Shown here one piece after another: positions 1 through 64,000 of a stretch of 64,000 nucleotides of DNA. The notes under the pieces are model-generated. The model was given only the letters and a program-made list of their open reading frames with translations. It did not search any database and was not told where the DNA came from. Position 1 is the stretch's first letter. The number at the start of each line of letters is the position of its first letter. This DNA is from Marinitoga sp. 1197 (GTDB taxonomy: Bacteria > Thermotogota > Thermotogae > Petrotogales > Petrotogaceae): positions 62,149-126,148 of the forward strand of contig NZ_AZAY01000048.1 in assembly GCF_001021165.1 (NCBI RefSeq), read 5' to 3'. The position numbers were made by a program, and so were the translations under genes.

Positions 1-327
1 AAATAATGCCTGTTGAGAACCTGTTGTAATCATTATATTTTCTTCATTTAAACAATGTATGTCTTCGTATTTTTTTAATAATCTAATATACTGTTTTATC
101 AATTCAGGATCACCTTCAGTTGAACCATATTGCAACGCAACCTTGTATTCATTCATTATTACATCATTTGCTATTTTAGATAATTTTTCTACTGGAAACG
201 TTTCAGGATCTGGTATTCCACCACCAAAAGAAATAATTCCTTCTGCTGTTGCTGTTTTTAACAATTCTCTAATGATGTTTGATTTAATTCTGTTTACTGT
301 TACAGAATATTTACTTTCAAATTTCAT
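1..327 (-). CDS. PLP-dependent aminotransferase (class I/II), N-terminal part, cut by window edge
   Basis: Reading the minus strand from an ATG at 327 gives an open frame of 109 codons that runs off the left edge. It begins MKFESKYS and contains a [16 protein letters not shown] segment and a [12 protein letters not shown] segment. These are typical of the N-terminal region of fold-type I aminotransferases of the MocR/2-aminoadipate/aromatic class, where the SxGGGxPDPxxFP loop helps shape the substrate pocket. A GGAGGGG ribosome site lies at 336-343. The gene is divergent from glyA. The catalytic lysine lies outside the window, so substrate and completeness cannot be judged. Confidence 0.8.
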
Positions 328-366
328 ACATTTCACCCCTCCGAATTTAGTTTTTTTCTCATTTTT

Positions 367-395
367 ATTTTACACTTTTAAATATATTTTTACAA
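367..395 (-). promoter_or_regulatory. Candidate promoter of the aminotransferase gene
   Basis: On the minus strand TTGTAA (390-395) and TAAAAT (367-372) are separated by exactly 17 bases, about 40 bases upstream of the ATG at 327. Spacing and position fit a sigma-70 type promoter, but AT-rich DNA makes chance matches common. Confidence 0.45.
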
Positions 396-490
396 AGTTG
401 ATTATGGGGGTATATATCGAGTTATATAGAATTATATGTGATTATATGCTGTGTGAAAAATTTTTCACGAAATTTTTTTCAATAATGTTG

Positions 491-520
491 TTGGCTTTTC
501 ATTATAATATATTGTATAAT
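491..520 (+). promoter_or_regulatory. Candidate glyA promoter
   Basis: A perfect TATAAT at 515-520 is preceded by TTGGCT at 491-496 with an 18-base spacer. The expected start of transcription is about 30 bases before the glyA ATG, with the ribosome site AGAGGAGGA in between. Confidence 0.55.
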
Positions 521-556
521 AGGGGTAGAAATTTTTATTTAAGAGGAGGAATAAAA

Positions 557-1828
557 ATGTGGGAAAACTTAAAAACCGTTGATCCTGAAATTTATGATAT
601 TGTTATGAAAGAATTAAAAAGGCAGGAGTTCGGATTAGAATTAATAGCTTCAGAAAATTTTGCATCTCAGGCTGTAATGGAAGCAATGGGGAGTGTATTA
701 ACAAATAAATATGCAGAAGGTTATCCTAAAAAAAGATATTATGGTGGTTGTGAATTTGTTGACGAAGCTGAAACTTTAGCAAGAAAAAGAGCTAAAGAAT
801 TATTTGGGGCAAAATATGCTAATGTTCAACCACATTCAGGTTCTCAGGCAAATATGGGTGTTTATTTAGCGTTAATGGAAACAGGAGAAACATTAATGGG
901 AATGTCGTTAAGTCATGGCGGACATTTGACACATGGAGCTTCTGTTAATTTTTCTGGTAAAATATTCAATGTAGTTCAGTATGGAGTTAACGAAGAAACA
1001 GAGGTTATCGATTATGACGAGGTTGAAAAGCTAGCTATTGAACATAATCCGAAAATTATAGTAGCTGGCGGAAGTGCGTATGCGAGGATTATTGATTTTA
1101 AGAGATTTAGAGATATTGCAGATAAAGTAGGAGCTTATTTAGTTGTTGATATGTCACATTTTGCAGGTTTAGTTGCTGCTGGTTTATATCCCCATCCTTT
1201 GGAATATGCACACGTTGTTACTACTACTACACACAAAACATTAAGAGGTCCTCGTGGTGGTATGATTTTAACTAATGATAAAGAAATATATAAATTAATC
1301 AATAAAAGTATATTTCCAGGAATTCAAGGTGGCCCTTTAATGCATGTTATTGCTGCAAAAGCTGTAGCTTTCAAAGAAGCTCTATCTTCAGAATTTAAAG
1401 AATACCAAGCTCAAGTTGTTAAAAATGCCAAAAAATTAGCAGAAGAAATGGAAAAATTAGGGTTCAGAATAGTTTCTGGGGGCACAGATTCACACCTTTT
1501 CTTAGTTGATTTAACAGAAAAAAATGTAACGGGTAAAGCTGCTGAAAAAGCTTTAGAAGCTTCTGGTATTACTGTTAATAAAAATACTATACCAAAAGAA
1601 ACAAGATCACCATTTGTTACAAGTGGAATTAGAATAGGAACACCTGCTGTTACAACAAGAGGAATGAAAGAAAGTGAAATGAAAATTATTGCTCAATTAA
1701 TCAATGAGGTTATTATAAATATAAAAGACGAAGATGGTAGTCTGGATGATGAATTTAAAGAATCGATTAAATTCAAAGTTAAAGAATTATGTGAAAAATT
1801 CCCTTTATATAAAGGAAAAATATTTTAA
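557..1828 (+). CDS. glyA: Serine hydroxymethyltransferase
   Basis: This 423-residue enzyme interconverts serine plus tetrahydrofolate with glycine plus 5,10-methylene-tetrahydrofolate, the main supply of one-carbon units. The N-terminal LELIASENF and [10 protein letters not shown] segments, the PHSGSQANM stretch, DMSHFAGL and the PLP-lysine motif [14 protein letters not shown] (lysine near residue 227) are all intact, and the length is normal for the family. The frame is open further upstream, to position 59. The start at 557 is chosen because it has AGAGGAGGA eight bases upstream, begins exactly where the family does, and follows a good promoter. The gene appears monocistronic, ending at a strong terminator. 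Confidence 0.97.
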
Positions 1829-1829
1829 A

Positions 1830-1866
1830 ATCATAAAAAAGCCCCAAAAGGGGCTTTTTTATGATT
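1830..1866 (+). terminator. Intrinsic terminator after glyA
   Basis: A long hairpin with the core AGCCCC-AAAA-GGGGCT extended by A/T pairs, followed by six T. The symmetric A and T tracts could allow it to work in both directions. Confidence 0.9.
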
Positions 1867-2170
1867 CTTTTTTCTTGTTGAAAAAATTAAGTTATCTTTA
1901 GATATTATTTTAATAAAAATTTTTAAATATATTCGGAAAGGTTAAGAATAAAAAAAACGGAGCTTATAGCTCCGCAAATTCCTTAGTTTATTTTAAGGAG
2001 GATAGGGGTATTATTATAATACCACTATTATGTTAAATAAAAATCCATTAATTATTCAAAAATATGTATTATAAATTAAGAAAAGCAAAACAAAATAGTT
2101 ATGAAAAATTTTTTAAAAAAATAGAAATTAATGATATAATATAACAAGAATACATTTCAGGAGGTGTTTT
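1867..2170. other. Intergenic stretch with a minus-strand terminator-like hairpin and a -10 box
   Basis: No gene is seen in these 304 bases. At 1958-1974 a perfect hairpin CGGAGCT-TAT-AGCTCCG is followed, on the minus strand only, by a run of nine T (1949-1957), which makes it an intrinsic terminator facing left. No minus-strand gene lies to its right, so its purpose is unclear. A GGTATTAT/ATAATACC palindrome lies near 2005-2022. A TATAAT at 2135-2140 is a plausible -10 box for the downstream ompH-like gene; no good -35 is seen. Confidence 0.5.
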
Positions 2171-2671
2171 TTGGTGAAGCATTTTTCAAAATATTTTATT
2201 GTAGTAATTGTTTTAATGGCATTTTTATTTATTCCTAAAATAGGGATATCTGAAGGTTCAAAAGAAACAGGAAAAAACTTAAAGATTGCATTTGTTCAAA
2301 TGGAAAAGGTTACACAAAATTATTATAAATGGGTTGACCTACAGGAAAAATATAAAAACGATCTTCAATATTATCAGAACAAAATAAACAAATTGCAACA
2401 GGATTTTGAAAATCTCAAAAATTCTGGAGCTTCACAGGAAACTTTAGTTCAAAAACAAAAAGAATTACAAACAAGAGTTTCAGAATATCAAAAAGCTATT
2501 CAGGACGAATATACCAAAAAAACAAATGAAATTTTGGATGAAATAAAAACAAAAATTATCAGTTATGCCAAAGATAATGGTTATAATCTGGTACTTTATG
2601 AACCATCGGTTTTATATGCAGATGAATTAGTAGACATTACGCAACAAATAATCGAAATGTTAAAAAAATAA
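2171..2671 (+). CDS. OmpH/Skp-family periplasmic chaperone
   Basis: A 166-residue protein with an N-terminal signal peptide (basic MVKHFSK, then about 18 hydrophobic residues) and a mature part made almost entirely of coiled coil (roughly residues 60-130, rich in Q, K and E). It ends in a short alpha/beta segment containing GYNLVLYEPSVLYA and DITQQIIEMLKK. This is the Skp/OmpH layout: a trimeric chaperone that carries unfolded outer membrane proteins across the periplasm. The start is TTG at 2171 or GTG at 2174, both served by AGGAGGTG at 2159-2166. One base separates it from the LptB-like gene, so the two are surely co-transcribed. Confidence 0.85.
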   Translation: MVKHFSKYFIVVIVLMAFLFIPKIGISEGSKETGKNLKIAFVQMEKVTQNYYKWVDLQEKYKNDLQYYQNKINKLQQDFENLKNSGASQETLVQKQKELQTRVSEYQKAIQDEYTKKTNEILDEIKTKIISYAKDNGYNLVLYEPSVLYADELVDITQQIIEMLKK

Positions 2672-2672
2672 T

Positions 2673-3377
2673 ATGTATAATTTGATATGTAAAAAGATTA
2701 CAAAAAAATATGGAAGAAAGATTGTATTAAATAATGTCGATTTTGAAGCCAGCACTGGAAAAATAGTTGGGATTTTAGGTCCTAACGGTGCTGGCAAGTC
2801 TACATTATTTAAATCAATTTTGGGAATAGTGGTTCCTAAAAGCGGAGATATTTTTCTCGACAATGAAAAGATTACTCATTTGCCAGTTCATGTTAGAGCT
2901 AAAAAAGGGATAGCATATCTTCCTCAGGAACCTTCTGTTTTTAGAAATTTAACCGTTTGGGATAATATGGAATTAATAGGAACTATGCTAAATATAGAAA
3001 ACAAACATATGATTATTGAAAATATTTTAATGGAATTTGGTATTTTTGACTTAAAAAATCAAATCGCTGATTCACTTTCTGGCGGGGAAAAAAGAAGATT
3101 AGAATTTGCCAGAACGCTTTTAACAAATCCAAAATTTATTTTGCTTGATGAACCATTTGTAGGGATTGATCCAATAACTGTAAAAGATATACAAAAAATT
3201 ATAAAATCTTTATCTAAAAAAAATCTTGGAGTTATAGTGACAGATCATAACGTTGACGAAATTGCTGAAGTCGTTGATATTTTATATGTTTTGCATAAAG
3301 GTAATGTTATAGCTTTTGGAGAACCAGAAACTGTTTTAAATAATAAACTTGTAATAGAAAATTACTTAGGTTGGTGA
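2673..3377 (+). CDS. lptB: LptB-like ABC transporter ATP-binding protein
   Basis: A single 234-residue ABC ATPase without membrane segments. It has Walker A GPNGAGKST (about residue 37), Q-loop PQEPSVF, signature LSGGEKRR, Walker B FILLDEP and the switch histidine in VTDHNVDE. The combination GIAYLPQEPSVFRNLTV with LSGGEKRRLEFAR is characteristic of LptB, the motor of the lipopolysaccharide exporter LptB2FG. Thermotogota are not known for classical lipopolysaccharide, so the cargo here is uncertain. LptF/G-type permeases are not in the window. The neighbour upstream is an outer-membrane chaperone gene. Confidence 0.8.
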   Translation: MYNLICKKITKKYGRKIVLNNVDFEASTGKIVGILGPNGAGKSTLFKSILGIVVPKSGDIFLDNEKITHLPVHVRAKKGIAYLPQEPSVFRNLTVWDNMELIGTMLNIENKHMIIENILMEFGIFDLKNQIADSLSGGEKRRLEFARTLLTNPKFILLDEPFVGIDPITVKDIQKIIKSLSKKNLGVIVTDHNVDEIAEVVDILYVLHKGNVIAFGEPETVLNNKLVIENYLGW

Positions 3378-3381
3378 GTTT

Positions 3382-3909
3382 ATGAATATAGCTGTTATAG
3401 GTTATTCCGGAGATCCAGAAAAAGAACCAATTAAAACTCTTCAAAACATTATATTTGAATTAGGTAAAATTATATCTAAAAATAATTGGACATTATTTAG
3501 CGGTGGCAGAGATGGAGTTATGGAATTAATTTCCAAATCTGTTAAGGAGCATGGAGGAAAAACTGTTGGAATATTACCGTGGGAAATTAATGGAAATGAT
3601 TATCTTGATATTTCAATAAAAACAGGCCTTGACTTTTCTATGAGGTCTTATGTACTGGTTAAAAGCGTTGATATTGTTATTAGTATTGGTGGTGAAATTG
3701 GAACTGGTATAGAGATTTTAGGAGCATATGCAAATAGAAAACCTGTAATTTTATTAAGTGGTACTGGTGGATGGACTGATAGAATTCAAAAAATTCTTAT
3801 TGATGGAAAATATCTTGATAATAGAAAATTGTCAGAAGTTTATATTGTTAATGATTTAAACAAATTGGAAGAACTATTAAAAAAATTACAGGAGGAATAT
3901 TATGATTAG
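3382..3909 (+). CDS. TIGR00725-type LOG-like protein (lysine decarboxylase-like fold)
   Basis: 175 residues with a Rossmann-type fold: N-terminal MNIAVIGYSGDP, a SGGRDGVMELIS segment, GILPW and the GGEIGTGIEI loop. These match the TIGR00725/SLOG group related to LOG phosphoribohydrolases. The classical LOG motif PGGxGTxxE appears here as IGGEIGTGIE, so nucleotide binding is likely but the reaction is not known. The gene lies 4 bases after the LptB-like gene and overlaps gltX by 8 bases, within a tightly packed operon. Confidence 0.7.
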   Translation: MNIAVIGYSGDPEKEPIKTLQNIIFELGKIISKNNWTLFSGGRDGVMELISKSVKEHGGKTVGILPWEINGNDYLDISIKTGLDFSMRSYVLVKSVDIVISIGGEIGTGIEILGAYANRKPVILLSGTGGWTDRIQKILIDGKYLDNRKLSEVYIVNDLNKLEELLKKLQEEYYD

Positions 3910-5305
3910 ATTGAGATTTGCACCAAGCCCCACCGGGAATTTACATGTTGGTGGTGTTAGGACTGCTTTGTTTAACTGGCTTTTTGCCAAGAAAAATAAC
4001 GGTAAATTTGTTTTAAGAATAGAAGATACAGATACTGAAAGATCAAAAAAAGAGTTTGAAGATAATATAATAGAAGCCCTAAAATGGTGTAACTTAAATT
4101 GGGATGAGGGCCCGGATATTAATGGAAATTATGGTCCGTATAGGCAGAGTGAAAGATTAGAATTATACAGAAAATATATTAATTTATTAATCGAAAAAAA
4201 TATGGCATACTATGCTGTTTATAATAATAATAATGAAGAATTTTTTGTTTCAAATAGCTATCCGGAAAATTATAAAGAATATAGTATTGTTGTTAAGTTT
4301 AAAGTTGATAAAAAAGGTTATACTGAATTCAATGACTTATTGAAAGGTAATATAAAGTTCAGAAATGATTTATTAGATGATTTTATAATTTTGCGTTCTA
4401 ATGGTATTCCTGTATATAATTTCACTGTTGTAATAGATGATCACTTTATGAATATTACCCATGTTATTAGAGGTGAGGACCATATTTCTAATACTCAAAA
4501 ACAAATAATGTTATATAAAGCTTTTGGATGGAAAGTACCAGAATTTATGCATATTCCTTTGATTCTTGGTAATGATAAAAAACCCTTAAGTAAAAGGCAT
4601 GGCGGTACTACTGTCGAATACTTCAGAAATGAAGGTATATTAAGTGATGCTTTAATGAATTATCTCGCTTTGTTAGGATGGACTGTAGAAGAAGAAATTT
4701 TTAATTTTAAAGATAAAGTTTCATTATTTACTCCACAAAAAATTTCAAATAAAGGTGTAGTATTTGATTATGAAAAGTTGGAATGGATGTGCGGAAAACA
4801 TTTGCGAATGAAAAAAATTGAAAGTCTATACTTTGAATTTATTGAATGGTTAGATTATCAAAAAGATTTTTCTTTAAAGAATAAAATCGAAGAAGATAAA
4901 GAATATTCTTTAAATGTTTTATCGATTTGTAGGGAGAAAGTTAATACTTTAAAACAGTTAAAGGATTTTTCATATAATTTCTTTATCGATGATTTTTATT
5001 ATGAAGATAAGTTTCTCGATAAGTTTTTAAAAAAAGATTGGGCAATTGATTTAATAAAAATATCACAGAAAAAATTTGAAAATTTAGAAGATTATACAGT
5101 TGAAAATGTTGAAAATGTTATCAGAAATATTGCAGATTTAAAAATAACTTCTAAAAAGAATACATTTCAAACTATACGAGGCATTGTTTTAGGAAAGTTA
5201 GTCACACCAGGCTTATTTGAATCTATAGCAATTTTAGGTAAAGAAAAAACTTTATCGCGTTTTAAAAAAGCAGAGGTGTTTATATATGAACATTTTAGAA
5301 AATAA
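3902..5305 (+). CDS. gltX: Glutamyl-tRNA synthetase (glutamate--tRNA ligase)
   Basis: 467 residues, a normal bacterial GluRS length. The class I signature appears as PSPTGNLHVGG (residues 8-18) and the KMSKS loop as KPLSKRHGG (about residues 226-234). The RIEDTDTERS and IRGEDHISNT segments are also typical. The C-terminal helical anticodon-binding region is AT-rich and divergent but of full length. Whether it also charges tRNA-Gln, which would require GatCAB, is suggested by the gatC gene at 53769. The ATG overlaps the previous gene and has AGGAGG just upstream. The gene overlaps coaBC by 20 bases. Confidence 0.95.
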   Translation: MIRLRFAPSPTGNLHVGGVRTALFNWLFAKKNNGKFVLRIEDTDTERSKKEFEDNIIEALKWCNLNWDEGPDINGNYGPYRQSERLELYRKYINLLIEKNMAYYAVYNNNNEEFFVSNSYPENYKEYSIVVKFKVDKKGYTEFNDLLKGNIKFRNDLLDDFIILRSNGIPVYNFTVVIDDHFMNITHVIRGEDHISNTQKQIMLYKAFGWKVPEFMHIPLILGNDKKPLSKRHGGTTVEYFRNEGILSDALMNYLALLGWTVEEEIFNFKDKVSLFTPQKISNKGVVFDYEKLEWMCGKHLRMKKIESLYFEFIEWLDYQKDFSLKNKIEEDKEYSLNVLSICREKVNTLKQLKDFSYNFFIDDFYYEDKFLDKFLKKDWAIDLIKISQKKFENLEDYTVENVENVIRNIADLKITSKKNTFQTIRGIVLGKLVTPGLFESIAILGKEKTLSRFKKAEVFIYEHFRK

Positions 5306-6497
5306 AAATATTATTTTAGGTGTTAGTAGCGGAATTGCGATTTATAAAGCTGTAGATTTATCTTCTAAATTGAGAAAATCAAACGCTAATCTAAGCGTTG
5401 TTTTAACAGAAAATGCAAAAAAATTAGTATCTCCTGTTGTTTTTTCAGCTGTTGGAAACTGTCCCGTTTATACAGATTTGAATGATGTAAATAATGGCTG
5501 GATACCTCATACTCAACTTTCAATGAATGCTGATGCATTAATCATTGCTCCAGCTACTGCTAATATAATAGCTAAAATTGCCAATGGTTTTGCAGATGAT
5601 CTTTTATCTTTGATAGCTCTGGCTTTTAGAAAAAAAGCTAAAATACTTGTTCCAACAATGAATACAAGAATGTATGAATCCCCAGCATTAAAAAGAAATT
5701 TAGAAACTTTAAAAAACGATGGATGGTTGATTGTTGAACCAGAAGTTGGACATCTGGCCTGTGGAGAAATTGGAAAAGGGAGATATCCGGAAAATAATAT
5801 GATATTAGAATTTTTAGAATATTCATTAACAAAAAAAGATATGAATGGAAAAAATGTATTAATAACTGCCGGACCAACAATTGAACCTATAGACCCTGTT
5901 CGAAATATTACCAACAAATCCAGCGGGAAAATGGGATATGAGTTAGCAAGAGCTTTTTCATATAGAGGTGCTGAAGTTACATTAATTTCTGGTCCAACAC
6001 ATATTAAACCACCATATATATTGAAAAAACTTATTAAAGTAAATACAGCTTTTGAAATGAAAAATGAAGTTATGAAATTGTATAAAGATTTTGATATTAT
6101 TATCATGGCAGCAGCAGTTTCTGATTTTAAAGTGATAAATTATTCTAAAGAAAAAATAAAAAAAGACCTTTCCAACTTTTCTCTTGAGTTAATCAAAAAT
6201 CCGGATATTTTAAAAGAATTGGGGAAGATAAAAAACAAAAATCAGTTTTTAGTAGGTTTTGCTGCTGAATCAAATAATTTAATTGATTATGCAAAGAAAA
6301 AATTAATAGAGAAAAATTGTGACTTAATCGTAGCCAATGATATTTCAAAAAAAGAGATAGGATTTGATTCTGAATTAAATGAAATTTACATAATAAATAA
6401 AATGGGAGATGTTACCCATGTTGAAAAAAATTCTAAAAAATATATTGCTTTTAGGATTATTGATTATATTTCCGATAATTATAATGGCAAAAGCTAA
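5286..6497 (+). CDS. coaBC: Bifunctional phosphopantothenoylcysteine decarboxylase / phosphopantothenate--cysteine ligase
   Basis: 403 residues carrying two consecutive steps of coenzyme A synthesis. Residues 1-180 form the flavin decarboxylase CoaC (GVSSGIAIYKA, APATANIIAKIANGFADDLLS, TMNTRMYES, catalytic-cysteine segment HLACGEIGKGRYPE). From about residue 188 comes the CTP-dependent ligase CoaB (ITAGPTIEPIDPVRNITNKSSGKMG, AAVSDF, GFAAES). Both halves look complete. Its end overlaps the L,D-transpeptidase gene by about 80 bases in another frame. Confidence 0.95.
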   Translation: MNILENKNIILGVSSGIAIYKAVDLSSKLRKSNANLSVVLTENAKKLVSPVVFSAVGNCPVYTDLNDVNNGWIPHTQLSMNADALIIAPATANIIAKIANGFADDLLSLIALAFRKKAKILVPTMNTRMYESPALKRNLETLKNDGWLIVEPEVGHLACGEIGKGRYPENNMILEFLEYSLTKKDMNGKNVLITAGPTIEPIDPVRNITNKSSGKMGYELARAFSYRGAEVTLISGPTHIKPPYILKKLIKVNTAFEMKNEVMKLYKDFDIIIMAAAVSDFKVINYSKEKIKKDLSNFSLELIKNPDILKELGKIKNKNQFLVGFAAESNNLIDYAKKKLIEKNCDLIVANDISKKEIGFDSELNEIYIINKMGDVTHVEKNSKKYIAFRIIDYISDNYNGKS

Positions 6498-7608
6498 TAT
6501 AACTTTTTTAAAGTTTCAGAATAATATTATTTATTTTAGATTAATTACAGAAGAAAGGATAATAAATCCTAAAATCTTTTTGTTTGATACGGGGTTTAGA
6601 GTAAGACCAGAATATAATTATAGTCCAACGTATATCGATATAAGAGTAAATATTAATGATTTTAGTAAAAATGATATTTTAACTTTAGAACTAGAATATG
6701 ATTCTTTATCAGGAAGAAAAAAGGTTATTATTAATAATTTCCTCGATTTAAGAGAATTTTCCAAAGAAATAAATTTAGAAGTTTCTACTATTGAAACACT
6801 TGATGGTTGGAGGGGTGTTTTAGTAAACAATTCTAATAGAGACTTTAAAATAAAAAATGTTTTTATTGATAGGAAAATAAAAATTTATAATAGCGAAAAT
6901 AATTTATATTATCTTCCAGAAAAACTTGAAGATGGATTTCATGAAATTAATATTACTTATTTAAATAAATATATGATTGAAAGAAAAAAAACAATTAGAT
7001 TTTTTAAAAAAGGATGGTTTTATGCATCTTCAAATATAAAGGGCGCCTCATATAAAGTTCGATTTATTGATAATTATTTAGTAAAAAAGGGAGATTCAAT
7101 ATATAAAATTGCCAGAAAATTTAATGTTAAACCTGGTGAAATTATACTATATAATAACATTTCTGATCCAAAAACCATATATCCGGGACAATTACTAAAA
7201 ATAGGAAAATTAAAATTTGGAGAAAGCCCTTTGATTATTACCATAGACCTTGATAAATCTATTCTTAATCTATATTATTTAGGAAAAAAAGTTTTAACTT
7301 TTCCAGCTGCTGTTGGAAGAAGTGATGCTACACCTCCAGGCTATTATAGAATAATGTATAAAGAAAAAGAACCCGCTTTATACTGGTATGGAGAATACAT
7401 AAAACCTGGCTCAATCATTAATGGAGTTGGTAGCCGTTGGTTGCAATTGTCCAAAGAACAATATGGAATTCATGGAACTACTAAACCATGGGAAATTGGA
7501 AAAAGAATATCTCATGGATGTATTAGACTTTTTAATCAAGATGTTGAACTATTAGACTTTTTAACCGGAATTGGAACAGAGGTTTATGCTTTAAAATCTG
7601 CGAGGTGA
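6418..7608 (+). CDS. LysM and L,D-transpeptidase (YkuD) domain secreted protein
   Basis: About 396 residues. An N-terminal membrane segment or signal sequence (LLGLLIIFPIIIM) is followed by about 190 residues of unassigned beta-rich sequence. A LysM domain comes next (about residues 220-262: VKKGDSIYKIARKFNV, YPGQLLKIG), then a YkuD domain with GIHGT and SHGCIRL (catalytic cysteine about 368). YkuD enzymes make or edit peptidoglycan cross-links outside the membrane. Two in-frame ATG codons exist at 6409 and 6418. The second is preferred because GGGAG lies nine bases upstream. Either way the gene starts inside coaBC, implying translational coupling. Confidence 0.88.
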   Translation: MLKKILKNILLLGLLIIFPIIIMAKANITFLKFQNNIIYFRLITEERIINPKIFLFDTGFRVRPEYNYSPTYIDIRVNINDFSKNDILTLELEYDSLSGRKKVIINNFLDLREFSKEINLEVSTIETLDGWRGVLVNNSNRDFKIKNVFIDRKIKIYNSENNLYYLPEKLEDGFHEINITYLNKYMIERKKTIRFFKKGWFYASSNIKGASYKVRFIDNYLVKKGDSIYKIARKFNVKPGEIILYNNISDPKTIYPGQLLKIGKLKFGESPLIITIDLDKSILNLYYLGKKVLTFPAAVGRSDATPPGYYRIMYKEKEPALYWYGEYIKPGSIINGVGSRWLQLSKEQYGIHGTTKPWEIGKRISHGCIRLFNQDVELLDFLTGIGTEVYALKSAR

Positions 7609-7614
7609 TTTAGT

Positions 7615-8526
7615 TTGCTTTTTCTTTTAACCCTATTTAAAATTTTACCTTTGTTTTTAATAATTTTATTGGGATATGTTTTTGGAAAGGCTTTTTTTGA
7701 CCTGGATAATACTATATTAAATAAAATAACTATATGGATTGCTGGAAATGTACTGGCATTTACCGCGATTAACTCTCATCCCCCTTTATTTAAAGAATTA
7801 AAATCATATTTTATGGGATATTTAGTAATATTTGTTTTATCAATTTTAATTCCTTTTATTTTAAAAAAATTTAATTTAATAAAAGCTGAAAAAGGTATCA
7901 TTTCTTTTGCATTAATGTTTTCTAATGGTGGATATTTAGGATACCCTGTAGTTGAAGCTTTATTTGGTGAAGAATATATATCTAAAGCTGTTATTTATGT
8001 TATAGTTATGACCTTACTATCTTTTTCTATTGGTATAATAATATTAACAGGAAATATTCGAAAAGGTTTAACAAATATGCTAAAACTTCCTATGTTATGG
8101 GGGTTTTTAATAGGATGGGTTTTAGGAGCAAATGATTTGTATTGGAATAATTTACCATTTTTTTTATCACGACCTATAGAAATGATAAAAGATGCCAGTA
8201 TTGTTATTATTCTGATTAATATTGGCGTTTCTTTATCAAGAATTAAGATTAAAATTTATGATTTATATGATACTATATTAACTACTATTTTCAAATTAGT
8301 TATTTTTCCAATAATCGCTGTTTTTCTGGTTAAATTTATGAATTTGGATCCCATATTAGCTGGTGTTTTTGTTATTGAAGTTGGAATGCCTGTTGGTATG
8401 AATGTTTCTTTTATAACAGAAGAATTAAAAATAAATCCTGCACTTGGTAATTTGCTGGTTTTTGTGAGCACATTATTATCAATATTGACTGTACCATTAT
8501 TATATTATTTAATTAATATGATTTAG
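7615..8526 (+). CDS. AEC-family (auxin efflux carrier-like) transporter
   Basis: 303 residues with about ten hydrophobic segments in two similar halves, typical of the AEC/membrane transport protein family that exports organic acids or related anions. NGGYLGYPVVEALFG (about residues 100-115) and EVGMPVGMNVSFITEE (about 255-270) sit at the broken-helix positions expected in each half. The start is TTG at 7615 with GAGGTGAT eight bases upstream. The substrate cannot be read from the sequence. Confidence 0.85.
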   Translation: MLFLLTLFKILPLFLIILLGYVFGKAFFDLDNTILNKITIWIAGNVLAFTAINSHPPLFKELKSYFMGYLVIFVLSILIPFILKKFNLIKAEKGIISFALMFSNGGYLGYPVVEALFGEEYISKAVIYVIVMTLLSFSIGIIILTGNIRKGLTNMLKLPMLWGFLIGWVLGANDLYWNNLPFFLSRPIEMIKDASIVIILINIGVSLSRIKIKIYDLYDTILTTIFKLVIFPIIAVFLVKFMNLDPILAGVFVIEVGMPVGMNVSFITEELKINPALGNLLVFVSTLLSILTVPLLYYLINMI

Positions 8527-8540
8527 AATGGAGGGATAAA

Positions 8541-8918
8541 ATGTTTGATATGAAAAAAATCAAGAAAGTTGCTTTGATTGGTGCAACTACAAATAAATCT
8601 AAATATGGCTATAAAATTTTAAAAGATTTAATTTCAAAAGGATATGAGGTTTTACCAGTAACACCAAATTATGAACAAATCGAGGGTATTAAAACTTATA
8701 AAAGTGTAAAAGATTTACCAAATGTAGACATTTTGAATTTTGTAGTTCCCCCAAAAATTGGTTTAGAAATCACAAAAGGAGCATATAAACACGGGTTTAA
8801 AAAATTTTGGTATCAACCTGGAGCTGAATCAGAAGAAATAAAAAAATATCTTGAGTCATTAAATGATTCCGAAGTGGAATATTTATTTTATAAGTGTATA
8901 ATGGTTGAAACTATCTAA
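8541..8918 (+). CDS. CoA-binding domain protein (YccU-like)
   Basis: 125 residues forming one Rossmann-like CoA-binding domain: KKVALIGATTNKSKYGYKI at the start, then a GYEVLPVTPN strand, VPPKIGLEI and a KFWYQPGAES segment. Such stand-alone proteins resemble the N-terminal CoA-binding domain of succinyl-CoA synthetase alpha. Their role is not established. The ATG at 8541 has GGAGGGAT upstream. A terminator overlaps the stop codon, so this gene ends the operon that begins with the OmpH-like gene. Confidence 0.85.
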   Translation: MFDMKKIKKVALIGATTNKSKYGYKILKDLISKGYEVLPVTPNYEQIEGIKTYKSVKDLPNVDILNFVVPPKIGLEITKGAYKHGFKKFWYQPGAESEEIKKYLESLNDSEVEYLFYKCIMVETI

Positions 8919-8938
8919 AAGCCCGTATGGGCTTTTTT
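8917..8938 (+). terminator. Intrinsic terminator
   Basis: AAAAGCCC-GTAT-GGGCTTTT hairpin followed by a T run, overlapping the stop codon of the CoA-binding protein gene. Confidence 0.85.
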
Positions 8939-8956
8939 AATATTGGAGGATGAATT

Positions 8957-10438
8957 ATGTCTGATATAATGAAATTTACTGCGATATTTGCTTCAGCTAC
9001 TATGGTTAGCAGATTTTTAGGATTATTTAGAGATATGTTGTTTGCATATTATTTTGGTAGAAGTGGCGAATATGATGCCTATATAATTGCTATTTTATTA
9101 CCATTTTTCTTAAGAAGAATTTTTGCAGAAGGAGCATTTTCAACTGTATTCATTCCTTTATATTCAAGAAAAAAAGGAAAAGACGCAGACATCTTCGCAA
9201 GTACTGCTATTAATCTTTTACTTATTATTACAGTATCATTGTATATTCTTGTTCTTTTTTTCTCACAATCTTTTGTAAAAATTCTTGGTAGCGGTATGAA
9301 TGCTGAATATATATCATTATCTTCAAATCTTATAAAAATAACATTTCCTTTTATTACTTTCATTTCTATATGGTCAATATTTTCCGGAATATTGTATAAT
9401 GAAAATAATTTTTTTATTTCTGCTGTTTCACCAGCTATTACAAATATTTTTACCATATTTGGTATAATTTTTTCTTCGTATTTTTCAGTAAAGATTTATG
9501 GACCAACTATTGGCTTTTTTTTTGGAGGGTTTTTTCAACTACTTTTTTTATTTATTTATATAAAAAAGAAAAAACTCTTTCACTATTATTTTACTTTAAA
9601 AAAAGATTATGTTAATGAAATTATGAATATGTTTATTCCTGCTTTTTTTGGAGTTGCAATATCCCATATCAACAGTATTGTTGATACTAACATAGCAACA
9701 TGGACAGGCAAGGGAAGTGTTGCAACCATACAATACGCTTTAAGATTATACCAATTACCTCTGGCAATTTTTTCGGTTAGTATCGCAAATGTAATTTTAC
9801 CCAGATTGTCCAAATTATCGCATAATAAACAAAAAGAAAAATTTATATTTGAATTTAAAGAAGCCATATTAATTTCTCTGTTTTTAACTATTCCTGCTTC
9901 ATCTGGTTTGATTTTTTTAAGCAACGATATTATAAAATTAATTTATCAGCGAGGTACATTCACAGAAAAAGATACTATAATAACTGCTTTTACACTAATA
10001 ACATATTCAATAGGAATAATATTTTATTCTATCCACGGAATTTTAGTTAGAAATTATTATTCAAAACTAAACACAAAAAAACCTACCAGAATTTCATTTA
10101 TTATGGTTTTTATAAATATTATTCTAGATATTATTCTAGCAAAATATATGGGTGTTGCTGGTATCGGACTGGCTACGAGTATTTCAGGATTTGTTGGTAT
10201 GCTGATTTTAGGTTGGGAATTTTTTATTCATTTTAATAAATATGACTATATAGAAATTTTTAAAATTATTATTTCGACAATTATTATGATTTTAAGTTTA
10301 TTTATTCTAAAAAATATTCACTCTTCTAATTTATATACAATTTTTTTAGTTTTTGATGGAATTTTTATTTATTTTATTTCTTCATATGTTTTCAGAATAA
10401 AATATTTAAAAGATTTTATTCAATTCATACAAAAATAA
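8957..10438 (+). CDS. murJ: Lipid II flippase MurJ
   Basis: 493 residues with about 14 membrane-spanning segments. The N-terminal SATMVSRFLGLFRDMLFAYYFG, the REGAFSTVFIPLY-like stretch (here AEGAFSTVFIPLY) and the LPLAIFSVSIANVILPRLS segment are diagnostic of MurJ/MviN of the MOP superfamily. It moves the peptidoglycan precursor lipid II across the inner membrane. The ATG has TTGGAGGAT upstream and sits just after a terminator, so it probably has its own promoter or depends on read-through. Confidence 0.93.
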   Translation: MSDIMKFTAIFASATMVSRFLGLFRDMLFAYYFGRSGEYDAYIIAILLPFFLRRIFAEGAFSTVFIPLYSRKKGKDADIFASTAINLLLIITVSLYILVLFFSQSFVKILGSGMNAEYISLSSNLIKITFPFITFISIWSIFSGILYNENNFFISAVSPAITNIFTIFGIIFSSYFSVKIYGPTIGFFFGGFFQLLFLFIYIKKKKLFHYYFTLKKDYVNEIMNMFIPAFFGVAISHINSIVDTNIATWTGKGSVATIQYALRLYQLPLAIFSVSIANVILPRLSKLSHNKQKEKFIFEFKEAILISLFLTIPASSGLIFLSNDIIKLIYQRGTFTEKDTIITAFTLITYSIGIIFYSIHGILVRNYYSKLNTKKPTRISFIMVFINIILDIILAKYMGVAGIGLATSISGFVGMLILGWEFFIHFNKYDYIEIFKIIISTIIMILSLFILKNIHSSNLYTIFLVFDGIFIYFISSYVFRIKYLKDFIQFIQK

Positions 10439-10590
10439 AATGAAGGGTTTGACCATCCCAAATTCACTATAAGCAGATTTATTCAATTCTTCATCTATGC
10501 AATTTTTGAGTTTTCTTACTTTGTTTTCGGACACGGTAATTATTTAGAGAAACGAATTAAATTAAAATTTATATATAATTAAATGATTTG

Positions 10591-10599
10591 TGGTATAAT
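10591..10599 (+). promoter_or_regulatory. Extended -10 promoter element before the PfkB-type kinase gene
   Basis: TGGTATAAT, a TG-N-TATAAT extended -10 box, lies 37 bases before the ATG at 10637. No clear -35 hexamer is present, as is usual for extended -10 promoters. Confidence 0.5.
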
Positions 10600-10636
10600 T
10601 ATAGTGAAAAATAATTTATTATTAGGGGGCTCGAAT

Positions 10637-11593
10637 ATGGATGTAATGACAGTAACCTTAAACCCATCTCTTGATAGAGAAATTATAATAGAAAATTTTA
10701 AAAGCGGAGAAATGTTTAGAATTTCAAATCCCTCAAATGCTCTCATGGAACCAGGCGGAAAAGGTGTAAATGTATCGAAAATGCTTAGTAAATTAGGAAT
10801 TGAAAATATGGCTTTAGGTTTTTTAGGTGGTTTTGTTGGAAGAGTTTTTTTAGAAAAACTTTTGGAAGACAGAAATATTACAGCTAATTTCATTTTTGTA
10901 GAGGAAGAAACTCGTGAAAATATAGCAATATTGGATTTAAAAAATCATACAATTACTCAAATTAATTCCAGTGGACCAAAATTAACTGATACAGATATCG
11001 AACATTTTATGCAAAGATATATAAATTCTCTATCTCTGGTAGATCACGTTTTGATTTCTGGTAGCGTTCCGCCATATACACCAGATGATGTATATGCAAA
11101 AATGTTCTCTTTAGCTCACGAAAGAAATATAACAACTTATATGGAAGCAAACGGGAGTCATTTTAATCTTGCTGTTAAAAATGCATGTCCTGAAGTTGTA
11201 AGGGTTGATTTAAGAAAAGAAAAAAAATATTTTGATAATGAGTTAAATGATATAAAAGATTATATTTATGCAGCGGAAGATATAATTAAGCATGGAGCTA
11301 AATTAGCTGTTTTAAGCTATCATGTTGAAGGAGATATCATAGCAACAAATGATGGAATATGGCTTTTTAAAGTGAATGAAACAGTTGATAGATCCCATTT
11401 GTTTGGTGTTGGTGATTCCTTTATGACAGGAATAATATATTATATGCTAAAAAATGGAAAAAACTTTCTTGAATCTGCAAAGTTTGGTATGGCAACGGCT
11501 ATTGCGAAAGTACATCATGTTGAAAAATACATAGAAAATATAGACGAAATATATAAATACTTTAATTATTTTGAAACAAAGAAGGTGAAATGA
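10637..11593 (+). CDS. PfkB-family sugar kinase, 1-phosphofructokinase-like
   Basis: 318 residues of the PfkB/ribokinase family. It opens with VMTVTLNPSLDREIII, the hallmark of the 1-phosphofructokinase/tagatose-6-phosphate kinase branch. PGGKGVNVSKML (about residue 38), SGSVPP and the C-terminal anion-hole motif GVGDSFMTG (catalytic Asp about 259) follow. The expected reaction is ATP-dependent phosphorylation of a sugar phosphate. With no PTS genes nearby the substrate is open. The frame is open upstream, but the ATG at 10637 has AGGGGG and fits the family start. The stop overlaps the CBS gene. Confidence 0.85.
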   Translation: MDVMTVTLNPSLDREIIIENFKSGEMFRISNPSNALMEPGGKGVNVSKMLSKLGIENMALGFLGGFVGRVFLEKLLEDRNITANFIFVEEETRENIAILDLKNHTITQINSSGPKLTDTDIEHFMQRYINSLSLVDHVLISGSVPPYTPDDVYAKMFSLAHERNITTYMEANGSHFNLAVKNACPEVVRVDLRKEKKYFDNELNDIKDYIYAAEDIIKHGAKLAVLSYHVEGDIIATNDGIWLFKVNETVDRSHLFGVGDSFMTGIIYYMLKNGKNFLESAKFGMATAIAKVHHVEKYIENIDEIYKYFNYFETKKVK

Positions 11594-12054
11594 TGAGGGT
11601 AGAAGATATAATGTTAAAAGATGTGACTTCTTTGATGATAGATGTGACTATTGAAAGATTTATAACTTTATGTGAAAGACATGGCTATTCCGCTTTACCT
11701 GTTGTAGATGAAGAATTTCATCTTGTGGGACTATTAAGTGAATCCATGGTAATAAAATCATCTATTCCAGGATATCTCTCTTTAATGCAGTCCACATCAT
11801 TTATACCCGATTCACAACAATTTATTAAAGGTTTAAGCAATATTTTACATAAACCTGTATCGGAAATTATGGATAAAAGTCCAACAAAAGTTTATTATGA
11901 TGATACAGCTTTACATGTTGCAGATGTAATAATAAAAAACAGCTTAAAAATTGTTCCTGTTGTTGATTATGATAATAGATTAGTTGGAATAGTTAGAAGA
12001 ATAAAATTATTAAGTCTTGCAGCAAAGGGGATTTTGGAAGAAACGTGGAAATGA
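11590..12054 (+). CDS. CBS-domain pair protein
   Basis: 154 residues consisting of two CBS motifs: residues 1-55 (VEDIMLKDVTSLMID, GYSALPVVDEEFHLVGLLSE) and about 90-145 (VSEIMDKSPTKVYYDDTAL, LKIVPVVDYDNRLVGIVRR). A CBS pair forms a regulatory module that usually binds adenine nucleotides. No effector domain is attached. The ATGATG start overlaps the stop codon of the sugar kinase gene, so the two may be functionally coupled; that is inference. Its end overlaps mtaB. Confidence 0.85.
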   Translation: MMRVEDIMLKDVTSLMIDVTIERFITLCERHGYSALPVVDEEFHLVGLLSESMVIKSSIPGYLSLMQSTSFIPDSQQFIKGLSNILHKPVSEIMDKSPTKVYYDDTALHVADVIIKNSLKIVPVVDYDNRLVGIVRRIKLLSLAAKGILEETWK

Positions 12055-13343
12055 AAAAAATAGATATTATTACTTATGGATGTAAATTAAATCAAGCTGA
12101 AAGTGAATTTATCGGTGAAAAACTAAAACAATTAAATTTCGAAATAACTTATGATAATAAAAAGGATAATTGTGATTATATTTTAATAAATTCATGTACG
12201 GTTACTTCTGAAGCGGAAAGGAAAATAAAACAGTTAATTAGAAGCATAAAAAGGAAAGATATGTCTAAAAAAATAATTGTGGTTGGATGTTATGCTCATA
12301 CTAATGTCGAAGAATTAAAAAAAGCAGGAGCAGATTTAATCCTTGGCAACTTAGAAAAAAAATATATTGAGCAGTATATTGATAAAGAAGGCGTTTTTGT
12401 CGATAAAAGTTATTGGAATAATACAAAAGAGAAGGTATTTATACCATCTAAACCATATAATTCATATTCAAGGTATTTTCTTCCAATTGAAGAAGGATGT
12501 CTTGAGTTCTGTTCATATTGTAGAATTATATTTGCAAGAGGAAATAAAATAAGAAGTGTCGAAAAAGAGCAAATTTTTGAAAGTATTGATAGTATATTAT
12601 CTCAAAATATAAAGGAAATTATATTTACAGGCATTAATTTATCTTATTTTGGTTATGGTACAGATTATAATTTAAAAAAATTAATTTTTGATATAAATAA
12701 AAAATATGGAGAAAAAAATATTAGATTTAGAATAAGTTCTTTGTATCCTGATTTTATTGATGAAGAGTTTATTAAATTGCTGAATGATAGTAGTATTTTT
12801 GAAAAACATATTCATTTATCCCTTCAGCATATTTCTGATAATATTCTAAAAAATATGGGCAGAAAATATAATGAAAAATATTTACATATGTTATTTGATA
12901 AAATATATTCTATAAATTCATTTTTTTCGATATCTGCAGATTTAATAGTAGGATTTCCTGGAGAAAGCAATAATGATTTTCAAAAGTTAATTAATTTTTT
13001 AGAAAAATATAATTTTTCTCGCATTCATGCTTTTAGGTACTCAAGTAGACCTAATACAAAAGCTGCTCGAATGAAGGAACAAATTCCTGGAAATATAAAA
13101 AAAGAGCGAATGAAAGTATTACAAAAGCATATACAAAATTCATCTAAAAAATATCTGGGGCATTTAAAAAATAAAAAAGTAACTGTGCTAATTGAAAAAG
13201 TTGATAAAAAAAATAGTTTTAGTTATGGGTATGATGAATTTTATGTTTATCATAAAATAAATAATATTTTAAATGATAATGAATTTTACGATGTTAAAAT
13301 AAAAAATATAAATAATACTGGAGTGATTTCTCATGTTTTATGA
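12045..13343 (+). CDS. mtaB: MtaB-type tRNA ms2t6A methylthiotransferase
   Basis: About 430 residues. The N-terminal UPF0004 domain carries cysteines in ITYGCKLNQAESE, INSCTVT and VVGCYAH for one [4Fe-4S] cluster. The radical SAM triad is CLEFCSYC (about residues 152-159), and a TRAM-like tail follows. The GCKLNQAE start groups it with MtaB, which adds a methylthio group to t6A37 of tRNAs reading ANN codons, rather than with MiaB or RimO. Translation may begin at GTG 12045 or ATG 12051. Both overlap the CBS gene. Confidence 0.88.
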   Translation: MEMKKIDIITYGCKLNQAESEFIGEKLKQLNFEITYDNKKDNCDYILINSCTVTSEAERKIKQLIRSIKRKDMSKKIIVVGCYAHTNVEELKKAGADLILGNLEKKYIEQYIDKEGVFVDKSYWNNTKEKVFIPSKPYNSYSRYFLPIEEGCLEFCSYCRIIFARGNKIRSVEKEQIFESIDSILSQNIKEIIFTGINLSYFGYGTDYNLKKLIFDINKKYGEKNIRFRISSLYPDFIDEEFIKLLNDSSIFEKHIHLSLQHISDNILKNMGRKYNEKYLHMLFDKIYSINSFFSISADLIVGFPGESNNDFQKLINFLEKYNFSRIHAFRYSSRPNTKAARMKEQIPGNIKKERMKVLQKHIQNSSKKYLGHLKNKKVTVLIEKVDKKNSFSYGYDEFYVYHKINNILNDNEFYDVKIKNINNTGVISHVL

Positions 13344-14154
13344 TTCAGAAAAATGGATTGAAAAAGAAAATTATATGAATGAGGATTTCGAACTTTTTAA
13401 CGGGTATTCAACATATGAAACATTACGAACTTACAATAAAAATATATTTGCTCTTAAATTCCACTTTGAAAGATTGAACAAATCTGCTATGTTTCTTGGT
13501 CTGGAAATTCCTGAATATGATAAATTAAAAAATATATTAAATGATGGTATAAAAAAAATAAATTGCAAAAGTGATGTTCGAATAAAAGTATTAGTAAATA
13601 AATATACATCGCGAAAAAAATCTTTTTATGCATTTATAGAACCTATAATTGAAATCGATGATTTAAGAGAAAGTGGTGTTGTATTAACTATTTCTCGTGA
13701 AAGAAAACCAAAAAATCCTGTTATTCCTTATTATGTTAAAACAAACTTAAATGGTTATAGCCTTTATCTAAGACAAAAATATAATGCATATTATGATTCC
13801 ATTGTATTAAATGAATTTGGATATGTAACTGAAGGAACAAAATCAAATATTTTTATAGTTACTGCCGGAGTTATAACTACTCCCCCCATATCTTCTGGAA
13901 TATTGCCTGGTGTAACAAGAAAGATAGTTTTAGATTTAATAGAAAGCTTTAATATGGATTTTGAAGAAAGAAATATCGAAGTATGGGAATTACTATCAGC
14001 TGATGAAGTTTTTTTAACTCATACAAGTGTAGGTATTATTCCTGTTAGAAGAATTATTCCTAATTTTACTTTTAATGCTCCTGGAATAACTACTGAAACA
14101 CTTATTAATTATTGGAATGACTTTATTATTAGTAATAATAATTATTGGGAATGA
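13333..14154 (+). CDS. Class IV aminotransferase (aminodeoxychorismate lyase / branched-chain aminotransferase fold)
   Basis: 273 residues of PLP fold type IV. Markers are FNGYSTYETLRTY, the PLP lysine in YYVKTNLNGY (Lys about 136), NEFGYVTEGTKSNIFIV, and a PPISSGILPGVTRKIV segment. The length is shorter than most IlvE proteins and closer to PabC (aminodeoxychorismate lyase) or D-amino acid transaminases. With no folate or branched-chain genes nearby I leave the substrate open. It overlaps mtaB by 11 bases and the DciA-like gene by a few. Confidence 0.85.
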   Translation: MFYDSEKWIEKENYMNEDFELFNGYSTYETLRTYNKNIFALKFHFERLNKSAMFLGLEIPEYDKLKNILNDGIKKINCKSDVRIKVLVNKYTSRKKSFYAFIEPIIEIDDLRESGVVLTISRERKPKNPVIPYYVKTNLNGYSLYLRQKYNAYYDSIVLNEFGYVTEGTKSNIFIVTAGVITTPPISSGILPGVTRKIVLDLIESFNMDFEERNIEVWELLSADEVFLTHTSVGIIPVRRIIPNFTFNAPGITTETLINYWNDFIISNNNYWE

Positions 14155-14456
14155 AAATGAAAGATTTCAATGAATTATTTAAAGAATTAAGTAACAAAAA
14201 CAATATACTAAAAAAAGTTTTATTAATAAAAGATTTAAAACTTATCGTACAAAAAGTTTTTGAAAAACATGGTTTAACCTCAGTGGAGGTAGTTAATGTG
14301 GATCTAAAAACCTCCACACTTTTTTTGTATGTTGATAATAATTATATTAAACAGGAAATTATCTTTAAAAAGAAAAAAATTTTAGAAGATATTAATAATA
14401 TACTTGAACAGGATAAAATAAAAAATTTGAAATTTTCCGGAGGTGTTAATCAATGA
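14151..14456 (+). CDS. DciA-like (DUF721) protein
   Basis: About 101 residues. The C-terminal half reads as a DUF721 domain: a STLFLYVDNNYIKQEI strand-helix, KKKKILEDINNIL and the closing IKNLKFSGG. DUF721 includes DciA, the ancestral loader of the replicative helicase DnaB, and is commonly encoded next to gyrB or recF, as here (its stop overlaps the gyrB start). It is short and lacks obvious extra domains. Start codons at 14151 and 14157 are both possible; only a weak GGGA ribosome site is present, consistent with coupling to the upstream gene. The family assignment rests on pattern and position. Confidence 0.6.
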   Translation: MKMKDFNELFKELSNKNNILKKVLLIKDLKLIVQKVFEKHGLTSVEVVNVDLKTSTLFLYVDNNYIKQEIIFKKKKILEDINNILEQDKIKNLKFSGGVNQ

Positions 14457-16375
14457 ATAAATATTCTCAAGATAATATAAAAGTTTTAAAAGGTTTAGAG
14501 CCAGTAAGAAAAAGACCTGGTATGTATATAGGTTCCATTGGAAAACCTGGATTAAACCATTTAGTATATGAAATTGTTGATAATAGTGTTGATGAATATA
14601 TGAGCGGATTCTGTACAAAAATAATCGTAAAAATAAATGCTGACAATACAATAGAAGTTATTGATAATGGAAGAGGTATTCCTGTTGGACCTCATCCTAC
14701 AGAAAAAAAAGATACTCTTGAAGTTGTATTTACAACTTTACACGCTGGAGGAAAATTTGATAATGCTACCTATAAAATAAGTGGTGGATTGCACGGAGTT
14801 GGTGCCTCTGTAGTAAATGCTTTATCTGAATTTCTTGAGGTTTGGGTTCATAGAAATGGAAAAATTTATTATCAAAAATATTCAAGAGGAAATAAGGTAA
14901 CTGAGGTAGAAATATTAAGTGAAACTAATAAAACAGGAACTCATATTAAATTTAAACCTGATTCTGAAATATTTGAAAATGGTGATATTGAAGTAGAAGG
15001 GCAAATTATTGAAAATAGATTAAGGGAATTGGCATTTTTAAACCCAGGACTTGAAATTGAATTCATTGATGAAAAAAGAAATAAAAAAAGCGTCTTCAAA
15101 TACGAAAAAGGTATATCAGAATTTTTAGACTTTTTAGTTAAAAAAAATAAAAAAACACCTATTCACGAAAACCCTATTTTCGGAACAGGAAGTGTTAAAA
15201 ATCCAAGAGGTAAAGGGTTCTCCGATATCCTTGTTGAGTTTTCAATGATGTACACACGTAATGATTTTCCGCATATATATAGTTATGTAAACAATATCAG
15301 AACAATTGAAGGTGGTGAACATGAATCAGCATTTAAAGCCACTTTAACCAGATTAATGAATGAATATGCCAGAAAAAATGGTTATTTGAAAGAAAAAGAG
15401 GACAATTTTACCGGAGAAGATGTAAGGGAAGGTTTAATTGCTATATTAAGTATCAAATTACCAGATCCTATATTTGAAGGTCAGACAAAAGCTAAATTAG
15501 GTAGCAAAGAAGTAAGAGTTGCGGTAAATGAGGTACTATCTGAATATTTAATAAAGTTTTTGGATTCACATCCTAAAGATACAAAAATGATTTTTGAACG
15601 TATTAAAGAAGCTGCAAGAGCACGTATAAATGCGAAAAAGGCTAGAGATAAGGTTAAAAGAAAATCTATCTTTGAAAACTCACCTTTACCGGGAAAATTA
15701 GCGGATTGTACTTCAACTAATCTAGACGAAACTGAATTATTCATTGTAGAAGGTAATTCAGCTGGCGGGAATGCTAAAACGGCAAGAGATAGAAATTTTC
15801 AGGCAATTCTTCCGTTAAGAGGAAAGATTATTAATGTTGAGAAACATGATATTGAGCGATTAATGAAAAATGAACAAGTTTCAAATATAATATCAGCTAT
15901 TGGTACAGGAATTGGTGACAATTTTAATATTAAAAAATTAAGATATGGTAAAATAATTATTATGACTGATGCTGATGTTGACGGAGCACATATAAGAACT
16001 CTTCTATTAGCTTTATTTTTTAGATTTATGCCTGAACTTATTAAAGAAGGTAAAATATATGCTGCACAACCTCCTTTATATAAATTTAAATCAGGCAAAT
16101 TTGAAACATATTTGTATAGTGATGAAGAACTGGAGAAGTTAAAAAATGAATATCCAAAATACACACTTCAAAGATATAAAGGTCTTGGAGAAATGAATTC
16201 AGATCAATTATGGGATACAACAATGGATCCTCAAAAAAGAAAATTGATTAAAATAAATATAGATGATCTTATAGAAACAGAAGAAATTTTAGAAATATTA
16301 ATGGGAAATGATCCATCTGCCAGAAGAGAGTTTATAGAAGAACATGCTTTAAAAATCAAGGAGTTAGATATTTAA
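14453..16375 (+). CDS. gyrB: DNA gyrase subunit B
   Basis: 640 residues with the complete GyrB layout. The GHKL ATPase has EIVDNSVDEYMSG, VIDNGRGIPVG and GGLHGVGASVVNALS. A transducer domain follows, then the TOPRIM domain with EGNSAGGNAKTARDR and DADVDGAHIRTL, and the C-terminal tail QRYKGLGEMN. With GyrA it introduces negative supercoils using ATP. The length of about 640 is typical for forms without the large proteobacterial insertion. The ATG at 14453 has CCGGAGGTG upstream. It is followed after one base by an FtsQ-like gene. Confidence 0.97.
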   Translation: MNKYSQDNIKVLKGLEPVRKRPGMYIGSIGKPGLNHLVYEIVDNSVDEYMSGFCTKIIVKINADNTIEVIDNGRGIPVGPHPTEKKDTLEVVFTTLHAGGKFDNATYKISGGLHGVGASVVNALSEFLEVWVHRNGKIYYQKYSRGNKVTEVEILSETNKTGTHIKFKPDSEIFENGDIEVEGQIIENRLRELAFLNPGLEIEFIDEKRNKKSVFKYEKGISEFLDFLVKKNKKTPIHENPIFGTGSVKNPRGKGFSDILVEFSMMYTRNDFPHIYSYVNNIRTIEGGEHESAFKATLTRLMNEYARKNGYLKEKEDNFTGEDVREGLIAILSIKLPDPIFEGQTKAKLGSKEVRVAVNEVLSEYLIKFLDSHPKDTKMIFERIKEAARARINAKKARDKVKRKSIFENSPLPGKLADCTSTNLDETELFIVEGNSAGGNAKTARDRNFQAILPLRGKIINVEKHDIERLMKNEQVSNIISAIGTGIGDNFNIKKLRYGKIIIMTDADVDGAHIRTLLLALFFRFMPELIKEGKIYAAQPPLYKFKSGKFETYLYSDEELEKLKNEYPKYTLQRYKGLGEMNSDQLWDTTMDPQKRKLIKINIDDLIETEEILEILMGNDPSARREFIEEHALKIKELDI

Positions 16376-16376
16376 T

Positions 16377-16847
16377 ATGAATACATCTCGTAACATATTG
16401 TTTGTGCTGATTATGTTGTATTTATTCATATTTTTTTATATAATATTTCAATTTTTCGTTACAAAAAGCAAAGGTGCGAGAAATCAATTTGTAATACAAC
16501 AACCCATATGTGTGGTAAAATTTAATAGTAGATATCTTCTTTTAAATAAAGATGAAATAATTTTTAAAATTTCAGATATTCCAATTGCTGGTTATCCAAT
16601 TATATATTTCAATGATTATTTTATTTATAAAAATGATCTTGCAAAATTATCAATAGAACAACTAAGTTATATTTCAAAAATTGACTTTAAACAAAAAATT
16701 ATTTATATTAATATTGGTTATAAACTATTCTTTAATTCATGGAAAGATGTTTTGAATCATTTTGATAATACGATAACAAAATTAATAAAAAAAGAACCGG
16801 GGAATTATTTTCTTCTCTCTGGAGGTAGTTTAATTAGCATTTATTAG
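16377..16847 (+). CDS. Small single-pass membrane protein, possible divergent FtsQ/DivIB
   Basis: 156 residues: a short cytoplasmic start, one strong membrane helix (about residues 8-28), then about 125 residues predicted outside, with alternating beta strands (QPICVVKFNSRYLLLNKDEIIFKI, KQKIIYINIGYKLFF). It lies between gyrB and ftsA-ftsZ, where ftsQ normally sits, and has the FtsQ topology. It is half the usual length and I see no POTRA signature, so the identity is inference from topology and position. The closing SLISIY tail may be a final strand. It is translated with ftsA, 10 bases downstream. Confidence 0.5.
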   Translation: MNTSRNILFVLIMLYLFIFFYIIFQFFVTKSKGARNQFVIQQPICVVKFNSRYLLLNKDEIIFKISDIPIAGYPIIYFNDYFIYKNDLAKLSIEQLSYISKIDFKQKIIYINIGYKLFFNSWKDVLNHFDNTITKLIKKEPGNYFLLSGGSLISIY

Positions 16848-16857
16848 GAGGGATAAA

Positions 16858-18168
16858 ATGGCCAAAAAGGTTATTTATGCAATTGATGTTGGGAATTACT
16901 TCATCAAAGGAATAGCATTAGAAGAGAATAAAGGAAAATATCAACTTATTTCAAAAGCATTAGAAAAAGCCGAAGGAATTATAAAAGGACAAATTCAGGA
17001 TGTTAAAGCATTAAGAAGGAAAATTGAAAATGTAATATTTACATTAGAAGGGGAAAATAGCAAAGCTAAAGAAATAGAAATAGTTTTATCATATGCTACC
17101 AATGAATTAAAAATTTCAAGAGAAAGTTATACATTGGAATTTTCTGAACCTAAAGAAATTACAGAAAGCGATTTAGAAAAAATAAAATCCAACATTCAAC
17201 AAAAATATTCAGAATTAAATAAGGAAGTTTTAGATATTAAATTTGTAAATTTTGAAGTTGACGACAAAAAGGTGAAAAATCCTGTTGCATTCGTAGCAAA
17301 TTATAGTTTAAATGCTGTTATAAATGTTGTATGGGTTTCTGAAAATTCTTTTGCTCCAATTAGAAATACAATAAAAAATTTAATTGAAGGAGAAATTCCA
17401 ATATATGACTCAACGCTTGCTTCAGCTTATGGCGTTACAAATACGTCAGATAGAAATCTTGGAGTTGGAATTATAGACCTTGGTCATTCTAAAGCAAGAA
17501 TGCTTATTTTTAAAGATGGTATTCCAAAATTTTATTTAGACTTTGAAGTTGGATTAGAATATGTTTTAAAAGATATTATGCATGTATTAAAAACTTCAGA
17601 AAATGAAGCTTTAAGATTATTAGAAGAACATGCAGTATGTTTGCAGGACACAAAAATAGTAAAAAAAGTAGATTATTTAAGTCTGGTTGGTGATCATTAT
17701 GAATATACCACACAGAATTTACTTAATAAGATTGTTTTTGCAAGAACGAGAGAAATAATCAATAAATTAAATAGCGATCTTGCAAAATTAGAATATGAAA
17801 ATACTCTTGAAATAGCAGGAGGTCTTCAAGCTGGAATTATTCATACAGGTGGTGGGGCAAGAATTAAGAATATTGAAAAAACTATTTCCGATTTTATGGG
17901 AAGCCAAGCTCGATTAGGTGTTGCTTCAAATAATATCAATAATTTTTACATTGATAATGCTGATGAGTTATATAAAGATCCTTTATATTCACCAATTATA
18001 GGAACTATAAATTTATATTTTAGTGGAACAAATATACCAAAATTATACATAGAAGATGCAAAAACATATAATGAGAATACTTATACAGAAGAAAAAGTTG
18101 AGAAAAAGGGTGGTTTCTTTTCAAGATTGGGAAGAATCCTATTAGGAGGTAATGAAGATGCCATTTAA
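16858..18168 (+). CDS. ftsA: Cell division protein FtsA
   Basis: 436 residues of the actin superfamily: phosphate-1 segment IYAIDVGNYFIKGIA, the 1C domain typical of FtsA (about residues 85-165), phosphate-2 IIDLGHSKARMLIF and the adenosine motif HTGGGARIKNI. The last 20 residues (GGFFSRLGRILLGG) form a basic amphipathic helix like the FtsA membrane-targeting sequence, which anchors FtsZ filaments to the inner membrane. AGGAGGGAT precedes the ATG. The end overlaps the ftsZ start. Confidence 0.95.
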   Translation: MAKKVIYAIDVGNYFIKGIALEENKGKYQLISKALEKAEGIIKGQIQDVKALRRKIENVIFTLEGENSKAKEIEIVLSYATNELKISRESYTLEFSEPKEITESDLEKIKSNIQQKYSELNKEVLDIKFVNFEVDDKKVKNPVAFVANYSLNAVINVVWVSENSFAPIRNTIKNLIEGEIPIYDSTLASAYGVTNTSDRNLGVGIIDLGHSKARMLIFKDGIPKFYLDFEVGLEYVLKDIMHVLKTSENEALRLLEEHAVCLQDTKIVKKVDYLSLVGDHYEYTTQNLLNKIVFARTREIINKLNSDLAKLEYENTLEIAGGLQAGIIHTGGGARIKNIEKTISDFMGSQARLGVASNNINNFYIDNADELYKDPLYSPIIGTINLYFSGTNIPKLYIEDAKTYNENTYTEEKVEKKGGFFSRLGRILLGGNEDAI

Positions 18169-19270
18169 TTTACCTATTGAAAATGAACCGAAAGAAATAT
18201 TTCATAAAAGACCAAAATATGTTATTAAGGTTATAGGGGTTGGCGGTGCCGGAAATAATGCAATTGAAAGAATGATAAGATTAGGAGTATCTGATGTTGA
18301 TTTAATTGCTGCTAATACAGATGTTCAGGTATTAGAAGCAAGTAGTGCAAAATTCAAACTACAACTTGGCAAAGAATTAACAAGAGGGTTAGGAGCTGGA
18401 GGTAATCCAGAGAAGGGCGAAAAGGCCGCTGAAGAAAGCGTAGATGAAATTAGAGAAACAATTCAAGGAACCGACTTACTTTTTATTACCGCTGGTTTTG
18501 GTGGTGGAACTGGAACTGGAGCTTCTCCTGTAATTGCCAGAGTAGCACGCGAATTAGGTATATTAACAGTTGCTGTTGTAACTATTCCTTTTCATTTTGA
18601 AGGTTCGACAAAACAGAAGATTGCAAGTAGCGGATTAAACAAATTAAAGCCATATGTTGATACCTTAATAAAAATCTCTAATGATAAGTTATTAGAAGAT
18701 AATGATGATATTCCTATTAGACAAGCTTTTGCAAAAGCTGATGATATATTGTATCAGGGAATTACAGGAATCTCTGATTTAATTACTAAAAAAGGGTTGG
18801 TAAATACCGATTTTGCCGATGTTGAATCTGTATTAAAAAGACGTGGTTCTGCTATGTTAGGAATTGGTTGGGGAAAAGGTCCAAACAAAGCAGAAGAGGC
18901 CGCTAAAAATGCATTAAATTCAAAATTTTTGGAAAATTCTGTACAAAATGCTACTGCAGCTTTGGTAAATGTTTCTGGTAAGAACCCAACATTAAAGGAT
19001 TTAAAAACCGTTACATCTATACTCCATTCTTATTCAACTGATGAAGTTAATTTGAAATATGGTATTACAGAAGTAGATGATATGCAACCAGATGAATTAA
19101 AAGTAACTATTGTTGCTGCAGGATATAATAAAATATTAAATGATTTTGATGGGGAAAATATATATGAAACACCTGCAATTTATAGATTATTCGGAAATAA
19201 TGTATTAAATGAAGAACGAATAAAATTAGAAAAATATTTAGAAGCACAGCAGGGAGATTATGAAGAATAA
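18158..19270 (+). CDS. ftsZ: Cell division protein FtsZ
   Basis: 370 residues. The tubulin signature GGGTGTGASP, the GVGGAGNNAIERM nucleotide loop and the T7-loop NTDFADVESVL are intact, so GTP binding and hydrolysis should be normal. Two ATG codons are in frame; 18158 is chosen because TAGGAGGT lies seven bases before it, whereas 18152 would leave only one base. The globular core ends near residue 320. The remaining tail is short and acidic (AQQGDYEE) without the usual DIPxFLR-type peptide that binds FtsA and ZipA. It overlaps the next gene by 11 bases. Confidence 0.96.
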   Translation: MPFNLPIENEPKEIFHKRPKYVIKVIGVGGAGNNAIERMIRLGVSDVDLIAANTDVQVLEASSAKFKLQLGKELTRGLGAGGNPEKGEKAAEESVDEIRETIQGTDLLFITAGFGGGTGTGASPVIARVARELGILTVAVVTIPFHFEGSTKQKIASSGLNKLKPYVDTLIKISNDKLLEDNDDIPIRQAFAKADDILYQGITGISDLITKKGLVNTDFADVESVLKRRGSAMLGIGWGKGPNKAEEAAKNALNSKFLENSVQNATAALVNVSGKNPTLKDLKTVTSILHSYSTDEVNLKYGITEVDDMQPDELKVTIVAAGYNKILNDFDGENIYETPAIYRLFGNNVLNEERIKLEKYLEAQQGDYEE

Positions 19271-20399
19271 TTTAGAAGAAATTGCTATTCAACAGCTTTA
19301 TTCTAATAAAAAGATACACGGACAATTTATATCAACTGAATATAACAAAGAAATTTTATTAGAAAATTATTTAAATCTTCTTCTTCAAGAGAAGATTACA
19401 GATTTGCATTTTTTAGCATATAAAGATTTTTCTCTTGTATCTTATCGATTCAATACTTCATTAATTGAATTTGATAAAATTTCTAAAAAAAACTATGAAA
19501 ATATACTAACTAAGATTCAAATACTCTCAGGAATAGATATTATCAACGACAGGGATCCGTCAGATGGGTCCTTTACTTTTTATAATCATCGCTTTAGAGT
19601 TTCTTTAATAAAAAATATAAATGGCATAAACTGTGTAATTAGAAAGCTTAAAGATATTTCTGATTTAATCAAAGAAAATTTAAATTATCCAGAAATTTTT
19701 ATTTCATATGTGGAAAAAATTAAATTATTAAAAAATGGTCTTGTATTGTTTTCTGGTCCAACTGGAAGTGGAAAATCTACAGCATTAGCTTATATTTTAA
19801 TTAATTTATTAAAAGACTCTCAAAAGAAAATTATAACTATTGAAAATCCACTTGAATACAATATTCCTGGAGCACAACAAATTGAAATAAAAGATGATTC
19901 TGAAAAAACAACTATATTAAAAAATATACTAAGACATGATCCTGACATTTTAATGACTGGAGAAATTAGAACTGAAGAAATGGCGAAATTAACTATTGAA
20001 GCTGCAATGACTGGTCATTTAGTATTTTCAACCATACATTCTAATAATGTTTTTAACGTAATAAATCGTCTTACTGAAAAGGGTATAGCATTAAATGATA
20101 TTCTTGATTCTGTAAAAATAATATTTAATCAGAATTTTGTAAGGTTGTTGTGTGACTGCTATATTGATGAAAATAATAAAGGATGTCAAAAATGTCATTA
20201 TACTGGTTATAAATCAATAAAACCTATTTTTGAAATTCTTGAAATCAATGAATTTATCAAAGAATTTTTCAGAGAAGATGATATCTCAAAAATCAAAAAT
20301 ACAACTTTTTACACTTCCTATGAAAGTGAATTGAATAATCTGCTTGTTAAAGGATTAATTTCTCAAAAAGAATTTAAATCTTATATGAACACGAATTAG
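19260..20399 (+). CDS. PilB/GspE-type secretion ATPase, short form
   Basis: 379 residues of the type II/IV secretion ATPase superfamily: a small N-terminal domain, then Walker A GPTGSGKST (about residues 166-174), Asp box TIENPLEYNI, Walker B DPDILMTGEIR and the His box TGHLVFSTIHSNN. A zinc-finger-like stretch with C-x-C and C-x2-C (CDCYIDENNKGCQKC) follows, one residue tighter in its first half than the usual CxxC. It lacks the long N-terminal MshEN domain of true PilB or GspE. It is fused by overlap to ftsZ; no pilin or secretin genes are in the window, so its machine is unknown. Confidence 0.8.
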   Translation: MKNNLEEIAIQQLYSNKKIHGQFISTEYNKEILLENYLNLLLQEKITDLHFLAYKDFSLVSYRFNTSLIEFDKISKKNYENILTKIQILSGIDIINDRDPSDGSFTFYNHRFRVSLIKNINGINCVIRKLKDISDLIKENLNYPEIFISYVEKIKLLKNGLVLFSGPTGSGKSTALAYILINLLKDSQKKIITIENPLEYNIPGAQQIEIKDDSEKTTILKNILRHDPDILMTGEIRTEEMAKLTIEAAMTGHLVFSTIHSNNVFNVINRLTEKGIALNDILDSVKIIFNQNFVRLLCDCYIDENNKGCQKCHYTGYKSIKPIFEILEINEFIKEFFREDDISKIKNTTFYTSYESELNNLLVKGLISQKEFKSYMNTN

Positions 20400-20410
20400 A
20401 GGTGATTTTT

Positions 20411-21646
20411 ATGAAATATTATAGTAAAACACCTGAAGAGTGGAAAAAATATGATGAAGAAAAAGAAAAAAAGGATAATTTAAGAAAAATTCAAAAAAGG
20501 CGACAACGAATTAACAACTTAATCATAATTTTTATATCCTTATTTGCTATTATCGTAATAATATCCTCTAAGTATTACTTTCCAAGATATAATTTTGGAG
20601 ATTCTGTAATTATAAATAGTATTTCTTTTTCAATTTTAGCATCGAATAAATACACTTTTCCTGATAATTTAGAAATTACTGTTAATATGTTTAACACTGG
20701 TAGTACAGTAAAAGATATAAAAATAGATTCATTTAAATTTATTATATACAAAATGACAAATTCTGCAAGTACGACTTTTTATAAATTTGAATATAACAAT
20801 ATAATTTCTTATAAATTACAACCTCTTGGAAATAAAAAAATTTTCGATTTAAATTCTATCAATCCCATATCAAAAATACCAAATGGAAATTATATCATAG
20901 AAACACAATTTAATTATAATGGAAAAAAAATTAAATTAAAAAAAGAGATTGAATATATACATACTATCAAATATAATATTTATCTGGACAAAGCTTTTTA
21001 TTTAACAAATGAATATCCAAAATTATATATTGAAGTTAAAAATTATTCTGCAGAAACAAAAAACGTTAATATTATTGGAAAATTAAAAATTTTTACAAAA
21101 AATAGAAAATTAAAAAAAGAGATTCCAATAAACCTTGGTTATACATTATTAAAAACTTTAGAAACTAAATCATATGAAATAAATATTCCTCCCATAGAAA
21201 AAGGTATATATGAATTATATTTTATTAATGATAAGCTTAATCAGGCAGTATATATTCCTTTAGCGATAACTGATAATGTTGAAAAAAGATTGAAAAATAT
21301 AAATTTATCTGTAGATACTTACCTTTTTTATCCGATAAATCATTTATTTGAAGGATATTTTTATATAAACAATCTTAATTTTAAAAAAGAAAAATTTTTA
21401 GAAATTGAAGGATATACTATTAGATTGATTAATCTAGAAAATAATGTCATAGTTTTTAACTATGAAAATGATGAGAAAAAAAGAGTTTATATAAGTGCTG
21501 GTGGGAAATCTATTATCCATTTTATTTCATCTAATCCACCAGTCAAACTATCGATTCCTGGTAATTACAAGTTAATATTTGCTGTCAAGTCCAACGAAAA
21601 TACAATTGAAAGAAGTATGGATTTATATGTTGGAATTTCAAAATAA
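20411..21646 (+). CDS. Unknown bitopic membrane protein with beta-rich outer region
   Basis: 411 residues. A charged cytoplasmic start (about 35 residues, very K/E/R-rich) leads into one membrane helix (IIIFISLFAIIVIIS). The remainder, about 350 residues, is a beta-rich outer part with what look like consecutive immunoglobulin-like units (LEITVNMFNTGS, PKLYIEVKNYS). GAGGTG lies six bases before the ATG at 20411. It follows the secretion-type ATPase gene by 11 bases and is in the same operon, so it could be a structural or receptor partner, but no family is recognised. Confidence 0.7.
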   Translation: MKYYSKTPEEWKKYDEEKEKKDNLRKIQKRRQRINNLIIIFISLFAIIVIISSKYYFPRYNFGDSVIINSISFSILASNKYTFPDNLEITVNMFNTGSTVKDIKIDSFKFIIYKMTNSASTTFYKFEYNNIISYKLQPLGNKKIFDLNSINPISKIPNGNYIIETQFNYNGKKIKLKKEIEYIHTIKYNIYLDKAFYLTNEYPKLYIEVKNYSAETKNVNIIGKLKIFTKNRKLKKEIPINLGYTLLKTLETKSYEINIPPIEKGIYELYFINDKLNQAVYIPLAITDNVEKRLKNINLSVDTYLFYPINHLFEGYFYINNLNFKKEKFLEIEGYTIRLINLENNVIVFNYENDEKKRVYISAGGKSIIHFISSNPPVKLSIPGNYKLIFAVKSNENTIERSMDLYVGISK

Positions 21647-21660
21647 GGAAGGTAATAAAA

Positions 21661-22545
21661 TTGTATGGATATATATCACTTTATTTTAAGCCAAATAAAA
21701 TAGAAAGACTAAACTATATAAGTCATTATTGTTCGATTTGTCATTCTTTAAAAAGAAATTTTGGCAATTTTTACAGGATGTTTATTATAAGAGAAGTTTC
21801 ATTTTTTTCTTTATTAAAAGTAGAATTTAATGAAAAAGATATTGAAGAAATTACATGCCCATGGGTAGGTTTTAAAAAACGGTATATTTATAAAAATATT
21901 GAAATATTCGATGAATTTTCATTTTTAAATGCTTTAATTATATATGGTAAAATATATGATAAATTGCATGATAGTAATTTAAATAATTTGGTTGTTTTTA
22001 TAAAACTTTTAAAAAGAAAACTTATATATTATTATGGAAAAGATTTTATTGAAACGTATGAAAACATATTAAATGAGCAATTTAAAATAGAGAATAAAAC
22101 ATTAGAATTTGAAGAGTATTTTATTCCATCAATAAAAATTATCCAGATGATTTTAAATAAACATCAAAATTTTTTTTCAGATGACTTTAGTACTTATATA
22201 GGAACATTAATTTATCTTTTCGACGCTATATATGATCTTGAAAAAGATATCAAAAAAAAGAACTTTAATCCTTTTAAAAGGGTGTTTCATATAGACAAAT
22301 TAAACGATTTAGACAAAGAAAATAAAGAATTTATAAACTTTATAATAGACTATTCAATAAAAAATATATTAGACACACTTGAAACCTCCAATATAAAAAA
22401 CAAACATTTTGCAAAGAAATTATTTTCTTTTAGTGCATCTTATCATAAATCAAAAATAGAAAAATTGTTTTACTCCAATAACAAAAGGCCTGAGAAAAAT
22501 ATTTCCTATATAAATTCCAAAAATATATATTTAAATATAAAATAA
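21661..22545 (+). CDS. DUF5685-like protein
   Basis: 294 residues, probably soluble and helical. It opens with MYGYISLYF and then YISHYCSICHSLKRNFG, matching the start of DUF5685 proteins (Gly-Tyr opening, then a C-x2-C segment followed by a conserved G). A later Cys (TCPWVG) and a YLFDAIYDLEKDIKKKNFNPFKR motif rich in Asp and Glu are also family-like and could bind metal or phosphate. The function is unknown. The start is TTG at 21661, supported by AAGGAAGGT eight bases upstream. It closes the gyrB-ftsZ operon. Confidence 0.6.
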   Translation: MYGYISLYFKPNKIERLNYISHYCSICHSLKRNFGNFYRMFIIREVSFFSLLKVEFNEKDIEEITCPWVGFKKRYIYKNIEIFDEFSFLNALIIYGKIYDKLHDSNLNNLVVFIKLLKRKLIYYYGKDFIETYENILNEQFKIENKTLEFEEYFIPSIKIIQMILNKHQNFFSDDFSTYIGTLIYLFDAIYDLEKDIKKKNFNPFKRVFHIDKLNDLDKENKEFINFIIDYSIKNILDTLETSNIKNKHFAKKLFSFSASYHKSKIEKLFYSNNKRPEKNISYINSKNIYLNIK

Positions 22546-22567
22546 CCCCTGATAGGGGTTATTTTAT
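22540..22567. terminator. Bidirectional terminator between convergent genes
   Basis: AAATAACCCCT-GAT-AGGGGTTATTT hairpin with A tracts on one side and T tracts on the other. It sits exactly between the ends of the DUF5685-like gene (+) and the DUF1015 gene (-). Confidence 0.85.
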
Positions 22568-23808
22568 ATTTCATGTATTAACAATCCTGATCTTAATTTT
22601 GGTTCAAACCACGTTGATTTCGGAGGCATTGTTTTGTTTACATCTGCAACAGCCATTAATTCTTCTATTGATGTCGGATACATTGAAAATGCTACTTTCC
22701 AATCTTTGCCATCTATCCATTCCTCCAGAGCTTTTACTCCTCTAATACCTCCAATAAAATGTATCCTTGGATCTTTTCTTGGATTTTCTATGCCTAATAT
22801 AGGAGATAATAAATAATTTTGCAGAATATATACATCTAATTGTTTTACAGGATCATTTTCTTCTATAATAGAATCTTTGGCTTTTAGTGAATACCATTTT
22901 TTATTTATATATATTCCAAATTCGTGTCTTGATTTTGGTTTATATGGTGTTTCTTTAACTTCAAAAATTTCAAAATTTTCAGATAACTTTTCAATAAATT
23001 CTTCATCTGTTAATCCATTTAAATCCTTCACAACTCTGTTGTAATCAAGAATTTTCAATTCATCATGCGGAAAAACAACAGCCATAAAGAAATTATATTC
23101 TTCATTTCCTGTATGTTGTGGGTTTCTTGATTTCAAAATTTCTTTTGTTCTTGAAGCTGCTGCAGCCCTATGATGTCCGTCTGCAATATATAATGCTTCA
23201 ACCTCACTAAATGCTTTTTCTAATTCTTTAATTAAATTTTCATCACTTAAAACCCACAATTCATGATAAACATTTTTTTCATCTTTAAAATCATAAATTT
23301 TTTCTGCTTTATCAATTCCTGTATTTATTAGTTCTTTTATATTTTCCTTTGATTTAAAGGTTAAAAATACAGGACCTGTTTGAGCTTCTAAAATCATTAT
23401 ATGTTTAGTTCTATCGTCTTCTTTATCCTGTCTTGTTAACTCATGTTTTTTAATTAAACCCTTTTGATATTCATCAACCGAAAAAGTTGCAAAAATCCCT
23501 GTTTGAGAATGACCATTCCAAGTCTCTCGATATAAATAAAGGGCTGGTTTTTCTTCTTCTATTAAAATACCTTCTTTTTTAAAATTTTCTAAATTTTCTT
23601 TAGCTTTTTTATAAACAATTTCACTATGCGGATCTATATTTTCATCAAATTCAACTTCCGCTCTTGTTACTTTCAAAAAGCTATTAGGATGTTTAGTAAC
23701 AATTTCTTTAACCTCTTCCTCTTCAAGAACATCATATGGAGGGCATGAAAATTCTTCAACTAATTCTTTTTTTGGTCTCAACCCTTTAAATGGTCTTATT
23801 AACGACAT
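22564..23808 (-). CDS. DUF1015 family protein
   Basis: 414 residues. The N-terminal LIRPFKGLRPKKEL, CPPYDVLEEEEV and HPNSFLKVTRAE segments, and the central motif YIADGHHRAAAA (about residue 220), define DUF1015. The DGHHR motif is shared with ParB-like and free-serine-kinase (SerK) proteins, so a phosphate-transfer or nucleotide-binding role is plausible; the biological function is not established. The open frame extends upstream, but the ATG at 23808 has GGAGGTAAAAAA before it and begins with the family MSLIRPF start. It is transcribed alone from a promoter at 23840-23868. Confidence 0.85.
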   Translation of the reverse strand: MSLIRPFKGLRPKKELVEEFSCPPYDVLEEEEVKEIVTKHPNSFLKVTRAEVEFDENIDPHSEIVYKKAKENLENFKKEGILIEEEKPALYLYRETWNGHSQTGIFATFSVDEYQKGLIKKHELTRQDKEDDRTKHIMILEAQTGPVFLTFKSKENIKELINTGIDKAEKIYDFKDEKNVYHELWVLSDENLIKELEKAFSEVEALYIADGHHRAAAASRTKEILKSRNPQHTGNEEYNFFMAVVFPHDELKILDYNRVVKDLNGLTDEEFIEKLSENFEIFEVKETPYKPKSRHEFGIYINKKWYSLKAKDSIIEENDPVKQLDVYILQNYLLSPILGIENPRKDPRIHFIGGIRGVKALEEWIDGKDWKVAFSMYPTSIEELMAVADVNKTMPPKSTWFEPKLRSGLLIHEI

Positions 23809-23839
23809 TTTTTTACCTCCTTTTTCTATTTCCGAGTTT

Positions 23840-23868
23840 ATTATAACAATTAGTTTGTCAATCATCAA
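23840..23868 (-). promoter_or_regulatory. Promoter of the DUF1015 gene
   Basis: On the minus strand TTGATG (23863-23868), a 17-base spacer and TATAAT (23840-23845), preceded by TG plus one base to make an extended -10 box. Confidence 0.6.
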
Positions 23869-23959
23869 ATATATTCTTTTCAAAACTAAGGTATTAGCAG
23901 TTAAATAACTTCAATTAAGTAAAAAAATCATCATTCTTTTCATGTAATATATTAAAATG

Positions 23960-24156
23960 CGCTGTCTAAAAAGTCTAAAATGAAATGAAGGCTCGAAGAT
24001 TGCCCTTAAAATTATGAGTGTAAGCCGTCAAAAAAACAGGATGTTTTTTTGAGTGAAGCTTTTTCATGGATGAAAAATCGATGCGACGGCTGAGAATGAA
24101 TAATTTTAAGGATAAGCAATCAAGCTGCCTGAGTGAATTTGACTTTTTAAACAGCG
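23960..24156. repeat. Palindromic mobile-element-like repeat, copy 1
   Basis: About 197 bases bounded by inverted ends TGTCTAAAAAGTC (23963-23975) and its complement with one mismatch (24141-24153). Inside, paired segments nest toward the centre: AAGATTGCCCTTAAAATTAT against ATAATTTTAAGGATAAGCAAT, GCCGTC against GACGGC, and two small hairpins around CAAAAAAACAGG and AGCTTTTTCATGG. It closely matches the copies at 29950 and 53033. Flanks TATATTAAAAT and TATATTGAAAAT could be a decayed target duplication. A 66-codon open frame across it is not conserved in the other copies. Confidence 0.8.
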
Positions 24157-24181
24157 TATATTGAAAATTTTTCATTATTTT

Positions 24182-24607
24182 TTATATGGTTTTAAATAAA
24201 TTTTTATAATATTCATCCTGTATTTTAAACATTTTTTTCTTTTCTTCTTCTTTTAAATGGTCATAACCACAGATATGCAATATTCCATGAATTAATATAT
24301 AAAAAAATTCTTCTTCAAAAGTATTATTAAATTCTGGAGCCTGTTCTTTTATTTTTTCAACTGAAATAATAATTTCACCTATTATATCTTCATTTACACC
24401 GTATTCAAAGGATAAAACGTCTGTTGGCCCAATTTTATTTCTATATTTTTCATTATATTCTTTTATAGTTTCGTTATCTGTAATAACTATATTTAACTCA
24501 TAATCTCCTTCACCAATTTCAGATAATAAAACCTTTTTTGTGATATTTTCTACTTTTTTTATATCAATATTTTCAATTTCCTGATTATCAAAAATATTAA
24601 TTTTCAT
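24182..24607 (-). CDS. ybeY: Endoribonuclease YbeY (rRNA maturation factor)
   Basis: 141 residues, normal for YbeY. The zinc motif HGILHICGYDH (three histidines) and the TDVLSFEYG segment are intact. YbeY is a metal-dependent endoribonuclease needed for 16S rRNA 3' maturation and ribosome quality control. It follows the HD hydrolase gene with an 11-base overlap and phoH above it, the phoH-yqfF-ybeY order also seen in Firmicutes. Confidence 0.95.
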   Translation of the reverse strand: MKINIFDNQEIENIDIKKVENITKKVLLSEIGEGDYELNIVITDNETIKEYNEKYRNKIGPTDVLSFEYGVNEDIIGEIIISVEKIKEQAPEFNNTFEEEFFYILIHGILHICGYDHLKEEEKKKMFKIQDEYYKNLFKTI

Positions 24608-25964
24608 TTTTTGACACCTCTTTTAGAAGTTCTTTTGGAATTTCTGGATAACTAATTCTTGAATGATTCATGTTTAAAATTGTATTAACCATAGCATTTT
24701 TAATTTTGTTGATTTCTTTTAAAGTTAGTCCACAATCATCTAATTGTCCTTCAAAATATAAATCCTGTATCAAATTATCAATTTTTTCTTCAATATTTTT
24801 TTTATTTATTTTTTGCATACTCCTGGTCATTGCTTCAATATTATCTGCAATCATTAATATTGCAGCTTCTTTAAATTGAGGTATAGGACCGGGGTACTTA
24901 AATAAATCGGGTGAAAGGTTTTCTTTTAATTCTATACTTTTATGAAAAAAATAGCGTTTTATTCTTGTTCCATGATGCTGAACAATCAGATCTTCAATCA
25001 AAATTGGTAGTTTATATTTTCTTGCTAATTCTTTACCTTTTATTACATGAAGATTGAGAATTAAAGCGCTTAGTTTTGGGTTTATTCTATCATGTGGATT
25101 AAAACCTTTTTGATTTTCTGTAAAAAATAAAGGTCTTAATGATTTACCTATATCATGAAAATATGCACCTACTCTCAATAGTATAGGATTAGCATTTATT
25201 GCTTCAGATGCACTTTCAACTAGATTAGCAATAATTAAACTGTGATAATACGTACCAGATGCATTCAAAGATAATTTTCGTAATAATGGGTGATTCAAAT
25301 TTCCTAATTCCAAAAGGCCTATATCGGAATAAACACGTGTAATATATTCAAGATATGGCAATACACCTAAAAGAAAAAGCATCTGTATCAAATTTGATAT
25401 AAAAACTTGTGGAATAGCTTCAAAATCAAAATTATTATAAATTAAATATATTATAATCTGTGAAATAGTTGCGCCCAAAAAAGGAATTACCATTCTTACT
25501 CTTGAATATAAATTCTTACTTAAATATGCACTTATTATTCCTATAACAAAAAGTGTAATAAATGTTTTTAAAGGAAACCCAAACAAAAATGAAAAATAAA
25601 AAGAAAAAACTAAAGAAGATAAAAAGCCTATATAAAAATTCATCATAAGTGTAATTGTTACAACAATAAATAAAGGTGTTACTGCAGGATCGGAAAAATA
25701 TTTTAATGAAAATATGTTTAAAATTATACCTAAATCCAGGATTATAATAAATGCGAACCAATAATTTAACGGGTGTAAATTAAAAGTTCTATCTTTTCTT
25801 ATTAAATACATAATTATTAAATACCAAAAAGGAAAAAAAACTATTATGAAGTTGAATAAAAAACTCCATGTAAAATCACGCCATAATAAAATTTCTGTAA
25901 TCAAAAATAAAAACATAAAATTGGCAAAAAAGAAAAAATTTTGATATAGTTTATTTTTTTCCAT
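24597..25964 (-). CDS. 7TM HD-domain phosphohydrolase (PgpH/YqfF-like) without the large outer domain
   Basis: 455 residues: about seven membrane helices in the first 220 residues, then a cytoplasmic HD domain with VGAYFHDIGKSLRP, HDRINPKLSALILNLHVIKGKELA and QHHGT. The HD half resembles PgpH, a cyclic di-AMP phosphodiesterase. PgpH proteins are about 700 residues because a large extracellular 7TMR-HDED domain precedes the helices; that part is missing here. The start at 25964 is chosen over an upstream in-frame ATG because AAAGGTGA lies just before it; it overlaps the end of phoH. Confidence 0.85.
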   Translation of the reverse strand: MEKNKLYQNFFFFANFMFLFLITEILLWRDFTWSFLFNFIIVFFPFWYLIIMYLIRKDRTFNLHPLNYWFAFIIILDLGIILNIFSLKYFSDPAVTPLFIVVTITLMMNFYIGFLSSLVFSFYFSFLFGFPLKTFITLFVIGIISAYLSKNLYSRVRMVIPFLGATISQIIIYLIYNNFDFEAIPQVFISNLIQMLFLLGVLPYLEYITRVYSDIGLLELGNLNHPLLRKLSLNASGTYYHSLIIANLVESASEAINANPILLRVGAYFHDIGKSLRPLFFTENQKGFNPHDRINPKLSALILNLHVIKGKELARKYKLPILIEDLIVQHHGTRIKRYFFHKSIELKENLSPDLFKYPGPIPQFKEAAILMIADNIEAMTRSMQKINKKNIEEKIDNLIQDLYFEGQLDDCGLTLKEINKIKNAMVNTILNMNHSRISYPEIPKELLKEVSKNEN

Positions 25965-26943
25965 ATTCTTCACCTTTAGTTTTCTCATATTTATCGTAAG
26001 CTTTTATTATTTCTTTAACTAAAGGATTTCTTACAACATCATTTTCAGTTAGTTCTATAAAAGAGATCCCTTTAATATTTTTTAATACCTTTTGAACAAT
26101 TAGCAATCCAGAATCTTTTTTATTATCAAGGTCAATTTGAGTAATATCCCCTGTAATAACCGTTCTTGAATTAAAACCTATTCTTGTTAAAAACATCTTC
26201 ATTTGATAATACGTACTATTTTGAGCTTCATCAAGTATAATAAACGCATTATTTAAAGTTCTTCCTCGCATATAAGCCAGGGGCACAACCTCAATAATAC
26301 CTTTTTCCTTATATTCTATAATTCTATCAGCACTTATAAAATCCATAAGTGAATCATATAAAGGTCTTAAGTAAGGATCAACTTTGTCATATAATGTTCC
26401 CGGTAAAAACCCAAGTTTTTCGCCTGCTTCAACAGCCGGTCTTGTTAATATTATTCTTTGAACTCTTCCAGTATTTAAAAATTCTACTGCCATTGCAACT
26501 GCCAAATAGGTTTTTCCAGTTCCAGCTGGACCAATACAAAAAACTATATCGTTTTCTTTCATGATTTTTATATAATCTGATTGTCCATGAGTTTTTGCCT
26601 GCACTCGCACACCACTCACTGTTGTATTAACAACTTGATTGTAATTTGTTTTTTGTGATTTTGTCAAATCATTTTCAGTTTCGTATAAAGAAACAATATA
26701 TTGAAATTCTGTCCAATCAAGCAAATGACCATTGGAAGTAATATCAACAACCTCTTTTAAAATTTTTTTTACCTTATTTATATTTTTCTTTTTTTCACTA
26801 TTAAGAACAATTTTATTCTCCACATAAGATATTTTTACATCAAATTTATTTTTCAAATATTTAATTCTGCTATCATGCGTACCGAATATTTCAATTAATT
26901 CAATATCTTTGGGGACAGGTATATATTCTTTAATAAAAATCAC
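25951..26943 (-). CDS. phoH: PhoH-like ATPase (YbeZ type)
   Basis: 330 residues with Walker A GPAGTGKTYLAVAMA (about residue 137), RPAVEAGEKLGFLPG, Walker B FIILDEAQNS and the ITGDITQIDL segment, all diagnostic of the PhoH/YbeZ group. The N-terminal 100 residues form the KH-like domain usual for this branch. The protein is thought to act in RNA metabolism with YbeY, and the gene order phoH, HD hydrolase, ybeY supports that link. A GAGGTGAT ribosome site lies just upstream of the ATG. Confidence 0.93.
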   Translation of the reverse strand: MIFIKEYIPVPKDIELIEIFGTHDSRIKYLKNKFDVKISYVENKIVLNSEKKKNINKVKKILKEVVDITSNGHLLDWTEFQYIVSLYETENDLTKSQKTNYNQVVNTTVSGVRVQAKTHGQSDYIKIMKENDIVFCIGPAGTGKTYLAVAMAVEFLNTGRVQRIILTRPAVEAGEKLGFLPGTLYDKVDPYLRPLYDSLMDFISADRIIEYKEKGIIEVVPLAYMRGRTLNNAFIILDEAQNSTYYQMKMFLTRIGFNSRTVITGDITQIDLDNKKDSGLLIVQKVLKNIKGISFIELTENDVVRNPLVKEIIKAYDKYEKTKGEEYGKK

Positions 26944-26954
26944 CTCTTAATTTA

Positions 26955-27944
26955 TCAATATTTTTTATTATAATCAACAATTGAAAGCGGCATACCCTCT
27001 TTTAAATATTTTTTTATACTATCTATCGTATAATTAATTCCTGCAGTAGTAGCATGATATGAATATCCACCAACATGAGGTGAAAGAATTACATTATCAA
27101 ACTCCCAAATAGGATAGTTTGAAGGCATTACATTTTTGTTTTTTGAAGTTGGATAATTAAACCATACGTCCAAAGCAACGCCTTTTAAAATTCTATTTTT
27201 TAAAGCGTTGTATAAACCTTCCTCATGAATTAATTTCCCTCTACCCACATTTATTAAAAATTTATCCTTCATTTTCATCAATCGTTCCTCGTTAATAATC
27301 TCATAAGTTTTCTCTGTTAAAGGAAGAGTTAAAAATAATATTTCACTATCTTCAATAATTTTATCAACATTATAATAAATTTTATCTACGTTTTTCGGTA
27401 ATTTGGCAATTTTATTATTTTTTAAAATATAAATTTTTGTATTAAACGGTTTTAAAAATTCAGCTATATTTTGACCTATAGCCCCAAATCCCATGATTCC
27501 AATTTTCTTTCCTTGAATTGAATTCCATGATTCAAAAATAGACTCACCAACAGTAAAACCATGCCAAATTCCTTTTTTTAAATCATTATGAAAATAAATA
27601 ATTTTTCCAAGCAAAGCTAATGCTAAAGCGACAGCTCTTTCTGCAACATACTTTCCATTTCCATGAGCATTTGAAATAATAATATTTCGTTCTTTTAAAT
27701 CATCTAATGGTAATTGTTCAACACCAGCAAAAGGGACAAAAATAATTTTTAATTTTTTAGCAAATTCAAGCTCTTTTTTTGTAATAAATCCGCCGATTAT
27801 TGCATCCACATCTTTTAATAATTCTTCTTTTGATAATTTTTCTTTTTCTGGAAAAATAATCTCAATATCAGGATAATCTAACTTTAATTCATTTAATTTT
27901 TTATCCCAATATGAATTAAATTTGTGTAAAAATAAGAATTTCAA
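26955..27944 (-). CDS. D-isomer-specific 2-hydroxyacid dehydrogenase
   Basis: 329 residues with a catalytic half and an NAD-binding insert. The dinucleotide loop is IGIMGFGAIGQ (about residue 149), the substrate arginine lies in LINVGRGKLIHEEGL, and the acid-base histidine in ILSPHVGGYSYH. The usual Glu/His relay is present. The substrate (glycerate, phosphoglycerate or another 2-oxoacid) cannot be inferred. It is 11 bases upstream of phoH and in the same run as the lipoprotein gene. Confidence 0.88.
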   Translation of the reverse strand: MKFLFLHKFNSYWDKKLNELKLDYPDIEIIFPEKEKLSKEELLKDVDAIIGGFITKKELEFAKKLKIIFVPFAGVEQLPLDDLKERNIIISNAHGNGKYVAERAVALALALLGKIIYFHNDLKKGIWHGFTVGESIFESWNSIQGKKIGIMGFGAIGQNIAEFLKPFNTKIYILKNNKIAKLPKNVDKIYYNVDKIIEDSEILFLTLPLTEKTYEIINEERLMKMKDKFLINVGRGKLIHEEGLYNALKNRILKGVALDVWFNYPTSKNKNVMPSNYPIWEFDNVILSPHVGGYSYHATTAGINYTIDSIKKYLKEGMPLSIVDYNKKY

Positions 27945-27961
27945 AAAAACTCACTCCCATA

Positions 27962-28402
27962 TTAGAAATTTTTTAATTTTTTACCTAATAGTTCTTCAAT
28001 ATCTTTTCTAAATATTCTAATAGTTACATATGCCATTCCCTCTGTCATATTAAAACCTTCATCTATTTGTTGGGCTCCTCTAATTACTCCCCATAACGAT
28101 GATTCAATATTTTTTTCTTTTAAAACAAAATCTTTAACTGTTGTTTTTGAATCAATATAAACTCCATAAATATATTCTACAGCTTTAGAATAAGCATCTT
28201 GCCTTGCAGCTTCAAGAGCAGCTAATTTAGCTTGTGCAACCTGAGGGAAAGCTTTATAATCTATAATCCCAAATCCTTTAAAATCATGGTAAGCGGCCCC
28301 TTTTTGATTTTCAGGTTGAGAAAAAGGGGTTGAATTCATTATACTACAAGAAGTTAGAAAAAACATAAAAATGGCCAAAACCAATACAAATCCCTTTTTC
28401 AT
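27962..28402 (-). CDS. LPP20-like lipoprotein
   Basis: 146 residues with a signal peptide ending in the lipobox FLTSC (cysteine about 19). The mature protein contains an alpha/beta domain (AAYHDFKGFGIIDY, AKLAALEAARQDAYSKAVEYIYGV, YVTIRIFRKDIEELL) like the LPP20/flagellar-assembly lipoprotein group. It should be anchored on the outer side of the inner membrane or in the outer membrane. The function is unknown. Confidence 0.75.
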   Translation of the reverse strand: MKKGFVLVLAIFMFFLTSCSIMNSTPFSQPENQKGAAYHDFKGFGIIDYKAFPQVAQAKLAALEAARQDAYSKAVEYIYGVYIDSKTTVKDFVLKEKNIESSLWGVIRGAQQIDEGFNMTEGMAYVTIRIFRKDIEELLGKKLKNF

Positions 28403-28441
28403 TCATATCCCCTCCAAATTTTTAATTTGAAATTCATTTAT

Positions 28442-28450
28442 ATTATACCA
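28442..28450 (-). promoter_or_regulatory. Extended -10 promoter of the lipoprotein operon
   Basis: TGGTATAAT on the minus strand, 40 bases upstream of the lipoprotein ATG, in the divergent gap between the lipoprotein and GNAT genes. A plus-strand TATAAT at 28527-28532 is a plausible -10 for the GNAT gene. Confidence 0.5.
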
Positions 28451-28574
28451 CAAATTGATTTTATTCTTTTCTGATTATATTGGATTTTTGAACACAAAAT
28501 TTTAAAATAAATAAACATAATAATGATATAATTAATATATGATGGTATATTTCTTTTTACCATGAGGTGAAATT

Positions 28575-29168
28575 ATGAAAGAAGTAAAAATATCATTTGG
28601 TATTCATAATGAAGAGGAAAAGAATTATATAGTAACTTTACTATATAATACCTTTTATGAAAAATTTAAACCTGTTTTTTTAACTAAAACAAAATCTTTA
28701 AAATTACTCAAAAAATATATATTATTCGATAAAATTCTTATTTCAAGAGATGACAATAATAATATAATGGGAATAGCTGCTATAAAATATAAAGGTTTTT
28801 CATGGTTGAATTTAGAATTTATTGATATTTTAAAAGAATATAAATTTGAAACTTTAAAAGTCATCTTTAGAGGTATTTGTTTACTTAATACGCAAAAATG
28901 TGGAGAGTATTTATTATTAGATGATATTGTTGTTATTCCAGATAAAAGAGGTTTGGGTATCGGGACAAAAATCATATATTATTTGCTTGATTACGCTAAA
29001 AAGAAAAAATTAAAAGGAGTTAAATTATTTGTTATAAAAAAGAATATAAGAGCAAAACAACTTTATGAAAAATTAGGTTTTAAAACTATTAAATTTCATA
29101 AAATCCCACTATTATGGAAAAAATATTTTGATATAAATGGATTTTACGAGATGATACTTGATTTTTAA
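28575..29168 (+). CDS. GNAT-family N-acetyltransferase
   Basis: 197 residues. The acetyl-CoA binding motif is IVVIPDKRGLGIGTKIIYYLLDYAKKK (R-G-L-G-I-G core), followed by LFVIKKNIRAKQLYEKLGF, the standard GNAT motif B. The substrate is not indicated. GAGGTGA lies before the ATG at 28575. It overlaps the region upstream of the SanA-like gene and is co-transcribed with it. Confidence 0.85.
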   Translation: MKEVKISFGIHNEEEKNYIVTLLYNTFYEKFKPVFLTKTKSLKLLKKYILFDKILISRDDNNNIMGIAAIKYKGFSWLNLEFIDILKEYKFETLKVIFRGICLLNTQKCGEYLLLDDIVVIPDKRGLGIGTKIIYYLLDYAKKKKLKGVKLFVIKKNIRAKQLYEKLGFKTIKFHKIPLLWKKYFDINGFYEMILDF

Positions 29169-29181
29169 TGGAGGTAGTAAT

Positions 29182-29949
29182 ATGCTATGGATTAGAAAAA
29201 TCATTCAATCATTTATCGAATTGCCGGGCCTGTTTATTACTTTAATTATTTTATTAAATTTCAGAATAAAAAAATCGAAAAAATCAAATAAAATGATTAT
29301 ATTTACTTCTATAATAATTTATCTTTTTTCTATTCAAATAACCTCAAGAATATTAGTTTATCCTTTAGAAAATGCGTTTGAGCCATATAAAGAAAACAAA
29401 GTTAATATCCCTTCTATCATTGTAATTTTAGGTGGAGGAGCTATACCTAAAACACCTATTTCACCTTCTTTAGGTGAAATGTCAGATCAAGCCTTTAAAC
29501 GAATTTTTGCAGGCTATGAATTATATAAAAAAACAAATTACCCTATTGTTATTTCTGGCGGAAAACCACCAAATACAGATTATATTCCAGAGGCTTTAGT
29601 AATGAGAGATTATCTTGTTAGATTTGGTGTTAATCCCTCAAATATTTTTATCGAACCAGATGCACAAACAACCGAGGAAAATGCAAAATATGTAAAATCT
29701 TTAATTAATAATATGAAAATAAATAGAATATTTTTAGTTACTTCTGCTATTCATTTGCCAAGATCATACAAAATTTTTAAAAACTTTATTAATAGTAATA
29801 TCGAAATAGTTCCAGTTCCTTCAAATTATCTAATAACACGGGATAAAATTACATGGATAGATTTTAAACCTGATATAGATTCTTTACGAGCAAATGCTAT
29901 GGCAATACATGAATATCTGGGATTAATATTTTTTTCTATCTTAAAATAG
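29182..29949 (+). CDS. SanA/YdcF-like DUF218 membrane protein
   Basis: 255 residues. Two N-terminal membrane segments are followed by a DUF218 domain: SIIVILGGGAI, KRIFAGYELYKKTNYPIVISGG, EALVMRDYLVRFGVNPSNIFIEPDAQTT(E)EN and FLVTSAIHLPRS. DUF218 proteins such as SanA and ElyC act in envelope integrity. An upstream TTG is in frame but the ATG at 29182 has GGAGGT seven bases before it. The last codons (ATCTTAAAATAG) are duplicated at 30147-30158, on the far side of a mobile repeat. Confidence 0.85.
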   Translation: MLWIRKIIQSFIELPGLFITLIILLNFRIKKSKKSNKMIIFTSIIIYLFSIQITSRILVYPLENAFEPYKENKVNIPSIIVILGGGAIPKTPISPSLGEMSDQAFKRIFAGYELYKKTNYPIVISGGKPPNTDYIPEALVMRDYLVRFGVNPSNIFIEPDAQTTEENAKYVKSLINNMKINRIFLVTSAIHLPRSYKIFKNFINSNIEIVPVPSNYLITRDKITWIDFKPDIDSLRANAMAIHEYLGLIFFSILK

Positions 29950-30158
29950 GCTGTCTAAAAAGTCTCAAATGAAACGAAGGCTCGAAGATTGCCCTTAAAA
30001 TTATGAATGAAAGCCGTCAAAAAAACAGGACGTTTTTTTGAGTGAAGCTTTTTCATGGATGAAAAATCTGAACGACGGCTGAGAATGAATAATTTTAAGG
30101 ATTAGCAATCAAGCTGCCTGAGTGAATTGACTTTTTAGACATCGTAATCTTAAAATAG
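29938..30158. repeat. Palindromic mobile-element-like repeat, copy 2, with 12-bp target duplication
   Basis: The element spans 29950-30146 (197 bases). Its inverted ends TGTCTAAAAAGTC (29952-29964) and GACTTTTTAGACA (30129-30141) are perfect 13-mers. The flanking 12-mer ATCTTAAAATAG occurs at 29938-29949 and again at 30147-30158, the signature of transposition. The internal palindrome matches copies 1 and 3. The insertion sits just behind the stop codon of the SanA-like gene. Confidence 0.85.
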
Positions 30159-30182
30159 ATTCGCTAAATTGGAGGTGGTTTT

Positions 30183-31307
30183 ATGAAATGTCATGGATGT
30201 GGGGTTGAAATACAAACAGAAAATCCGGAAATTCCTGGTTTCTTACCGGAACATGTTTATGAAAAGTTCATAGGCAATGAAGAAAAAGCTTTATGTCAAA
30301 GGTGTTTTAAATTAAAACATTATGGTGAACTAATTCCTGTTTCCATAAACAAAAATTTTTACAATCAATTAAAAAGTATTATCTATGAATTTGATACAGT
30401 TTTATGGGTTATCGATATTATTGATTTTGAAGGTACTTTTGATAAAGATATATTAAATTTAGTAAAAAATAAAAATCTATTTTTAATAATTAACAAAGTT
30501 GATCTATTGCCAAAAAGTGTAGCTTTTACTGAATTAAAAGACTGGATTTACGACAGGGTTAAAGACAATGTTAATATTAAAAAAGATAATATTCGCTTAA
30601 TAAGTGCGAAAAGGAATTTTGGTATAAATAGATTAATAAAGTTACTAAAAGAACAAAAGATAGAAAAAGCTCTTGTAGTTGGTACTACAAATGTCGGTAA
30701 ATCATCACTTTTAAATAACATGACTGATGTAAAAATTACAACAAGTTCATTTCCCGGAACTACATTAGGAATTGTTAAAAGAAAAATTATTAACCATAAT
30801 ATATACTTATATGATACTCCAGGAATAGAGACTAAACAAAGATTTACAGACTTTTTTGACATATATACTCAGGTGGAAATGATACCTCATAAAACTATTA
30901 GTAGAAAAACCTTTAAACCAGATATCGGTAAAGTTATATTTGTAAGTGCACTTTTCAGATTTAAAATTTTATCTTTAGCTAAAAATAGTTTGAAACCTAT
31001 TTTCTTGATATTTGCCCCAGAAAGAATATCTTTTCATCAAACCAAAGAGGAAAGAGTAGATGATTTATTAAAAAATCATATTGGGGAAATTATTTATCCT
31101 CCATATGAAAAAGACTATCCATTAAAAAATATTGATTATGAAAAAGAAATTATTTCAATTGAAGAAAATGAAGAATTAGCTATACCTGGGTTAGGTTGGA
31201 TTTCTGTAAGAAGAGGCCCTTTGAATATAGAGGTTGTTAAACCTAAAAATATTGAATTAATAATTAGAAAACCTTTAATTACACCAAAAAGAGGTAATAT
31301 TATATAG
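30183..31307 (+). CDS. yqeH: YqeH-type circularly permuted GTPase
   Basis: 374 residues. The N-terminal zinc knuckle has MKCHGCG and CQRCF (C-x2-C pairs). The GTPase motifs occur in permuted order: NKVDLLP (G4, about 102), ISAKR (G5), VVGTTNVGKSSLLN (G1, about 165), the G2 region TTSSFPGTT and DTPG (G3). The C-terminal third is the YqeH RNA-binding region. YqeH helps assemble the 30S subunit. GGAGGTGG precedes the ATG. It is followed by pduL after 14 bases. Confidence 0.92.
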   Translation: MKCHGCGVEIQTENPEIPGFLPEHVYEKFIGNEEKALCQRCFKLKHYGELIPVSINKNFYNQLKSIIYEFDTVLWVIDIIDFEGTFDKDILNLVKNKNLFLIINKVDLLPKSVAFTELKDWIYDRVKDNVNIKKDNIRLISAKRNFGINRLIKLLKEQKIEKALVVGTTNVGKSSLLNNMTDVKITTSSFPGTTLGIVKRKIINHNIYLYDTPGIETKQRFTDFFDIYTQVEMIPHKTISRKTFKPDIGKVIFVSALFRFKILSLAKNSLKPIFLIFAPERISFHQTKEERVDDLLKNHIGEIIYPPYEKDYPLKNIDYEKEIISIEENEELAIPGLGWISVRRGPLNIEVVKPKNIELIIRKPLITPKRGNII

Positions 31308-31321
31308 TCGGAGGTGTTGGT

Positions 31322-31912
31322 ATGAAATTAAAAAAAACAGGAATTATAGTGGGTGTTTCAAACAGACATGTTCATCTATCAAAAGAAGATTTAGAGGTAT
31401 TATTTGGTGAAGGTTATGAGTTGCATCCTATAAAAGATTTAAAACAACCAGGTCAATATGCAGCAGAAGAAGTTGTTACTTTAGTTGGTCCAAAAGGAAA
31501 AATAGAAAGAGTTAGAGTTTTAGGACCTGTTAGAAAAGAAACTCAAATAGAGATTTCTCAAACAGATGCCTTTAAATTAGGAGTGAAACCTCCTGTTAGA
31601 GATTCAGGTGATTTAGATGGAACTCCTGGAATAAAAATTATTGGTCCAAAAGGTGAAGTTGAAACGAAAAAAGGTTTAATTTTAGCTAAAAGACATATTC
31701 ATATGCTTCCTGAAGATGCTGAAAAATATAATGTCAAAGATAAAGATTTAGTATATGTTGCTATTGAAAAAGGTGATAGAAAATTAATATTTGGTGACGT
31801 GTTAATAAGAGTAAGTCCAAAATATGCTCTGGAATTTCATGTTGATACTGATGAAGCGAATGCTGCTTTAATAAAAACAGGTGACGAAGTATTTATAGTT
31901 GAAGAATTTTAA
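31322..31912 (+). CDS. pduL: PduL-type phosphate acyltransferase
   Basis: 196 residues with two PduL beta-barrel repeats. Zinc and catalytic histidines lie in VSNRHVHLSKEDL and AKRHIHMLPEDA, with YALEFHVDTDEANA near the end. PduL interconverts acyl-CoA and acyl phosphate; in organisms without Pta it serves as phosphotransacetylase for acetate production. No microcompartment shell genes are nearby and no encapsulation peptide is evident, so a general Pta role is the better guess. It closes the operon at a terminator. Confidence 0.93.
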   Translation: MKLKKTGIIVGVSNRHVHLSKEDLEVLFGEGYELHPIKDLKQPGQYAAEEVVTLVGPKGKIERVRVLGPVRKETQIEISQTDAFKLGVKPPVRDSGDLDGTPGIKIIGPKGEVETKKGLILAKRHIHMLPEDAEKYNVKDKDLVYVAIEKGDRKLIFGDVLIRVSPKYALEFHVDTDEANAALIKTGDEVFIVEEF

Positions 31913-31936
31913 AATCCCTCTTTTAGAGGGATTTTT
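31911..31936 (+). terminator. Intrinsic terminator after pduL
   Basis: AATCCCTC-TTTTA-GAGGGATT hairpin followed by T residues. Confidence 0.85.
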
Positions 31937-31970
31937 ATAATATTAAAAAAATTGAATAAATTTTTTAAAC

Positions 31971-31999
31971 TTGACTAAACTAATATTTTATTGTATAAT
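31971..31999 (+). promoter_or_regulatory. tRNA-Thr promoter
   Basis: TTGACT (31971-31976), a 17-base spacer and TATAAT (31994-31999), 11 bases before the mature tRNA. It is the best match to a sigma-70 consensus in the window. Confidence 0.75.
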
Positions 32000-32010
32000 A
32001 TATTGGGTTT

Positions 32011-32088
32011 GCAGGTGTAGCTTCAACAGGTTAGAGCGCTGCCTTGGTAAGGCAGAGGTTGTGGGTTCGAGTCCCATCACCTGCTCCA
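32011..32088 (+). tRNA. tRNA-Thr (anticodon GGT)
   Basis: A complete cloverleaf. Acceptor GCAGGTG pairs CACCTGC; anticodon stem CTGCC/GGCAG encloses loop TTGGTAA with anticodon GGT; T arm GTGGG-TTCGAGT-CCCAT; 3' CCA is encoded. It reads ACC and ACU codons. It has its own promoter and is followed by a terminator. Confidence 0.97.
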
Positions 32089-32093
32089 GTAAC

Positions 32094-32120
32094 TCCCCGA
32101 ATTATCGGGGATTTTATTTT
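32094..32120 (+). terminator. Intrinsic terminator after tRNA-Thr
   Basis: TCCCCGA-ATTA-TCGGGGA hairpin followed by TTTTATTTTAT. Confidence 0.85.
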
Positions 32121-32138
32121 ATATTAGGGGGATACTTT

Positions 32139-32882
32139 ATGAAATCCTGGGAATATTATGATAAAATTGCCAATGATTATGAAAAAATGTATGAAGACCC
32201 ATATTGGGAAATGCATAATTTATTATCCGAAAAGATAATTTTTGAAAATTTGAAATTTGTCAGCGGAAAAGTTCTTGATATCGGTGCTGGAACTGGATAT
32301 TGGACTAATATCTTTTTAAATAAAGGATTTGATGTATATGCTGTAGAACCATCTCCAAAAATGTGTTCTATCTTAAAAAGCAAATTTAAAAATAGTATAA
32401 ATATAATTAATGATTTTGCTGAAAATTTAAAATTTGAAAATGAATCATTTGATATAATTCTCGCTATGGGTGATATTTTAAGTTATTCAGAAAACGATGA
32501 AAAATTCCTATATGAAATAAATAGAGTATTAAAAAAAGGTGGAATTTTAATTGGAACTGTTGATAATTTAAATAAATTTATTATCGATGCTTTTTTTTCA
32601 AAAGATTTTGATATAATAGAAGTAATGAAAAAACAAAAAAAAGTAAATGTTGGAATTTCAAAATTTATGTCTTTTAATTCAACTTTATATACGAAAAATG
32701 ATTTAGAAAAATTGTTATCGAACTATTTTAGTAAAATATCAATATATGGAATTATGGCTTTTCCTTGGGAGAACGAGTTAGAATTTTCCAAATATTGGGC
32801 CGATGTATTTGAATTGGAACTGAAATTTTCGAAAGTTTTATATGATACAGCAGAACATTTAATGTATATGGTCGTGAAATAA
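32139..32882 (+). CDS. Class I SAM-dependent methyltransferase
   Basis: 247 residues. The SAM-binding motif I is VLDIGAGTGYWT (about residue 46), followed by the acidic residue at the end of strand 2 (VYAVEPSPKM), motif II FDIILAMGDILSYS and motif III LKKGGILIGTVDN. The start YYDKIANDYEKMYEDPYW is like ubiquinone/menaquinone-type or tRNA-type methyltransferases. The substrate is unknown. The frame is open back through the tRNA, but the ATG at 32139 has AGGGGGAT upstream. The stop shares its final A with the sigma-factor start (TAATG). Confidence 0.85.
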   Translation: MKSWEYYDKIANDYEKMYEDPYWEMHNLLSEKIIFENLKFVSGKVLDIGAGTGYWTNIFLNKGFDVYAVEPSPKMCSILKSKFKNSINIINDFAENLKFENESFDIILAMGDILSYSENDEKFLYEINRVLKKGGILIGTVDNLNKFIIDAFFSKDFDIIEVMKKQKKVNVGISKFMSFNSTLYTKNDLEKLLSNYFSKISIYGIMAFPWENELEFSKYWADVFELELKFSKVLYDTAEHLMYMVVK

Positions 32883-33508
32883 TGAGTAAATATAAATTAA
32901 GAACTTTACGTGTTGAATCACTAATTAAATTAGCTCAATCAGGCGATAAAGAAGCAATGAATATGATCATGGTAAAATTTGAACCCATGATTAAGTCTAT
33001 TGCTTCAAAATATTATGGTGCGTGGGCTGAATTTCAGGATCTTGTTCAAATAGGATTTGTTGGTTTAATACAGGGAGTTTATTCATTTGATGAAAATAAT
33101 AAAACAAAATTTTCAACCTTTGCCTATCTTAATATATCATCTGAAATAAAATCATTTTTAACCTATTTAAATAGATTAAAAAATAAAGTATTATCGGATG
33201 CTGTTAGTATAGAATCCATGTTTGAAGACTATTCTGAAGATTCAGATTATTATTTTGAAGTTCCATCTGAAACAGATTTATACCAATCTGTAGTCTATAA
33301 TTATATCTTTGAAAGGTCAATTGAACAAATGAAAGATCTGGAAAAAAATATTGTGAAGATGTGGTTAGATAACAATTCTTATGATGAAATTTCTGATAAG
33401 CTCAATGTCGCAAAAAAGAAAGTGGACAATACTATACAAAAATTTAAAAAAATTGCAAATAGGGTAATGAAATACGTTAATGCTACTATAGATATAGGAG
33501 GTAAATAA
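32882..33508 (+). CDS. Sigma-70 family RNA polymerase sigma factor (SigH-like)
   Basis: 208 residues with regions 2 and 4 only. Region 2 contains YYGAWAEFQDLVQIGFVGLIQGVYSFD and TKFSTFAYLNISSEIKSFL; region 4 near the C-terminus has the helix-turn-helix SYDEISDKLNVAKKKVDNTIQKFK. Lack of region 1.1 and 3 groups it with SigH/ECF-like alternative sigma factors. The GVYSFDENNKTKFSTFAY motif is nearer the SigH or group 3 type than ECF. It overlaps the methyltransferase stop and the next gene by one base each. Confidence 0.85.
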   Translation: MSKYKLRTLRVESLIKLAQSGDKEAMNMIMVKFEPMIKSIASKYYGAWAEFQDLVQIGFVGLIQGVYSFDENNKTKFSTFAYLNISSEIKSFLTYLNRLKNKVLSDAVSIESMFEDYSEDSDYYFEVPSETDLYQSVVYNYIFERSIEQMKDLEKNIVKMWLDNNSYDEISDKLNVAKKKVDNTIQKFKKIANRVMKYVNATIDIGGK

Positions 33509-34131
33509 TGAAAATAACAAGAATATTGTTATATATTGCTATTACTTTATCTATTATTTCAATAATAATGTCAATAGGAAGTGAAATAAAACTTTCAAAA
33601 TTTCAAAATTATATGGAAAATTTATTCAATAGACAAAACACTAAAGTTAATGATAAAATATCCCAATTAAATACAAAATTAGAAGATTTAAATAAATATT
33701 TTGAACCAAATGGAATTGTTGAAAAATTTATAAATTACAAAAGCAATTTAGAAAAACATTTAAAAGATTTAGAGAAATTATTAACCCTTGCTCAAGAAGA
33801 TCAGAATGTTGGTTATTTCCAGCTATATATCGTAGGCTCAAGAGAAATATGGATTGGTATAAAAAATGAAAAAGGCAAGTATATATTTCAGGGAATGTTA
33901 AAACCGGGATTGGCTCCATATAAATTTTATTTTTTTAAGGACCCTTCTATAAGAACATCTTATACGATAAATATTCCTTATAATGCAAAAATTCAAACTG
34001 CAAATCCTGATAATATCTTTTTTTTAATACAGGAACCCGGTCAAAGAAGACTTAAAAAAATGCCATCAGCAAAGCTTGAAAATATTTCTGAAGATTTAAA
34101 TTTATATATTCCGACAATTAGGGGAAAATAA
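33508..34131 (+). CDS. Unknown membrane-anchored coiled-coil protein
   Basis: 207 residues. One N-terminal membrane helix (ILLYIAITLSIISIIMS), a coiled coil from about 28 to 100 (heptads such as VNDKISQLNTKLEDLNKYF), then a beta-rich domain (YFQLYIVGSREIWIGIKNEKGKYIFQG) to the end. The ATG overlaps the sigma-factor stop, so it is co-translated with it. An anti-sigma or sensor role is possible from position alone; no anti-sigma motif is visible. I do not recognise the family. Confidence 0.65.
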   Translation: MKITRILLYIAITLSIISIIMSIGSEIKLSKFQNYMENLFNRQNTKVNDKISQLNTKLEDLNKYFEPNGIVEKFINYKSNLEKHLKDLEKLLTLAQEDQNVGYFQLYIVGSREIWIGIKNEKGKYIFQGMLKPGLAPYKFYFFKDPSIRTSYTINIPYNAKIQTANPDNIFFLIQEPGQRRLKKMPSAKLENISEDLNLYIPTIRGK

Positions 34132-34160
34132 TTTAAGTACTTTAAATTTTCTAAAAATTC

Positions 34161-34169
34161 TGGTATAAT
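34161..34169 (+). promoter_or_regulatory. Extended -10 promoter before leuS
   Basis: TGGTATAAT lies 40 bases upstream of the leuS ATG; no convincing -35 hexamer. The leader is too short for a T-box. Confidence 0.5.
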
Positions 34170-34208
34170 ATATGAGAAAGTTATCACTTGGATATAGGAG
34201 GTTATAAA

Positions 34209-36686
34209 ATGGAATTCGATCATAAAAATATAGAAGAAAAATGGCAAAAAAAATGGGCAGAAAAAAATATCTTTAAGACTTCACAAAGAAGCGATAAGAA
34301 AAAATATTACGTTTTGACAATGTTCCCATATCCATCTGGAACTATACACGTTGGTCATGTAAAAAATTATGTAATTGGCGATGTTGTTGCTAGATATAAA
34401 AAAATGCAGGGATTTAATGTTTTACATCCCTTTGGATATGACGCTTTTGGATTACCAGCAGAAAATGCTGCTATAAAAAATAATGTAAATCCTGGAGATT
34501 GGACTTTTAAAAATATTGAAATTATAAAAAAGCAAATTAAAAAGATTGGAATTAGTTATGATTGGGATAGAGAAATTGCAACATGTAAAGAAGATTATTA
34601 TAAATGGACCCAATGGATATTTTTGAAATTATATGAAAAAGGTTTAGCTTATAAAAAACATGCTGCTGTTAATTGGTGTCCAAGCTGTAAAACTGTTTTA
34701 GCCAATGAACAGGTTGTTAATGGAAAATGTGAAAGATGTGGTACAGAAATAGAAATGAAAAAGTTAGAACAATGGTATTTTAAAATAACAGATTATTCTG
34801 AAAAGTTATTAAATGATCTTGAAAAACTTGAGGGATGGCCTGAAAATGTTAAAATTATGCAAAAGAATTGGATTGGAAAAAGTGTAGGAGCTGAAGTTAA
34901 GTTTAAAATTGACGGTACAGAAAAAGAATTAACTGTTTTCACCACAAGACCGGATACTCTCTGGGGTGTAACTTTTATGGCTTTAGCTCCTGAATCTCCT
35001 ATTGTTGAAGAATTAACAACTCCAGAGCAAAAGAAAGAAGTAGAAGAATTTTTAAACAGAGTAACTAAAGAAGATAAATTTAAGAGAATTGCACAAGGTG
35101 CAAAGAAAGATGGGGCCTTTACAGGAAGTTATGCAATTAATCCAGTAAACGGAGAAAAAATACCTATTTATGTAGCTAATTATATTTTATTTGAGTATGG
35201 TACTGGAGCAATTATGGCTGTCCCTGCACATGACCAAAGAGATTTTGAATTTGCCAAAGAATTTAATTTGCCAATTAGAGTTGTTATTAAACCAGAAAAC
35301 AAAAATTTTCTCGAAGAAGATTTAACAGAAGCTTTTACCGATGATGGAATAATGGTAAATTCTAATAAATTTGATGGCATGAAAAATAGAGAAGCTTTGC
35401 CAAAAATTATTGATTGGCTTGAAAAAAATAATATAGGAAATAAAAGCATTCAATATAAATTAAGGGATTGGTTGATATCAAGACAAAGATACTGGGGAGC
35501 ACCAATACCTATAATTTATTGTGAAAAATGTGGAACTGTCCCTGTACCAGAAAAAGATTTACCCGTAAAACTTCCTACAAATGTTACTTTTGAGCCAACA
35601 GGAAAAAGCCCTTTAACTTATACCGATGAATTTATTAATACTACATGTCCAAAATGTGGAAGACCCGCAAAAAGAGAAGTTGATACAATGGATACATTCG
35701 TTGATAGTAGTTGGTATTATTTAAGATATATTAATCCTAAGATGAATGATAAGCCTTTTGATTCAGATGATGTAAATTACTGGCTTCCAGTTGACCAATA
35801 TATTGGTGGTGTTGAACATGCTATTTTGCATTTATTATATTCACGATTTATAACAAAAGTATTATATGACCTTGGGTATATTAATTTTGTTGAGCCATTC
35901 TCCAATCTATTTACTCAGGGAATGATATATAAAGATGGAGCAAAAATGTCAAAATCAAAAGGTAATGTTGTTTCTCCAGATGAAATGGTTGAAAAGTATG
36001 GAGCAGATACACTAAGATTATATATGCTATTTATGGGGCCACCAGAAAAAGATGCAGAATGGAATGATGCAGGTTTAGAAGGTATTGCTAGATTTATGAA
36101 TAAAGTATGGATTGCAATGTCTAAAATAATAGAAGTAACAAAAAATGTTGACACAAAAAATATGAAACTAAATACAAAAGAAGAAAAATCTTTAAGAAGA
36201 AAATTGCATCAAATGATTGGAAAAATAACAAATGATATAGAAAAGAATTTTCAATTTAATACTGCAATTAGTGGTATGATGGAATTAATTAATGAACTTA
36301 ATTCATATATAAATAATATCTCAAAAAAAGACTGGAATAAAGAATTATTAAAAGAAGTTGCAGAAGATTTTATTATTCTTTTATCTCCTTTTGCACCTCA
36401 TTTATCAGAAGAATTATGGCATATGATGGGCCATAATACATTTGTTGTCAATGCGAAATGGCCAGATGTAGACAAAAAAGCTCTAGAAGTTGATGAATTA
36501 GAAATTGTTGTTCAGATAAATGGTAAAGTAAGATCAAAAATAATAGTTGATGCAAATTCAACTGAAGAAATGATTAAAAATAAAGCATTTGAAGATGAAA
36601 AAGTAAAAAAATACATTGAAAATTCAGAGATAAAAAAGGTAATTCTTGTAAAAGGTAAATTGCTTAATATAGTGATTAAAAAGTGA
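34209..36686 (+). CDS. leuS: Leucyl-tRNA synthetase (leucine--tRNA ligase)
   Basis: 825 residues, a normal bacterial length. The class I HIGH box is PYPSGTIHVGH (about 41-51) and the KMSKS loop is AKMSKSKGNVV (about 578). Zinc knuckles appear as NWCPSCK with CERCG and again as CEKCGTVP and CPKCGRP. The CP1 editing domain has TTRPDTLWG. The C-terminal domain ending in VKGKLLNIVIK is complete. The start at 34209 is chosen because GGAGGTTATAAA precedes it; the upstream in-frame codon has none. Confidence 0.97.
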   Translation: MEFDHKNIEEKWQKKWAEKNIFKTSQRSDKKKYYVLTMFPYPSGTIHVGHVKNYVIGDVVARYKKMQGFNVLHPFGYDAFGLPAENAAIKNNVNPGDWTFKNIEIIKKQIKKIGISYDWDREIATCKEDYYKWTQWIFLKLYEKGLAYKKHAAVNWCPSCKTVLANEQVVNGKCERCGTEIEMKKLEQWYFKITDYSEKLLNDLEKLEGWPENVKIMQKNWIGKSVGAEVKFKIDGTEKELTVFTTRPDTLWGVTFMALAPESPIVEELTTPEQKKEVEEFLNRVTKEDKFKRIAQGAKKDGAFTGSYAINPVNGEKIPIYVANYILFEYGTGAIMAVPAHDQRDFEFAKEFNLPIRVVIKPENKNFLEEDLTEAFTDDGIMVNSNKFDGMKNREALPKIIDWLEKNNIGNKSIQYKLRDWLISRQRYWGAPIPIIYCEKCGTVPVPEKDLPVKLPTNVTFEPTGKSPLTYTDEFINTTCPKCGRPAKREVDTMDTFVDSSWYYLRYINPKMNDKPFDSDDVNYWLPVDQYIGGVEHAILHLLYSRFITKVLYDLGYINFVEPFSNLFTQGMIYKDGAKMSKSKGNVVSPDEMVEKYGADTLRLYMLFMGPPEKDAEWNDAGLEGIARFMNKVWIAMSKIIEVTKNVDTKNMKLNTKEEKSLRRKLHQMIGKITNDIEKNFQFNTAISGMMELINELNSYINNISKKDWNKELLKEVAEDFIILLSPFAPHLSEELWHMMGHNTFVVNAKWPDVDKKALEVDELEIVVQINGKVRSKIIVDANSTEEMIKNKAFEDEKVKKYIENSEIKKVILVKGKLLNIVIKK

Positions 36687-36699
36687 TTGGAGGTAAATT

Positions 36700-37356
36700 A
36701 TGAAAAATCCAAAAATTCCAAAACCAACTATTAAAAGACTCGCGATGTATTATCGATGTTTGGAAAATAAAAAATCATCGGGAGTCCAAAGAACTTCATC
36801 TAAAGAATTAGCAGAATCGTTACATATTAAAGCAAGTCAAATTAGAAAAGATTTGTCCTATTTTGGAGAATTTGGAAAACGTGGTGTGGGGTATGATATT
36901 GATAAACTAATGAATTCAATTAAATCTATTTTAGGGCTTAATAAAAAATGGAGTGTTGCTATTGTTGGAGTTGGAAACCTGGGATCAGCTATTGCTAATT
37001 ATACTGGTTTAGAAAAAAATGGTTTTTTTATAAAAGTTGCTTTTGATAAAGATAAAACAAAAATCGGGAAACAAATATCAGCTGGAATCTTAGTCTATGA
37101 TATGAAAGATATGAAAAAAATATGTGCTGAAAAAGGAATAGAAATTGCTATTTTAGCGGTACCGGCAGAAGTTGCACAAAAAGTTGCTGAACAATTAGTA
37201 GAAACAGGCATAAAAGGGATATTAAATTTTGCACCTACTTCTTTAAGTTTGCCAGAAAATATTGCTGTTGAAAATGTGGATTTCACCATTTCTTTAAAAG
37301 CTTTAACCTATGATATAGTTTCTAATAATAAGAATATATATGAATTACAGGAATAA
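36700..37356 (+). CDS. rex: Redox-sensing transcriptional repressor Rex
   Basis: 218 residues. An N-terminal winged helix (about 1-80) contains YYRCLENKKSSGVQRTSSKELAESLHIKASQIRKDLSYFG; then a Rossmann domain with AIVGVGNLGSAIANY and IAILAVPAEVAQ, and the swapped C-terminal helix with FTISLKALTYDI. Rex senses the NADH/NAD+ ratio and represses fermentation and hydrogenase genes. Its stop is only 3 bases before tRNA-Leu, so both are probably on one transcript with leuS. Confidence 0.95.
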   Translation: MKNPKIPKPTIKRLAMYYRCLENKKSSGVQRTSSKELAESLHIKASQIRKDLSYFGEFGKRGVGYDIDKLMNSIKSILGLNKKWSVAIVGVGNLGSAIANYTGLEKNGFFIKVAFDKDKTKIGKQISAGILVYDMKDMKKICAEKGIEIAILAVPAEVAQKVAEQLVETGIKGILNFAPTSLSLPENIAVENVDFTISLKALTYDIVSNNKNIYELQE

Positions 37357-37359
37357 TAT

Positions 37360-37446
37360 GTCGGGGTGGCGGAATTGGCAGACGCGTATGACTCAGAATC
37401 ATATGGATATTCATCCATGCGGGTTCAAGTCCCGTCCCCGACACCA
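37360..37446 (+). tRNA. tRNA-Leu (anticodon CAG)
   Basis: 87 bases with the long variable arm of class II tRNAs (GGATATTCATCC). Acceptor GTCGGGG pairs CCCCGAC; anticodon stem TATGA/TCATA encloses CTCAGAA with anticodon CAG; T arm is CGGG-TTCAAGT-CCCG; 3' CCA encoded. It reads CUG. It begins 3 bases after the rex stop codon and downstream of leuS. Confidence 0.97.
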
Positions 37447-37449
37447 TAT

Positions 37450-37473
37450 AACCCGCTTATGCGGGTTTTTTTT
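37450..37473 (+). terminator. Intrinsic terminator after tRNA-Leu
   Basis: AACCCGC-TTAT-GCGGGTT hairpin followed by a run of T. Confidence 0.88.
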
Positions 37474-37491
37474 AATAAGGAAGGTGGTAAT

Positions 37492-38181
37492 ATGGGAAAA
37501 TTGTATATAATAGGAACACCTATAGGAAATCTGAAAGATATTTCTTTAAGAGCTGTTGAGATATTAAAGAAATCAGATATTATTTTTGTAGAAGATAAAA
37601 GAGTAACTATAAAATTATTAAATAATCTTGATATTGGGAAAAAAGAATTATTTACTTTTAGCGAATATAACGCTAATAAAGTTCTTAAAAAAGCTCTGGA
37701 AATTATTAAAGAAAAAAATATTTGTTCTCTTGTAAGTGATGCAGGCATGCCTGTAATATCTGATCCTGGTTATCAATTAATAAATAAATGCTGGGAAGAT
37801 AATGTGGAAATAGATATCATACCAGGTCCAAATGCACCTTCTGCTGCAATTGCTTTAAGCGGATTTCCTGGTTCAAAATATATGTTTCAGGGGTTTTTGC
37901 CTCGTGGTAAAAACAAAAGACGTCTTCTTAGAAAAATTAAAGATCTTGGAATTCTTTTTGTTTTTTTTGAATCACCACAGAGACTAAATAACACTTTAAA
38001 AGAAATATTAGAAATAGTTGGTAATAGAGACATTTTTATAGCAAGAGAAATGACAAAAATTCATCAAGAATTATTCAGAGGAACTATTAAAGAAGCCATT
38101 GCTCATTTTTCAGAAAGAAATATTAAGGGTGAAATAACAATCGTGTTATCCGGAAAAGAGGGAGAAAGTGAAAATATCTGA
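37492..38181 (+). CDS. rsmI: 16S rRNA 2'-O-methyltransferase RsmI
   Basis: 229 residues of the tetrapyrrole-methylase fold: KLYIIGTPIGNLKDISLRAVEILK at the start, EDKRVTIKLL, SDAGMPVISDPG and IPGPNAPSAAIALSGFPG. RsmI methylates C1402 of 16S rRNA. AAGGAAGGTGGT precedes the ATG at 37492. The frame is open upstream through the tRNA, but only because the tRNA lacks stops. The stop overlaps the xseA start. Confidence 0.95.
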   Translation: MGKLYIIGTPIGNLKDISLRAVEILKKSDIIFVEDKRVTIKLLNNLDIGKKELFTFSEYNANKVLKKALEIIKEKNICSLVSDAGMPVISDPGYQLINKCWEDNVEIDIIPGPNAPSAAIALSGFPGSKYMFQGFLPRGKNKRRLLRKIKDLGILFVFFESPQRLNNTLKEILEIVGNRDIFIAREMTKIHQELFRGTIKEAIAHFSERNIKGEITIVLSGKEGESENI

Positions 38182-39586
38182 AAATAAAAAAATTTTTGAA
38201 AATTTAATAGATTTGTTTAATTGGATTCAGATGGAATTGAATGAAACAGAACTTTTTAATTCTATTATAATATTTAATGGGGATATTTCAAAGGCAAAAA
38301 CAAGCAGTGCTGGTGATTTATTTATAGAAGTTTCTCAAAGAAATGACAAAGGAAAAACTTTTAAAATAAGTGTATTTTTATCAAGATATCATATAAAAAC
38401 ACTTTTAAATAGTCTTGGTTTGAAAAATATCAAAGAATTAGAAAATAAAAACTGGAAATTTTATGGGAAACTTTCTTTCTGGCCTACTTCAGCTTCTTTA
38501 GCCATAAGATTACAATCTCTTGTCCCCATTGGAGAATCTAAGCTGGAAAAAAGAAAAAAAGCTATTATAAATAAATTAAAAATAAATGGGTTATTAAGGG
38601 AAAGAAAAAATAAATTAGATGATTTACCTCCTACAAGAAAAATTGCTATTATTTCATCTCAAACCGCTGCTGGATATGGCGATTTTATAAAAAACATCAA
38701 TAAACTTTCTTCACCACCTTTAATTCATCTTTATTCCTCACCAATGCAGGGAGTAGAAGTCCCTACAGGTATTAATAAATCATTAGATTTAATCCTGAAT
38801 TCTAAAATAGATTATGATATTATTGTAATTATAAGAGGCGGTGGTGCTCAATCTGATTTAATGTATTTTAATGATTATGATTTAGCAGAAAAAATCGCTA
38901 TTGTAAATAATACAATACCTGTTTTAACTGGTATTGGTCATGAACAGGATATAACTATACCCGATTATGTTTCTTATATAAATTTTTCTACACCTACCGA
39001 AGTAGCGAGAGCTATCGTTAATCAAATAGAAAATTTTAATAATCAAATAAATGAAAATTTTCAAAAAATTTATTATATGGTTAATAATATATTTTCACAT
39101 GCTGAATTTTTTTCAAAAAATATACTAAACAATATAAATTCAACTATTAATCATCTGTTTGAAAAAGAAAAAAATAAAATGAACTTTTATATTAATTCAC
39201 TAACTAATTTTCAAAATATATTATCTTCATTTGAAACTTGGTTGTACAGGGAATTAAATTTTATTAATTATGTATCAGAACATATAAATAATAAAATAAA
39301 TGTTCTATATAATGAAAATATTGCTTTTGAAAAAAATATAAAAAAAGATTTTGATTTACTTGAATCTTATAATTTGAAAAAAATTAATGATTATTATGTT
39401 GAAATAACTAAAAATAGTCCTTTTAGCTCTTTTTTAAGTGGAGGAGGCGTTATTATTCAGAAATCCAAAATAATTTCAAGCGTATATGATCTGGATAAAA
39501 ATAAAGAATTAGAGATTAAACTAAAGGATGGGGAAGTTAAAAGTGATATAAAAGAAATTAAATACTATAGGGAGGATCTAAAATGA
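38168..39586 (+). CDS. xseA: Exodeoxyribonuclease VII large subunit
   Basis: 472 residues. The N-terminal OB-fold (about 1-100) has SAGDLFIEVSQRND and KNWKFYGKLSFWP. The catalytic domain has RKIAIISSQTAAGYGDFI, IRGGGAQSDLMYFNDYDLAEKIA and GIGHEQDITIPDYVS. A long coiled-coil C-terminal part that binds several XseB copies follows. The start codon is GTG at 38168, inside rsmI, with GGGAG upstream. The stop overlaps xseB by four bases. Exonuclease VII degrades single-stranded DNA and acts in repair. Confidence 0.92.
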   Translation: MKISENKKIFENLIDLFNWIQMELNETELFNSIIIFNGDISKAKTSSAGDLFIEVSQRNDKGKTFKISVFLSRYHIKTLLNSLGLKNIKELENKNWKFYGKLSFWPTSASLAIRLQSLVPIGESKLEKRKKAIINKLKINGLLRERKNKLDDLPPTRKIAIISSQTAAGYGDFIKNINKLSSPPLIHLYSSPMQGVEVPTGINKSLDLILNSKIDYDIIVIIRGGGAQSDLMYFNDYDLAEKIAIVNNTIPVLTGIGHEQDITIPDYVSYINFSTPTEVARAIVNQIENFNNQINENFQKIYYMVNNIFSHAEFFSKNILNNINSTINHLFEKEKNKMNFYINSLTNFQNILSSFETWLYRELNFINYVSEHINNKINVLYNENIAFEKNIKKDFDLLESYNLKKINDYYVEITKNSPFSSFLSGGGVIIQKSKIISSVYDLDKNKELEIKLKDGEVKSDIKEIKYYREDLK

Positions 39587-39843
39587 ATATTGATGAAATT
39601 TTGAAAATGACAAAAACAGAGTTAAAGAAAAAAACATTTAAAGAAATAACAGAAATGCTTGAATTAATTTCTCAAATATTTCAAAAAAATGGCAGTGAAT
39701 TGGATATTGAATATGCTCTGGAAATTTATAAAAAAGGATTAGATTTGTTATTATTGGCAAAAGAAAAGTTGGTAATAGCAAAAGAGGAAAAGGAAAAAAT
39801 TGATAAGAGATTCGAAGAAATTAAAATGAAATTTGAAAATTAG
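39583..39843 (+). CDS. xseB: Exodeoxyribonuclease VII small subunit
   Basis: 86 residues, helical, with the XseB pattern TFKEITEMLELISQIF, GSELDIEYALEIYKKGLDLLLLAKEKL and a charged tail. It packs on the coiled coil of XseA. GGGAGGATC precedes the ATG. From 39609 on, the gene and the next 16 bases recur at 43995-44245 with three differences, so a broken second copy of the 3' part lies about 4.4 kb downstream, on the other side of the RiPP locus. Confidence 0.93.
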   Translation: MNIDEILKMTKTELKKKTFKEITEMLELISQIFQKNGSELDIEYALEIYKKGLDLLLLAKEKLVIAKEEKEKIDKRFEEIKMKFEN

Positions 39844-39859
39844 CTTTGAAATCACCCCT
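39609..39859 (+). repeat. Left direct repeat (xseB 3' part) flanking the RiPP island
   Basis: 251 bases matching 43995-44245 at a constant offset of 4386 without gaps. The three differences are at 39786 (G/A), 39843 (G/A) and 39844 (C/T). The repeat starts 26 bases inside xseB and ends 16 bases past its stop codon. Confidence 0.95.
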
Positions 39860-39978
39860 TCGTGTAAAATTGACCGACTTCATTTTACACTTTAGATTTT
39901 TATGAATAAAAATCTAAAGGAAAAAAGGTAATTTGCGAGTTATCGCTTCTCTTACTTTTTGGACATGTTATTAGACAT
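39860..39978. other. Left edge of the island with two hairpins and repeat-like sequence
   Basis: GTGTAAAAT/ATTTTACAC (39862-39890, loop of 11) is followed by a perfect 13-bp hairpin TTTAGATTTTTAT/ATAAAAATCTAAA (39891-39918). Either could terminate xseB transcription. At 39943-39958 ATCGCTTCTCTTAC resembles part of the insertion inside repeat copy 3 (near 53135). ACTTTTTGGACAT at 39955-39967 resembles the right end of the palindromic repeats. No gene is seen. Confidence 0.5.
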
Positions 39979-40009
39979 AAAAATCAAATGAGGCTTTCGC
40001 CTCATTTGA
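39979..40009 (-). terminator. Intrinsic terminator of the RiPP operon
   Basis: On the minus strand the perfect hairpin TCAAATGAGGC-GAAA-GCCTCATTTGA has a GNRA tetraloop and is followed by TTTTT. It starts 6 bases after the stop codon of the ABC exporter gene. Confidence 0.9.
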
Positions 40010-40014
40010 AGTTT

Positions 40015-41682
40015 TTAAACTTTTATTAGATTTCCTTTTTTTATTTTATATACTTCATCACATATTTTTAATGTAGAATCACGATGTGTTATTATTACTA
40101 TTATTTTTCTTTCTTTTTTTAATTTTATCAAAATATCGTGTATTAATTTTTCATTTTTTGAATCCATTGCAGATGTAAATTCATCAAGTAATATGATTTG
40201 AGGATTAGTTATTAATGCTCTTGCTATTGCAATTAATTGTTTCTGTCCTCCAGATAAACTTATATTTTGAATTTTTTCATCTATACCTTTTTCAAATTTT
40301 GACACCATTTTTTCTATACCTGTTATTTTCAAGATTTCTTTTAATCTCTTTTCTGAAATTTCTCTACCCATTAATATGTTTTCTCTTATTGTACAATTTT
40401 TAAATAAAACTGGTTCCTGTTCAACAAAACCTATATTTCCTCTTAAAATATTATTATCTATTTCTTCAGTGTTATTCAACATAACCTTTCCATTTTTAGT
40501 CTTATATAAGCCCATTAATACATTGAACAGTGTTGTTTTCCCTGCGCCATTTTCACCTGTTATACATGTAATTTTCCCATTTATCAAATCCAAATTTATT
40601 GAATTTAAAATTTTTTCACTATCAAAACTAAACTCAATTTTTTCAAGCCTAATAGAATTTATATCTTTTTCTTCTTTTGATTCTACAACAGTTTCTTCTT
40701 TATATTTTGTTATTTCAATAACTCTTTTTATTCCTCCCCATGAACTTCTCAGCACCATATTCACTTTCATTAATAATTGCAAAGGTGTCATTAACGTTTG
40801 TATATATGTCCAGAATGCTATTAATGTTCCCAAAGTTATCTCATCTTTTATTATTAAATATCCTCCATAACTAAATACACCTACAGTTATTACTCCATTT
40901 ATAGAATTACCTATTGCCCCGGTTAATTTTATCAATTTTGCAAATTTTTTCCCTATTTTATAATGACTATCAAGATATTTATTTATCATATTCTCTATCC
41001 ATTTATATGATGACATTACCTTTATAGTTTTAATATTATTTATAATATCTATTAATACACTTGATATTTCGCCGAAGTTTTTTCTTTCAATAATAGAGAC
41101 CTTTTCTGCTTTTGTATTTACTATTTTCAAAAATAATAATGAACATAAAGTCAAGAATATTGGTACCATTGTAAGTTTCCAATTTAGATAAAACATCATA
41201 ATAATTATTCCTGATATTTGTAATACTGATAATACAAATACTGGAAATACCTGTGAAACAACAACGCCAACCATTTCAAGATCAGACATTAATTTTGAAA
41301 TCAATTCACCAGAGTTTATTTTCACAAAAAATTCATAAGGTAGTTTTGTTAATTTTATTGTTATTTCCTTTCTTATATCTCTTTTTGCTTTCAATGCATT
41401 AATTTCAAATATTACTTCTCCAAAATATGTTATTATTGATATTCCTAAAAGAGCTGAAATCATCACCAATATATATTTAAACAATATTTGAAAGTTTTTT
41501 GCTGGAATTACTGTATCTATCATATATTTTATTAATATCGGAAAGACTAATATAGACACTGCCATCAAACTTATAAAAAGTATTGCTATTATCTGTCTTT
41601 TCCAATATCTTTTAAATAAGGTAAATAAAAAATAATAAATTTCTTTTTTTTCTAATTTTTCAATGTTTCCTTTTTCTCCCAT
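40015..41682 (-). CDS. ABC exporter (membrane and ATPase domains fused), no peptidase domain
   Basis: 555 residues. Residues 1-310 hold a six-helix ABC exporter membrane domain (ILFISLMAVSILVFPILIKYMIDTVIP at the first helix). The ATPase follows with Walker A GENGAGKTT (about 375), Q-loop VEQEPVLF, signature LSGGQKQL, Walker B IILLDEFTSAMD and ITHRDS. No N-terminal C39 cysteine protease is present, so if it exports the neighbouring peptides another enzyme must remove the leader, or no cleavage occurs. The start overlaps the end of the radical SAM gene by 31 bases, so the two are translated together. Bacterial toxin, peptide or lipid export are all possible; context favours a peptide. Confidence 0.88.
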   Translation of the reverse strand: MGEKGNIEKLEKKEIYYFLFTLFKRYWKRQIIAILFISLMAVSILVFPILIKYMIDTVIPAKNFQILFKYILVMISALLGISIITYFGEVIFEINALKAKRDIRKEITIKLTKLPYEFFVKINSGELISKLMSDLEMVGVVVSQVFPVFVLSVLQISGIIIMMFYLNWKLTMVPIFLTLCSLLFLKIVNTKAEKVSIIERKNFGEISSVLIDIINNIKTIKVMSSYKWIENMINKYLDSHYKIGKKFAKLIKLTGAIGNSINGVITVGVFSYGGYLIIKDEITLGTLIAFWTYIQTLMTPLQLLMKVNMVLRSSWGGIKRVIEITKYKEETVVESKEEKDINSIRLEKIEFSFDSEKILNSINLDLINGKITCITGENGAGKTTLFNVLMGLYKTKNGKVMLNNTEEIDNNILRGNIGFVEQEPVLFKNCTIRENILMGREISEKRLKEILKITGIEKMVSKFEKGIDEKIQNISLSGGQKQLIAIARALITNPQIILLDEFTSAMDSKNEKLIHDILIKLKKERKIIVIITHRDSTLKICDEVYKIKKGNLIKV

Positions 41683-43040
41683 ATAAATAAATCACCTTCT
41701 TTATTATCAGAAAATTTTAAACATCTTGGATCGTGTTTATAAAAATTTCCATAATATTTATATGCTACCGCTCTACAACCACCATTACATATACTAAATT
41801 TATTACAATTAATACATTCCTTTATTTCTAAATTGTACCTAAATTTATTCGCTTCTTTAGAAAACCATATTTCTTTTACAGATTTTTTAAATACATTACC
41901 ATAACTAAACGCTGATTTATCTATACCTTCAACAACATCGCATAATATAACTTCACCATCAGAACACACTTGCATGGCGACTTTCGCACCGCCGCAAGTT
42001 ATATCACCAGTATATTTTTGCAGTCCATAAACAATTTTAATATTTCCTTTATATATTTTTTCATATTTCATCTTTAAAGATAAAGCATAATTTAATTCTT
42101 CTTCATTCAAAGTGTTAGAGATATTCCCTCTTCCAACAGGCAATAAAGGAACAACCCTTATTTCTTCAACTCCTAAAAATGGAAGTTTTTGAAATAAAAT
42201 TTCTAAATCATATAGATTTTTTTTTGTTAATGTAATTCTTCCACGTGTTTTTATATTAAATACATTACACCAATAAAATGCTTCTATTACTTTATTAAAT
42301 TCTTCTTTCTTTAAGCCTGTTAACTGTGACCATTTTTGATGATCCCATGTGTCTATACTAATTTGTATATTTCTTAACCCAGCTTCAACTAATTCAATAA
42401 TTTTTTCTTTTGTCAATATAGTACCTTTTGTTGAAACCTCATAATTTATTCTTTTCTCTTCTAAAAAATTAATAATTTTAGATAATCCTGGATGAGCAAT
42501 GGGATCTCCTCCAGATAATGATACATATTCAACTTTCCCCAATTCTTCAGCTTCTTCTATTATTGAAATAACTTTTTCAGTAGGTAAATATTTCTTAGAT
42601 GTATTAGGACTGAATTTACCAAAACAATAACTACAATTTAAAGGGCAATAATCTGTTAATGAAAACCCTATACTATTTATTTTTTTAGGTATAATTATAG
42701 GATTATCGATTTCTGGAATAAAAATAAATTCATTTTCGTTATTTCTGGATAATCTTTTTTCTAATTTTTGAGGTAAAAAATTTATTATATTAGCTTCTAT
42801 AAATTTATTTATCAAATTGAGTAAATCACTTTCTACTATGTCATATGGCATTTCATACAAATTAGATATTTCACATATTATCTCTTCTATATTTCTTGTT
42901 CCATCGCATAAAGATAAAAAAAATGCTTCTGTCTGACTTAAAAAAATCAAATTACTTCCACCTATATACTTCAGTATAGCTCCTTTATTTGTTTTTATTA
43001 AATCAACTTTTGGAGATAACAACAATATTTTATTTTTCAT
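41652..43040 (-). CDS. Radical SAM/SPASM peptide-modifying enzyme with N-terminal PqqD-like domain
   Basis: 462 residues in three parts. Residues about 15-95 form a PqqD-like RiPP recognition domain (GGSNLIFLSQTEAFFLSLCDGTRNIEEI), which binds leader peptides. The radical SAM core has C132-x3-C136-x2-C139 and the SLSGGDP strand. The C-terminal SPASM domain shows the classical spacing C349...G362-x4-C367 and C409-x2-C412-x5-C418-x3-C422-x17-C440, enough for two auxiliary [4Fe-4S] clusters. This layout is that of sactipeptide/ranthipeptide-type maturases that form thioether or C-C links. It lies downstream of two small Cys-containing peptide genes, 148 bases after the nearer one, and overlaps the exporter gene. 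Confidence 0.9.
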   Translation of the reverse strand: MKNKILLLSPKVDLIKTNKGAILKYIGGSNLIFLSQTEAFFLSLCDGTRNIEEIICEISNLYEMPYDIVESDLLNLINKFIEANIINFLPQKLEKRLSRNNENEFIFIPEIDNPIIIPKKINSIGFSLTDYCPLNCSYCFGKFSPNTSKKYLPTEKVISIIEEAEELGKVEYVSLSGGDPIAHPGLSKIINFLEEKRINYEVSTKGTILTKEKIIELVEAGLRNIQISIDTWDHQKWSQLTGLKKEEFNKVIEAFYWCNVFNIKTRGRITLTKKNLYDLEILFQKLPFLGVEEIRVVPLLPVGRGNISNTLNEEELNYALSLKMKYEKIYKGNIKIVYGLQKYTGDITCGGAKVAMQVCSDGEVILCDVVEGIDKSAFSYGNVFKKSVKEIWFSKEANKFRYNLEIKECINCNKFSICNGGCRAVAYKYYGNFYKHDPRCLKFSDNKEGDLFIWEKKETLKN

Positions 43041-43088
43041 TTTGTCCCCCCGTATAAATAAATTTAATTTAGTTAAATTTTATCCATG

Positions 43089-43141
43089 GGCGTCTTCCAA
43101 TTTATATTTTTATAACAAATAAAGTTTTATTGGAAGACGCC
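43089..43141 (-). other. Perfect 13-bp hairpin between precursor genes and the maturase gene
   Basis: GGCGTCTTCCAAT (43089-43101) and ATTGGAAGACGCC (43129-43141) with a 27-base AT-rich loop. The stem is far more GC-rich than its surroundings. No T run follows on the minus strand, so it is not a standard terminator; partial termination, RNA processing or transcript protection are possibilities. Confidence 0.75.
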
Positions 43142-43187
43142 ATCTGATTTTTTTAATTTCACAAAAAAACTTCTAGAACACTTATTA

Positions 43188-43286
43188 TTACCATACAATT
43201 CCACAAACAACTATAGCATTTTGGCAAAATGCACAGGCTAATATAGGATCTTGACTTTTATTAACTAGATAATACCCTTTTAACAT
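43188..43286 (-). CDS. Putative RiPP precursor peptide 1 (32 residues)
   Basis: ATG at 43286 with GGGGGGAAGG just upstream; 32 codons and TAA. The peptide starts MLKGYYLVNK and ends with C18-A-F-C21-Q-N-A-I-V-V-C28-G-I-V-W32. It matches peptide 2 at 18 of 32 positions without gaps, clustered in the first six residues and from C18 to W32, with a variable middle: the pattern expected for a conserved leader and a conserved modified core. Three cysteines are candidates for thioether formation by the adjacent radical SAM enzyme. No known precursor family is recognised. Confidence 0.8.
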   Translation of the reverse strand: MLKGYYLVNKSQDPILACAFCQNAIVVCGIVW

Positions 43287-43310
43287 TAATCCTTCCCCCC
43301 TTTCAAATTT

Positions 43311-43409
43311 TTACCAAGTTATTGCACAAACAACTATAGCTCCCTGGCAGAAATAACATTCAGATGCAATAATAGGAGTTTTTGATATCGAATAATATCC
43401 TTTTAACAA
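43311..43409 (-). CDS. Putative RiPP precursor peptide 2 (32 residues)
   Basis: TTG start at 43409 with AAAGGAGGTGG upstream at ideal spacing; 32 codons and TAA. The peptide starts MLKGYYSISK and ends with C18-Y-F-C21-Q-G-A-I-V-V-C28-A-I-T-W32. The same frame is open back to an ATG at 43514 (67 residues in all), but the ribosome site and the alignment with peptide 1 favour the short form. It is the first gene of the minus-strand RiPP operon, 24 bases before peptide 1. Confidence 0.78.
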   Translation of the reverse strand: MLKGYYSISKTPIIASECYFCQGAIVVCAITW

Positions 43410-43514
43410 TTTAATCCACCTCCTTTCATGATTTAATATAGTATCCTTCAAAATTTCTAAAATTATATTGTTTACAATACTTTCATATTGTCTCGAAAAG
43501 AGGTTTTCCTCCAT

Positions 43515-43994
43515 GGCTTATAATATAATTGAATTAAACATTTATTTAATTCGGTAAAATAAAACTATTCACTTTTATCTTAATTTTGCTTATAATAAAT
43601 ATAATATTTATATCCTTATTATTTTTTATCATATTGATTGGTCTATTATTTCTGAATTTTCAAATCATGCTGCATAAGCAGAATGATTTTATTTAATTTA
43701 TAACTTTTTCCTTAGCATTTACCAAGCAATGCTTCTGGGGTTAGTAAAGATGATTATTCTCCTGTTTCCTTAATTAAGACTATTTTTAATAATAATGTGA
43801 TTTTTTTAACTAAAACCCCCGCAAAATTTTTTGACTTATTTATTTTTATATTATATATGATTTAAAATTTTTATTTTCATTTATTCAGTTTACGATTATT
43901 TTAGCAAAAAAAAAAAAAAAAAAAAAATTACATCTGAGTAAATTTTTTATTTCTTATATTTAATAATAAGGTGTATTCTCTAAAAAATCCAAAA
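43515..43994. other. Gene-free upstream region of the RiPP operon
   Basis: No gene is seen in these 480 bases. Notable items: a perfect 8-bp inverted repeat GAATTAAA-CATTTA-TTTAATTC at 43531-43552 next to a TATATTATAAG -10-like sequence (minus strand, about 43520), which could be an operator; a hairpin AAATCATGCTGC/GCAGAATGATTT at 43662-43689; an uninterrupted run of 22 A at 43906-43927; and CTCTAAAAAATCC at 43978-43990, resembling the left end of the palindromic repeats, immediately before the xseB duplicate. Confidence 0.5.
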
Positions 43995-44229
43995 GACAAA
44001 AACAGAGTTAAAGAAAAAAACATTTAAAGAAATAACAGAAATGCTTGAATTAATTTCTCAAATATTTCAAAAAAATGGCAGTGAATTGGATATTGAATAT
44101 GCTCTGGAAATTTATAAAAAAGGATTAGATTTGTTATTATTGGCAAAAGAAAAGTTGGTAATAGCAAAAGAAGAAAAGGAAAAAATTGATAAGAGATTCG
44201 AAGAAATTAAAATGAAATTTGAAAATTAA
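43995..44229 (+). pseudogene. Truncated second copy of xseB
   Basis: Contains XseB from about residue 10 to the stop codon but lacks the start codon, ribosome site and first nine codons. An internal ATG at 44041 would give the last 62 residues; it has no ribosome site, so expression is unlikely. Confidence 0.85.
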
Positions 44230-44245
44230 ATTTGAAATCACCCCT
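43995..44245 (+). repeat. Right direct repeat flanking the RiPP island
   Basis: Matches 39609-39859 at 248 of 251 positions without gaps. Together the two copies bound a 4.1-kb segment, so recombination between them would remove the RiPP genes and leave one intact xseB. Confidence 0.95.
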
Positions 44246-44316
44246 CAATTCTAAGGAATTTTTAAGGAACGTAATATAAAATATCATTGAATAATATCAC
44301 AAAAGGGGTGTTTTTT

Positions 44317-44787
44317 ATGAAAAAAATACTTGTCGTTTTAATTTTAAGTTTATTAAGTGTTTCTATGTTTTCTTTTACTAAAATGCCTATACTAAACGAT
44401 AACAAATTGTTTGAAATTAAGGGAACCATAGAAAATGTTGTTGTAACAAAAAATGATAGATTTTTCTTTATGTCACTTAAAGACAAAGAAAATTTTAAAG
44501 CTGTTTTTCCAAATGTACCGAGAATATTCAATTGGTTTGAAAATGGAACGAATATTGCATTATATGGCTATTATGTAGAATTGAAAAATGCCAAATATTT
44601 TATACCTGTAAAATTAGAATATAAAAATAGAATACTTGATTTAAGAAAAGAAATAGCTCGAAGATTATATGAAATAAGATTACGTATGTATAAACACTAT
44701 CCATTATATCCAAATTATTATTTTGGATATAATTATAAACCACATTATAATCCAAAATTTTATAAACCATATTATCCAGCTAAATAA
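44317..44787 (+). CDS. Secreted protein of unknown function with Tyr/Pro-rich tail
   Basis: 156 residues: a clear signal peptide (MKKILVVLILSLLSVSMFSF), then a small domain with alternating strands (LFEIKGTIENVVVTKNDRFFFMSL, NGTNIALYGYYVELKNAKYFIPV) resembling an OB-like barrel. A charged helix and a C-terminal tail rich in Tyr, Pro, His and Asn follow. The start at 44317 has AAAGGGGTG upstream. It follows the right copy of the xseB repeat, so before insertion of the RiPP island it probably lay directly behind xseB. The function is unknown. Confidence 0.75.
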   Translation: MKKILVVLILSLLSVSMFSFTKMPILNDNKLFEIKGTIENVVVTKNDRFFFMSLKDKENFKAVFPNVPRIFNWFENGTNIALYGYYVELKNAKYFIPVKLEYKNRILDLRKEIARRLYEIRLRMYKHYPLYPNYYFGYNYKPHYNPKFYKPYYPAK

Positions 44788-44828
44788 TTCATAAAGATAT
44801 TATAATAAAAATCTTTCAGTAATTTTAG

Positions 44829-44860
44829 AAAAAGATAAATCCCATTTGGGATTTATCTTT
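44829..44860. terminator. Bidirectional terminator
   Basis: AAAGATAAATCCC-ATTT-GGGATTTATCTTT hairpin with A and T tracts on its two sides, between the converging secreted-protein gene and guaB. Confidence 0.85.
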
Positions 44861-44861
44861 T

Positions 44862-46316
44862 TTATTTTATTGAATAGTTAGGTGATTCTTTAGTTATCGA
44901 TATATCATGAGGATGACTTTCTTTAATACTTGAAGAGGTTATTTTTATAAATTCGGCTTTCTCATGTAAATCATCAATATCTTTTGCTCCTATATATCCC
45001 ATACCTGATTTTAATCCACCTAATAGTTGATATACAACTTCTTTCACTTTACCCTTATAAGGGACCATTCCTTCAACACCTTCAGGAACAAATTTATCAG
45101 TTCTTGTGATATTTTCTTGAAAATATCTATCTTTGCTACCTTTTTTCATAGCGCTAATGGATCCCATGCCTCTATAAGTTTTATATTTTCTTCCTTGATA
45201 TAATATTGTTTCTCCAGGCGCTTCTTCTGTTCCAGCAAATAAACTTCCAAGCATTACAGTATTTGCACCTGCAGCTAAAGCTTTTACAATGTCTCCTGAA
45301 TACCTTATTCCACCATCAGCAATTACAGGAATATTGTATTTTTTTGCAACAGATACTACATCTAAGATCGCAGTTAATTGCGGAACTCCAATACCAGCAA
45401 CAATTCGAGTTGTACATATTGACCCGGGACCTATTCCTACTTTTAAAGCATCCGCTCCAGCTTTTATCAAATCATACGCTCCCTCTTTTGTTGCAATATT
45501 ACCAGCAATAATTGGTATCTTTGGAAATTCTTTTTTTAACATTTTTAATATATCAATAATATTTTTCGAATGTCCGTGTGCTGAATCCAACACTAATACA
45601 TCCACATTGGCTTTTACTAATGCATTGGCTCTTTCTAAAGCATCAGAAATCCCTATTGCCCCGCCAACTAATAATCTCCCCTTTTCATCTCGAGATGCAT
45701 CAGGATGTTCTATAATTGATAGTATATCTTTTATTGTTATTAATCCTATTAGTTCATTTTTTTCATTTATTATCGGTAATTTTTCTATTTTATTTTGATG
45801 TAATATTTTTTTAGCTTCTTTTATTGTTATATGTGGCCCGGCTACTATTAACTCCTTAAATGATGTCATCAATTCTTTAGCTTTTTTTGATAAATTTGTT
45901 TCAAAACGCATATCTCTATTGGTTAATATACCCAATAATTTATTTTTTTTATCAACAACGGGAAGACCTCCAATTTTATACTCATGCATTAAATTTTCTG
46001 CTTCACGAATAGTGGTATCAGGATATATTGTTATTGGATCATATATTATACCATTTTCCGATTTTTTAACTTTTTCAATTTCATGCACCTGTTCTTCTAT
46101 TGACATATTTTTATGAATTATACCAATTCCGCCTACATGAGCCAGTGATTTTGCCATTTGGCTTTCAGTAACAGTATCCATTGCTGCGGATAAAAATGGA
46201 GTTTTTAAATATATATCTTTTGTTAGCAATGATTTTGTATTCACCTGTGATGGAGTAATTTCACTATACTTAGGGAGTAATAATACATCATCAAAAGTCA
46301 ATGTTTCTCTAAACAT
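44862..46316 (-). CDS. guaB: IMP dehydrogenase
   Basis: 484 residues. The barrel ([15 protein letters not shown] at the start) is interrupted by two CBS domains (about 95-210). The active-site loop is [13 protein letters not shown] with the catalytic cysteine, and [18 protein letters not shown] forms the flap. It oxidises IMP to XMP with NAD+, the first step from IMP to GMP. GGAGATAGATT precedes the ATG. It follows guaA by 13 bases, so both are under the guanine riboswitch upstream of guaA. Confidence 0.96.
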
Positions 46317-46329
46317 AATCTATCTCCTT

Positions 46330-47838
46330 TCATTCCCATTCAATTGTTGCGGGTGGTTTTGAAGTTATATCATAAACAACTCTACCTATTCCTTTTACTT
46401 CATTTGTAATTCTATTAGAAACCTTTTCTAATATTTCATATGGAATTTTTGACCAATTTGCTGTCATTCCTTCAACACTATCAACACTTCTTATAGCAAG
46501 AACATAATCATAATTTCTTTCATCCCCAACTACCCCAACTGTTCTTATCGGAGTTAATATAGTAAATGCCTGCCACACATTGTTATACCAATTATATTTT
46601 TTTAATGTTTCTATAAATATAGAATCTGCTTTTTTTAATATACTCAATTTTTCATCTGTAATTTCTCCTATTATTCTAATTGCCAATCCAGGACCTGGAA
46701 ATGGATGTCTATTTAATATGTGATCCGGTATTCCCAATATTTTACCAAGTTCTCTTACTTCATCTTTAAATAAATTTCTTAGTGGTTCTATTATTTTTAA
46801 ATCTATATTTTCTGGTAATCCGCCAACATTATGATGACTTTTTATTTTTGCTGTATTTTTCCCTGAAGCAGCACTTTCTATAACATCAGAGTATATTGTT
46901 CCCTGAATTAAATATTCGAATTTTCCTTTTGACTCTGCTTCAAAAACCCTTATAAACTCTTCTCCAATTATCTTTCTTTTCTTTTCAGGATCGATTATTC
47001 CACTTAGTTTTTCTAAAAATCTTTTTTTAGCATCAATTATGTTTAAATTTATTCCCATTAATTCTTTGAATATATTTTTCACATCTGTTTCTTCATTAAG
47101 CCTTAATAACCCATGATTTACAAAAACGGCTTTTAAATTATTTCCTATTGCTTTGTGAACAAGTACAGCTGCTACAGAAGAATCAACACCTCCAGAAAGC
47201 GCTATTATTGCTTTTTTGTTTTTTATTTCATTTTTTATTTCCTTTATTTTCTCATCAACAAAATAATTCAAAGACCAATTCTTTTCTAATTTTGCAATTT
47301 TAAAAAGAAAATTTTCTATAATTTTATTTCCATATTCAGTGTGTTTAACTTCTGGATGAAATTGAAGTCCATATATATATTCTGAAAATTTTATAGCTGC
47401 ATTTATATTATTTTTTGTTTTAGCTATGACTTCACTATTTTTAGGTAATTCTGTAACGGAATCTCCATGACTCATCCATGTTGTTATTTTAGATTTTATT
47501 CCGTCAAATAATTCGCCTTTTAAATTTTCTATTTCTGTTTTTCCATATTCTGAAATTTCTGTTTTTTCAACCTTCCCCCCGAATTTTTTGCTTAATAACT
47601 GGAATCCATAACATATCCCTAATATGGGTTTATTAGATTTTAAAATCCATTCAGATAATAAAATAGCATTTTCATCATTTACACTCATTGGACCACCGGA
47701 TAAAATTATTGCTCCGATATCTCCATCTGCTTTTTCATCATGCTGTATAACTTCAGAATATATACCCAATTCTCTCACTCTACGTGCTAATAATTGTGTA
47801 TATTGAGAACCATAATCAATAATAAGTACTTTTTTCAT
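46330..47838 (-). CDS. guaA: GMP synthase (glutamine-hydrolysing)
   Basis: 502 residues. The class I glutaminase part has ILIIDYGSQYTQLLARRVRE-like opening, the nucleophile in GICYGFQ and His-x-Glu in QFHPEVKHTEYG. The ATP pyrophosphatase has SGGVDSSV, and the C-terminal dimerisation part has RHPFPGPGLAIRI and ends in PPATIEWE. It converts XMP to GMP. A GTG two codons earlier is in frame, but AGGAGG is best placed for the ATG at 47838. A guanine riboswitch with terminator lies in the leader. Confidence 0.96.
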   Translation of the reverse strand: MKKVLIIDYGSQYTQLLARRVRELGIYSEVIQHDEKADGDIGAIILSGGPMSVNDENAILLSEWILKSNKPILGICYGFQLLSKKFGGKVEKTEISEYGKTEIENLKGELFDGIKSKITTWMSHGDSVTELPKNSEVIAKTKNNINAAIKFSEYIYGLQFHPEVKHTEYGNKIIENFLFKIAKLEKNWSLNYFVDEKIKEIKNEIKNKKAIIALSGGVDSSVAAVLVHKAIGNNLKAVFVNHGLLRLNEETDVKNIFKELMGINLNIIDAKKRFLEKLSGIIDPEKKRKIIGEEFIRVFEAESKGKFEYLIQGTIYSDVIESAASGKNTAKIKSHHNVGGLPENIDLKIIEPLRNLFKDEVRELGKILGIPDHILNRHPFPGPGLAIRIIGEITDEKLSILKKADSIFIETLKKYNWYNNVWQAFTILTPIRTVGVVGDERNYDYVLAIRSVDSVEGMTANWSKIPYEILEKVSNRITNEVKGIGRVVYDITSKPPATIEWE

Positions 47839-47851
47839 ATACACCTCCTAA

Positions 47852-47885
47852 TAAAAAACGCTCCTCTATAAGAAAAGAGGAGCGT
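47852..47885 (-). terminator. Riboswitch-controlled terminator before guaA
   Basis: On the minus strand ACGCTCCTCT and AGAGGAGCGT form a 10-bp stem followed by TTTTTT, ending 14 bases before the guaA start. The GGAAAGGGGG just downstream of the aptamer could pair with the CTCCTCTTTTC strand as an antiterminator. Confidence 0.9.
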
Positions 47886-47904
47886 ATATTATACACCTAC
47901 CCCC

Positions 47905-47978
47905 TTTCCTATAGTCGAATGGTTTACGGCCATTCGGTAGAGACTTCCAGTCCATATTACTGGAATTATATAGGAAAA
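47905..47978 (-). ncRNA. Guanine riboswitch (purine aptamer)
   Basis: The minus strand shows the purine aptamer order: P1 strand TTTCCTATA, J1/2 ATTCCAGTAATATGG, J2/3 GTCTCTACC, P3 GAATGGCCGTAAACCATTC and closing GACTATAGGAAA. The C in GACTAT at the specificity position, rather than T, predicts guanine binding over adenine. With the terminator behind it, high guanine should stop transcription of guaA-guaB. Confidence 0.93.
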
Positions 47979-48004
47979 GTTTTTCATAGTATTAATTTTT
48001 ATGT

Positions 48005-48013
48005 ATTATAACA
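48005..48013 (-). promoter_or_regulatory. Extended -10 promoter of the guaA-guaB operon
   Basis: TGTTATAAT on the minus strand, 27 bases upstream of the riboswitch aptamer. Confidence 0.55.
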
Positions 48014-48066
48014 GCAAAAAACGTTGATTACTTTTCTTTATGGTTAAAAAAAGGTTAATCAGAATA

Positions 48067-48795
48067 TTATATAGTATTTCTAACATACATTAAATATTCT
48101 ATATTTCCTTCTTTACCTTTTATTGGGGATTCAACTATACCTAAAATTAAAAATCCTTTTTCCTCAAATACTTTTATAACATTATTTATAGCTTCTTTTC
48201 TGAATTTATTTTCTTTTACAACACCTTTAATTAATTTTGATGGTTCCAATTCAAATTGTGGTTTTATTAATACAACTCCTTCTGCGTTATCTTTTATTAT
48301 TTTTTTTATAGAATCAATAATTTTTGTTATAGATATAAAGGATACATCACATGTAAAAAAATCAATTGGTTCAAAGTCATCTTTTTTTAAATATCTTGCA
48401 TTTGTATTTTCCATTAATATAATTTTTGAATTATTTCTTAACTTTTTGTGCAATTGATTAGTGCCAGAATCGATTGCATATATTTTTTTTGCATTATTTT
48501 CCAGTAATACCTGTGTAAATCCACCTGTTGAAGAACCAATATCCATACATATTTTTTGATTTACATTGATTTTAAATTCATTAATTGCTTTTAATAATTT
48601 ATAAGCAGCTCTACTTACATATTTTTCCGGTTCAATTAATTCCACTCTATCTTCTATTTTTACTTTTTTTGATGGTTTTAATATTATTTTATCATTTACT
48701 TTTACTTTTCCATCTTTTATTAATCTGTGTGCTTTTTCTCTTGATTCTGTATAATTGTTTTTTACTAAAAATTGGTCTAGTCTGATTTCCATCAT
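48067..48795 (-). CDS. tlyA: TlyA-family rRNA 2'-O-methyltransferase
   Basis: 242 residues. An S4 RNA-binding domain (MEIRLDQFLVKNNYTESREKAHRLIKDGKVKVN) is followed by an FtsJ-like methyltransferase with SAM loop CMDIGSSTGGFTQVLLE (about 84-100), FFTCDVSFISI and IKPQFELEPS. TlyA proteins methylate C1409 of 16S rRNA and, in some bacteria, C1920 of 23S rRNA. The ATG overlaps the end of the upstream membrane protein gene by one base. Confidence 0.92.
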   Translation of the reverse strand: MMEIRLDQFLVKNNYTESREKAHRLIKDGKVKVNDKIILKPSKKVKIEDRVELIEPEKYVSRAAYKLLKAINEFKINVNQKICMDIGSSTGGFTQVLLENNAKKIYAIDSGTNQLHKKLRNNSKIILMENTNARYLKKDDFEPIDFFTCDVSFISITKIIDSIKKIIKDNAEGVVLIKPQFELEPSKLIKGVVKENKFRKEAINNVIKVFEEKGFLILGIVESPIKGKEGNIEYLMYVRNTI

Positions 48796-50036
48796 TATTC
48801 CTCACTTACTTTTTTTACTACTTTTATTTTGTTATTCTGTATAATAATACTTTTATTTTTCAGATATATAGTTTTCTCTGTATAAATTTTTATAGTATTT
48901 TTTATTTCCAGATTTTGATTATCATTATATAATCCACCCGTTTTTAAATCAATTATATATCTTTTTCCACCAAATGTACTTACAAATAATTTATTATTTT
49001 CATTTGTTATAGAAGCTGGAGATCTTCCCATATCTTTAATTATATTTCTTAAACCCATCGTTAGAATTTCACCATATGAGGTTATTATATATATTGTGTG
49101 ATTATCTTCATATGCATATATCGGCATACCATGAAACTGAATCCCTTTATTTTTTTCTAAAATTCCATATGGAGAAACAAATAAGCTGTTTTCTTTTACT
49201 ATAATATTATCATCACTTTTAGATATCCATACACTTTTATTTTTTCCAGTTATTTCTACTCCGCTTTTTAAATCAAAAATTCCCAATATTTTTTCAAACT
49301 CTATTTTTTTTGTTATAGTTTCAGAAGTTAGATACACTGTGTATTCATTATAAATATTTTCAAGATTAAATTTTAATGTTTCATATGGTGTTTCTAAAGT
49401 ATAAATATTAGGAGGTAAAGATATTTTATTATTTATTTCTATATGGTTCCCATTTAATGTCGCGTCTCCTGTATAACCTATAAAATCAACTTTTATCCAT
49501 CTTTCAGGAATTTTTTGAAAGGTATTACCTATAGATAATTTAATCGGCACTTCAATTTCAAAATTATCTTTTAATATTTTCACTTTAAATTGTTCTGACC
49601 AATTAAAAAAAGCAGAAGAAACAATATTACCTGTCTCATCAAACATCTGACAATCATTTGCTATTAGATAAATTCTTCTTATGAATTCGTTTTTAAAAAT
49701 TTTTTTTATTATTTTTTTATATTCATCTAAATATCCATTATATTGTTTATTATTATATTCAATACTAATATTTGAGGCTTGAACGGTTATTTCAAGCCTT
49801 TTTAAATTTGTTGATGGAGGAGTTTCAATGTCAGCATATTTATAAACTTCATAAAATATGTTGGAAAACAAAGAAGTAGGGCCTTTGTATATTAGCCCTA
49901 TTTTTTCTTTCGAAAATATTATAATTGAAATTAAAACAACACCGAATAAAAATACAAACCTTGCGGTGGTGCTGAGGCTGGCGCTTTTGATCGACTTTTC
50001 GCCTCCAATATTTCCTTTATATATTCTGGATTCCAA
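48795..50036 (-). CDS. Unknown membrane-anchored beta-rich protein
   Basis: 413 residues: a short N-terminal part, one membrane helix ([15 protein letters not shown]), then about 370 residues outside with many short strands and repeated motifs near the end ([62 protein letters not shown]) that suggest beta-propeller-like blades. The only usable start in frame is TTG at 50036, which makes a 106-base overlap with truA; AAAGGTGG lies upstream of it. The membrane helix itself is encoded inside the overlap, so the overlap must be real or another start codon is used. Confidence 0.7.
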
Positions 50037-50668
50037 CTTTCTGTTCCCACCTTTACCAGAGCACCTACAATATTTCTTACCATTCTTCTCAAAAATGACT
50101 GTCCCTCTACTCTTATTAGTATTATATTATTTTTCATTTTTAAAATTCTGATTCTATATATGGTTCTTACAGGGTTTCTTTCATCATTGCCTGTTTTAAA
50201 AGTCGTAAAATCATGTTCTCCTTCTAAATATTTTGCAGCTTCTCTCATTTTATTAATATTTAAATTGTATGGAAACCACCATACTCTATCTCTTAAAAAT
50301 ATGTTTGGCTCATTATTTTGATAAATATAATAATGATAAATCCTTTTTTTCGCTTCATGCCGTGGAGAAAATTTTTTGCGAACATCAAATACACTACGAA
50401 CATATATATCTTCTGGTAAATTGGCATTCAATGCATCTTTTATATTTTTCAAAGTCATTCTTTCGTTTGGAACATCAAAAGCTATAATCTGACCATAACC
50501 ATGAACGCCAGTATCCGTTCTTCCAGCTCCCCAGGAAATAATTTTTTGCTTAAATATCCTTTTTAGTGTTTTTTCAAATTCTCCCTGAACTGTTCTTACC
50601 TTAGGTTGTCCTTGAAACCCGTTAAATTTTGTACCATCATATGCAACTACTGCAGCAACTCTTCGCAT
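49931..50668 (-). CDS. truA: tRNA pseudouridine synthase A
   Basis: 245 residues. The catalytic aspartate lies in [14 protein letters not shown] (about residue 52). [41 protein letters not shown] and the closing [11 protein letters not shown] are all family-typical. TruA makes pseudouridine at tRNA positions 38-40. GGAGGTAAAAA precedes the ATG. The last 106 bases are shared with the next gene in a different frame. Confidence 0.95.
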
Positions 50669-50680
50669 TTTTTACCTCCA

Positions 50681-51271
50681 TTATAATACACCTTTTTCTT
50701 TTAAAACACCTGTTTCTAATAATTTATAAGCTATTTCTTTTTCCTGTTTTTCCAATAATTCTATATTTTTTGAAAATAATTTTTCATATATTCTAATTAG
50801 ATATAAATTAGCAAATTTAGAAATGTACATTTTCAAAGTTTCTTTATGAGTATCATCTATATCTTTAACAAATGTTTCAAGCCAATCTTCATAATTTTCT
50901 CTTACTTTTTTTGTTTTTATAAGCGCATTAAATTCATGTATTGTTTCATAAAGTCCAATAAATTCTGATATTATTTCTATATAATCACCATATAATTCTC
51001 TAATTTCCTCAGAAAGAAAATCTACAAATGAAACTTTTAAATATGAAGCAATTCTTTTATCAATTTTTAAAAATCTTTTTAATCCTACTAAATTACCTCT
51101 TTTTTCTTTTAAAATGAAATAACCTAAAATACCATTATTAAAGTTTTTTATATTATTCAGGTCTTCATCGCCATACAATATTATTTTAATAGTTTTATGA
51201 TCTATAAATTCACATTTTTTGGGAACATAAAAATCTCCATTATTTGTAATTAATAACAGATTAGGTTCCAT
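50681..51271 (-). CDS. Unknown protein, 196 residues
   Basis: Probably soluble: a beta-rich start (LLLITNNGDFYVPKK, HKTIKIILYG) and a helical remainder with many Glu, Lys and Tyr. No signal peptide, membrane segment or known motif is visible. It begins 9 bases after pgcA-like phosphoglucomutase and ends 12 bases before truA, so it belongs to the same transcript. No family is recognised. Confidence 0.6.
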   Translation of the reverse strand: MEPNLLLITNNGDFYVPKKCEFIDHKTIKIILYGDEDLNNIKNFNNGILGYFILKEKRGNLVGLKRFLKIDKRIASYLKVSFVDFLSEEIRELYGDYIEIISEFIGLYETIHEFNALIKTKKVRENYEDWLETFVKDIDDTHKETLKMYISKFANLYLIRIYEKLFSKNIELLEKQEKEIAYKLLETGVLKEKGVL

Positions 51272-51280
51272 ATTTCCACC

Positions 51281-52966
51281 TCAAAATTCTATCATTATCT
51301 TAATTGCTTCCTTTGCGGAATATATGATTTCTTTTACTTCATTCTCATTCTTACCTTTAACCAATAAATAAAATTTTATTTTTGGTTCTGTACCTGATGG
51401 CCTTCCAATAATTTTTAATTTATTACTATAGTTTAATTCAACAACGTTAGATTTTGGAAATTCGTTATTTTCTTTTAAATAGTCTTTTAGCTCTAATAAT
51501 TTTAAATCCCCTATTTCTGCTGGAGGTACATCTCTTAACCTTTGCATTATGTTATTTATCTTTTTTAATCCTTCTAATCCTTCAAATGTGAAGGATATGT
51601 TTTCTTCGAAATAATATCCATATTTTCTTCTCAATTCTTCTAAATAATTATTCAATGTTTTACCTTCATTAATATTACGAGAAACCATTAATGCAACTAA
51701 TCCCGCTGCAATTATCGCATCTTTATCTCTTGCATGGTCATTTGCTAAATATCCATAGCTTTCCTCAAATCCAAAAATAAATTTTTTATCTCCTAAACTC
51801 GCATGCTTTTCTAATTTTTCACCTATGAACTTAAATCCTGTTAATGTTTCTTCAACATCCACGTTAAAATCTTTCGCTATTGATTTAATCATATCTGTGG
51901 TTACTATTGTTTTTATAATAACTCCATTTTCTGGTAATATATTTAAAGATTGCATTCTTGTTAATATATAGTGAGATAACATAATACCTATTTGATTTCC
52001 GGTAAAATCAATATATTCTGAATTTTCTTTAATATATATACCAAGCCTATCTGAATCAGGATCAGTTGCCATTACTAAATCGGCATTTTCTTTTTTTGCA
52101 TATTCCAATGCTAATTTAAATGCATCTTTCTCTTCAGGGTTTGGAACTCTTACTGTAGAAAAGTTCGGATCTGGCATAGCTTGTTTTTCAACTACTTTTA
52201 AGTCAAAACCTAATCTACCAAGTAATTCTTTTACAGGTTTTAATCCGGTACCATGTAAAGGAGTATATACAATTTTTATATTATTTTTTAAATGTGGTTC
52301 TAAAAATCTTAAATAACTTTCAAGAGTATTTAAATATTCATCAAAAACCTCTTCAGATACCCAATTAATACTACCATCATGTAATCCCTGTTTAAATTCT
52401 ATTGTTTTTATATCTTCAAAGTAGTCAAGTTTATTTATTTCTTTTATTACACTATTTGCAACATCTGGAACAGCCTGAGTTCCATCAGAAGTATATATCT
52501 TATAACCATTATATTCTGGTGGATTATGACTTGCAGTAATTACTATACCCCCTGTAGCTTTCAAATATCTTACAGCAAATGAGAGTATAGGAGTTGCGGT
52601 AACTTCTTTAAATATATATACGTTAATACCGTTTGCGGCTAAAACTGACGCTGCCATCTTTGCAAAATCTAATGAATATTTTCTTGTATCATATGCAATC
52701 ACTACGGATGGAAATCTACATACTTTTTTTAAATAGTTTGCAAACCCCTGTGTTGCTCTGGCGACAGTATGTATATTCATTCTATTTGTTCCTACACCAA
52801 TTTTTCCTCTCAAACCACCAGTTCCAAATTCTAAATCTTTAAAGAAACTATCTAAAACTAAATCTTTATTATTTTTCATTTTTTCCATCTCTAATTTTAA
52901 AGAAGAATCAGCATATTTAAACCATAATTCAAATTTTTCAGATGCTATATCCTCTATGCTTTTCAT
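51281..52966 (-). CDS. Phosphoglucomutase/phosphomannomutase
   Basis: 561 residues of the alpha-D-phosphohexomutase superfamily, in the long PgcA/PGM2 branch. GTGGLRGKIGVGTNRMN opens domain 1; the phosphoserine loop is TASHNPPEYNGYKIY (about residue 145); the metal loop is DPDSDRLG; the sugar-binding loop is GFEESYGY; the phosphate loop is GRPSGTEPKIKFYL. It interconverts hexose 1- and 6-phosphates. GGAGGAAGAATT precedes the ATG. Confidence 0.93.
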   Translation of the reverse strand: MKSIEDIASEKFELWFKYADSSLKLEMEKMKNNKDLVLDSFFKDLEFGTGGLRGKIGVGTNRMNIHTVARATQGFANYLKKVCRFPSVVIAYDTRKYSLDFAKMAASVLAANGINVYIFKEVTATPILSFAVRYLKATGGIVITASHNPPEYNGYKIYTSDGTQAVPDVANSVIKEINKLDYFEDIKTIEFKQGLHDGSINWVSEEVFDEYLNTLESYLRFLEPHLKNNIKIVYTPLHGTGLKPVKELLGRLGFDLKVVEKQAMPDPNFSTVRVPNPEEKDAFKLALEYAKKENADLVMATDPDSDRLGIYIKENSEYIDFTGNQIGIMLSHYILTRMQSLNILPENGVIIKTIVTTDMIKSIAKDFNVDVEETLTGFKFIGEKLEKHASLGDKKFIFGFEESYGYLANDHARDKDAIIAAGLVALMVSRNINEGKTLNNYLEELRRKYGYYFEENISFTFEGLEGLKKINNIMQRLRDVPPAEIGDLKLLELKDYLKENNEFPKSNVVELNYSNKLKIIGRPSGTEPKIKFYLLVKGKNENEVKEIIYSAKEAIKIMIEF

Positions 52967-53000
52967 AATTCTTCCTCCTTGTTATTCTATTTACAATGAT

Positions 53001-53009
53001 ATTATAACA
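53001..53009 (-). promoter_or_regulatory. Extended -10 promoter of the phosphoglucomutase operon
   Basis: TGTTATAAT on the minus strand, 35 bases upstream of the ATG. Confidence 0.5.
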
Positions 53010-53032
53010 CAAATTTATTATATTTAGTTTAG

Positions 53033-53376
53033 ATTGTCTAAAAAGTCTAAAATGAAATGAAGGCTCGAAGATTGCCCTTAACACACCTACGGTGGGTTAT
53101 TGGATTAAAAATTGGATTTTAATAAAAAAAACTTTGAGCTATCGCTCTCTTACAGCGGGTATAAGATTAAAGATTTTTATTATATAATTATAAATCTTTT
53201 CCCCTTAGATTTTTTATCATAAAAAATCTAAGAGTGAATGAAAGCCGTCAAAAAAACAGGACGTTTTTTTGAGTGAAGCTTTTTCATGGATGAAAAATCG
53301 ATGCGACGGCTGAGAATGAATAATTTTAAGGATAAGCAATCAAGCTGCCTGAGTAAATTTGACTTTTTAGACATCG
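53033..53376. repeat. Palindromic mobile-element-like repeat, copy 3, with internal insertion
   Basis: Perfect inverted ends TGTCTAAAAAGTC (53035-53047) and GACTTTTTAGACA (53361-53373). The element matches copies 1 and 2 except that 149 bases (53082-53230) replace AATTAT in its left arm. The insert has a CACC-TAC-GGTG hairpin, a GAGC-TATC-GCTC motif, and an imperfect hairpin CTTAGATTTTTTAT/ATAAAAATCTAAG at its right end. Together with its flanks it fills the 462-base gene-free gap between the phosphoglucomutase and yraN genes. No clear target duplication is visible. Confidence 0.8.
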
Positions 53377-53390
53377 TATAAATTAAAATT

Positions 53391-53419
53391 GCAACAAGCA
53401 GCCAAAGGCTGCTTGTTGT
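53391..53419 (-). terminator. Intrinsic terminator after yraN
   Basis: GCAACAAGCAGCC-AAA-GGCTGCTTGTTGT hairpin just beyond the yraN stop on the minus strand, followed by ATTTTAATTT. Confidence 0.75.
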
Positions 53420-53428
53420 CTTTAAAAT

Positions 53429-53767
53429 TTAAAATAATTTTTGATCGGGAAAATAAGAAATTTCAAATTTATCATTTACACCTATTACGTCTATTCTTGT
53501 TTCATCGAAATCAACAGAAGTATGTTTAATAAAAATATTAGCAACAGCTATAATTTTTTTTAATTTTTTATAATTTACTCTATATGCTGGATTTTCTAAA
53601 TAATCTTTTCCACCTTTGACTTCAATAAATACTAAACATTTTCCATCAAGTGCTATTATATCGATTTCACCAATTCTTGTGGTGAAATTTTTTTTTAATA
53701 TTTTAAATCCTTTTTTCTGTAAATATTTTATAGCTGCTAATTCATATTTTTTTCCTTTATCGTTCAT
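53429..53767 (-). CDS. YraN-family (UPF0102) endonuclease-like protein
   Basis: 112 residues. KGKKYELAAIKYLQKKGFKILKKNF, the metal motif IGEIDIIALDGKCLVFIEVKGG (Asp, and E-x-K) and RVNYKKLKKII give the PD-(D/E)xK fold of UPF0102. The cellular role is unsettled. One base separates it from gatC. Confidence 0.9.
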   Translation of the reverse strand: MNDKGKKYELAAIKYLQKKGFKILKKNFTTRIGEIDIIALDGKCLVFIEVKGGKDYLENPAYRVNYKKLKKIIAVANIFIKHTSVDFDETRIDVIGVNDKFEISYFPDQKLF

Positions 53768-53768
53768 A

Positions 53769-54065
53769 TTAACTTTGAATACCTGGTACTTTTAATAAAT
53801 TATCTTTTTTTTCTGGAAATTCATTTACTATATTTTTAATAAACTTCGATGTTTTTTCAATATCTTCGTGAAAAATATTTTTTAATATTTTTTCAATTGG
53901 AGAAAATAGAGGCTCAACATTTTTTATATCCACTTCATCTATCATTTCCATATACTTTAGAATCTCATTTAAATCTCTTTTAATTATTTCTTTTTCATCA
54001 TCAGATAACTCAATCATCGATAGTTTTTCTAATTTTTTTATTAATTCATCATTGACATCAATCAT
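53769..54065 (-). CDS. gatC: Aspartyl/glutamyl-tRNA amidotransferase subunit C
   Basis: 98 residues. KLEKLSMIELSDDEKEIIKRDLNEILKYMEMIDEVD matches the GatC N-terminal helices, and VEPLFSPI the strand that embraces GatA. GatCAB amidates mischarged Glu-tRNA-Gln and Asp-tRNA-Asn. gatA and gatB are not in the window, and the gene stands alone between a permease and yraN. GGAGGAATT precedes the ATG. Confidence 0.85.
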   Translation of the reverse strand: MIDVNDELIKKLEKLSMIELSDDEKEIIKRDLNEILKYMEMIDEVDIKNVEPLFSPIEKILKNIFHEDIEKTSKFIKNIVNEFPEKKDNLLKVPGIQS

Positions 54066-54076
54066 TTTAATTCCTC

Positions 54077-55368
54077 CTAAATTAAAATCAATTCTACATA
54101 AATTGCAGAAAGTATAAGATTAGATATTACTATAAGAGAAGCATATTTGAAAAAATCCAGGAATTTTATTTCCTCATTTTTAAACTGTTTCAACATTGCT
54201 AAAGCTACTATATTAGCTGATGCACCAATGGGAGTGAAATTTCCACCTAAACATGCCCCCAGTGATAAAGAATACCATAATGGATCTAAGTTGGAAAAAA
54301 TTGCTGGATTTATATATTGCAAATTTTTTATAACAGGAATTAGTGTTGCGGTAAAAGGAATATTATCAACAAAGCCCGAAATGGCTCCAGCAATTCCTAT
54401 AAGCATCATTGCAAAACTTCTCATGGAATTTCCGGCAACATTTACCAAAAAATAAGTAAAATCTTTTAAAATTCCTGTTTGAACTAAACCACCAGTCATA
54501 ATAAATAATCCAAAGAAGAATAGAATTGTACCCCATTCAACTTCTTTCAGAATTTCTTCAACTTCATTTCTATCAAGTAATAACAAAGCTAAAAATCCTA
54601 TAAATAAAGCTATTGTAGAACTTTCCATTTCAAGCTGATGCTGAAAAATAAATAAAAATAAGGTTAATATCAATAAAAACCATGAAATATAAAAACCTTT
54701 TTTATTCTTTATTGCAGATTTAGGATCAAACGATTTTATTTTTTCAACGTCAATTTTAAAACCCAATTTTTTCTTAAAAAAAAGTATTGTAAGAATTTGC
54801 ATTACAAAAAGATTTAAAAAAGATATTGGACCATTGTTTATAAAAAACTCTGTGAAACGCAGTCCTGCAGCACTTGCAATCATTATATTCGGTGGATCTC
54901 CGATGATTGTTGCAGTTCCTCCAATATTTGATGCCATAATTTCACCAAAAATAAAGGGTAATGGATCAACATCCAGCGAATCTGTTATTGCCAGAGTTAC
55001 AGGAATGAAAACCAAAACAGTTGTAACATTATCTATTATAGCAGACATGAGAGCAACTGTAAATGTTAAACCAAAATAAAGTATATACCCATTTTTATGA
55101 AATGCTTTTAAAGTTATTATTCCAAGATACTCAAAAAGCCCACTTTTCTTGATAACAGAAACAAAAATCATCATACCCATTAATAAATATATTGTGTTTA
55201 CATCAACATAGTTCTTTATAGCTTCTATATGATTTTCAAAAATACCCAATATCATCATAATAGTGGCGCCAAGTATCGCGACAATTGTTCTATTAACTTT
55301 TTCTGTAATTAATAATGTATAAGAAAAAAGAAAAATAAATAATGTAATAATGCGTTCCGTAAAATCAT
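54077..55368 (-). CDS. ArsB/NhaD-type (SLC13-like) permease with an apparent frameshift near its start
   Basis: An ion-transporter-superfamily permease with about 11 helices. NVTTVLVFIPVTLAI, NIGGTATIIGDPPNIMIAS and GGNFTPIGASANIVAL are the signature hairpin and GDPPN motifs. Reading from the first ATG in frame (55258) loses about 37 residues that are still encoded upstream in the same frame and contain LLITEKVNRTIVAILGAT, the usual family N-terminus. The natural start is the ATG at 55368, in an ATGA overlap with alaS and behind AGGGGG. It is out of frame by one base; one extra T in the T5 or T6 runs (A6 at 55324-55329 on the plus strand) would restore a 430-residue protein, normal for the family. 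Confidence 0.85.
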
Positions 55369-57974
55369 CCCCCTATATAATCTTTAATATTACTGATTAT
55401 ATCATTTATTTTAGATGGATCTTTACCCCCTGCTTGGGCAAAGTCTGGTCTTCCGCCACCTCCACCACCTAATTCTTTTGCGATTTTTCTGGCAATATTT
55501 CCTGCATGATACTTTCCTGATAGATCCTTTGTTATTTTTACTATAAAATTAACCTTTTTATCTTTTTTATTAAACAATATAATTATTCCGCTTTTAATTT
55601 TATTTTCAGCAATATCGGTTACATTCCTTAAAACGTCAGAAGCAACACCTTCAAATATTTTTATATAAATCTCAATATCATCATATTTTTTTATGGTAAA
55701 AACGTCCAAAGATTGCGAAGTAAGTTTTTCCTGTAATCTTTTTATCTCTTTTTCCTGCTCTTTAATTTTTTCTAACAGGTTTAAAATTCTTGGAACGATT
55801 ATTTCTTGAGCTGCTTCAAGATGTTCTGAAATAGTATTGATTTTGTTCTCAAGATCATTTACATATTCTAATGTTTTCATTCCAGTTATTGCTTCAATTC
55901 TTCTAACTCCAGCTGATACTGCTGTTTCAGATAATATCTTAAATAAACCTATTTCTCCGGTATATGAAACATGTGTACCGCCACATAATTCTGAACTAAA
56001 ATCATCTATTTTTACCACTCTAACTTTGTCACCATATTTTTCTTCAAATAATGCCATTGCATTTTCATTTTTTGCATCTTCAAGAGCTTTTATTTCTGTA
56101 ATTACCTTTATATTTTCTAATATTTTTTCATTTATTAACTCTTCAATTTTTCTAACATCTTTTTTTGACACTGATTCATAATGCGTAAAATCAAATCTTA
56201 ATTTTTCATCAGTAACTAACGAACCAGCCTGTTTTACATGAGAACCAAGAACTTCCCTCAATGCTTTATGTAATAAATGTGTTGCTGTATGATTTTTCTT
56301 TATTGCATTTCTTCTTTTTTTATCTACTTCAAGGATTGCTTTTTCTCCAACTTTTATTTCTCCATTTAATATTTTACCATAATGCCCTATAACTTCATTG
56401 TTTATAATTTTAGTATCTACAACCTCAAATTCAAACTTTTCATTCTTTATTACCCCCGTATCCCCTATTTGCCCACCTTTTTCTGCATAAAATGGAGTTT
56501 TTGAGGTAATTACTACTATTTCTTCACCTTTTTTCGCATTTTCCACTATTTCTTCATCTTTTACTATATATAATATTTCACTTTCATCTTTTGAATTTTC
56601 ATATCCTGTAAACTCCGTTGTTTTTAATTCATCACCAATATATTTAAAAGCTTTGTTTATTTTCGCATATTCTTTTTCACCAGCAGCATCTCTGGCCCTT
56701 TGACGCTGTAATTCCATATATCTATTAAATTCTTCCTCGTTCACAGAAAAATTATTTTCTTCAGCAATTTCTCTGGTTATATCTAAAGGAAATCCATATG
56801 TGTCATAAAGTTCAAAAGCAAAACTGCCATCTATTATATTATTTTTAGAATTCTTTATATAATCCATCAATTTTTCAGTACCTTTATCAAGAGTTTCCAA
56901 AAATCTTTTTTCTTCAGCTTCCACTATATTTTTTATGAAAGACGCTTTTTCAGAAATTTCTGGATATATATCACCATAATACTCAATAACTACATCTATA
57001 ATTTTATTCATAAATGGTTCTTTTTTTCCTAATAATGCACCATGTCTCAATGCTCGTCTCAAAATTCTTCTTAAAACATAGCCTCTTCCTTCATTCGAGG
57101 GTAAAATTCCTTCTGATACTAAAAATGTTACAGCTCTTGAATGATCGGCTATAACTTTTATTGATACATCTGTTTTTTTATTATTTTTAAATTTTATGCC
57201 AAATATATTTTCTATTTTATTTATGATTGGTGTAAATAAATCTGTTTCAAAATTATCATAAACTCCCTGTACAGCTGCAGATATTCTTTCCAATCCTGCA
57301 CCAGTATCAATGTTTTTTCTTGGTAGCGGTTGTAAATTCCCTTTTTCATCTTGATAATACTCTGTAAAAACTAAATTCCATATTTCAACATATCTTCCAC
57401 AATCATCTTCAGGAGTACATTTTTCTGGATCAGGGCATAAATCTTTACGTCCTGTATCATAATATATTTCTGAACTTGGGCCACATGGCCCTGTTGGACC
57501 TACCGGCCCCCACCAATTGTCTTCTTTTCCAAATCTCATAATCTTGTTTTCTGGTATTCCAATTATATCTTTCCATATATTATATGCTTCATTATCATCA
57601 TAATAAACTGATACCCATAATTTTTCTGGGGATAATTTTAAAACTTCTGTAAGATATTCCCAGGCAAATTTAATTGCACCTTCCTTAAAATATTCACCAA
57701 AAGAAAAATTACCCAACATTTCAAAAAAAGTTTGATGTCTTGCAGTTCTACCAACATTTTCAATATCATTTGTTCTTATACATTTTTGGCATGTTGCAAT
57801 TTTTGTATATGTAGGTTCCATTTTTCCCCAGAATATGGGTTTGAACGGGACCATCCCTGCAACAGTAAATAATAATTGAGGGTCAGATGGAATTAATGGA
57901 AAACTTTTCATTATTTTATGACCCTTTTCTTCAAAGTATTTCAAAAATGATTCCCTGATTTTTTTTGAATTCAT
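55365..57974 (-). CDS. alaS: Alanyl-tRNA synthetase (alanine--tRNA ligase)
   Basis: 869 residues, full length. Class II catalytic core with FTVAGMVPFKPIF, CQKCIRTNDIENVGRTARHQTFFEMLGNFSFGEYFK (motif 2 region) and GRGYVLRRILRRALRHG (motif 3). The editing domain has NHTATHLLHKALRE and CGGTHV, providing the zinc ligands. A coiled coil (EKIKEQEKEIKRLQEKL) and the C-Ala domain with GGGGGGRPDFAQAGG follow. Its stop overlaps the permease ATG. Confidence 0.97.
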   Translation of the reverse strand: MNSKKIRESFLKYFEEKGHKIMKSFPLIPSDPQLLFTVAGMVPFKPIFWGKMEPTYTKIATCQKCIRTNDIENVGRTARHQTFFEMLGNFSFGEYFKEGAIKFAWEYLTEVLKLSPEKLWVSVYYDDNEAYNIWKDIIGIPENKIMRFGKEDNWWGPVGPTGPCGPSSEIYYDTGRKDLCPDPEKCTPEDDCGRYVEIWNLVFTEYYQDEKGNLQPLPRKNIDTGAGLERISAAVQGVYDNFETDLFTPIINKIENIFGIKFKNNKKTDVSIKVIADHSRAVTFLVSEGILPSNEGRGYVLRRILRRALRHGALLGKKEPFMNKIIDVVIEYYGDIYPEISEKASFIKNIVEAEEKRFLETLDKGTEKLMDYIKNSKNNIIDGSFAFELYDTYGFPLDITREIAEENNFSVNEEEFNRYMELQRQRARDAAGEKEYAKINKAFKYIGDELKTTEFTGYENSKDESEILYIVKDEEIVENAKKGEEIVVITSKTPFYAEKGGQIGDTGVIKNEKFEFEVVDTKIINNEVIGHYGKILNGEIKVGEKAILEVDKKRRNAIKKNHTATHLLHKALREVLGSHVKQAGSLVTDEKLRFDFTHYESVSKKDVRKIEELINEKILENIKVITEIKALEDAKNENAMALFEEKYGDKVRVVKIDDFSSELCGGTHVSYTGEIGLFKILSETAVSAGVRRIEAITGMKTLEYVNDLENKINTISEHLEAAQEIIVPRILNLLEKIKEQEKEIKRLQEKLTSQSLDVFTIKKYDDIEIYIKIFEGVASDVLRNVTDIAENKIKSGIIILFNKKDKKVNFIVKITKDLSGKYHAGNIARKIAKELGGGGGGRPDFAQAGGKDPSKINDIISNIKDYIGG

Positions 57975-57986
57975 ATAATCCCTCCA

Positions 57987-58832
57987 TTATATACCAAATA
58001 TTTTCATTAAAAAATAAAATGCTGGTGTTAAATATAATAAACCATCAATTCTATCATACATACCACCATGACCGGGTAATGTCTCACCAGAATCTTTTAA
58101 GTTATACGTTCTTTTATATGATGATTCCGTAAGATCACCTATTGTATCTACTATTCCAACCAGTAATGCGAAAAATATGGCCTGAATTGGATTAATTAAG
58201 TTCAAGTTAAAATAAGACCTTATATATTCATACAAAATTATATATAAGTAAGTTAATATAATTCCTCCAATTAAACCTTCAATACTTTTTTTCGGTGAAT
58301 AATTTGGAGATAATTTGTGTTTACCAAAATTCAAACCAACAAAAAAAGCTCCTGCATCATATATCCAGACAGATGTTAATATTAATATACTTGTAGTTGA
58401 ACCATAGTTTAAATTTATATGGTAAAAATATGATAAAAATAACGATATTGTAATAAGGGCAAAAACAAAATTTTCTATAGCTATTTTATATTTTTTGGTA
58501 TCTTTTAGGTATATTAAACTTAGTCCCGAAATTGCAATTATTGTTATAATATAAATTGTAATGGGATCAAAAATAAATAATCCGGAATAATAAGCTCTTA
58601 ATGCAAAACCATATACAGCACTTGTTAATGCTACTATTATAGATAGAAATACCTTATATTCATATTTGAATTCTTTTAATGTCATTTCAAAATATTCTAA
58701 TGATGTTATTAATATTATTGATGTCGCTAACCCAATAGTTGTAGGTAAAGAAAAAAACGAAAAAACAACAGCTGGCCCGAGAATTATTCCAGATAATGTT
58801 CTAATAAATAAATTTTTTTTATTTACTGCCAT
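57987..58832 (-). CDS. cdsA: Phosphatidate cytidylyltransferase
   Basis: 281 residues with about eight membrane helices. The C-terminal signature is GIVDTIGDLTESSYKRTYNLKDSG followed by LPGHGGMYDRIDGL, diagnostic of CdsA, which makes CDP-diacylglycerol from phosphatidate and CTP. Two upstream starts are in frame, but the ATG at 58832 has AAGGGA and begins [12 protein letters not shown]; it overlaps uppS by 14 bases. The order frr-uppS-cdsA is widely conserved. Confidence 0.95.
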   Translation of the reverse strand: MAVNKKNLFIRTLSGIILGPAVVFSFFSLPTTIGLATSIILITSLEYFEMTLKEFKYEYKVFLSIIVALTSAVYGFALRAYYSGLFIFDPITIYIITIIAISGLSLIYLKDTKKYKIAIENFVFALITISLFLSYFYHINLNYGSTTSILILTSVWIYDAGAFFVGLNFGKHKLSPNYSPKKSIEGLIGGIILTYLYIILYEYIRSYFNLNLINPIQAIFFALLVGIVDTIGDLTESSYKRTYNLKDSGETLPGHGGMYDRIDGLLYLTPAFYFLMKIFGI

Positions 58833-59535
58833 TACAATCCCTTCTTTCATCTGATTGAATGCCACCAAATCTTCTATCTCTGTTTGAAAAATCTCTTATA
58901 GCTTTTTCTAAATCTTCTTTGGTAAAATCGGGCCATAATACATCTGTAAAATACAACTCAGAATAAGCAATTTGCCATAATAAAAAATTGCTTATTCTGA
59001 CTTCTCCAGATGTTCTAATTATTAATTCAGGATCTGGAATATCAGGTAAATAAAGATTATTTGATATATCTTCAATTGAGATCTTTTCTGCTTTTTTTAA
59101 AATTAGTTTATTTACCGCATCAACAATTTCACGCCTTCCACCATAATTTACAGCTAAAATGACGTCTATTTTTGTATTATTTTTACTTTTTTCTTCTATC
59201 CTTTTGCATACATCATATACTTTATCCGGAAGTTCCTCAATTCTTCCTGTAAATCTAACTCTTACATTTTCTTTTATTATTTTATTTAATCTTGATTCCA
59301 GATATCTTACCATAAGGGAAAAAAGAAAATTTACCTCTTCTTTCGGTCTTTTCCAATTTTCAGTAGAAAAAGAGTATAAGGTTAAATACCTTATACCCAT
59401 ATCAGAAGCCCATTGTATTACATCTTCCGCCACTTTCGCTCCACGTTCGTGACCAACAGTTCTTTTTAAACCTCTTTTCTTAGCCCATCTACCATTACCA
59501 TCCATTATAATTCCAACATGTTTTGGGATTCTCAA
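58819..59535 (-). CDS. uppS: Undecaprenyl diphosphate synthase
   Basis: 238 residues. [30 protein letters not shown] carries the catalytic aspartate and diphosphate-binding residues; [43 protein letters not shown]-like and [14 protein letters not shown] complete the cis-prenyltransferase pattern. It makes the C55 lipid carrier for cell wall synthesis, used with MurJ elsewhere in the window. The start overlaps frr by four bases. Confidence 0.96.
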
Positions 59536-60095
59536 GATTCCATTATCTCCTTTTCTTTTTTGTGGAATACTTCGTCAATTTTGTGTTCATGATCTTTTAA
59601 TATTTTTTGAATCTCATCTTCCAATTTTCTTGCATCATCTTCTGGAATTTCACCGTTTTTTTGTTTTTCCTTTATAACTTTCATATCTTCTCTCCTGATA
59701 TTTCTTAAAGCAACTTTAAACTCTTCAGCTAGTTCTTTTGCATGTTTTACCCATTTTTTTCTATCTTCAACAGTTGGATTTGGAAATTTCACTCTTACAA
59801 CCACGCCATCAGTTGACGCCATCATACCTAAATTTGCAGCATTAATTGCTTTTTCAATTTTTGAACACAAACTTTTATCCCACGGAGTAATAACAACGGC
59901 TCGGTCTTCTCCAACACTTAAAGTTGCTGTTTGATTAATTGGTGTGGGTGTTCCATAATAATCAACTAAAATTTCTTCAAACATGGCTGGAGAAGGTCTT
60001 CCAGTTCTGAGTTTTTTATATTCATCTTCAAGATGTTTAACTGTTTTATCCATTTTTGATTTTGCTTCCTTTAAAACAGGATCCTTTATTGACAC
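59532..60095 (-). CDS. frr: Ribosome recycling factor
   Basis: 187 residues, typical for [52 protein letters not shown] and [32 protein letters not shown] are all conserved. Start: an ATG at 60110 is in frame, but it sits on the ribosome site itself (ATGGAGGTG); the GTG at 60095, eight bases after GGAGG, gives the correct family N-terminus. RRF with EF-G splits post-termination ribosomes. Confidence 0.95.
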
Positions 60096-60142
60096 AATAT
60101 CCACCTCCATATTTGTATTTATATTAATAATTTTAAATGATA

Positions 60143-62731
60143 TTATTTATAATGTACAAAAAGCATTGTATCATCTATAAATTCAAAATTTTCAGGTTGC
60201 ATATAATCAAAAAAAAGTCTTATATTCTTAGGTTCTAAATACCAAAAAGCTCTTGGATCTTTGTTTATTATATTATCATCTAAATTATATATTACAAATA
60301 AATTTTCTGTTATTGTTTTTAAATATTTTAAATCTTTTATAAGATTTCTGGAAAATTCTGGATTAAAAAAAACAACTGTATCATATGATTTTTTAAAATT
60401 CCTATCTTCGATATACTCTAAATTAGATATTGTAATATGTTCTTTATTGAAAAACGAATTTATTGAGTTAATCTCTAACAAATTATCTTTTTTTAATTCA
60501 GAAAGAATATATTTTAATTTATGATTTTTCAAAGGGTCTGGATATATTAAATTAAAATACTTAGAATATTTCTTTAAAAAATTATCTAAATTTTTCATTG
60601 CATTATATGTAGGTTGTGGTGAAACATAATATAAACCTGTTATTTTAGATTCATACCATATTTTTATAGGATTTATTACCGGAAGAACAGAAATTATTTC
60701 ACCTATATTTAATACATTAACTATTTTATCATCTTTATTTTCTATTTTTTCTTCAAAATAAAAACCTGTATAATTATAATTTCCACTGGTCAAATCTGCT
60801 AAAATAGGGTTCAAATTTAGCGCTTTCTCCAAATATAATTTAGCTTTTTCAAATTCTTTACATTCCTTATAGTAATTATATAATCTCAAACTTACAAAAG
60901 CTTTAAAATATTTGTTTTTTGTTATTTCAAAAACTTTTAATAATAACGATTCAAACAATTCCTTATTTTCATTTTTTATCTTTAATCCGTATATGAATTT
61001 TAATTCAGGAAATATTTCTCCAAAATAATAATCAAATAAAGCAACTTCTCGATAATCAAAGATATCTATATTAAAGAATAATTCATTTTTTTTGCTCATT
61101 TCTTCTTTTAATTCAACGTAAGCTGGAATAAGTTCTTCAGGATCCATATGAGTTAATATATCTTCTATTAAGACTTGAACAAATCTGGCAAGTGATTTCT
61201 CTAAACTTACCACTTTTTTATATCTCGATTTTGCTTCATTAAATCTTCCATTTTTTGTAAGAATATCTGCAATTAATAATTCTATTACAGCTTTTTCTTT
61301 GTCAGAACTAATATCTTTTCTCAATCTTCTTATTTTTAATAATAATTCAAGCAGCTGCTCAAAATCTTTATCAAATATATCATCTATAAATGTTAACAGA
61401 AAACCTATAATATTCTTTTCATCTTTCAATCTATCAACAAAATATTCTAAAAATAAATATGGGTTTTTATCCTTTGTTTTTTCAAATATTATGTCATATT
61501 TTTTTATCGCTTTGTTCGTAGATTGGAGAAAAAATTCAGAATTATTAATTATATTAATATGAATTTCTTTTAATACTTTTAATAATTTTTGCTTATTATT
61601 ATAATTTGTTTCCTTAGCAAACTCATCAAAAATTAAATCATATAACTTTATAATTTTTTCGTTATTTTTTTTATAATTAAATTCTTTTATAATTTTATCT
61701 ATATCTTTTAAATCTCTTGTTTTAACCTTTGCTATAATCAAAAAAGATAATCCTTCATTTCTTCTAAATAATGATTGCATTGACCACGTAATTTCACTTC
61801 TTTTGTTTTCAAATAAATTTAAATATTTCAAAAAATCTAAAGATGCTTTTTTTAAATTTTCCCAGTCTCTTTTATTAAAATAAACATTCATTAAACCATA
61901 ATAAGCATCTAAGTTCCATCTTGAACCTATTTTAAACCATTTTTCAGCATCATCCCAATATCCTTTATTCATCAATTCTATTCCCCACAAAAACATAAAT
62001 TCAACAGTCATAGGTATCGGTTTATAATCTTTTTTTTGTACATCTTTCTGCAATTTTTTCGCTATTTTATAACCAATTTTCATTTTTTCAATATGTTTTT
62101 TAGCAATTGATAATGTTTTCATATATTGAATTAAATAATATTCATCATCTGGATTTTTTTCCAGATATTTTTGAATAAGCGCCAATGTTCTTTCTGTTTT
62201 TTGTTTTCTTCTTAATCTCGTCCAAATATATCCGTAATGTAATAATTCAAGATCTACTTTTACAGTTTTACCTTTATATACAGGTTGATTATGAACAATA
62301 TTTTCATATTTTACTTTACCATTTCTGAAAAATCTTGCTGTGCTTGCAATCTCATAATTCTTTTTTTCAAAATCTAGATAATTTATAGTAGGTATATAAA
62401 CCCCTACTATATCTTTATCCAATGATTTTAAAACATCTCTAATATTATTTCTCAATTGCTCTGAAGCTTCTTCATCAGCATCAATTATAAATACCCACTC
62501 AGAGGTTGCATACTTCAATGTTTCATTTCTTGCATCTGAAAAATTTCCATTCCATGGAAAGAAATATATTTTATCTGTATACTTTTTTGCAATTTCAACT
62601 GTATTATCTGTTGATCCTGTATCAACAAAAATTATTTCATCACAAAAATCTTTTATACTGTTCAAGCATCTTTCTATATTTTGTTCTTCATTTTTTGCCA
62701 TTATACATGCGCTTATCAAACCTTTTTTCAT
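60143..62731 (-). CDS. Family 2 glycosyltransferase with long helical-repeat C-terminal region
   Basis: 862 residues. The first 220 are a GT2 domain: [75 protein letters not shown] (DxD-like) and a CDG-type fold as in SunS/LgtC-like TPR glycosyltransferases. The rest is mostly helical, with TPR-like units ([47 protein letters not shown]), and a C-terminal alpha/beta segment ([14 protein letters not shown]) that may be a separate domain. The acceptor is unknown. The start at 62731 has GGGGGA upstream; it overlaps the region just after dnaX, so it is co-transcribed with it. Confidence 0.85.
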
Positions 62732-62745
62732 GAAAAATCCCCCAT

Positions 62746-64000
62746 TCAAAACAATTTTAATATATTATTTTTTCTCGTTTTTTCATCTGAATTATCTTCA
62801 TAAATAATATCAATTTTAATCAGATGATTTGTTAAAGTGGAATATAATAATTCAAGAATTGTTGAATTATTTTTAACTATTTGATATTCCAATAAATTTT
62901 CTTTCTTATATAATATTTTTATATAATCATCCTTTTCATTTATTTTGGCGTTTTTTAATGCAAAATATAAACCCAAATTCATTTTTTCCTTTTTATTTAA
63001 CAATATTTCAAGAACTTTAGAAGTCAAATTTTCTGTGGTATTATTAATATTTTCTTTGTAAGTTTTTATATTAGAAAGATTTATTTCTTCATCCTTTTCA
63101 TGATAGATTCCAGAAGATAATAATAATACATTTACATCAAACAGTATTTTTTTATTTTCAGAATATTTTATCTCTTTTAATAATTCTGATAATTTTTTTG
63201 CTATGTATAAGTTTTTCTCTAATGTTTCATTATTACGAATATTATTTAATATATACTCTAAAATTTCCTCCAGAAAAACTTCAATTTCTTTTCCTTCATT
63301 AAAAATCATAGAAGATATATTCAATAATTTTTCATTATCCTTTTTATATATTGCATTTAAAAAATCCTTTACTATTTTTTCATCAAATAAACCCAATATT
63401 TTTATTACATCATCTTGAGTAATATCAGTATTTGAGAATTTCAAAAGTTGTTCTAAAAGAGATAATGCATCTCTTGCTCCACCTTTTGCTTTTTTGGCAA
63501 TTAAATTAGCTGCATCTTCAGTAATATTTCTATTTTCTTTTCTGGAAATATTTATAATATGCTTTGAAATTTCTGCTTCAGAAATATTTTTAAATTGCAA
63601 AACTTGAGCTCTTGATATTATTGTTTCTGGTACCTTTTCAAGATTTGTTGTAGCTAATATAAATATTACATGTTCTGGTGGCTCTTCTAAAGTTTTCAAA
63701 AGAGCATTAAATGCCTCTTTTGTTAACATATGAAATTCATCAATTATATATACTTTATACTTACCCGAAACCGGCCTAAAATTAGCTGCATCTCTAATTT
63801 TTCTAATTTCATCTATTCCTCTATTAGAAGCGGCATCAAGTTCAATAACATCCATAAAACTACCATTATTTATTGCTATACATTTTTCACATGAATTACA
63901 TGGATTATGACCATTTGGATTTTCACAATTTAATACTTTACTTAAAATACGTGCAGTTGTCGTTTTACCAGTTCCTCTAGGGCCAGAAAATATATATGCA
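62746..64000 (-). CDS. dnaX: DNA polymerase III subunit gamma/tau, cut by window edge
   Basis: 418 codons are visible; the N-terminus lies beyond the right edge. At the edge the frame reads AYIFSGPRGTGKTTTARIL (Walker A), then the zinc module cysteines (NCENPNGHNPCNSCEKC), ELDAASNRGIDEIRKI, YIIDEFHMLTKEAFNALLKTLEEPP (Walker B) and ATTNLEKVPETIISRAQ (sensor 1). The C-terminal third is poorly conserved. It is the clamp-loader ATPase of the replicase. Confidence 0.95.
   Translation of the reverse strand, partial: AYIFSGPRGTGKTTTARILSKVLNCENPNGHNPCNSCEKCIAINNGSFMDVIELDAASNRGIDEIRKIRDAANFRPVSGKYKVYIIDEFHMLTKEAFNALLKTLEEPPEHVIFILATTNLEKVPETIISRAQVLQFKNISEAEISKHIINISRKENRNITEDAANLIAKKAKGGARDALSLLEQLLKFSNTDITQDDVIKILGLFDEKIVKDFLNAIYKKDNEKLLNISSMIFNEGKEIEVFLEEILEYILNNIRNNETLEKNLYIAKKLSELLKEIKYSENKKILFDVNVLLLSSGIYHEKDEEINLSNIKTYKENINNTTENLTSKVLEILLNKKEKMNLGLYFALKNAKINEKDDYIKILYKKENLLEYQIVKNNSTILELLYSTLTNHLIKIDIIYEDNSDEKTRKNNILKLF

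Follow-up and report, generated by a model that had tools for sequence, protein, structure and literature searches.

A transposable element of Marinitoga among the many carriers of a TwoAYGGAY-like RNA with putative CsrA sites

The short palindromic element analyzed here is one of many vehicles that carry, in the genus Marinitoga, a TwoAYGGAY-like RNA bearing CsrA-type sites, the binding of CsrA itself being inferred. The element lies in a 64,000-nt stretch of the Marinitoga sp. 1197 genome (hereafter the window), and its interior is a conserved, covarying RNA structure that is also carried on other kinds of ends, a property missed by the original prediction, which was made from the letters of the window alone. 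We regard it as probable, albeit not established, that the element is a non-autonomous transposon (MITE) mobilized by an insertion sequence and loaded with a TwoAYGGAY-type, CsrA-binding-type RNA cargo whose loops capture CsrA; transposase action in trans, transcription, CsrA binding and any effect are inferences. With no binding or expression data at hand, it can be proposed only that these mobile elements might harbor a decoy for CsrA, a global regulator of their host.

A non-autonomous transposon between sanA and yqeH

The features of the element and its surroundings are the following:

29158..29949, + strand: upstream SanA-like gene (DUF218, PF02698), with its stop codon at the element junction
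29938..29946, no strand: left copy of the target duplication, ATCTTAAAA; the 12-bp repeat extends to 29949
29947..30146, + strand (RNA sense strand +): whole non-autonomous element (MITE), with family ends TANNNTGTCY and target duplications
29947..29964, + strand: left terminal inverted repeat, TAGGCTGTCTAAAAAGTC; 18-nt arms, 89% complementary
29973..30130, + strand: conserved structured core (covariance model R1, 185.2 bits)
30017..30041, + strand: apical hairpin 1, with loop CAGGACG at 30026-30032, a CsrA-type GGA lacking the first N of CANGGANG
30049..30066, + strand: apical hairpin 2, with loop CATGGATG at 30054-30061, an exact CANGGANG
30129..30146, - strand: right terminal inverted repeat; 18-nt arms, 89% complementary
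30147..30155, no strand: right copy of the target duplication, ATCTTAAAA; the 12-bp repeat extends to 30158
30183..31307, + strand: downstream yqeH-like GTPase gene, on the same strand as the element and sanA
23961..24153, + strand: second full copy of the family, 94% identical
53033..53378, + strand: third copy, of a longer variant whose left arm includes about 150 bp of a different palindromic sequence

The element measures 200 bp (29947-30146, + strand), has ends TANNNTGTCTAAAAAGTC and is placed between sanA and yqeH. The perfect 13-bp inverted ends that had been predicted were both located (13/13; TGTCTAAAAAGTC at 29952-29964 and GACTTTTTAGACA at 30129-30141), as was the direct repeat ATCTTAAAATAG on each side (29938-29949 and 30147-30158), which had been proposed as a 12-bp target duplication covering the end of the sanA-like gene and enclosing a 197-bp element. 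Over the whole family, the end consensus is TANNNTGTCY, and the commonest offset of end against direct repeat is 5/5. Since family ends start with TANNN, the duplication is most plausibly 9 bp long, with the TAG closing sanA being element sequence. Hence, the 12-bp repeat, which does reach 29949, is best divided into a target duplication of 9 bp (ATCTTAAAA) and the element's own TAG end, and the palindromic element, in itself real, is redrawn from the family ends as 200 bp. On this 9-bp reading, the stop codon of the sanA-like gene consists of the first three bases of the element. A check of open reading frames revealed none of note in the element, in agreement with its presumed lack of coding capacity, and no terminator-like site was detected within it, ruling out an intrinsic terminator.

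The identification of the element as a small, MITE-like transposon in need of another element's transposase is supported by genomic copies, target duplications, empty sites in relatives and an insertion sequence with matching ends. The genome of origin yields 49 blast matches to the element, and blast relatives are present in 6/6 other Marinitoga genomes and in none of 34 genomes outside the genus. The covariance model of the core, for which copy numbers per genome are lower bounds, matches at least 178 times across all seven Marinitoga genomes (at least 72, 40, 5, 26, 1, 33 and 1). Among copies with TGTCY-type ends, at least 35 of 54 are flanked by a direct repeat of 7 bp or more, as opposed to some 4% for mismatched flanks. 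This is a lower bound because some anchors are misplaced (e.g. L012, L031, L024 and L033), and the test omitted 62 of 116 copies with ends of another kind or unanchored. Empty sites, suggested earlier as a check, were also found: sanA is joined directly to yqeH, without the element, in five of the six other Marinitoga genomes (G001, G002, G003, G004 and G005), the sequence upstream at the corresponding place in the sixth (G006) being unrelated. Searches of plasmid and phage collections gave no match, and a plasmid or phage source was accordingly discarded. The matches from a pattern scan of public genomes include contigs of Marinitoga lauensis LG1; those in Halobacillus, Chitinophaga and Bacteroidia contigs are taken as chance.

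Several loci (L036, L040, L044, L065 and L145) contain elements nested within other copies of the superfamily. The longer, palindrome-bearing variant occurs in the window (53033-53378), elsewhere in the same genome (G000 C22:19852-20195, C14:37178-37468, C25:104407-104679 and C48:22998-23399) and in a relative (G005 C45:1517-1858); its extra sequence ends in a TTAGATTTTTTAT...AAAAAATCTAA hairpin and lies at about the same place of the left arm in several copies, which indicates that the variant has itself spread. The window also holds, at about 39850-39966, an eroded relative with the right end TACTTTTTGGACA of a second family of this genome and, at 47892-47993 (- strand), a Purine riboswitch (92.2 bits).

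The search for an insertion sequence sharing these ends, which had been put forward as a way to identify the transposase, led to a DDE_Tnp_1 partner, but the copies read are all either cut by contig ends or broken. Two loci of the same genome (G000 C50:1-638 and C1:67377-68104) combine a DDE_Tnp_1 transposase, related to that of the G001 copy, with an element-type end, and both reach contig ends, so that no intact partner could be read whole there. The copies in G001 (C64) and G003 (C11) have both ends spanned, but are broken; the former, of about 1.03 kb and with ends TAGAGTGTCCAAAAAGTA...GACTTTTTGGACACTCTA, shows no clear duplication by eye, and the latter has, also by eye, a near 10-bp duplication (AATTTATACA / AATTTGTACA). 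Since this DDE_Tnp_1 insertion sequence shares its ends with the element, the MITE reading stands. Only the Pfam DDE_Tnp_1 model passes its cut-off on the partner transposase; the scores of a 211-aa transposase fragment fall under every curated NCBIfam cut-off (39.4 bits against 130 for IS982, 31.7 against 140 for IS5 and 29.4 against 270 for IS1182), and the partner is therefore given no family name. Derivation of the element by simple internal deletion of its partner was ruled out, as blastn finds no match to its core at the G001 locus of that insertion sequence (L047). A multi-copy insertion sequence of another genus (G023 loci, including L072) presents overlapping frames of 126 and 211 aa, possibly encoding a transposase made by programmed frameshift.

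With genes called by a simple longest-frame rule and three duplicate rows skipped, none of 97 copies of the element falls inside a called reading frame. Copies in codirectional settings are found in sense (27) and antisense (35), and the remainder lie between divergent (28) or convergent (7) genes. This lack of strand bias relative to neighboring genes does not favor a cis-acting role of one strand, and a cis-regulatory role with strand preference was left aside as unsupported.

A structured RNA core on different ends

The long structured hairpin envisaged for the element is borne out by its predicted RNA fold (-67.9 kcal/mol), which is far more stable than those of shuffled sequences (mean -39.55 kcal/mol; z -7.7), none of 200 shuffles being as stable. 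Relatives of the element in other species have a common inside and different ends, and a covariance model of this core (R1) was built from 34 copies. In an alignment of 116 copies (113 distinct), 94.8% of 4880 base-pair cells are paired, 38 of the 44 pairs show double-sided changes, and the cells with such changes number 974, where shuffles give 284 and slid partners 181 at most. This alignment (A2) was fitted to R1 and leans to its structure, and the 34 copies behind the model largely recur in it.

The two apical loops behave differently from the stems. In a table of 34 clusters at 85% identity, from which three clusters without a usable hairpin 1 and one without a usable hairpin 2 were excluded in the respective columns, the C, A, G, G, A and G of hairpin 1 are invariant in all 31 clusters having the hairpin. 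The position after CA can be T, C, A or absent, that after GGA can be T or C, and the stems vary (AAAAAAA, AAAATTA, AAAATCA, AATTTTG, AAAATCC). Hairpin 2 keeps its GGA in 27 of 33 clusters and has lost it in one subfamily (a cluster of 16), which reads CACGATG. Of the 113 distinct copies, 111 contain the motif CA(n)GGAnG one or more times and 87 contain it twice (5.8% and 0.09%, respectively, in shuffles), and it is absent from the reverse strand of all 113. In minimum-energy folds, 176 of 204 motifs present their GGA as unpaired bases of an apical loop, and the spacing in copies with two sites is 27-29 nt in 85 of 90. The loop table, the motif counts and the folds thus all place CANGGANG in apical loops; apical hexaloops of this form are high-affinity targets of CsrA/RsmE according to the accessible part of PMC4894983. 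In the window copy, one loop is an exact AYGGAY (AUGGAU) and the other reads AGGAC.

This arrangement resembles TwoAYGGAY (Rfam RF01731, clan CL00106), which, as far as the consulted portion of PMC2864571 goes, was found in 2010 in the human gut, gamma-Proteobacteria and Clostridiales. A search limited to the window element, with permissive filters, gave an RF01731 match at 29980-30117 of 46.1 bits (gathering score 43); this match was missing from an Rfam scan of the entire window at default settings. A search of eight loci gave four matches on three loci at or above 43 bits (52.2, 50.6, 48.2 and 45.1) and four further matches at 32.5-42.4 bits. Under a stricter phylum-wide search, most copies of the genus fall below the gathering score or go unlisted, RF01731 being detected in five of 103 Thermotogota genomes, all of them Marinitoga, and in none of 14 control genomes. 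The pair of hairpins with AYGGAY-type loops is supported by the loop table of the 34 clusters. The two tandem G-A motifs in one stem described in the accessible text of PMC4333381 are canonical on both sides in only 18 of the 34.

The shared core is older than its ends. Outside Marinitoga, R1 gives six weak matches in one other genus (G010), and 30 additional genomes of the order yield nothing; with stricter filters, the core model finds nothing in the other 95 of 103 Thermotogota. The six G010 copies differ in sequence over most of the stem, and the three that were folded have the shape and the two loops of the Marinitoga core. Within Marinitoga, inspection of flanks by eye reveals ends of TGTCY types, GATTGAGAAAAATAAAAAC, AGTTGGAAAAAATAAAAGC, ATTGGAATTCAAAAATAAAAC and CAGACTGTTGACAAA, among others. 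For the CAGACTGTTGACAAA type, 13 of 14 copies lie between direct repeats of 16-32 bp, mostly palindromic, terminator-like sequences, and mismatched flanks never score as high as these 13. Elements of this type (G004 and G003; L144-L153, L155, L162, L176, L178 and L180) adjoin palindromes resembling intrinsic terminators that are duplicated on both sides, as if insertion copied the terminator of the host gene. Several of them have a promoter-like end (TTGACA...AATAAT) directed into the RNA strand. Nothing comparable was seen in TGTCY-type copies, and no convincing promoter for the RNA strand was found in the window element's own family. A search for an autonomous partner of the terminator-duplicating ends returned only isolated sites, no two of which face each other at the distance expected of an insertion sequence. 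In G000 C2 (at about 34170-34260; L048 at about 585-680), the arms of a GTGGC...GCCAC palindrome contain a short CAGTTTGTCGACAAA...TTTGCCTACAAACTG inverted repeat, which is perhaps a remnant of the terminator-type vehicle.

CsrA as the putative reader of the loops

CsrA is encoded in all seven Marinitoga genomes, an identification accompanied by a match to solved CsrA chains. The same search was positive in Thermotoga maritima and two other controls, CsrA being thus not special to Marinitoga. In the genome of the window (L128:1429-2645), the gene for CsrA lies directly 3' of one encoding a 326-aa protein with two FliW domains.

The scenario that best accommodates these data starts with the DDE_Tnp_1 transposase of the ~1-kb insertion sequence with the same ends, which would act in trans on the element and generate the 9-bp target duplication. 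Ends, copies, duplications and the partner insertion sequence document mobility; the trans-action is deduced from them. The cargo would consist of a long irregular stem topped by two neighboring apical hairpins, with CA(n)GGAnG loops about 28 nt apart. The window copy would presumably be transcribed in sense together with a sanA-yqeH operon, and the two loops of the folded transcript could then capture CsrA, an inference that leans on the observed conservation of fold and loops. As a putative outcome, CsrA would be drawn off its targets, or the host transcript would be marked for CsrA.

A broader version of this proposal, which we advance only tentatively, is that a CsrA decoy is the only cargo of Marinitoga transposons, the two-site RNA module having been acquired by several vehicles, one of which inserts beside intrinsic terminators, doubling them, and supplies a promoter in sense.

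The element could instead be an ordinary MITE with no RNA function, its inside a mere long palindrome whose self-complementarity is maintained by template switching or by a preference of transposition for hairpin-forming DNA. Palindromes are common in MITEs, and neither a strand bias with respect to genes nor a family promoter is there to contradict this reading. However, palindrome correction matches arms and not loops, whereas the loops are fixed here and the stems vary. Moreover, the motif is confined to one orientation (111 versus 0 of 113), the same core sits on several kinds of ends with two modes of duplication, and a sequence-divergent element of another genus retains the same two loops. 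An ordinary MITE thus seems unlikely.

That the loops and stem are read by something other than CsrA (a transposase, some component of the ribosome or an unidentified RNA-binding protein), their likeness to CsrA sites being convergence, is also rather improbable in our judgment, for the fixed and free loop positions over 34 clusters coincide with those of CANGGANG, and no Marinitoga genome lacks CsrA. Such a reader would nevertheless be compatible with the unproven ligand of RF01731, for which CsrA binding is predicted and termed a hypothesis in the accessible text of PMC4333381, and with a spacing that, in 85 of the 90 copies with two sites, is 27-29 nt, instead of the 18 nt that the available part of PMC4894983 gives as optimal for a CsrA dimer.

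That the element is a fixed structure of the sanA-yqeH junction, used by the host for cis-regulation or mRNA processing, a reading to which its sense placement between two codirectional genes might point, is largely refuted and scarcely tenable, because five of six relatives lack the element at the locus, other copies lie in any orientation and the window element shows features of recent insertion.

Should the decoy reading prove true, up to about 70 copies per genome could retune the Csr/FliW network of the host, with its control of motility and metabolism; alternatively, CsrA might be recruited to silence the transcripts of the elements themselves. A transposon may thereby be exploiting the global post-transcriptional regulator of its host by means of an RNA and not a protein, and the finding bears on CsrA control in bacteria that use FliW.

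Comparison with known systems

TwoAYGGAY, an orphan RNA family since 2010 with a partner that is only predicted, resembles the Marinitoga core in its long stem bearing two neighboring hairpins, each with an AYGGAY-type loop. Mobility goes unmentioned in the passages of its literature that were consulted, whereas the Marinitoga RNA, in Thermotogota, forms the core of transposable elements present in many copies, a large number of which do not reach the RF01731 gathering score. Searches of open-licence PMC papers turned up no mobile element described as bearing a TwoAYGGAY-like RNA, and a mobile core in many copies supplies abundant natural variants for tests of CsrA binding.

CsrA sponges of the CsrB / RsmZ type likewise present several GGA hairpins per RNA and are proposed to sequester CsrA; the Marinitoga RNA, in contrast, has only two sites, dozens of genomic copies and no dedicated gene, and its expression has not been shown. 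The flaA leader of Campylobacter jejuni, another bacterium with FliW, titrates CsrA through two GGA in adjacent apical loops, as described in the consulted section of PMC4894983, but it is a single mRNA leader with a spacing of 21 nt according to that same section, as opposed to a mobile repeat with 27-29 nt. Bacterial MITEs, of which MITEAba12 is an example (PMC6382973), are also short and non-coding, with inverted repeats, target duplications and ends shared with insertion sequences; the Marinitoga core differs in being conserved independently of its ends and in bearing RNA loops that resemble protein sites. Finally, mobile elements with protein-type Rsm homologues are known, as in the case of the plasmid-borne RsmQ (PMC9928087, from the portion accessible to us). 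Both the plasmid bearing RsmQ and the Marinitoga element would represent mobile elements possibly acting on the Csr/Rsm network of their host, but the plasmid would do so through a protein homologue of CsrA, whereas the Marinitoga element would supply an RNA ligand.

Follow-up and report, generated by a model that had tools for sequence, protein, structure and literature searches.

The described systems closest to the locus reported here each share part of its layout. Subtilosin A (SboA/AlbA) has a short precursor, with a leader of eight residues (PMC12300986), an RRE-SPASM maturase and an ABC exporter. In mycofactocin biosynthesis, MftC decarboxylates the terminal Tyr of MftA, whose sequence ends in IDGXCGVY (PMC5264612). 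The streptococcal RaS-RiPPs (SuiA/SuiB, WGK, streptosactin) also combine a small precursor with an RRE-SPASM maturase, and control by TPR-type peptide receptors (Rgg/SHP) is known there. Within the phylum Thermotogota, the TM1316-TM1317 system of Thermotoga maritima, reportedly treated by Frock et al. in 2013, has a 31-residue Cys-containing precursor (MQKMPKPVVPNDYLNPGKGCGGAGLVCGWCG) encoded just before a radical-SAM gene and ABC transporters.

We analysed a window of 64,000 nucleotides, the whole stretch of DNA under study, from a genome (G000) that is one of seven in its genus (G000-G006). Two short paralogous genes, B and A, precede genes for a maturase and an ABC exporter there. As in radical-SAM RiPP systems generally, a small encoded precursor thus adjoins a radical-SAM maturase with a precursor-recognition domain. 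A and B are very probably tandem precursors of such a RiPP, which the maturase would crosslink and the exporter would secrete. The preliminary description had proposed two paralogous precursors of this kind, and the linkage of the motif to the maturase, the selection on the genes and the anatomy of the operon bear this out.

Two precursor genes in an inserted operon

The two 32-residue frames lie on the minus strand between 43188 and 43409, as had been described. Precursor B (43311-43409; LLKGYYSISKTPIIASECYFCQGAIVVCAITW) starts with TTG, its first residue being read as Met, and has an ortholog in G001; precursor A (43188-43286; MLKGYYLVNKSQDPILACAFCQNAIVVCGIVW) starts with ATG and has orthologs in G001 and G006. 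Each is preceded by the strong ribosome site claimed for it, at 43416-43426 for B (AAAGGAGGTGG) and at 43291-43304 for A (AAAGGGGGGAAGG), both on the minus strand, with Shine-Dalgarno-to-start arrangements of AAAGGAGGTGGATTAAA-TTG and AAAGGGGGGAAGGATTA-ATG, respectively. The program-made ORF of B extends back to an ATG at 43514 (67 residues). This longer reading is unlikely, because the G001 ortholog has ATG at the same place as the TTG and a stop codon shortly upstream. The TTG start is further supported by the other members of the family, all of which start at the equivalent position, each behind a Shine-Dalgarno sequence of its own.

Aligned without gaps, A and B agree at 18 of 32 positions (56% identity), the same positions as listed previously. 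When the short ORFs of the window were compared in pairs over their last 30 residues (24310 pairs), the A/B pair (16/30, ungapped) was surpassed only by copies within DNA repeats, and the best unrelated pair reached 11/30. This control and profile matches in seven further genomes place the resemblance beyond chance. Between G000 and G001, the B orthologs differ by 15.5 synonymous changes in 22.7 sites and 4.5 nonsynonymous changes in 70.3 sites (dN 0.07, dS 1.8, dN/dS 0.04), showing that B is under purifying selection. The ratio was 0.31 for the A orthologs and 0.58 for A versus B within the window. In the latter comparison no nonsynonymous change fell in residues 2-6, about 16 fell in residues 7-17 and about 8 in residues 18-32, which supports the proposed selection on the leader and core ends and the proposed freedom of the middle to vary. 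By these sequence measures, A and B are real genes. The shortness of the frames and the failure of protein family models to match either of them would fit chance or untranslated frames, but such an origin has a negligible probability: the frames are kept in seven other genomes and have ribosome sites, and the dN/dS pattern, with its purifying selection, already refutes it in practice.

Identity between G000 and G001 is 75% for A-A and 29/32 for B-B, and the gene order B, A, maturase, exporter is identical in both genomes. Since A matches A and B matches B in the same order, the duplication is older than the G000-G001 split.

The operon lies in a 4.1-kb block (39860-43990) bracketed by two copies, 98% identical, of a 255-bp direct repeat on the plus strand. 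The left copy (39605-39859) forms the end of an intact xseB (39583-39843), and the right copy (43991-44245) is a truncated xseB. Elsewhere in the genus, four genomes have the gene found at window position 44287 immediately after xseB, with guaB next, which marks the operon as a fairly recent insertion here. No mobility gene was found inside the 4.1-kb insert.

Other repeats were also seen. An interspersed, apparently intergenic repeat of ~210 bp occurs in the window in copies 92-94% identical (23948-24158, 29937-30146, and 53035-53081 with 53235-53390), the third being split by about 150 bp. Near-identical short frames in the same genome (MSKKSNSLRQLDCLSLKLFILS...; L117:1798-1986, L117:6718-6897 and L199:1437-1640) represent either a further interspersed repeat or one that is coding.

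A peptide family with a C-terminal Trp

A profile search recovered this peptide from seven more genomes (E 1e-22 to 7e-6), and ten distinct peptides, eight besides A and B, fall under one profile. Within the genus, G001 has two precursors and G005 and G006 have one each, that of G006 standing on another contig than its maturase, which stops interrupt. G003 retains only an exporter, itself interrupted, and scraps of the maturase, and G002 and G004 have neither. Outside the genus, G031 and G035 each have two precursors of the family, which is also present in G085 and G054.

In the ten-member alignment, ML.G[YF]Y is followed by a variable 10-14 residues and then by the core C21-x-x-[AT]-I-[VF]-[VI]-C28-[GA]-[VI]-x-W32, or, as a wider consensus, C21-x-x-[AT]-I-x-[VI]-C28-[GA]-x-x-W. 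M1, L2, G4, Y6, C21, I25, C28 and W32 are invariant, and W32 is always the last residue. The core CxFCQxAIVVCxIxW proposed earlier holds for A and B but is too narrow for the family: C18 and F20 are restricted to the genus and G031/G035 and are absent from G085 and G054. The family core thus shrinks to CxxAIxVC(G)xxW, with C18 and F20 dispensable.

Relatives that carry the maturase without the motif had been named as grounds for rejecting the proposal. Instead, the motif accompanies every full-length ortholog, each of which is preceded by one or two family peptides. For maturase orthologs of at least ~40% identity, the motif lies 66-158 nt upstream in every genome but G006. A more remote cluster in G030 combines a maturase 33% identical to that of the window with an MFS exporter and may include a distant precursor, which ends in ...NIEEPWCHTAIVIW; a possible single-cysteine variant (...PWCHTAIVIW) lies near this maturase.

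Genome contigs gave no match when scanned with the single maturase sequence; scanned with the maturase alignment, they gave an uncultured Petrotoga MAG and generic radical-SAM proteins unaccompanied by the peptide, and no others. Radical-SAM proteins were only remote in viral contigs and in plasmids (in the latter about 27% identity or less among the matches listed). No family members outside Thermotogota were found in the collections searched, and as far as these reach the peptides appear to form an unnamed radical-SAM RiPP family confined to this phylum. It is a testable thermophile family with a minimal set of parts, namely a 32-residue substrate, one maturase and one exporter. This would be convenient for enzymology, with thermostable enzymes and short synthetic peptides usable.

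TM1316 was considered as a member of the same family and rejected. The two systems share the phylum and a faint common CxxAxxVCG, but the TM1316-TM1317 maturase is PapB/SCIFF-like and not orthologous to that of the window. A and B are not matched by NF033413 (cut-off 35 bits), on which TM1316 itself scores 84.5 bits, and TM1316 reaches 3.4 bits on the A/B family profile, a score equalled by 31 of 5000 shuffles.

Maturase, exporter and possible chemistry

The maturase (41652-43040, minus strand; 462 residues) consists of an N-terminal PqqD-like RRE, a radical SAM core and a SPASM domain, and Pfam PqqD, Radical_SAM and SPASM all match above cut-off. The radical SAM CxxxCxxC is C132/C136/C139, the SPASM cysteines are at 349, 367, 409, 412, 418, 422 and 440, and the cluster cysteines are invariant in an alignment of seven maturases. 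In an AlphaFold model of moderate quality (pLDDT 70), the three strands and three helices at the N-terminus are what an RRE would be expected to show. The closest solved folds are the RiPP maturases SuiB (best), SkfB and CteB, then PqqE, which is also the best solved relative by sequence. The ABC exporter half-transporter (40015-41682, minus strand) has membrane and ATPase parts, and its first 31 bp overlap the end of the maturase gene; Pfam found no C39 peptidase domain in it. An ABC exporter adjoins the maturase in all clusters except the remote one of G030. Since no protease gene was found in the cluster, a leader-cleavage step is unsupported.

A hairpin with a 13-bp stem (GGCGTCTTCCAAT ... 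ATTGGAAGACGCC; z -4.2) lies in the gap between precursors and maturase (43089-43141, minus strand). In G000, G001, G005, G085 and G054 a strong hairpin separates the last precursor from the maturase, and in G006 one follows the precursor (z -2.3 to -7.5); the hairpin sequences are unrelated among genomes save those of G001 and G006, which are alike. The corresponding gap of G031 has no hairpin (z -0.5). The element is probably an mRNA 3'-end stabiliser or an attenuator favouring precursor over maturase, which would let short precursor mRNA accumulate over the maturase message. A bidirectional terminator-like hairpin lies at the operon end (39984-40009, minus strand). A sigma-70 and terminator scan gave promoter matches near the shuffled number, which were not used.

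We infer that the maturase acts on A and B and that export and cleavage follow. The N-terminal RRE would probably recognise and hold the precursors by their invariant start, ML[K]GYY, and the radical-SAM/SPASM domain would then put radical crosslinks into the C-terminal core CxxAIxVC(G)xxW before secretion by the ABC exporter. The product would be an exported, crosslinked peptide of 15-32 residues, most likely directed against neighbours or serving as a signal. The maturase genes of G006, G054 and G085 are frameshifted or broken, so the RiPP system is not essential. Frameshifted maturases in three relatives lie at L074:5973-9067, L075:8258-9652 and L036:338-1714; in G085 the shift falls at a T run, and maturase and exporter then form one open frame. 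These frameshifts may reflect decay, sequencing error or a programmed shift.

Against curated profiles, the window maturase scored best with PqqE (120 bits, cut-off 381), the tungsten-cofactor-maturase and WgkB, and was below all cut-offs. It is closer to PqqE, MftC (84 against 265) and WgkB than to the sactisynthases, which lie far below their cut-offs (AlbA 48 against 850, StsB 63 against 625); SkfB was seen only for relatives. Since the maturase reaches no curated family, the chemistry is not assignable from sequence. We give a thioether with a Cys donor close to an even chance, consider crosslinking or decarboxylation of the C-terminal Trp rather improbable, and regard any other chemistry as unlikely.

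The Cys residues suggest thioethers. In a sactipeptide or ranthipeptide proper, the sulfur of every core Cys would be bonded to a carbon, backbone or side-chain, of some other residue in the core. The result would be a hairpin bacteriocin for the ABC transporter to export, on the pattern of subtilosin A. This is a serious possibility, though somewhat short of probable. A short, hydrophobic core in which two or three cysteines are conserved fits it, as do the small size and short leader, which recall subtilosin; the leader had been called atypical for its length, a claim that the eight-residue subtilosin leader contradicts. The fused RRE and SPASM and the ABC exporter likewise resemble the AlbA, SkfB and CteB systems (PMC8326336). 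However, AlbA, StsB and PapB scores fall far below cut-off and below the PqqE, WgkB and MftC profiles, which leaves a filing under sactipeptides unproven. For SCIFF/PapB, the score is 63 bits against 340, and the precursors have two or three Cys, not six. The subtilosin core is unrelated in sequence, and the window cluster is without AlbE/F-type proteases or cyclisation genes. The absence of C18 from G085 and G054 also counts against this reading, as members with two cysteines, and the possible variant of G030 with only one, are hard to square with a fixed thioether pattern.

The invariant C-terminal Trp sharpens the crosslink question. A mycofactocin- or PQQ-like reaction at this residue, with decarboxylation, a C-C bond to the neighbouring Val/Ile or both, would yield a small aromatic product. 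The CG[VI]xW end recalls the end of MftA, PqqE is the best curated profile as well as the best solved sequence relative, and MftC ranks high for the maturases of G085 and G031. Even so, such chemistry is rather doubtful. Trp replaces Tyr, the precursors end in CGxxW or CAxTW without IDGxCGVY, and the mycofactocin and PQQ precursor models match neither A nor B. The RRE is fused, the clusters are without mftB, mftD-F or PQQ-type partner genes, and the linked gene encodes an exporter rather than redox partners. MftC and PqqE both stay well under their cut-offs.

TPR-like proteins and secreted-type peptides in relatives

Before the precursor of G005 and that of G006 stands a gene for a secreted-type 43-residue peptide (MKKITILIIIGIVIFSTIIFAGDNDDEYATDSTNPQIQIEFSE in G005), divergent from the gene of a ~530-residue TPR-like protein. 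Of 103 Thermotogota genomes, 59 contain members of this protein's family, with up to 18 matches each, some of which are fragments of a single gene. TPR_12 (Pfam) was found in the G030 member only, the TPR label of the others resting on homology. Pfam shows no domain beyond TPR and PDB no sequence relative, so that these searches found no output domain (HTH or Rap-type). Viral contigs held no relatives of the TPR protein.

We scanned all collected loci blindly for short frames with a ribosome site, a basic start, a hydrophobic stretch and a polar tail. This gave 18 peptide forms, essentially all at loci drawn in by or adjoining the TPR-like family; the window yielded none, nor did any locus contributed by the maturase scans of genome and viral contigs. 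Among the 35 relatives of the peptide listed for the genus, 29 are divergent to a TPR-family gene, mostly at 313-362 bp. The propeptides have 40-68 residues, and the pairs often stand beside RiPP or ABC-export cassettes. One TPR-like gene (L034:9646-11229, plus strand) goes with a small peptide gene at L022:1730-1860 (minus strand); further loci are L035:5872-7896, L119:6031-8059, L120, L121, L122, L123 and, in T. maritima (G090, identified by its NF033413 match), L115. There a divergent TPR-family gene and a small frame for a secreted-type peptide come immediately before TM1316.

A TPR receptor, so labelled by homology except in G030, thus adjoins a secreted propeptide, the arrangement of RRNPP systems. 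The pair resembles these and the Rgg/SHP control of streptococcal RiPPs, and its recurrence throughout Thermotogota makes it a candidate quorum-sensing system. Besides phylum and cores, the streptococcal systems differ in that the Thermotogota proteins have no detectable Rgg or HTH domain. If it is a signalling system, Thermotogota would gain peptide quorum sensing comparable to that of Bacillota, and it would help to account for the timing of expression at loci such as TM1315-TM1319. That the RiPP combines an undescribed maturation on CxxAIxVCGxxW and its terminal Trp with control, in several lineages, by phylum-wide, unrecognised peptide quorum sensing is a tentative proposal.

The mature peptides themselves might chiefly be signals rather than bacteriocins, the paralogs being partly different signals. 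T. maritima TM1316 preparations are said not to have inhibited the strains tested, and the operon is linked to the TPR protein and the 43-residue peptide in G005 and G006. A role as quorum signals has been put forward for the SCIFF ranthipeptides, in work cited in PMC8326336. Nevertheless, we consider this role unlikely, as the secreted 43-residue peptide makes a better candidate for the signal at these loci and neither the window copy nor G001 has a linked regulator. The window operon is without the TPR/propeptide pair, of which G000 has members elsewhere, and elements shared by the propeptide-gene promoters (TTGATAAATA.CGGATTTTTATTTT and TTGAAA..CATGTTAGAA) did not occur upstream of the window precursors beyond chance.

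Two further cassettes were seen in the genus. At L119:8311-8669, G001 has two more putative precursors (MKIVNDAKNESLKCFIVCSGACVVICSLDTITPLLDAMGVASYANAENVSL and a paralog) with a TPR/propeptide pair and radical-SAM-like genes. G000 has a second RiPP-like cassette at L199:9709-13014, with a Cys-rich peptide, two radical-SAM-like genes and ABC exporter genes, and a secreted-peptide gene lies nearby.
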